Positions 1 through 32,500 of a stretch of DNA of 32,500 nt are shown piece after piece. Source of the stretch: Neocallimastix lanati (nom. inval.) (lineage: Eukaryota; Neocallimastigomycota; Neocallimastigomycetes; Neocallimastigales; Neocallimastigaceae); NCBI GenBank assembly GCA_016946835.1, contig JACVTC010000005.1, positions 782,501 through 815,000 on the forward strand, written 5' to 3'. The translations under genes and the position numbers were made by a program. Within the stretch, counting starts at the first letter, position 1, and each line of letters starts with the position of its first letter. Under the pieces are notes generated by a model. That model was given only the letters and a program-made list of their open reading frames with translations. It had not been told where the DNA came from and ran no database searches.

Positions 1-548
1 TACCTTTAATATGCTTATCTTCATTTTCTTTTATTTTTGTTTTTAATATAGTGACTTCAGCTTTAACTTGATTACTTTCTTGCATATCTTTTTCATATTC
101 AAATATTTGACTTTGTAAAGTGGATATCTTTTCATAGGCATTATTAAGTTCATCTTTAATGGATGAATTTCTTTTTGATATTTCTTCATATTTTGCTTTT
201 TCATTTCTATTTTTATTTATTTATTAATTATATAGATATTATATATATATAAGTTTAGTAGTTTAATTTAATTGTTTAACAATTAGTTATTTATTTATTA
301 ATATACATATATACATAAATACATATATATATATATATATATATTTTTTTTTTTATTTTTGATGTGTACCTCTTTTCTTCTTCTAATTTACTATTAAGTT
401 CTTCTAACTCTTCTATCTTCATTTTGACATTATTTTCTGAATATTGTTGGAATAATATATTAGCTCTATTCTTATACTTTTGATATTCTTCTTGAAGTTC
501 GATATTTTCTTTTTTAGCATTATCTAAATCAATAGTCTTCATTATTAA

Positions 549-585
<37 letters not shown>

Positions 586-3500
586 ATAGAGAAAAAAAAA
601 AAAAAAAATAAAAATAAAAATATAAATAAATTAATATGAAATGTTTAAAGAAAAAGAAAAATATAATAAAAAACATAGTTTATAAAATATATAAATTGGC
701 TCAAAAATTTATAAATATAATTACCAATTGATTTATCTTGATTGATAAAGCTTCACGCTCACTTTCTGAAGTATTAACAATATTATCAAAATTATCTTTT
801 AAATTTAATAATAAAAAAAAAAAAAGGATTATAAATTTTTTTTTTTTTTTTTTTTTTTTTTTAGTATAATAATTTATAATTATTATTATTATCATTATTA
901 TATATATATATTTATATATAAATATATTTTTTAATGATTTAATATACTATAAAGTTATATATACCTCTAATATTCTTTGTTGATTTTTCTAATTTATCTT
1001 TACTTTCAGTTAAGGTAGCAATTAATTCTTTTTGTTTAATAATTTCTTCATTCTTATCTAAGTTTTGTTGACGAATTTCAATTAAATTTTTATTGGCTGT
1101 AGCTAATAATTCTTTCATCTTTTTAACTTTTTCTTTATTTTTCAGTTTATAATTTTCAAATTCGGTATTGTTGGTTTCGAATTTTTGTTTTTCATTTTGT
1201 AAAGTATTAATCTTTTTTAATTTATTTATTTATTTATTTATTTATTTAATATATATATATATATGAAAGGTTAATAATATTAAATATATATATTTATAAA
1301 CATATGTTTATTATTAATAATTAATTATATTTAAAAATTTTTATTTTTTTATATACATAAATTTATATAATTATTCTATTTATTTATTTATTCATTTATT
1401 TTTAATTTATTATAAATTACCTTTTCTTGTAATTCATTAATGGTTTCAATTTGACATTTTTGTGTATCCTTTTCAACTTGAATTTGTTCCTTAAGCTCAG
1501 TAATTCTCTTTAAATTCTCGGATTGTCTATTTTCAAGCTTTTCAATTTTAATACTATTTGTTGAATTTAAATTATTTATTATTTTGTTTTTACTATCTAA
1601 CTCATTTGCCAATTGAGAAATAACTTGTTCATTATCCTTAAGATTAAATTGAAGATTACTAATGTTCTTTTCATGTTCTTTTATGGTTATAATGTTATCT
1701 TCATTTTTCTTTTGTAATTCGTTAATCTTACTATCTAATTGTTTTTCCTTTTCTTGCATTTCATTTATTAAAGCTTGATTCTTTTGTTCAGTAACTTCTT
1801 TTTCTTTCATTTTATTTGTTAATTCTTCAATTTCTCTGGCTTTATTGGCATTGTCTTCATTATCTTTGGTGAGCTGATTTATCTTTTCATTAAGCGTAGT
1901 AATTTCGTTAATCTTACTATTCAATTCATTGATCTTTTCTTCAATGTTCTTTTGTAATTCTTCTTTTTCTTTTATATTTTTATTATTTAATTCTTCCATT
2001 TCTGAAACCTTCTTATTTAATGTTTCAATATCGGAATCTTTTTTGCTGAGTAATTCATTATTACTACTTTCTATTTCGGAAACCTTCTTATTCAACATTT
2101 CAATAGAGGAATCTCTTTCTTTTATGGATTTATTATTAATATTTTCTAATTCAGATAGTTTTTTATTCAATTGTTCAATTGTAGAATTCTTTTCTTCTAA
2201 AGATTTTTGATTTGATTCCTTATTGGTATTGAGTTCAGATTGAAGGGTTTCATATTGCTTTTGTAATTCTTCTTTTTCTTTTATATTTTTATTATTTAAT
2301 TCTTCCATTTCTGAAATCTTTTTATTTAATGTTTCAATATCAGAATCTTTTTTGCTGAGTAATTCATTATTACTACTTTCTATTTCGGAAACCTTCTTAT
2401 TCAACATTTCAATAGAGGAATCTCTTTCTTTTATGGATTTATTATTAATATTTTCTAATTCAGATAGTTTCTTATTCAATTGTTCAATTGTAGAATTCTT
2501 TTCTTCTAATGATTTTTGATTTGATTCCTTATTGGTATTGAGTTCAGATTGAAGGGTTTCATATTGCTTTTGTAATTCTTCTTTTTCTTTTATATTTTTA
2601 TTATTTAATTCTTCCATTTCTGAAATCTTTTTATTTAATGTTTCAATATCAGAATCTTTTTTGCTGAGTAATTCATTATTACTATTTTCTATTTCGGAAA
2701 CCTTCTTATTCAACATTTCAATAGAGGAATCTCTTTCTTTTATGGATTTATTATTAATATTTTCTAATTCAGATAGTTTCTTATTCAATTGTTCAATTGT
2801 AGAATTCTTTTCTTCTAATGATTTTTGATTTGATTCCTTATTAGTATTGAGTTCAGATTGAAGGATTTCATATTGCTTTTGTAATTCTTCTTTTTCTTTT
2901 ATATTTTTATTATTTAATTCTTCTATTTCTGAAATCTTTTTATTTAATGTTTCAATATCAGAATCTTTTTTGCTGAGTAATTCATTATTACTACTTTCTA
3001 TTTCGGAAACCTTCTTATTCAACATTTCAATAGAGGAATCTCTTTCCTTTATGGAATTATTATTCGTATTTTCTAATTCAGATATTTTCTTATTCAATTG
3101 TTCTATAGTAGTATTCTTTTCTTCCATAGATTTTTGATTTGATTCCTTATTTGTGTTGAGTTCAGATTGAAGAGTTTCACATTGTTTCTGTAATTCTTCA
3201 ACTTTGGAATTTAATTCTTTAGATTCATTTACTAATTTTTTATTATTTATCTCTAAAGATATTACTTTTTCATTAATTGATTTATATTCATCTTCTTTAG
3301 TATTAATTGAAAGTTTTAATTCTTCATTTGAATGTTCTAAAGATTTGACATTTTCCAATAGCTTTTTATTTTCGTTTTCTAAAGTTTCAGATTTTTGTTG
3401 TAAATCAGATTTTAAACTTTCTAATTCGACTTCACGACTCTTACTACTTTCACTGTACTCTTGGTGTTCTTTTTCCATCTTTTCCATTGCTTTTTCATAG

Positions 3501-6500
3501 TTTTTTTGTTTTTCTTCAATACTTGCTTTTAATTTTTCAATATCAGAATCACGAGAATTAATTTCTTTTTCATTATCAAGTTTAAGCTTTTCAATTTTCT
3601 CCTTAAGTTCATTATTTTTCTTTTGAATATTTTCTTTTTCATTATTACTAGATGTTAAATCATTTTTGAGAGATATAAGTTCTTCTTCTTTTGATTTTAT
3701 ATTGCTATTCAAATTATTAATTTGTTCTTTAAATTGATCTATTTGTGTTTGGTGTTCATTCTTTAGATTTTCAATAATTGAAGCATCATATTTAGCTTCA
3801 CTATTTTCTTGTTCCGCACTGAGACATTGTTTGAGATGTGAAATTTCTAAATCGTATTGCTTCTTCGTATCTTCAATTTCTTTTTCAGTTTTCTTTTTAT
3901 CATTGGTCATATTTTCGATTATTGAAATTTTACTTTTTACTTCTGTTTTAAAACTATTAACTTGATTTTCTAATGATTTAATTTGTTCCTTTTGATGTGT
4001 TGATTCTGAACTTAAAGCTTCCTTTTCTAATTCCAATGATTTAACCTTTTCTTTAATATCATTTAATTTAGTAGTGTTTTCTTGTTTTTCATTTTCTAAT
4101 GACCTTAATTTATCTTCAAAATCAGTTAATTTATTAGTATTTTCTTGTTTTTCATTTTCTAATGATTTTACTTTATCTTCAAGATTAGATAATTTATTAG
4201 TAAGTTCTTGTTTTTCATTTTCCAAAGATTTTACTTTTTCTTCCAAATCAGATGATTTATTGGTAAGTTCTTGTTTTTCATTTTCCAAAGATTTTATTTT
4301 CTCTTCAAATCCAGATGATTTATTAACAAATTGTTGTTTTTCATTTTCTAATGACTTTATTTTATCTTCTAGATCTAATGATTTATTGGCTCTTTCTTGT
4401 TTTTCACTTTCCAAAGATTTTATTTTCTCTTCAAATTCAGATGATTTACTAATAAGTTGTTGATTTTCATTTTCTAATGATTTTATCTTATCTTTTAGAT
4501 CTGATGATTTGTTAACTATTTCCTGTTTCTCATTTTCTAATGATTTTATTTTATTTTCAAGACCAGATGATTTATTAGCTATTTCTTGTTTTTCATTTTC
4601 CAATGATTTTATTTTTTCTTCAAGATTTAATGAATTTGAATTTATAATTTCCTTTTCGCTTTCCAATGATTTTACCTTTTCTTCTAAATCAGCTGATTTA
4701 GAATTTAAGGTTTCTTTTTCTTTTTCCAATGAATTTATTTTTTCTTCAAGATTAGATGATTTTTCAATAATTGCTTGATTTTTATTTTCTAAAGATTTTA
4801 TCTTTTCTTCTAAACTGGATGATTTAGTATTTACGCTTTCTTTTTCTTCTTCTAAGGACTTTATTTTTTCTTCTTGATTTGACGATTTTGAAATCATATT
4901 TTCATTTTCTTCCTTTAAAGATTTTAAATGATTTTCTAATTCTTCATATTTTTCACTCAATTTGTTTTTTTCTTCGTTAAGTTTATCAATTTCGATTTTT
5001 AAACTTGCTTTTTCACTATTAATATCATTTTCATTTTGTTTGATAGTACTTTCATATTTTTTAAGTTCTTCGGAAATATTATCTTTTTCCTCCGAAAGTT
5101 TTTTTATTTTTTCTAATAATTCATTCTTTTCATTTTGACTTATATCTTCTAATGATTTATATTTATTATTAAATTCATCAATTTCTCTTTCTTTATCACC
5201 TTTTAATTCATTAATAATTTCATTAAGAGAATTTATCTTTTTTTCTAAATCATTAATTAATTGACTATTTTTAGATTTTTCAGCATCCAATTCACCTTTT
5301 ATTCTTATATTTTCTTTTTCTAAATTATTTTTTTTATTCTCATTTTCATTATTAATTTCTTTAAATCTATTATTAATTAATTGAAGATTTCTAATAGTTT
5401 GTGAATTTTCTTCATCTTTTTTAATCACTTCATTGTAAGAATTTTGAATAGTACTTTTTTCATTATTTACCTTTTCTAATTCTTTAAAGATATTATTAAA
5501 TTTTTCAGAAAGACTATTATTTTCAGTTAAAAGTTGTGACTTTTCATTATTTAATATATTAATTTTATTTTTAAGTTCGTTAACTTCATTTATTAAATTT
5601 TTATTTATATTTTTATCATTATCATTAGATTCATCGTCCGAAAATGAAATTAATGGTTCTTCTGTTGGACTATCCATTTTTTTATTAGAAATTTTTTTAA
5701 TTTCTTCTTTCATACTATTATTTTCTTTTTGAAATGTTGTTATATCTTGTTTATATTGTTTATTTTCTTGTTGTAATATTGAAATTTCATTTTGTAATTC
5801 AATTAATTTCTTTTGTAATAATGCTATATTTTCTTGATAATTAATAGAAGGTGTAAGAGTTCCTTGTGAAGTTGTAATATCGGAATATGCTTCCGTCATA
5901 TCATCTTGACCTAAACTCATATCATTTTTTTCTTTTAATTCTTTAATTTCTCTATGTAAATTTATAATTTTTTCTTTTGCTTTTGCTTTCAATAAACCAT
6001 AGTTTTTATCTTTTATAATAATTTGTTTTTTTAATAATGCGTTTTCTTCTACAGCTTTTAATTGGTCATTTTTATATTTTACTGTCATTTCTTGATATGT
6101 ATCATTTAATTTTTGTAATTCTATACATTTTTCTTTTAATTCGTCATATTCTAGATCTTGTAATGATTTCAAAGAACTCTGACTCTTTATATATATTATT
6201 TTATTTTCCATTTTATTTCATAATAATTTATATTATTTTTCCATAAATTTTTTTAGAAATAATTTTTAAATTTTTATACATTAAATATAAATGGTAATAA
6301 AGTATATATAAGTAATTATATAGTTAAAATAAATTCATATTTAAATATTTAAATATAAAATATAAACTTATCATTATGTAATATTTTAAATATGAAATTT
6401 ATATATAAATATATATTATTTTTATTATTTTATTTTAATACCTTTGAATTTTTTGTGATTCCCTCAACAAAATTTCCAAAATGCTGAGATATATTTAGAA

Positions 6501-6727
6501 CATTTGAAGATGATTTAGAGGAATTTGAAGCAGAGGCCTCATTTGAATTAGCATTATTATTCGATTGGGATTGGTTATCAGAAAATGTTTTGGTTATTTC
6601 ATTTTCAACCTCCGCAACCTTAATATAAAAACAATTATTTATAATGTTCAATAAAAATTTTAAATAATTATTTGTCATAAAAATTTAATTAATTTTCTCT
6701 TACCCTTTTCATAAAAGAGTTAAACAT
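1..6727 (-). CDS. Large coiled-coil golgin-like protein (GCC/GRIP or TMF-type), 3' end outside window
   Basis: The protein is almost entirely heptad-rich coiled coil, as in Golgi tethers. My exon model on the minus strand is 6727-6704, 6618-6442, 6184-1421, 1211-965, 795-725, 536-370 and 206-4. All junctions are GT-AG and in phase, giving about 1,884 residues up to a donor at the window edge. An in-frame TGA at 6751 makes the ATG at 6727 the first possible start. Residues 1-25 (MFNSFMKRVAEVENEITKTF...) and 47-67 (NVLNISQHFGNFVEG...) look like the amphipathic N-termini of TMF or GMAP-210 golgins. Near the visible C-terminal end, EEYQKYKNRANILFQQ resembles the conserved segment before the GRIP domain of GCC185-type proteins. 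A GRIP domain would lie beyond the window, so the family name is inference. The ATG at 6211 would start a shorter model, but those nine codons read better as the 3' end of an intron. Two separate genes remain possible. Confidence 0.7.
1961..3196 (-). repeat. Four tandem 309-bp (103-codon) coding repeats
   Basis: Four head-to-tail units of exactly 309 bp (3196-2888, 2887-2579, 2578-2270, 2269-1961) lie in the golgin coding sequence. Each encodes 103 residues starting ELQKQ(Y/C)E and containing SIEQLNKK or TIEQLNKK and DSDIETLNKK. The inner copies are nearly identical even at silent positions, while the first copy (3196-2888) differs most. This indicates recent unequal exchange. The exact 103-residue period keeps the coiled-coil register only approximately, since 103 is not a multiple of 7. 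Confidence 0.95.
3992..4873 (-). repeat. Fourteen tandem 63-bp (21-codon) coding repeats
   Basis: Fourteen units with no length variation encode the pattern E(E/D)K(I/V)KSLENEKQE...NKSS.L. Twenty-one residues equal three heptads, so the array extends one continuous coiled coil without a phase break. The copies are more diverged than the 309-bp array downstream, so this array is probably older. A partial fifteenth unit (KEQIKSLENQ) follows. Confidence 0.95.
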
Positions 6728-7260
6728 TTTTGAATAATTTATATTTTTTCAGTAAAAAGTAAAATTTGTATAAAATTTAAAAGTATATAAACATATGATA
6801 TATTAAACTTTTTTTATATGTGTGTTTTCAATATTGAGTATTTTTTATTGAAAAATTGAAAGCTAAATAATAAAGAAACAAAAATAGTTTCATATAAATA
6901 ATATTTATTTTAATTATTAATAAATAATTATGATTATTTTATTTTATATTTTTAGAAAGAAATTGAATGTTAGGATTTATATATACTATTTTCATAATAA
7001 AATTGCATATTATATTTTATTATAAATGTTAAGATATTTAAATTTAAAATATTTATTAAAAACAAAAGCAATTTTATAAAATTAAAAAATTACATAATAT
7101 TTTTATCTTTAAATTAGGTTATTGCTATATTTCTCTTTTTAAATATATTTATCTAATAAAAAAATTATAGGCTATTTTACAAATAAACTTTCGAAAATAA
7201 ATATCAGCTTATTAATCTAAACAAATTTATTTAGTATTAGTATTATTATTATTATTATTA

Positions 7261-7297
<37 letters not shown>

Positions 7298-8597
7298 TAT
7301 TTCGATTTTTATTCGAATATTTTAATCAGTTATAATTCTTATTATTTATTTATAACTAAACTAATTATTTTAATAATTATATTTTTTATTTACTTATTTC
7401 TTTACTTATTTAAATATTAAAATATTTAAATTAATAATTATTTATTTATTTAATTATATTAATTTTAATAAACTTAAATAAATAACTTTATTATATATTA
7501 ATTTAATTTATTAATTAATTATTATTATTTATATATTATTAAATTATTTAAAATATATATATTTGTCCATTTACTTTTTAAAATTATTATTATTATTATT
7601 ATTATTATATTTATTACCATTTCTAAAAAATCCTTTTATATATGTATACTAATTACATTAACATTGGTGATACATTATTTAAATACAATATATATTAATA
7701 ATATATGAAAAAAAATATTTTTATATTATAAAATAAAATAATATTAAAATATTATTGGCTACTTCTATATTATATATGGATAGACCATTTCGAATTAATA
7801 GAAGTACATTCTATTTAATATATATTAATAATGTATTGTCGATAATTTTTTGTTTTACAATTAATTTAATTGTATATAAAAAATACATGAAAGATATATG
7901 TAAATCAGAAATTAATTTATTATGAAAAAAAAAAAAAAAAAATTAGTAAATAATAATTATAATAATAATAAAAATAATAATTATTTATTATTATTTATTA
8001 TAATTATTAATAATATATAATTAAAAGTAATTCCTAATTTTTTTTTTTTACCTTTTACAAAAAAAATTAGTCAGATATATTTTTATAGTTTTAGATCTAT
8101 ATTATATATAAAAAATATATTATTAAACTCTATATATTTTTTTTATATTTAAAAGTTATAATTTTTATAAAAGTATATTATTGAAGAAATAATATATATA
8201 TTTATTAAAGGTAATAATCTATCGAAAATAATGTGAAAAGGAAATGTAATTAAAAAGATCAAAACAAAAGATGTAAAGTTTTTGTTGTTGATGATGAAGA
8301 ATGAATAAAAATAAAATAAAATAAAATAAAATAAAGAATGATAACTCAATGCTATAAACCAAATATGAAATAATAATATAAATTAATTTAAAAAATTATT
8401 CAAGAAATTATATATAAACAATTCTTAAATTTTAATTAAATATATACATTATATAATTATTAATAATTATTATTACGAATTTCACATTTTAATTATAAAA
8501 AGTAACAATTTATTAATCAATCATTTAATAAATATATCAGTAATGGGGGAAGAAACTTTTTTCATAATGAATTAAATATAATATAGATAAAATCTTT

Positions 8598-8763
8598 AAC
8601 AATAATTAATCTTTTTTTACAATATAATCTATTAATGAAATTTATTTGATTTATATATTCATTGTAAATTATAAAAACATAACAATAATTAATCTTTTTT
8701 TACAATATAATCTATTAATGAAATTTATTTGATTAATGTATTCATTGTAAATTATAAAAACAT
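8598..8763. repeat. Tandem 83-bp duplication
   Basis: Copies 8598-8680 and 8681-8763 are adjacent, equal in length and differ at only about two positions (ttgatttatata versus ttgattaatgta). The copies lie 210-375 bp upstream of the ATG at 8972, in the likely promoter or 5' UTR of the Nudix-CCCH-W2 gene. Confidence 0.9.
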
Positions 8764-8829
8764 AAACACATATAATTTATTTATATTGATTATGTTATAA
8801 TTTGTTATAATTATACATATAAAATAGAA

Positions 8830-8909
8830 TTTTTGTTTAACAATTTATTATTTATTTTTTGTTTAACAATTTATTATTTATTTTTTGTTTAACAATTTAT
8901 TATTTATTT
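8830..8909. repeat. Three tandem 26-bp repeats
   Basis: The unit contains gtttaacaatttattattta. The gtttaac core recurs at 8835, 8861 and 8887, a constant 26-bp period. It lies 60-140 bp upstream of the ATG at 8972. Function unknown. Confidence 0.85.
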
Positions 8910-8971
8910 TCAATTTAAAGATTTTCATTTTACAGAGGATAAAACTATTAAAATATAAGGAATAAACACAT

Positions 8972-11874
8972 ATGGTAAATATTATTGTCAGCTATATTAT
9001 AAATCTATAAAATGAATGTTCTGGAAATAAATCTTTTAATCTTCATAAATAATTTTTCTAAATTTAATAGGAGGAAAGATATGCAGGAATCATCTTTTAC
9101 AAATTTGGAAAAGGTCCAGAATTCTTATTGATTAATGATTCATATGCTAAAAAGAAATTTTGGGCTCCACCAAAGGGAAAGATTATTGGACAAGAAGATG
9201 AATTACAGTAAAGAAATTAATAAAAAATTTAATATTAAATAAATTTATTTGTAATAAAATATAATAATTATAAACAAAATTTTAATTAGATGTGCAATCC
9301 GTGAAGCTAATAAAATCACTGGACTTATTACAAGAGATTTTCAAATCGAAGATGATTTTAGAGCTGAATTTAAATATTTAGCTGAAACAAGGTTATTATT
9401 ATAATATTATTAATATATATAATACTATCTAATATTATTTATTAAATGTTACAATTATAATCATAAAGACCAAAAAATGTTGTTTTCTTTTTAGCTCAAT
9501 TGACTGATCCATCACACAAAGTTTACCCACCAGCTGAAGGAATCCATTTTAATTGGCTTCCATTTCCTCAAGCAGCTGAGAAGGCTGTTTTCAAAAATAT
9601 GCAAGAAGTATTAAAGCAAGCTCAAGATTATATCGAAGAAAGAAAGTCAAAATACAATAATGGAAATGTTAATAATTACAATAATAGTAATAATTATCAA
9701 CCAAATTATTCACCAAATTATCAAAAGAATTTTGATATGAACAATGAAAGACGTTTCAAAAGACCATCACATGATGAAATGGGAAATATGAGAATGGGAA
9801 ATCAAGGTAGAAATCCATTTATGAAGTCTCCAAGTCCATTTAATCAAGGAAGACAAGAAAAGACTTATAGACCAAACATGATGAATGGTGGAAATATGAC
9901 TCGTTCATTCAGTTCAAACAGCAATGGTTATTCTAGTCAAAATAATAATGGACCTTTTGGCCCACATAATCCAGGATTTGGAAATCCAAAAGATCAATAT
10001 GGAATGCCACCTCAACAAGAAAATCATTTATACAAAACTAGACTTTGTGAAAGGTTTGAAGCTGAAGGTACATGCCCATATGGTTCAAAGGTATCTATCT
10101 ATTTTTGAACAATTTAAATGAATTATACATATTCATTAAATATATATTATATATATTAATATAATATATATATTTTAAATATAATTATATTATTTTTATA
10201 GTGTCATTTTGCTCATGGTACTGTTGAACTTCGTAGAATGCCACAACAATCATCATATGATGATCAATATAATATGAATCAACACCAACAAATGCCACAA
10301 AGTTCAAATCCTCTTTATAAAACTCGTTTATGTGAACGTTTTATGAATGAACATTATTGTCAATATGGTTCAAAGTAACTAATAGATTATTATTATTGTT
10401 ATTATTATTATTACTAAAAAAGTAATTATATTGAATTAATTCATATTTTTTTTTTTCAAATTTAAATTTAATTAATTATTTAATATTATAGGTGTATATT
10501 TGCTCATGGTAAATAAAATAAATAATAGTTTTTAAATAATAATCAACATTGTATATGTAATTTTGTATCAATTAAATTTAATTATAATAATTAAAATAAA
10601 AAAATATTTTATAGGTCCAGAAGAACTTAGAGGCAGACAAAATGAAATGGATGATGATTTAAATAATAGAATGCATGATATGAGTCTTAAGAGCCCAGGC
10701 CCAGGTCCAAGATCAAATTCACCATCATTTAACCAATTCCGTCCACAACAACCTGGATATTATCCACATTCAGCTTTACATAAAGCTTCTTATTCTGGTA
10801 TGCCACCACATCGTCAACAATTCAGCTCACAACAACCAAGCGGTATACCACCATTAAGTTCGTATATGATATTTATATATAAATTAATTTTAAAATTAAA
10901 ATTATAAAATATAACTTTAAATATTAAAATTTAAAATTATTATAAATATATGTATATATTCATAAAATAATAATAACAATAATAACAGTTAAACCTTCAA
11001 GGTATATATATATATACTTCATGATATTAACTATTTGAAATAATAAATAAATAAATAAAATAAAATATTAAATATTAAAATAATAAATATTTTAATAATA
11101 AATATTTTTATATTAAATTTTTTAATTTTTAATTTATTAAAATAGTCCAATTAAATCAGAAAATGAAATGATGAATGAACCAGAAATGAAGGTAGAACCT
11201 GCTGTAACTAATAAACCAGAAGCTGTAATTGAAAAGACAAAAGAAATGGAAAAACCAGTAGTTAAGGACTTCCTTAAGAGTGATGTAAATATTAAAATTC
11301 AATTGAGAATCCTAATTTATAAAATTATACAAATTTAATTTAATATTAAATAAAAAATTTATATATATAATAAATACAAATATAAATATTAAGTTTGAAG
11401 ACAAGTCTTGGATGAAGGTTGTTGAGTTAACAAGTGATGAGAAGGAAAAATTAGAAAGCTTGTTAGTGAAATTTTATTAATTTTTTTATGAATGAATATA
11501 AAATAAAAAATATGGTAATAATAATTATTTTTAATAATTGAATTATTATATTATTATTATTATTATTTACAGGAAAGTTTTAGAAAAGCGTCCATCACAA
11601 CCAGCACCAAAACAATACTTAGATGATCCAGTAATCATTTCATTAGGTGAATTCTTTAGAGAGGGTGAACATGATTTAAAGGATGAAGTTAAAGAAATTA
11701 CACGTTTAGAATTTAAGCATGATTTAAGTAAACAACAATTATTTAATGTATTAATTCCAAGTTTATTCGATGAGTCATATAATGTTGAAAAGTTAACTGC
11801 AAGAAAAGCATTATTCTTAGCTGTATGTTTATATGCATAGTATCTGTTAAATAATAACAATAATAATATTATTA

Positions 11875-11905
<31 letters not shown>

Positions 11906-12309
11906 AAAAAATTACTAAATTATTAATTCTTTAAATATATATATGTATATATATTTAATTAATAATATCAAAATATTATAGTTCATAAAGAGTGCTAGTG
12001 ATCAAATTTATTTCTTAAAATCATGGGAAAAGTATTTATCTTGTTCAAGAATGTCAGCTGTTCTTCCAAGAACACCAGTTTTATTTAAAGATTTTTATGA
12101 TATTGATTTAGTAGAAGAAGATAATATATTAACATGGTATGATGAAAGCCCTGATTCTTCAATTGTTAAACAAAAATGTGAACCATTTATTACTTGGTAA
12201 GTTTACATATTATATAATTTAATATTAAATTGGAAAATTTAATAATTTTTAATATAATTATTTTAGGTTAAAGACAGCTGAAGAAGATTCTGAATCTGAA
12301 TCTGATTAA
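8972..12309 (+). CDS. Nudix (NUDT2-like) - tandem CCCH zinc finger - W2 domain fusion protein
   Basis: Twelve exons give 671 residues: 8972-8974, 9071-9207, 9290-9391, 9469-10090, 10202-10374, 10492-10508, 10615-10861, 11146-11284, 11394-11461, 11573-11822, 11982-12196, 12267-12309. Residues 1-140 align by eye with Ap4A hydrolases (WAPPKG, FKYLAETRPKNVVFFLAQL), but the Nudix box (37-59) reads REANKITGL, so the usual EE pair is K55-I56 and catalysis is doubtful. Residues 140-268 are Asn/Gly/Pro-rich and disordered. Two TTP/TIS11-type fingers (YKTRLCERF..., C-x8-C-x5-C-x3-H) have ligands C274, C283, C289, H293 and C332, C341, C347, H351; this class binds AU-rich elements in 3' UTRs. Residues ~520-665 look like a W2 domain, ending with the two aromatic/acidic boxes (EEDNILTWYDE; EPFITWLKTAEED) of eIF5 and eIF2B-epsilon, which contact eIF2-beta and other initiation factors. 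I infer an RNA-bound translation regulator. Least certain are exon 1, which is only the ATG, and splicing at 10862-11145. Confidence 0.85.
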
Positions 12310-13477
12310 ATCATTTAATATTTATTCCTTTTTTTTTCAGCATTTATATTTTTTTTTTTTTTTTTTAAACCAATAAAAAAAATTTTTTTTATTCAGATTT
12401 ATATATTTCATTTATTTTCCCCGGATTTATTATATATTATTTTATTTTTTAAAATAAATCAATTTTATTTTTTGTTTTTTATTTTATTTTTTATTTTTAT
12501 TTTATTTTATTATTTTTTTTTCCATTTTCTTATTATCATATCATTTCTTTAAATAATTATAAATTAAACTATATAACTATGTATTAATATATATATATAA
12601 AGAAAACAAAGCAAATTTATCACTTTAATTATCAAAAGAAATATAATAAAAAAAAAAAAATTAAAATAAAATAAAAATAAATAAAAATAAAAGATAAATG
12701 AAAATATATAAAAATGAATTATAAATAAAGTAATAATAATAATATAATATATATTATATAATATTAAATTAAAAAAAATAAAGCAAAAAAAAAATAAAGC
12801 AAAAAAAAAAAAAAAAATAGTAATAATAATAATAAATAATAATAAAATAACAAATACTACCTATTAATAAAAACTTTATCCAAATAAAAAAAAATAATTT
12901 TATAGTTATACATTTTTTTTTATTTTATTTTATTTTATTTTTTTTTTTTTTTAATTTTTATTTTCTGTTATTTTATAGAAAAGGAATATTTAGATATAAA
13001 AAAAAAAAAATATGAATTAAAATAATAATAATAATATATATGGATTATACATATTAAAATTATTAATCTTTAAAAAAAATTAATAATAATAATTTAAATT
13101 TTTCTATAATGTATAGATCTTAATAATGATTAAAAATAATAATAATAAAAAAAAAAAAAAAAAAAGAACGAAATAAATAAATAAAATAAAATAAAACAAA
13201 ATAAATGATTAATATTAAAATTAAAATTAAAATATAAAGTGAAGATTGAAATAAAGTAAGATTATATAGAAGAAATTTATATATATATAAAGTATAAAGT
13301 ACAGATTAAATAAAATTAAATGAAAAAGAATTTATTCAAAAAAAAAAAAAAAAAGGATATATTTTATTTCAAAGATATATATATTTATATTTTAATAATA
13401 ATAATTATAATAAAAAATTAATAATCACTAAATCACTATTTTATATAATACATATTATTTTTATATAGTAAATTAGG

Positions 13478-13509
<32 letters not shown>

Positions 13510-13749
13510 TTAAAATATTTAATTTTGCTAAATGTATTTAATATATATATATATTTTAAAAAAAAAATTATTTATTTTAATAAATTTAATTAATGATATT
13601 ATATTAAAAATTTTAAAATTTATATATATAATTTATATTTTTATTTCATTTTTATATCATTTTTATATCATTTTTATATCATTTTTTTTTATTTTATTTT
13701 TATTTTTTGCTCTTTGAATTTAATTTTTTTTATCTTATAAATTATAAAA
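12310..13749. other. Intergenic region between tandem genes, low complexity
   Basis: No coding signal seen. It contains T- and A-runs, TTTTA pentamer tracts (about 12470-12520 and 12918-12942), TAATAA tracts and four copies of an 11-bp motif (catttttatat) at about 13647-13690, close to the next ATG. At 13293-13315 it carries a single copy of the core found in the 57-bp minisatellite at 26 kb. The open frame 13532-13717 (+) is AT-rich noise. Confidence 0.7.
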
Positions 13750-16863
<3,114 letters not shown>

Positions 16864-17049
16864 TATATATATATAATTAAATTAAATGATAAAAAAAATT
16901 ATATATTCAATCTTTATTATTAATAAAAATTAAATTTTTTAAAAATTTTTTATATAATTTTTGATGATTCATTTAAAATTTCTAATTGTTCTTTTAAATT
17001 TGAATTTGATTTTTATTTTAATTGATTTTGATTTTGATTTTGATTCTTC

Positions 17050-17084
<35 letters not shown>

Positions 17085-17203
17085 TAAATATATATATATA
17101 TATATATTAAATAATTGCATAATAAGTTTTATAAAAGTTTTTATAAAAGTTTAAAAATGATTTAAAAGAAATGTTAAATTCGAATTTCATTTTTAATATT
17201 AAA
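16864..17203. other. Convergent intergenic region (3' UTRs)
   Basis: This 340-nt stretch lies between the stop codons of the Asi-like gene (+) and the HYPK gene (-). It holds an attttg hexamer tract near 17020-17045, a T run of about 33 at 17049-17082 and a TA tract. No gene seen. Confidence 0.7.
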
Positions 17204-18076
17204 TTAATTGTCAATTATGTATCTTATAGTAGCTTCTAAATCACCATTATTTTCCCTTAAGTATTTTTCAGCTTCAGCTTTAGTAACATCTAATTCATTC
17301 ATCTAATCGTTTTTTATATATTTATATTTTTATTAGTTTTTTAAGTTTTATAAAAATGTATTAATATTCTAAATTAAAATTTAATATAACTTACAACAAC
17401 ATCAATATCTTCCTTTGATAATTTAATTGAATTGGTATTTTTTTTACTAAAATTTAATAATAATAAAAATTTATTCATTAAATAAATTATATTATTTACA
17501 GTATAATTTATTATTTTATAATATTACTATGTGATTATTAACCTTTCATCAAGTAAACTTTTAGATTTCTTTTTTTCTTCTGAAGCAACATTTAAAGCCT
17601 ACAATTCATATTTATTTTTTTTTTATTAGATATATAATTCGTATATATGATTCATTTATATATAAATATATATATATTAATTAGATATATAATTCCTTTT
17701 TTTTTTAATCAATTTTACATTGCTGAAAAATTTAAATTCTAAAATTTTATTTTATTTTTAAATAAAAAATTAATTATTATATATTTTTCTTACTTTGTTT
17801 AATTTATCTTCATCATGTTTGTGTTCTAATTCTTCAAAATAATCAGTGATATTTTTCATATCCTAATATAAAATTTAATATTTATTAATAATTAATGATA
17901 AAAATTATTGAAATAAAAAATTAATTTTATATTAAAAAATACAAAAAAAATTAAAAAAAAAATATTATAAATTTTCATACTTTGGCGGCCATTCCTTGAT
18001 GACCTTTTTGCTGTTGTTCTTCTTCTCCTTCAGCTTTAGCATTAGCATTAGCTTTATCCTTTTTATTATTTGACAT
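17204..18076 (-). CDS. HYPK: HYPK homologue (NatA-associated, UBA-like C-terminal domain)
   Basis: Five exons on the minus strand (18076-17981, 17862-17794, 17598-17543, 17446-17395, 17302-17204) give 123 residues, close to the roughly 120-130 of known HYPK. Residues 1-32 are Lys/Ala/Glu/Gln-rich and probably disordered. A charged helix follows (DYFEELEHKHDEDKLNKAL). The last 45 residues (LSKEDIDVVMNELDVTKAEAEKYLRENNGDLEATIRYI) match the NAC-alpha/HYPK UBA-like fold, including the xxAExxLRExxGxxxxAI signature. In animals and some fungi HYPK binds the ribosome-associated N-terminal acetyltransferase NatA (Naa10/Naa15), tunes its activity and limits protein aggregation. The assignment over NAC-alpha rests on the small size and lack of a NAC domain. 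All four introns are GT-AG and phase-consistent. Confidence 0.85.
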
Positions 18077-18445
18077 CTCGAAATGAAATTTATATATATA
18101 ATTAAGTATAAATTATAAAATAATTATATAAATTTTTTTTTAAATATATATTATCTTCTTTAAAACTTTTTTGAAAAGGTGTATTATAAATCATCCTTTT
18201 TTGATTGGTATCCAAATTAATCTTAATACGTATATGTAATTAATAAAATGTATTAAAAATAATAGTTAATATTATTATTTATTTATTAAAAAAAATATAT
18301 TAATATATAGAAAATTAAATGTATAAAACTAATTTTTTTTGATATAGTAAGTTTTGATTTTTATATATTATTAATAAAAAAATTTTAAATTAATCAAATA
18401 TCAATAGTATAAATTTAATAATAATATAATAATAATAATAATAAT

Positions 18446-18542
<97 letters not shown>

Positions 18543-18635
18543 TATTATTTATTAATATTACCATTATCATAAAATACTATATTCATATACTAACATGAAT
18601 ATTTTTACCAATTATTAAAAATACCTAATTATAAT

Positions 18636-18697
<62 letters not shown>

Positions 18698-19216
18698 GTA
18701 TTTATATAAGTATTTTTAGTAGTATTTTTACAATAAAACCATAACTTATATTATTATATATAATGTCTACTTTTTTTTTTTTTTATTATTATTATTTTTA
18801 AAAGTTATTTAACAGAAAAGATAATTTTAACTTAAAATTATGTTATAAAAAAAAAAAAAAAAAGTATAAAAAAATTATATAATACATTTTTTTTCTTAAA
18901 AACTATTTTATCTATTTTAACCTTAAAAGTATTATTATATTTAATTTAATTATTAATAAAATTTAATCATACCCAAAGGTCTACATTTCTATCTTATTAA
19001 AAATAAAAAGAAAAGATTATAATTTTTTTTTAAAAAAAAAAATTTTTAATTTTATTATTATAATTATATAATTAATTTCTCTAAAATTACTTAGTTTTGT
19101 AATAAAAAAAAAGATAAATATGTAAATTTTTTAAATTACAATTATTTAATTATATAAATTCATTAAGGATATAACTCTAATTTGATAATATATAATATTT
19201 TAAATAAAAATAAAAT

Positions 19217-19257
<41 letters not shown>

Positions 19258-19406
19258 TTTTTTTCTTAATGTTCTAATACAAATTTAACTATAAAATTTT
19301 AAAAAAAAAACTACTATACATCCATTGCCATTATTTATTATTTTTTTTTTGTTAATTTTTAAAAAAATTATTTCTTATTGTAATTATAAGGAATAGGAAG
19401 AAAATA
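18077..19406. other. Divergent intergenic region between HYPK-like and talin-like genes
   Basis: About 1.3 kb presumed to hold both promoters. It contains TAA arrays at about 18430-18512 and 18640-18690, an ATT array at 18513-18542, a TA tract followed by a T run at about 19218-19264, and scattered A runs. No coding signal. Confidence 0.7.
18483..18542. repeat. 60-bp perfect palindrome (AAT)10(ATT)10
   Basis: An AAT array meets an ATT array with no spacer at 18512/18513, giving about 30-bp arms that are exact reverse complements. It can extrude as a cruciform or a fold-back hairpin. It lies in the divergent promoter region, about 400 bp upstream of the HYPK ATG and 860 bp upstream of the talin ATG. 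Confidence 0.9.
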
Positions 19407-21015
19407 ATGTCAAATAAAATTTTTTTAAGAATTTCCTGTGAAAGTACAGGAAATTCTACGACATTAGAAGTAATTAATTAATAAAATATTTCATATTATT
19501 ATTATTATTATTACTATTACTCAAAAAAAAAAAAAAAAAAAATGATGAAATATTTATTAATATTTCACTAATATCAATATTAAAAACTATAATATATATA
19601 TATATATATAATAAAAAATTTTAACATTAAATATAATGAATTGTTTTTTCAATAAAAAAAAATTTTTTTTATTATAGTTTGATGATGATCTCCGTGTATC
19701 TGATATATATGAAAAATTAAATGTAAAATTTGAAATAAAGCCTGAAGATAAATTCATGTTATATCGTCCATCGAAAAAGTCTTATTTAAGTCCATCAAGG
19801 ACATTATATTCGTATGAATTTTCAAATGAAGAAATGTTAATTTATAAAAATCCTGTACGAATGATCAAAATTAAAATGATGGACAGCACCACAAAATTAT
19901 TTTCTATTAATGAATCCGAACCTATTTCTGAAATTCTAGATATGATTTTAGATAGACTTAAAATTAGTAATTATTAGTTAATTATTCTATATATATATAT
20001 ATATTATTATTATTATTAAAGATATGAATTAATAATATTTAAATAATAATTAATTATATAATAATATACTTATTAAAATAAATACACATATATGTATATA
20101 TATTTATATTAGATCTTGATAGTAAAGAAGAATATGGAATATATAAAGAAGAACAAGAAATTGAAAGTCCAACAAAACAAAAAAAGAATAGTATTCCAAA
20201 ATATGCTTTTTTATATATGAATAATACTAAATGGTTAGATCCAACAAAGACTTTATGTTATGAGGACATCGGTCCTGATGATGTTCTTATTGTAAAAAAG
20301 AAATTATTTTTTACCGATGAAAGATTAAATAGAAATGATAATGTTCAAATTAATTTAATTTACAATCAAATTAAAGAAACAATTATTGATGGAACTAATC
20401 CATGTACTTTTGAGGAAGCTGTTCTCTTGGCTGCTATTCAATGTCAAATTCAATATGGTGATTGTGATGCTAATAAAATTAAATCTAATATTATTAAGTA
20501 TGTATATTTTAAAACAATATATATATTATATAATTTAATATCATATCATATTATATTATTTATTACAATATTATTAATTTAGTGGTTATTCTATTTTATA
20601 TTGTATTATGTGATATTATTTATTTAATTACTTTTATTATGGATTGATTAAATGATATATTATTATATAATTATTTAATTATTATTGATAATATAGTCCT
20701 GATGAATGTTTACCACTTGATTATCGAAAACATAAAAAGGTAGATAAATTAATTGCAGACGAATACTATAAATTAACAGGTTTAACTGAAACAAATGGAA
20801 AATTTAAATACATTCAAATGTGTAGATCTCTTAAAACTTATGGTACCACCTTTTTCTTAGTAAAAGTAATTAATTTAATCGAAATTAATTTAATGGAAAT
20901 TAATTTAAATATATTTTTTATTTCTTTTTTTAATTTTTTAATTTTATCATTTATTTTAATTTATGCATTATTATTTATTATTATTTATTATAATTTATTA
21001 TTATTATTATTATTA

Positions 21016-21084
<69 letters not shown>

Positions 21085-21299
21085 TTTAAAAAAAAAAAAG
21101 GAAAAAAGTGCAAAGAAGAAGAAGGTTATTCCAATTCTTCTTGGTGTAACCAAAAATTCAATTTTAAGAGTTAACCCAGAAACAAAGGAGGTTTTAGAAG
21201 AATGGCCTTTAAAGAAATTAAAACGTTGGAATTATAATAATACATCGTAAATTGAATAAAAATATTTTAAAATTACATACATTTCAAAAATAAAATATA

Positions 21300-21330
<31 letters not shown>

Positions 21331-24300
21331 TAAATATATAGATATAAATATTGATATAAACTAATACTAATATTATCTGAAATATATTTAATATATTATT
21401 GAATATGGTATAATATATAAAATAATATAAATTTATATAATATAAATTTTAATTTAATTTTTATTTCCAGGTTTTCAATTGATTTTGGAACTAACAGGGA
21501 AGAAATTTATGTTGCTGAAACTGATCAAGGTAATGATATCTCAAAACTTATTAATGATTACATTAAACTTATATCCAAAATGAAGAATAAAGATGAAAAG
21601 AAGGAAGAAGAAAATAATGATACTGAGGAAATTGCGCAAGTTGTTGAAGAAGAAGTACCAAATGCTTCCCTTCAACACAGGGTAGAAATTGAAGTTAAGA
21701 AAATTGAAGTTAACGATTATATTGATTTATTAAATACAGCATTAATGTATTTATCAAAATCAGAAGAATGTATTTTACAAACAGTTAATATGGATGAAAA
21801 TAATAATATTTATTCTGATAAGACATATTATCAAAATTATAAAACTATTAGTAATGATGTTGAAATTTCAACAGAGAATATAAATAAATTATCTTCTTTA
21901 TCAAAAGATGATGATATTGAAGGAATTTGTAATAAGATGGTAAATATTGCAAGTTTAATTGAAGAAATAACGACATTAATTGTTTTCAATTCTCAATATT
22001 TAATTAACAATAATCTTATAAAAAATTCAAGGAATAAAGAGAAAGATACAAGTATTTTAATGAAAAATTATTTCTTTAAGAATGTAACAAGTAAGCATGA
22101 AAAGCAAAGTTCATTATTTTCACTTCCAGATTCAGAAACAAATTCATTACATCGTGATGATAGTGTGAGGTCCTTTGAGTCAAAAAGTAGTGATATTAGA
22201 AATATTAGTAATACCGAGAATTATAAACTAATTTCGGATAAAATATTTTTGCCAGAAAATTATAAAATTACCATGCATACAAAATATGTTATTGAGTCCT
22301 TAAAGGAAGCAATACTTTCTAACAATGAAAATCAACGTTACACAATTTTAAGTATTGATACTCGTATAATTGTTGAGATATTAAAAAAACTTAAAATTAG
22401 TGTTTATGATAACATTCCTGGAAAATATGATTGTAATTTATTTATCAAGATCATATCCGAAGTTAAAACGACTTTCACTGAATTACAAGAAAAAATAACA
22501 AATGAAACAATCTCTTTAGAAAATAATGAAGATGATGAAATAATTAACGAAGATTTTAATAAAAGATATGTTGATATTATTGATTGTATGGAAAAGAATG
22601 CACATAATGTATATGATTTATCAAAAGAAAATTACATATCAATGATAACAGAGTTAAAACAATTTCAAGAACAATTTTGTGAAGTAAGAAATAATAAAAA
22701 AAAATATTTCTACATAATATTTATAAATTAACATAATAAAATGTATTATTTGTAAATTTATTAATTTACTTACTTATATATATATATTCATTATATTTAT
22801 AAATATTATTTTTTTTTCCTAATTATTAGCTACATCCAAATTCATATAAAGTTTGTATCAATGAATATAAAACAATGAAAGAAACGTCTTATTTAAAAAA
22901 ATATATTTTATTCTTAAATACACTTTCATTATATATCAATAATTTAAAAAGAATGTACGGAGATTATTCAAATTTATCAATGGAAGATGATGAATCGTAT
23001 GATAATGTGTATGGAGAACTTCAATCCCTTATTGATATATTAAAGCGTATTCCTAAACAAGAAATTAAAGAAAGTCAAAAGGAAGTAGCTGAAATATTAT
23101 CATTTAATAATGAAATTTTATCAAATTCTGATTTAGATCGTCTGAATAGAATGATTGAAATTCTAAAAAGCTGTCCAAAATTAAGTGATGTTGATCCAAA
23201 TGATAAAGATATGGAAGATGTTAAGGAAAATGTTATGAAATTACAAACTTTATCTAATTTCATGATTATTCTTAGCAATTGTATGAATGAAATATATAAG
23301 TTTTACGAAAACTTGAGTATTTCCAATGCTAGTAAAATTGATGATAGAAATGATAATATTTGTGACATTGATTATAATCAAAAAGATAAACTTGTTTTAT
23401 ATGATATGTTAGAAAATTCAACATTTAAATTTTCCGACATAACCATTGAACTTTCTAATTTATTAAATAATGATGAATTTAAACGTGATTCCGGTAATTT
23501 ATTTGATAATGAAGCAGAATTATATTTAGAAGAAATTAAAAAAGATCTTATTCAAATTATTGAAAATGAAAAGAAAATTATTAATAATGAAGCCGAACAT
23601 AAAAAATTATGGAATGATAATATCACACAAATTGAAAATATTCAATCTGTTCTATTTAATCTTTTAGCTCATCTACCTAAATTTGAATTTGATAAAAGCC
23701 ATGCCATATACATTATTTATAAATTATATTCCATTATAAAAGATTTAGAAGAGAATATAATTCTTTCAAAAGGTGAATTTCTTAATCCTATTCAAAGATG
23801 TCCAGAATTGTCTGAAGCTCATCATAAGAGAGTGAAACAAGAGCTTGAAATTTTCCGTAATACATTTAATGAATTCATTGAATTGAAATCATCTGAAGAT
23901 GCTTTGTTGAATATGATAGTAAAAACTGTTAATATTTTTGAACTATTTACATTTATGCTTAAGATATCCGTGAATTCCATCACCTGTTTAGATAAAGAGG
24001 AACAAAAGATAATTTTAAATTCAGCTAAGAATACCGCTGTCTCTTTAAATAATGTTATTATTGATAAGTTAGGATTTACTGAACAAGATGTTGAAGAAAT
24101 AACATTATATATGGATGACTATATTGACATATTAAAGTATGAAGAGAAGTTAAACATTTCCGAAAACATTAAAGAAGAATTATTAGAGGAATTTAATATA
24201 AATTTAAAGGATACAGAGGAAAAATTGAATAGTACCACTAACCTTGAAAACATCATCTCAAATAATGTACATACACTTTATAAAAACATTAATGATTTAA

Positions 24301-25343
24301 TTGAAGATGTGAAATCTTGTGAAAATGAGAAGTATACCGTTGATATTAATGATTATGAAAGTTCCTGTAGCAATTTCCATAGTAATATTGCTGAAATAAA
24401 TTCCGGCATTTCAGAATTTTCCGAACAAATTAAAATATATAAAATGTATGATTATTATAAATCATTTAAACAATTATCTAAAAAAACAAAACAAATCAAT
24501 ACCGTCAATGATCCAGCGATGAAAGAAACTAAAGATAAAATTATTGAACTCTATAATAATATTAATCCAATTAATCTTAGATTGAAGGTTGATGTCATTT
24601 CACTTATTGATGAACACCGAGAAGTTAATGAAGAAATATTGAAATCCATGATGAGTGATGTAATGAAGTTTATTGAAAAGATGCAAGATATATGTGAAGA
24701 AACAAAAAATTCTCAGATAAACGTTTTCACATCTTCCAAAATTCAAAAATTAAACAATGTAGAAAAATACTTTGAACATATATATGATGCAAATAAAAAG
24801 GAATTAGAAATATTAAATAGTAAAAAGTTCTATCATGGAGATATTGGAAATATCATATATTATATGATTTCAAATACATTATGCTCAATTTATGTATATA
24901 TGAGATCATTGATGAAGAAATGTGATGAACTATTCTCTATTTCTTGTAATAGTCCAATGGAAAATCAAATGTATCAATTTGATGATAATTGGTGTGACTT
25001 ATTGACTAATTCATTTACAGAAATCAATGAAACCATTAAAACTCTTTCCAGTATAATTCATAAAAATACTTCCTATGTCAAGAATGTTAAGATTTATAAT
25101 ACTCTTAAAAAAGTGTATGAAAAACTTAATCAATTGAAATATATATCTAGTAAAAAGTACTTATTAAACAATGAATATGAGTTATGGTCCCAAACTGCTG
25201 CTGATAATGCTATTAAAAGTGCTTTAGCATCACTTACCTATATAGAAGAAGATAATAAAATACAAAAATTTAATATTAATATGTCATATGTATACTTGTT
25301 TTATGTATCCTTTATTTTCTATTTAATATGTTCTTTATTTTAA
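19407..25343 (+). CDS. Talin-like protein: complete FERM-type head with short divergent helical rod
   Basis: Seven exons (19407-19469, 19678-19966, 20113-20497, 20697-20865, 21101-21246, 21471-22683, 22830-25343) give 1,592 residues. The head follows talin order: F0 about 1-80, F1 from residue 81 (RMIKIKMMDSTTKLFS), F2 about 185-300 (CQIQYGD...RSLKTYGTTFFLVK), F3 about 303-395 (IPILLGVTKNSILRVN..., LKRWNYNNTSFSIDFG). R344-W345 align with the talin Arg-Trp pair that contacts the integrin beta tail. Talin links membrane receptors to actin. The rest is helical, Asn/Lys/Glu/Asp-rich and not recognisable as ordinary talin rod bundles. The usual ~2,500-residue length and a clear C-terminal I/LWEQ (THATCH) actin-binding domain are absent. 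The last ~16 residues (YLFYVSFIFYLICSLF) are hydrophobic; this is either a tail anchor or intron read-through after the Tyr at about 25287 (gtatac donor, then an ag acceptor directly before a TAA at about 25350). The ATT array in intron 4 is non-coding. Confidence 0.85.
21009..21085. repeat. Intronic (ATT)n array
   Basis: An ATT array inside intron 4 (20866-21100) of the talin-like gene, directly upstream of an A-rich acceptor at 21100. A shorter ATT array at about 14357-14405 occupies intron 2 of the Asi-like gene in the same way. Confidence 0.85.
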
Positions 25344-25431
25344 TTAAAGTAAATTTAAAAGGAATAGTTAATTATAAAAATAAATATACTATGAATTTTA
25401 TATTAAATATATATATATTTTTAAATTTTTA

Positions 25432-25484
<53 letters not shown>

Positions 25485-25737
25485 ATATATAATAAAAGAT
25501 ATAAATACTTTAATTAATAAATAGATAGATAACTTAGATAGATAAATAGATAGATAAATATTATAAAGAAATAATAATTATATCAATAAATAAATAAAAA
25601 CTGATAAAAAACATAGAATCGTGTATAAAAATATTAATGTGCCATTAGTGTATCATTATTAAAAGAAATATATTTTATATAAAACTTTGTTAATTTGTGT
25701 ATTGATTAAATAATTTCACAAATTATCAAGTCAAAAA

Positions 25738-25869
25738 TATGAAGGAAACCAAGAAAGTTGTTACAAAGAAGTCAAAAACTATTACTTTATTTATTAATTT
25801 AATAATAAATATCTTAAGGTAGCATTAGAAAAATTTGGTCAAGTTATAATTGGATTAACAATTGAATAA
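25738..25869 (+). pseudogene. Possible short coding remnant
   Basis: An ATG at 25739 opens MKETKKVVTKKSKTITLF before stopping near 25821. The next stretch reads VALEKFGQVIIGLTIE and stops at 25867-25869. The base mix is less AT-extreme than its surroundings, and GGT, GGA and AAG codons look coding-like. I found no splice pair that joins the two parts in frame and recognise no family. It may be a decayed exon or chance. Confidence 0.2.
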
Positions 25870-25979
25870 TCCAAGACTATTTAAAAATATTAGGAATGAA
25901 AATAAGTTTTATAAAAGTTGAAAAAAAAAAAAAAAAAAATAAAACAAAATAAAATGAAAAATGAAATAAAAAATAGAAT

Positions 25980-26838
25980 ATGAATATGAATATAAAGTAC
26001 AGATTGAATAAAATAAAATAAATAGTAGAATATGAATATAAAGTACAGATTGAATAAAATAAGATAAAATAAAATAAATAAATAGTAGAATATAAATATA
26101 AAGTACAGATTAAATAAAATAAAATAAATAGTAGAATATGAATATAAAGTACAAGTTGAATAAAATAGAATAAAATAAAATAAAATAAATAGTAGAATAT
26201 AAATATAAAGTACAGATTGAATAAAATAAAATAAATCAATAGTAGAATATTAAATAAGAAAGTACAGATTGAATAAAATAAAATAAAATAAAATAAATAG
26301 TAGAATGTTAAATAAGAAAATACAGATTGAATAAAATAAAATAAAATAAAATAAATAGTAGAATGTTTAATATAAAGTACAGATTGAATAAAATAAAATA
26401 AAATAAAATAAAATAAAATAAAATAAAATAAAATAAATAGTAGAATATGAATATAAAGTACAGATTGAAAAAAATAAAATAAAATAAAATCAATAGTAGA
26501 ATGTTTAATATAAAGTACAGATTGAATAAAATAAAATAAAATAAAATAAATAGTAGAATGTTTAATATAAAGTACAGATTGAATAAAATAAAATAAAATA
26601 AAATAAATAGTAGAATGTTTAATATAAAGTACAGATTGAATAAAATAAAATAAAATAAAATCAATAGTAGAATGTTTAATATAAAGTACAGATTGAATAA
26701 AATAAAATAAAATAAAATAAATAGTAGAATGTTTAATATAAAGTACAGATTGAATAAAATAAAATAAAATAAAATAAATAGTAGAATGTTTAATATAAAG
26801 TACAGATTGAATAAAATAAAATAAAATAAAATAAAATA
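25980..26838. repeat. 57-bp minisatellite, about 15 copies
   Basis: The units share a core ATAAAGTACAGATTGAATA followed by variable (AAAAT)n and tagtagaatgtttaat or tagtagaatatgaat. The last six full units have a strict 57-bp period (gttt at 26503, 26560, 26617, 26674, 26731, 26788). Copies toward the talin side are shorter and more variable, and one has 40 bp of extra pentamers (26392-26436). Confidence 0.9.
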
Positions 26839-27343
26839 ATAATAAAAAAAAATAGAACATAGCATTTTATAGAATATATATTTATTTAAATATAAATGAA
26901 AATATCTTATTTTAAAAAATGTTTGAATATTTACAATAAAAATAAAAATAAACTATAATAAAATTTCTTTTATTTTATTTTTTTTATTTTAAAAGTATTA
27001 TTAATTTTAAAAATCAATTTTTTACCAATCATATTTTTTAAAAGAGAGGACATCTATTTTTTAAATATATATATATTTTTTTAAAATAAAAAAAAAAATA
27101 TTAATTAAATATCTTAATCAATTATTAAATAAAAAAATTTTTATTATGATAATATATAAGTTTTAAAAAAAATTTTATTGCTTTCATTAAATATAAATTA
27201 CAATATTAAAATAAAATATAAAATTTTTATATCTTAATAATTATATATTATATATTATTATATATTATTATATATATTATTATTATTATTTTTTTTTTTT
27301 TTTTTTTTTGAAAATAAGTAAAATAATAAATACATTTAAGAAA

Positions 27344-29593
27344 ATGGAAAATCAGATTGATGAACAAATTAAAAAAGAATTTTCAACAGTCAAAAAAGGT
27401 TTAACAGATAAAATTATTAAAGAATTAGTTCAATATTGTGAAGTTTATAATTTAACACCAGAGGAATTATTCGAAAAATGGGAACCATATGCTATTTCAA
27501 ATATTCCAGATGATTCAATTAATGAAGATTTACTTGAAGAATTTCGAATTTCTGTATTACAAAATGAAATTGAAAACAATAAACAAAAAAGTAAGGCATT
27601 TGTTCTTTCACCCAATAGAATGAATATTAAGAATGAAAAAAAAATATATAACAAAAATGATGTTGATAATTTAGATGAGGTTGTTTCTGAAATAATAAAT
27701 ATTAATAAAAGAAAGAAGAATTCTCAAAATGTTTTTGGTGGAACCATTGCTTCACCAGGTCGTAATAATCAGAATAGTATATCATTTCCATCAAGAGCAA
27801 ATGTGCCATATTCTCCAACGAAGTATAGAAATATAAGTAAAAAAGATGAAATTTCCTCTATGACAAAAAAATTTTTAAATAGACAAAGAATAGGAGAATT
27901 AGAAGATATATTAAATAGAGATATACCAAAACCAAATTTAGATTCTTCAATTACAAAAGATTTTTCAATATTTTTACTTGATGATAAGCAAATTTGTAGT
28001 ACTTATAGATATATGTATACCAAGTTATCTGATTTAAGTGACATCTTAGATGAAAGAATTGATTATATAAGTGAATTGATAAGAGATCATAATGGTATTG
28101 AAGAATTTGCCAATCCATATCAAATAATAAATGAAGATTTTTATACTGCTGGAAGAATTTGTTATGATATTATAGATATATTAGATGCCTCAACTGTGAA
28201 AAATAATGAAAATTCTGTTCTTATTGAACCAAGTAAAAGAATTGCCTCTGGTCATAAAATCAGATTAAATTTTTCAAAATTAGCTAATGAAGGAAAACAA
28301 TATACCCTCTTTCCAGGACAAATTATTGGTGTTAAAGGTACAAATCCCACTGGAAAATGTATAGAGGTTTCAGAAATTATTGAACCACCATCCCTTCCTA
28401 TACCCACATCTCCTTCAAGTGATATTTTACAATATTATACAGATTGTAAGGGTCAACCACTCTCCATTTTTGTAGCATCAGGTCCATATACTTGTGAAGA
28501 TAGTTTAAATTATGAACCATTGGCCGAACTATTTGAAAAATATATTATACCAGAAAAGCCCGATATATTAATATTAATGGGACCATTTATAGATGATCGT
28601 CATCCAAAAATTCAAAATGGGGATACCGAATTAACTCCCGAAGACCTATTTTCTAAATATATTTCTCCCCATATTGTAAAATTTTATATGGAATCGGCTC
28701 ATTCCAAAATTATTATTATACCAAGTAATAATGATATTATCACTAATTCAGTTTGTTTCCCTCAACCTCCATTAGATTCGGAAATGATGATGTCTCGTTC
28801 TAATCAATTCAACAAGGATAAAAATCAACAAATCTTAAATACTCGTAGAGTTCAAAAGCGTAAATGCCTTGGTTTACCGGTGGATGAAAAAGGTGAAAGA
28901 ATTTTCTATTACCCTAATCCTGTTCAATTCCAAGTTAATGATATTGTATTTGCCGTATGTAATAATGATATTTTAACACATCTTTCCAAGGAAGAAGTTA
29001 GTCATTCCTCTTTTCAATTTGGATCACCAACAAAGGGAAGCTTCTCACCAAAACCGAAACTAAATTCAAATCCAAATTCATCAAATCGATCCTTTGATAA
29101 AATTTCAAGATTAACAAGACATCTATTACAACAACGTTCTTTCTATCCCTTATTTCCTCCAGCCTTAGATGAAGCCAATATTATTTATAATCAATCTAAA
29201 GGTTTTGATATTGATATTAAGCCAGATGTTCTCATTTTAAATAGTGCCCAAAGAAGATTTGCAAAAATTATTGATGGCATGGTTTGTGTTAATCCAGGAC
29301 AGGTCGTTCATAAAATTGCAGGTACTTTCTCAAAATTATATATATACCCATTAAATCCAAAGGATCTTCCCAATCACTTGAATGATGTTAAAATTAAAGT
29401 AGAAGATGATATCAAATTAAATATTAAGAAAGAAGAAGAAGAAGATAATAAGAAGAATATAAAATTAGATATTAAGAAAGAAGAAGATGGTGATGAAGAT
29501 TCCACAAAGGATATGGAAATAGATAAAGAAAAGGATGTACCTTTAATTCATGAAGTTTCAGAAAGATGTCGTGTAGAAATTCAAAGAGTTTAA
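27344..29593 (+). CDS. POL12: DNA polymerase alpha-primase subunit B (POLA2/Pol12)
   Basis: An intronless frame of 749 residues, the regulatory B subunit that tethers DNA polymerase alpha-primase and acts in replication initiation. The N-terminal helical domain (residues 1-60, including CEVYNLTPEELFEKWEPYAIS) matches the B-subunit N-domain. A linker of about 60-190 is Ser/Lys/Asn-rich. The OB region is about 295-350 (KIRLNFSKL...LFPGQIIGVKG). The inactive phosphoesterase domain starts near 371 (SIFVASGPYT...PDILILMGPFIDDRHP), continues through KIIIIPSNNDI and PQPPLD, and includes FVAVCNNDIL-like and INPGQ-like motifs. Length exceeds human (about 600) and yeast (about 705). The extra is in the linker and an acidic insertion at about 683-733 just before the last strand (RCRVEIQRV). 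The start is the ATG at 27344; the in-frame upstream codons back to 27308 contain no ATG and follow a T run. Confidence 0.93.
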   Translation: MENQIDEQIKKEFSTVKKGLTDKIIKELVQYCEVYNLTPEELFEKWEPYAISNIPDDSINEDLLEEFRISVLQNEIENNKQKSKAFVLSPNRMNIKNEKKIYNKNDVDNLDEVVSEIININKRKKNSQNVFGGTIASPGRNNQNSISFPSRANVPYSPTKYRNISKKDEISSMTKKFLNRQRIGELEDILNRDIPKPNLDSSITKDFSIFLLDDKQICSTYRYMYTKLSDLSDILDERIDYISELIRDHNGIEEFANPYQIINEDFYTAGRICYDIIDILDASTVKNNENSVLIEPSKRIASGHKIRLNFSKLANEGKQYTLFPGQIIGVKGTNPTGKCIEVSEIIEPPSLPIPTSPSSDILQYYTDCKGQPLSIFVASGPYTCEDSLNYEPLAELFEKYIIPEKPDILILMGPFIDDRHPKIQNGDTELTPEDLFSKYISPHIVKFYMESAHSKIIIIPSNNDIITNSVCFPQPPLDSEMMMSRSNQFNKDKNQQILNTRRVQKRKCLGLPVDEKGERIFYYPNPVQFQVNDIVFAVCNNDILTHLSKEEVSHSSFQFGSPTKGSFSPKPKLNSNPNSSNRSFDKISRLTRHLLQQRSFYPLFPPALDEANIIYNQSKGFDIDIKPDVLILNSAQRRFAKIIDGMVCVNPGQVVHKIAGTFSKLYIYPLNPKDLPNHLNDVKIKVEDDIKLNIKKEEEEDNKKNIKLDIKKEEDGDEDSTKDMEIDKEKDVPLIHEVSERCRVEIQRV

Positions 29594-29787
29594 AAAAAAA
29601 AAAAGTAGTCACATTATTAATAATGAATAAAAAAAATATATGATATAAATTATCTATATACACATATATATATATTTTAAAAAGAAAAAAGAATTATTAC
29701 AACAACAAAAAAAAATAATTAAATGATAATAATTTTTTTTTTAAATTTTTTTTGATTTTTTTTATTTATTTTAATTTTTAAATATTA

Positions 29788-29836
<49 letters not shown>

Positions 29837-31958
29837 ATAATTTTAAATCAATAAATGAATGATTATTATTATAACATTATAACATTATATAATTATAATG
29901 ATATATATATATATTTTTAATATCTTTTATATATATAACTAAATTTGTTAAATATTGTCATACATAATAAAATTATTATTAATGATTCTATCCTATAAAT
30001 AAAAAAAAAAAAAAATTTTTTTTAATAATTTACCTTTACAAATAAAAAAATATATATATATATTTAAATTTATATATAAGAATTATGAAGTATAAATCTT
30101 TACAACTTATCATCAATTTTTATATATTTTTTATTTTTTATTTTTATTTTATTTTTTTTTTATAAATATTATATTAAAAAGTGAAACTAATTAAAGTATT
30201 TAAATTATATATTAATTAATTAAAAAACAAGAAAAAATAAAAAAATTTTTTTTTTATTTTATTATTATTAATTTTTTTTTTTTATTTCATTTCATTTTAT
30301 TTCATTTCACTTTATTTTATTTTATTAACGCTGTCAATATATCCTTTTTTATTCATACTCCTCTTTTTTAGTCTTTATTATGTTTTTTTTTTTTTTTTTC
30401 TCATTTGTAAAAAATCTTAAATTATATATTTATTTATCTATTTATTTATTTTATTATTTTTATTATCTATTTATTCATTATTATCTATTAATTTATTTAT
30501 TTATCCTATTTTTATCTATTTACATATCTATTTATTTATCAATTAATTTATTTATTTACTTTATATTGTTTTTTTTAAATATTCTAATACTTTAAATATA
30601 TATAAATTATAATTTAGTTAGTTTCATACCATATTTCATCCAATCAATTTCAAATAGATTGATATACCGTACAATTTTTATTTCTGAAACGTTAATATTA
30701 AAATCAATTTTTTTTTTTATATTTCTTTTAAATTACAAATATTAAATATAAAGTATAATAATAAAATTTAAATATAAAATATAAATTTATATAAATATTT
30801 ATAATTTAATAATAAATTATTATAATAAATATTTATTTTTATAATAAATATTTATTATATAAAATATATAAAGTAATAAAATAAATATAGAATGTTATTA
30901 TATTTAAATCAATATTAAAAAAAAAAATTTTTTTTTTTTCCTCTATTTTAAAATTATCCATATATTATAAAGTCTATTAAATATATTTATTTATTAATTA
31001 TACCATATATATAATTTATATATATTATAATATGTAATATATAATATGTAATATATAATAGATAACAAAAAAAAAAAAAGTTTAGATTTTACTGTTGGAC
31101 AGTTTTAATTAAAAAAATAAAAAATAAAAAAAAAAGACTTTTATTTGATTATAAATTAATTATGATAAAGTATGATTGTAAATGATTATAAAACATTATT
31201 TGAGAATTATTTTAGGATTATAAATGTGTAGTTAATAACAATAATAGTTAATAATAATAATAATAGTTAAAAATAATAATAATAGTTAATAATTAATAAT
31301 AGTTAATAATAGTTAATATTATATAATAGTTAATATATTAATAAATTCATTATTATTTATTCAATAATTATGGAGTAAACAATAGAAAAATAAATAAATA
31401 ATAAAATAAAAAAAAAAAAAAAAAAAAACGAGGTAAAAATTTTTTTTTTTTTTTAATTTTTAAAAATCATATAAATAGAGACCAATTTCTCGAATTTAGA
31501 TAACTAGATTTATCCTTTTTTTAAAAACTTTTAACACATTTTGCTTTTTTTTTTTCAAAAAAAAAAAAAAAAAAAAAAAAAAATTATTATTATTATTTTT
31601 AATAATAATAATAATAATATTAATAAAAATAAAAATATCAATAAAAAAAATAAGCCTTTTTTATTTCATTTTTTGAATAATAAAATAAAAATAAAAATAA
31701 AAATAAAACAATAAAAATAAAAATAAAAATAAAACAAAACAATAAAACTAACAATAAAAACAAAAATTTAAATAAAAAAAAAAATAAAAACTATTTAAAC
31801 AAAATATAATAAATTATTTATAATTAATAAAAAACAATACAATATAATAAAATAAATTAAAAAAAAATAAAATAAATTAAATTATTATAAAAAAAATAAT
31901 CAATAAATCAATAAAAACTTCAGATATTTATTTATTTGGTAAAAGAAATATATATAAA
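29594..31958. other. Intergenic region, low complexity, no gene seen
   Basis: It holds an A run of about 43 (29791-29833), TTTA/TTTAT tracts (30425-30560), a T run facing an A run near 30915-30940, TAGTTAATAA-type repeats (31240-31335) and A-rich sequence before the next ATG. The stretch 30610-30705 is the most complex non-coding part. The frame 30380-30595 (+) is low-complexity. The A-rich 120 bp before 31959 resembles the A-rich 5' leaders of well-expressed fungal genes. Confidence 0.7.
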
Positions 31959-32385
31959 ATGGCTACACAAGTTATAAACGGTAAGTTTGAATTATTATAT
32001 ATAATGATATTTAGAGATATCATTAGACAGTAATATATTAATATTATAATTATAAATTAATAATACAATATTAATGAATTAAAACAACCCAAGATATTTC
32101 CAACGATGCTTGGAGTCAATTCAATAATTTAAAAGATACTCAAGTTAATGTCAAAACCAACTATAGAATTGTTAATAATGAAGAATTCGAAGAATTTGTA
32201 AGTGATGTTTAAAATTTGTATATCAATTCAATAATATTATATATATATACTTATTTTATATATAAATTGTAACAAATTTTATAAAGGATGAAGATACTTT
32301 AATTGATAGTGCCTGGTCAAAATTCTGTGAAATTAAAACAAATATCCCAAAAAAACCAGAATATAAAAGAGACTTAAAACAAGAA
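31959..32385 (+). CDS. Unrecognised protein, first three exons, 3' end outside window
   Basis: Exons 31959-31980, 32094-32197 and 32287-32385 join in phase at GT-AG sites and give the first 75 residues, ending at a donor (gtatat) at 32386. The start MATQVIND is in a good context after an A-rich leader. Two related segments are visible: NDAWSQFNNLK (about residues 11-21) and DSAWSKFCEIK (about 48-58), suggesting a repeated (N/D)xAWSxFxxxK motif, followed by a basic stretch KKPEYKRDLKQE. I do not recognise the family. The clean splice phases and mixed codons make it a real gene. Confidence 0.7.
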
Positions 32386-32390
32386 GTATA

Positions 32391-32500
32391 TTTATTTTTA
32401 TTTTTATTTTTATTTTTATTTTTATTTTTATTTTTATTTTTATTTTTATTTTTATTTTTATTTTTATTTTTATTTTTATTTTTATTTTTATTTTTATTTT
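32391..32500. repeat. (TTTTTA)n hexamer array running off the window
   Basis: About 18 TTTTTA units to the last base, beginning just after the donor of the third exon of the 31959 gene, so it sits in that intron. Total length cannot be seen. Confidence 0.9.

What the first reader, a model, noticed from the sequence alone, without database searches (positions are those of the whole stretch)
8972..12309. One gene encodes a Nudix-CCCH-W2 fusion
The exon phases join three modules not normally found together as far as I know: a NUDT2-like Nudix fold, a TTP/TIS11-type tandem CCCH pair and an eIF5C-type W2 domain. CCCH pairs of this type bind AU-rich 3' UTR elements, and W2 domains bind eIF2-beta and other initiation factors. 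A direct RNA-to-initiation-factor bridge would be a new form of translational control.
Basis: partly seen in the sequence, partly recalled or inferred. Interest (0 to 1): 0.85.

Follow-up and report, generated by a model that had tools for sequence, protein, structure and literature searches.

The report
Fungal RNA-binding eIF5-like fusion protein
One fungal gene does join a worn-out Nudix domain, two RNA-binding zinc fingers and a translation-initiation (eIF5-type) domain, but this combination was already catalogued in fungi in 2025; what it does is still untested.

Summary
Window 8972-12309 (+) carries one intron-split gene for a Nudix / CCCH-CCCH / W2 protein. A second full-length copy in the same genome (contig C112) has matching introns and keeps the whole frame (dN/dS 0.13). 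That copy reveals a conserved 13-nt microexon, so the protein is probably 674 aa, not 671. Pfam confirms all three domains; NUDT2, TTP/TIS11-type fingers and the eIF5 C-terminal domain are among the nearest solved sequences.

The claim of an unknown combination does not hold. PMC12210691 (BMC Genomics 2025) describes fungal NUDIX 'subfamily A': 84 proteins, NUDT2-related, most with W2 and zf-CCCH. That paper treats its subfamilies as enzymes and docks Ap3A/Ap4A.

What I add: the Nudix box reads REANKI instead of REXXEE in both copies, so hydrolysis is probably lost although the domain is under strong purifying selection. The fingers are not strictly TIS11-type: the linker is 38 residues instead of 18, and Arg replaces the adenine-reading Glu in both. 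The W2 keeps both eIF5-type acidic/aromatic boxes.

Best reading: an RNA-tethered eIF5 mimic. The eIF2-beta contact, RNA targets and direction of control are inferred, not shown.

The parts
8972..12309 (+). whole coding region, 13 exons, 674 aa (671 aa if the microexon is skipped)
8972..8974 (+). exon 1, the ATG alone, followed directly by a GT intron; same arrangement in the C112 copy
8972..9655 (+). NUDT2-like Nudix domain, residues 1-143 (exons 1-4)
   Evidence: Pfam NUDIX 29.8 bits; NUDT2 3u53 E 4.7e-16
9176..9326 (+). Nudix box, residues 37-59, GKIIGQEDELQCAIREANKITGL (split by an intron); REXXEE reads REANKI
9467..10108 (+). single open frame joining Nudix end, low-complexity linker and most of the first CCCH finger
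10046..10216 (+). CCCH finger 1 (C274-H293), lead-in LYKTRL; split by the intron 10091-10201
10331..10507 (+). CCCH finger 2 (C332-H351), lead-in LYKTRL; split by the intron 10375-10491
10989..11001 (+). 13-nt microexon conserved in the C112 copy; absent from a 671-aa model
11637..12309 (+). eIF5-CTD-like region (Pfam W2 at 12000-12300 across an intron), with AA-box 1 LVEEDNILTW and AA-box 2 PFITWLKTAEEDSESESD

Best explanation
It is, by domain content, a member of the known fungal Nudix/CCCH/W2 proteins, and most likely works as an RNA-tethered eIF5 mimic. Shown by sequence: one gene, three domains, the whole frame under purifying selection in two copies, a W2 closest to eIF5, fingers closest to TTP/TIS11-type fingers, and a Nudix domain without two of the glutamates of REXXEE. 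Inferred: (1) the CCCH pair binds U-rich or AU-rich mRNA with relaxed specificity; (2) the C-terminal W2, like the eIF5 and 5MP C-terminal domains, binds the lysine boxes of eIF2-beta (perhaps also eIF3c) without bringing eIF5's GTPase-activating N-terminal half; (3) the Nudix domain is kept as a binding module (nucleotide, RNA 5' end or protein) and not as a hydrolase; (4) the result is transcript-selective control of initiation, more likely repression or stricter start-codon choice by local competition with eIF5, as 5MP does globally, than activation.
For: Gene unity and domains. W2 nearest to eIF5 among solved sequences (human eIF5 CTD 2iu1 E 1.9e-9; best eIF2B-epsilon 6e-5; eIF4G2 0.35) and to this genome's own eIF5 (E 4e-14 over about 140 residues in a small set; hhalign probability 97.5%, 114 columns, 34% identity, each side counting as about one sequence). 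AA-boxes align: LVEEDNILTW / IVEEDVLLAW and PFITWLKTAEED / PFLNWLKQAEEE. No eIF5 N-terminal domain listed in the Pfam scan. Review PMC12224906 (passages): eIF5, eIF2B-epsilon and 5MP C-terminal W2 domains bind the eIF2-beta tail with its lysine boxes, 5MPs compete with eIF5, and CK2 phosphorylation within the binding regions strengthens binding; the C-terminal tail here (AEEDSESESD) is identical in both copies and has CK2-like acidic serines (motif recalled). Relaxed RNA reading: PMC3616968 (passages) says the Glu of (R/K)YKTEL reads adenine in BRF2 and that MEX5, with lysine there, hardly discriminates an AU-rich element from U30. Nudix kept but changed: REANKI in both copies with dN/dS 0.060.
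Against: No binding, expression or localisation data for this gene. W2 domains can have other partners: eIF4G and DAP5 use AA-boxes for Mnk, and DAP5 but not eIF4G binds eIF2-beta through them (PMC4402527, passage). The W2 here lacks 7 residues of eIF5 in the segment before AA-box 2. ZC3H11 of trypanosomes has lysine at the same lead-in position and still discriminates against poly(U) (PMC3616968), so the residue alone does not settle specificity. PMC12210691 reports that most members of its new subfamilies are predicted nuclear, which fits a cytoplasmic initiation role poorly. The two single-exon structure predictions gave no confident fold (mean pLDDT 46.8 and 50.9), so the W2 fold rests on sequence alone.
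Confidence: 0.5

Rival explanations
1. A TTP-like mRNA-decay regulator: the fingers pick AU-rich mRNAs and the W2 serves as a scaffold for a partner other than eIF2-beta (for example a kinase or decay factor), so the effect is on mRNA stability.
For: Tristetraprolin and BRF2 fingers are among the best finger matches. eIF4G uses its AA-boxes for Mnk, not eIF2-beta (PMC4402527). A basic lead-in residue need not abolish AU-rich selectivity (ZC3H11, PMC3616968).
Against: Five other loci of the same genome (pairs C223/C50 and C145/C423, and C36) have two fingers with 18-19 residue linkers and Glu in at least one lead-in; this protein differs on both points. W2 is closer to eIF5 than to eIF4G2.
Confidence: 0.22
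2. An active Nudix hydrolase of Ap3A/Ap4A (or of RNA 5' ends) delivered to mRNAs or initiation complexes, as the docking in PMC12210691 suggests for its subfamilies.
For: NUDT2-like domain. PMC12210691 says all its new subfamilies keep at least two metal-ligand glutamates; E43 and E52 of the box are present here. dN/dS 0.060.
Against: Both glutamates of the EE in REXXEE are K55 and I56 in both copies. The strict box is present in 4 of the 8 Nudix loci found in this genome by Pfam search; the other 4, all partial profile matches, gave no box in the scan, so they neither support nor oppose. The window box fails the strict pattern.
Confidence: 0.12
3. A general 5MP-like competitor in which the RNA-binding part only adds non-specific affinity, so control is global and not transcript-selective.
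For: W2 without the eIF5 N-terminal half. Relaxed finger specificity expected from R272/R330.
Against: The genome also seems to have a separate 5MP-like W2 gene pair (C752/C744; assigned by eye, only C752 read). The finger region is conserved (dN/dS 0.128) with all zinc-binding Cys/His kept in both copies.
Confidence: 0.12
4. Artefact: two or more neighbouring genes joined by a wrong exon model or an assembly error.
For: No cDNA was available; 12 introns had to be placed by eye.
Against: Second copy readable with the same 13 exons, frame kept throughout, exons 89% and introns 63% identical; the same domain set is published for most of 84 fungal proteins.
Confidence: 0.02

Closest known systems
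Fungal NUDIX subfamily A of Pasterny et al. 2025 (PMC12210691)
   Same: NUDIX + zf-CCCH + W2 in one protein; NUDT2-related Nudix; fungi only; low-complexity stretches (98% of its members; by eye here).
   Different: The main text has no word beginning with 'eif'. The REXXKI box, X38 linker and Arg lead-ins found here could not be compared with its 84 sequences. Whether anaerobic gut fungi are among its members could not be read from the text.
eIF5 C-terminal domain / 5MP (BZW) eIF5-mimic proteins
   Same: C-terminal W2 with both AA-boxes and acidic tail, without the eIF5 N-terminal half.
   Different: 5MP has an N-terminal MA3 HEAT domain (PMC12224906, passage) where this protein has Nudix and CCCH; 5MP has no sequence-specific RNA-binding domain (recalled).
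TTP/TIS11 (ZFP36) tandem CCCH proteins
   Same: Two CX8CX5CX3H fingers with YKT-x-L lead-ins.
   Different: X38 instead of X18 between fingers; Arg instead of Glu in both lead-ins; Nudix and W2 attached.
MEX-5 (C. elegans)
   Same: Basic residue in the YKTEL position of both fingers, linked to weak discrimination against poly(U) (PMC3616968, passage).
   Different: No Nudix or W2 (recalled); unrelated developmental context (recalled).
NUDT2 (Ap4A hydrolase)
   Same: Best sequence match to the N-terminal domain (3u53, 62 bits).
   Different: EE of the Nudix box is KI here; NUDT2 is a free-standing enzyme (recalled).

Membership tests
Fungal NUDIX subfamily A (PMC12210691) | NUDIX, zf-CCCH and W2 Pfam domains in one protein | tested here: met
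Fungal NUDIX subfamily A (PMC12210691) | Nudix domain related to NUDT2 | tested here: met
   the five best of 26 PDB sequences are Ap4A hydrolases
Fungal NUDIX subfamily A (PMC12210691) | Fungal origin | tested here: inconclusive
Fungal NUDIX subfamily A (PMC12210691) | Clusters with the 84 published sequences | not testable with these tools
   No fungal protein set or supplement access
Fungal NUDIX subfamily A (PMC12210691) | Nudix signature with at least two metal-ligand glutamates | tested here: inconclusive
   E43 and E52 kept, K55 and I56 replace the EE pair; the paper's box for subfamily A is in a figure not held
Active Nudix hydrolase (NUDT2) | GX5EX7REUXEEXGU box | tested here: not met
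   REANKITGL in both copies; strict pattern fails on the box
Active Nudix hydrolase (NUDT2) | Hydrolysis of Ap4A | not testable with these tools
   needs an enzyme assay
TTP/TIS11 tandem zinc finger | Two CX8CX5CX3H fingers | tested here: met
   C274-H293 and C332-H351
TTP/TIS11 tandem zinc finger | 18-residue spacing between fingers | tested here: not met
   38 in both copies; 18, 18, 19, 19 and 18 in the five control loci of the same genome
TTP/TIS11 tandem zinc finger | (R/K)YKTEL lead-in | tested here: not met
   LYKTRL in both fingers of both copies
eIF5-mimic (5MP) | C-terminal W2 with AA-boxes | tested here: met
eIF5-mimic (5MP) | No eIF5 N-terminal (GAP) domain | tested here: met
   no such family among the 11 listed by the Pfam scan at E up to 1
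eIF5-mimic (5MP) | N-terminal MA3 HEAT domain | tested here: not met
   Nudix and CCCH occupy the N-terminal part; no MA3 among the 11 families listed
eIF5-mimic (5MP) | Binds eIF2-beta lysine boxes | not testable with these tools
   needs pull-down

The most novel reading that the evidence does not exclude
The protein is an mRNA-tethered eIF5 mimic whose dead Nudix domain senses a nucleotide or RNA 5' end (Ap4A, cap or triphosphate) without cleaving it. That would make it a fungus-specific switch linking a stress nucleotide or the 5' end of chosen mRNAs directly to start-codon selection.
Probability: 0.15. Interest if true: 0.8.

Novelty: new member of a known kind. Interest (0 to 1): 0.4.

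Why it matters
If the W2 binds eIF2-beta while the fingers hold an mRNA, fungi would have a single protein that ties chosen transcripts to the initiation machinery, where 5MP acts globally. The one paper found on this architecture presents it as a NUDIX enzyme class, so the eIF5-like reading and the lost catalytic pair give two direct, cheap tests for a group of 84 proteins of unknown role.

Tried and rejected
Separate genes or artefact: rejected through the second copy and the published architecture.

Relatives in viral and prokaryote contigs: none by tblastn (1 pattern match in viral contigs, 10 in genome contigs, none confirmed). Only the exon 4 protein (207 aa) was given, and these collections are of viruses and prokaryotes, so this says nothing about fungal distribution. 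A survey across fungi was not possible with the tools; metagenome scans were capped at 0.

Own-genome family searches read exon by exon: the Pfam CCCH search (22 matches among 60 scored candidates) and the Pfam NUDIX search (8 matches) do not list the window gene, probably because introns split its domains; the protein queries do. Counts of relatives are therefore lower bounds.

The exon 12 piece (71 aa) and exon 11 piece (83 aa) were folded alone, without relatives; mean pLDDT 46.8 and 50.9, so both are uninformative and no fold search was run. The exon 11 model is all-helical; the exon 12 model shows one helix and two low-confidence strands, unlike W2. I give neither weight.

Genome-wide duplication as the origin of the second copy: left open. 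dS is 0.42 for this pair and 0.78, 0.81 and 0.41 for the eIF5 pair and two TTP-type pairs, so one common date is not shown.

NCBIfam gave only sub-cut-off matches, two Nudix and one unrelated. A bacterial promoter/terminator scan of the 3' flank is not applicable to a fungus.

Literature: 10 searches, of which 21, 42, 56 and 71 ask for the domain combination or part of it. One search (Nudix + CCCH + 'W2 domain') returned 0 papers; PMC12210691 has no 'W2 domain' in its text. One search found it among 2 papers, by Pfam accessions found it alone, and's 75 papers I saw only the 15 listed.

Full report
What is there. The window lies in contig C445 (782501-815000) of an unnamed 199-Mb genome. It is very AT-rich (8-30% G+C in 1-kb windows of this stretch), and the genome has abundant CBM_10 dockerin domains (150 of 150 scored candidates over the cut-off, out of 1440 candidates in the first look).

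Gene model. The W2 family search found a second place with a similar W2 exon, C112:1587838-1588035. Reading that locus (L009) gave a complete second gene with exons at matching places. Between exons 7 and 9 it needs a 13-nt microexon (TTAAACCCTCAAG, L009 4454-4466) to stay in frame; the window has the same microexon (TTAAACCTTCAAG, 10989-11001) with AG before and GT after it. Using it, the window gene has 13 exons and 674 residues and the second copy 672. The window's splice site for this form is GTTCGT at 10858, weak beside the GTATAT at 10862 that gives the 671-residue form; both stay in frame, so alternative use cannot be excluded.

Is it one gene? Yes, on three grounds. A single 213-codon frame joins the Nudix end to the first finger without splicing. 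The second copy can be read with the same 12 introns and keeps the frame, with exons 89.3% identical (1809/2025) and introns 63.0% (827/1313). Synonymous change far exceeds non-synonymous change in every part: dN/dS 0.129 overall, 0.060 Nudix, 0.288 and 0.188 in the two linkers, 0.128 finger region, 0.055 W2 region. The protein is therefore selected as a whole, Nudix included.

Nudix. Pfam NUDIX matches at 29.8 bits, and the five best PDB sequences of 26 are Ap4A hydrolases (NUDT2 3u53, E 4.7e-16). The box reads GKIIGQEDELQCAIREANKITGL against [23 protein letters not shown] in human NUDT2. E43 and E52 remain, but the EE pair is K55-I56, the same in both copies. In MutT these two are metal ligands (recalled). 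Of eight Nudix loci found in this genome by Pfam, four show the strict box; the other four are partial profile matches and gave no box in the scan. Hydrolysis is thus unlikely, but was not tested.

Fingers. Both are CX8CX5CX3H. The best solved matches are an unnamed C3H1 protein (9y10), tristetraprolin (1m9o) and BRF2 (1rgo). Two defining marks of the TTP/TIS11 family are not met: the fingers are 38 residues apart where five other loci of the same genome (C223/C50, C145/C423, C36) have 18 or 19, and the lead-in is LYKTRL in both fingers. C145/C423 also has Arg in its second finger, so a basic residue there is not unique to this gene. PMC3616968 (passages read) states that the Glu of (R/K)YKTEL reads adenine in BRF2 and that MEX5, with lysine there, barely separates an AU-rich element from U30; it also reports that ZC3H11, with lysine there, does discriminate against poly(U). 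I expect U-rich binding with relaxed specificity, but the second case shows that this is not certain.

W2. Pfam W2 63.1 bits over residues 596-672 (674-aa numbering). Nearest solved sequences are eIF5 (2iu1 E 1.9e-9), then eIF2B-epsilon (best 6e-5), with eIF4G2 at 0.35. Against this genome's own eIF5 (C762) BLASTP gives E 4e-14 over about 140 residues in a small set, and hhalign of the two pairs gives probability 97.5%, 114 columns, 34% identity, with both AA-boxes aligned and a 7-residue gap before AA-box 2; each profile counted as about one sequence. The review PMC12224906 (passages) states that eIF5, eIF2B-epsilon and 5MP W2 domains bind the eIF2-beta tail with its lysine boxes, that 5MPs compete with eIF5 and raise start-codon stringency, and that CK2 phosphorylation of these regions strengthens binding. 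The acidic serine tail AEEDSESESD is the same in both copies. PMC4402527 (passage) is a warning: eIF4G's AA-boxes bind Mnk and not eIF2-beta. Structure prediction on the two W2 exons alone, without relatives, was uninformative (mean pLDDT 46.8 and 50.9).

Is it new? Not as an architecture. PMC12210691 (BMC Genomics 2025; abstract, sections 12-16 and found passages read) clusters 2,801 fungal NUDIX proteins from 183 proteomes; its subfamily A has 84 proteins, fungi only, 'most have W2 (PF02020) and zf-CCCH (PF00642)', distantly related to NUDT2, with expression evidence in Glomeromycota, Mortierellomycota and Mucoromycota. The authors treat the subfamilies as enzymes with docked preference for Ap3A/Ap4A and find most members of the new subfamilies predicted nuclear. 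The main text has no word beginning 'eif'; 'translation' occurs twice, and the one use I saw is 'post-translational'. So the window gene is, by domain content, a member of that kind; clustering with the 84 sequences could not be tested. A translation-control reading of these proteins did not appear in the four searches that asked for the combination or part of it (listings only, apart from PMC12210691), which cover open-licence papers only.

How it most likely works. The fingers hold U-rich or AU-rich mRNA, the W2 docks on eIF2-beta (possibly eIF3c), and the Nudix domain acts as a binding module. Since the protein lacks the GAP half of eIF5, local competition with eIF5, hence repression or stricter start-codon choice on bound mRNAs, is more likely than activation. 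Every step after domain identity is inference; I put 0.5 on this reading, 0.22 on a decay-type regulator, 0.12 on an active hydrolase, 0.12 on a global 5MP-like competitor and 0.02 on an artefact.

Noticed in passing
C301:650605-650763, C190:264081-264287, C748:413083-413238, C566:867421-867582 of the own genome (L015, L016, L017): Four further W2 matches (three over the cut-off, C566 just under it) lie in very long frames (979-1273 aa); the C301 and C748 proteins, the two that I read, have long acidic stretches and look coiled-coil by eye; they are diverged W2 proteins of unknown role.
   Followed up: partly
window 1388-6217 (-) and the stretch upstream of the C112 copy (L010/L009): A 1609-aa repetitive, coiled-coil-like frame beside the gene also has a diverged copy (about 80% identical DNA over 2.1 kb) beside the second gene, so a block and not one gene was duplicated.
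   Followed up: partly
eIF5 (C762/C68), 5MP-like (C752/C744), eIF2B-epsilon-like (C745/C28), TTP-type (C223/C50, C145/C423); names given by eye: Several genes met here occur as diverged pairs on different contigs, with dS 0.41-0.81 in the four pairs measured, this gene's included; large-scale duplication or hybrid origin is possible but not dated.
   Followed up: partly
window 15636-16253: About 600 bases of an almost pure trinucleotide tract, open as poly-N or poly-I on the + strand and poly-Y, poly-L or poly-I on the - strand, just upstream of a frame (16345-16863) with a RING finger.
   Followed up: no
window 20082-25343 (+): FERM central domain, then a PTB-like stretch, then an 837-aa frame without Pfam match: looks like a talin-type protein (the name is by eye).
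   Followed up: no
window 27215-29593 (+): DNA polymerase alpha subunit B (POLA2) in one long frame.
   Followed up: no
window 8972-8974: The first coding exon is the ATG alone, directly followed by a GT intron, in both copies.
   Followed up: yes
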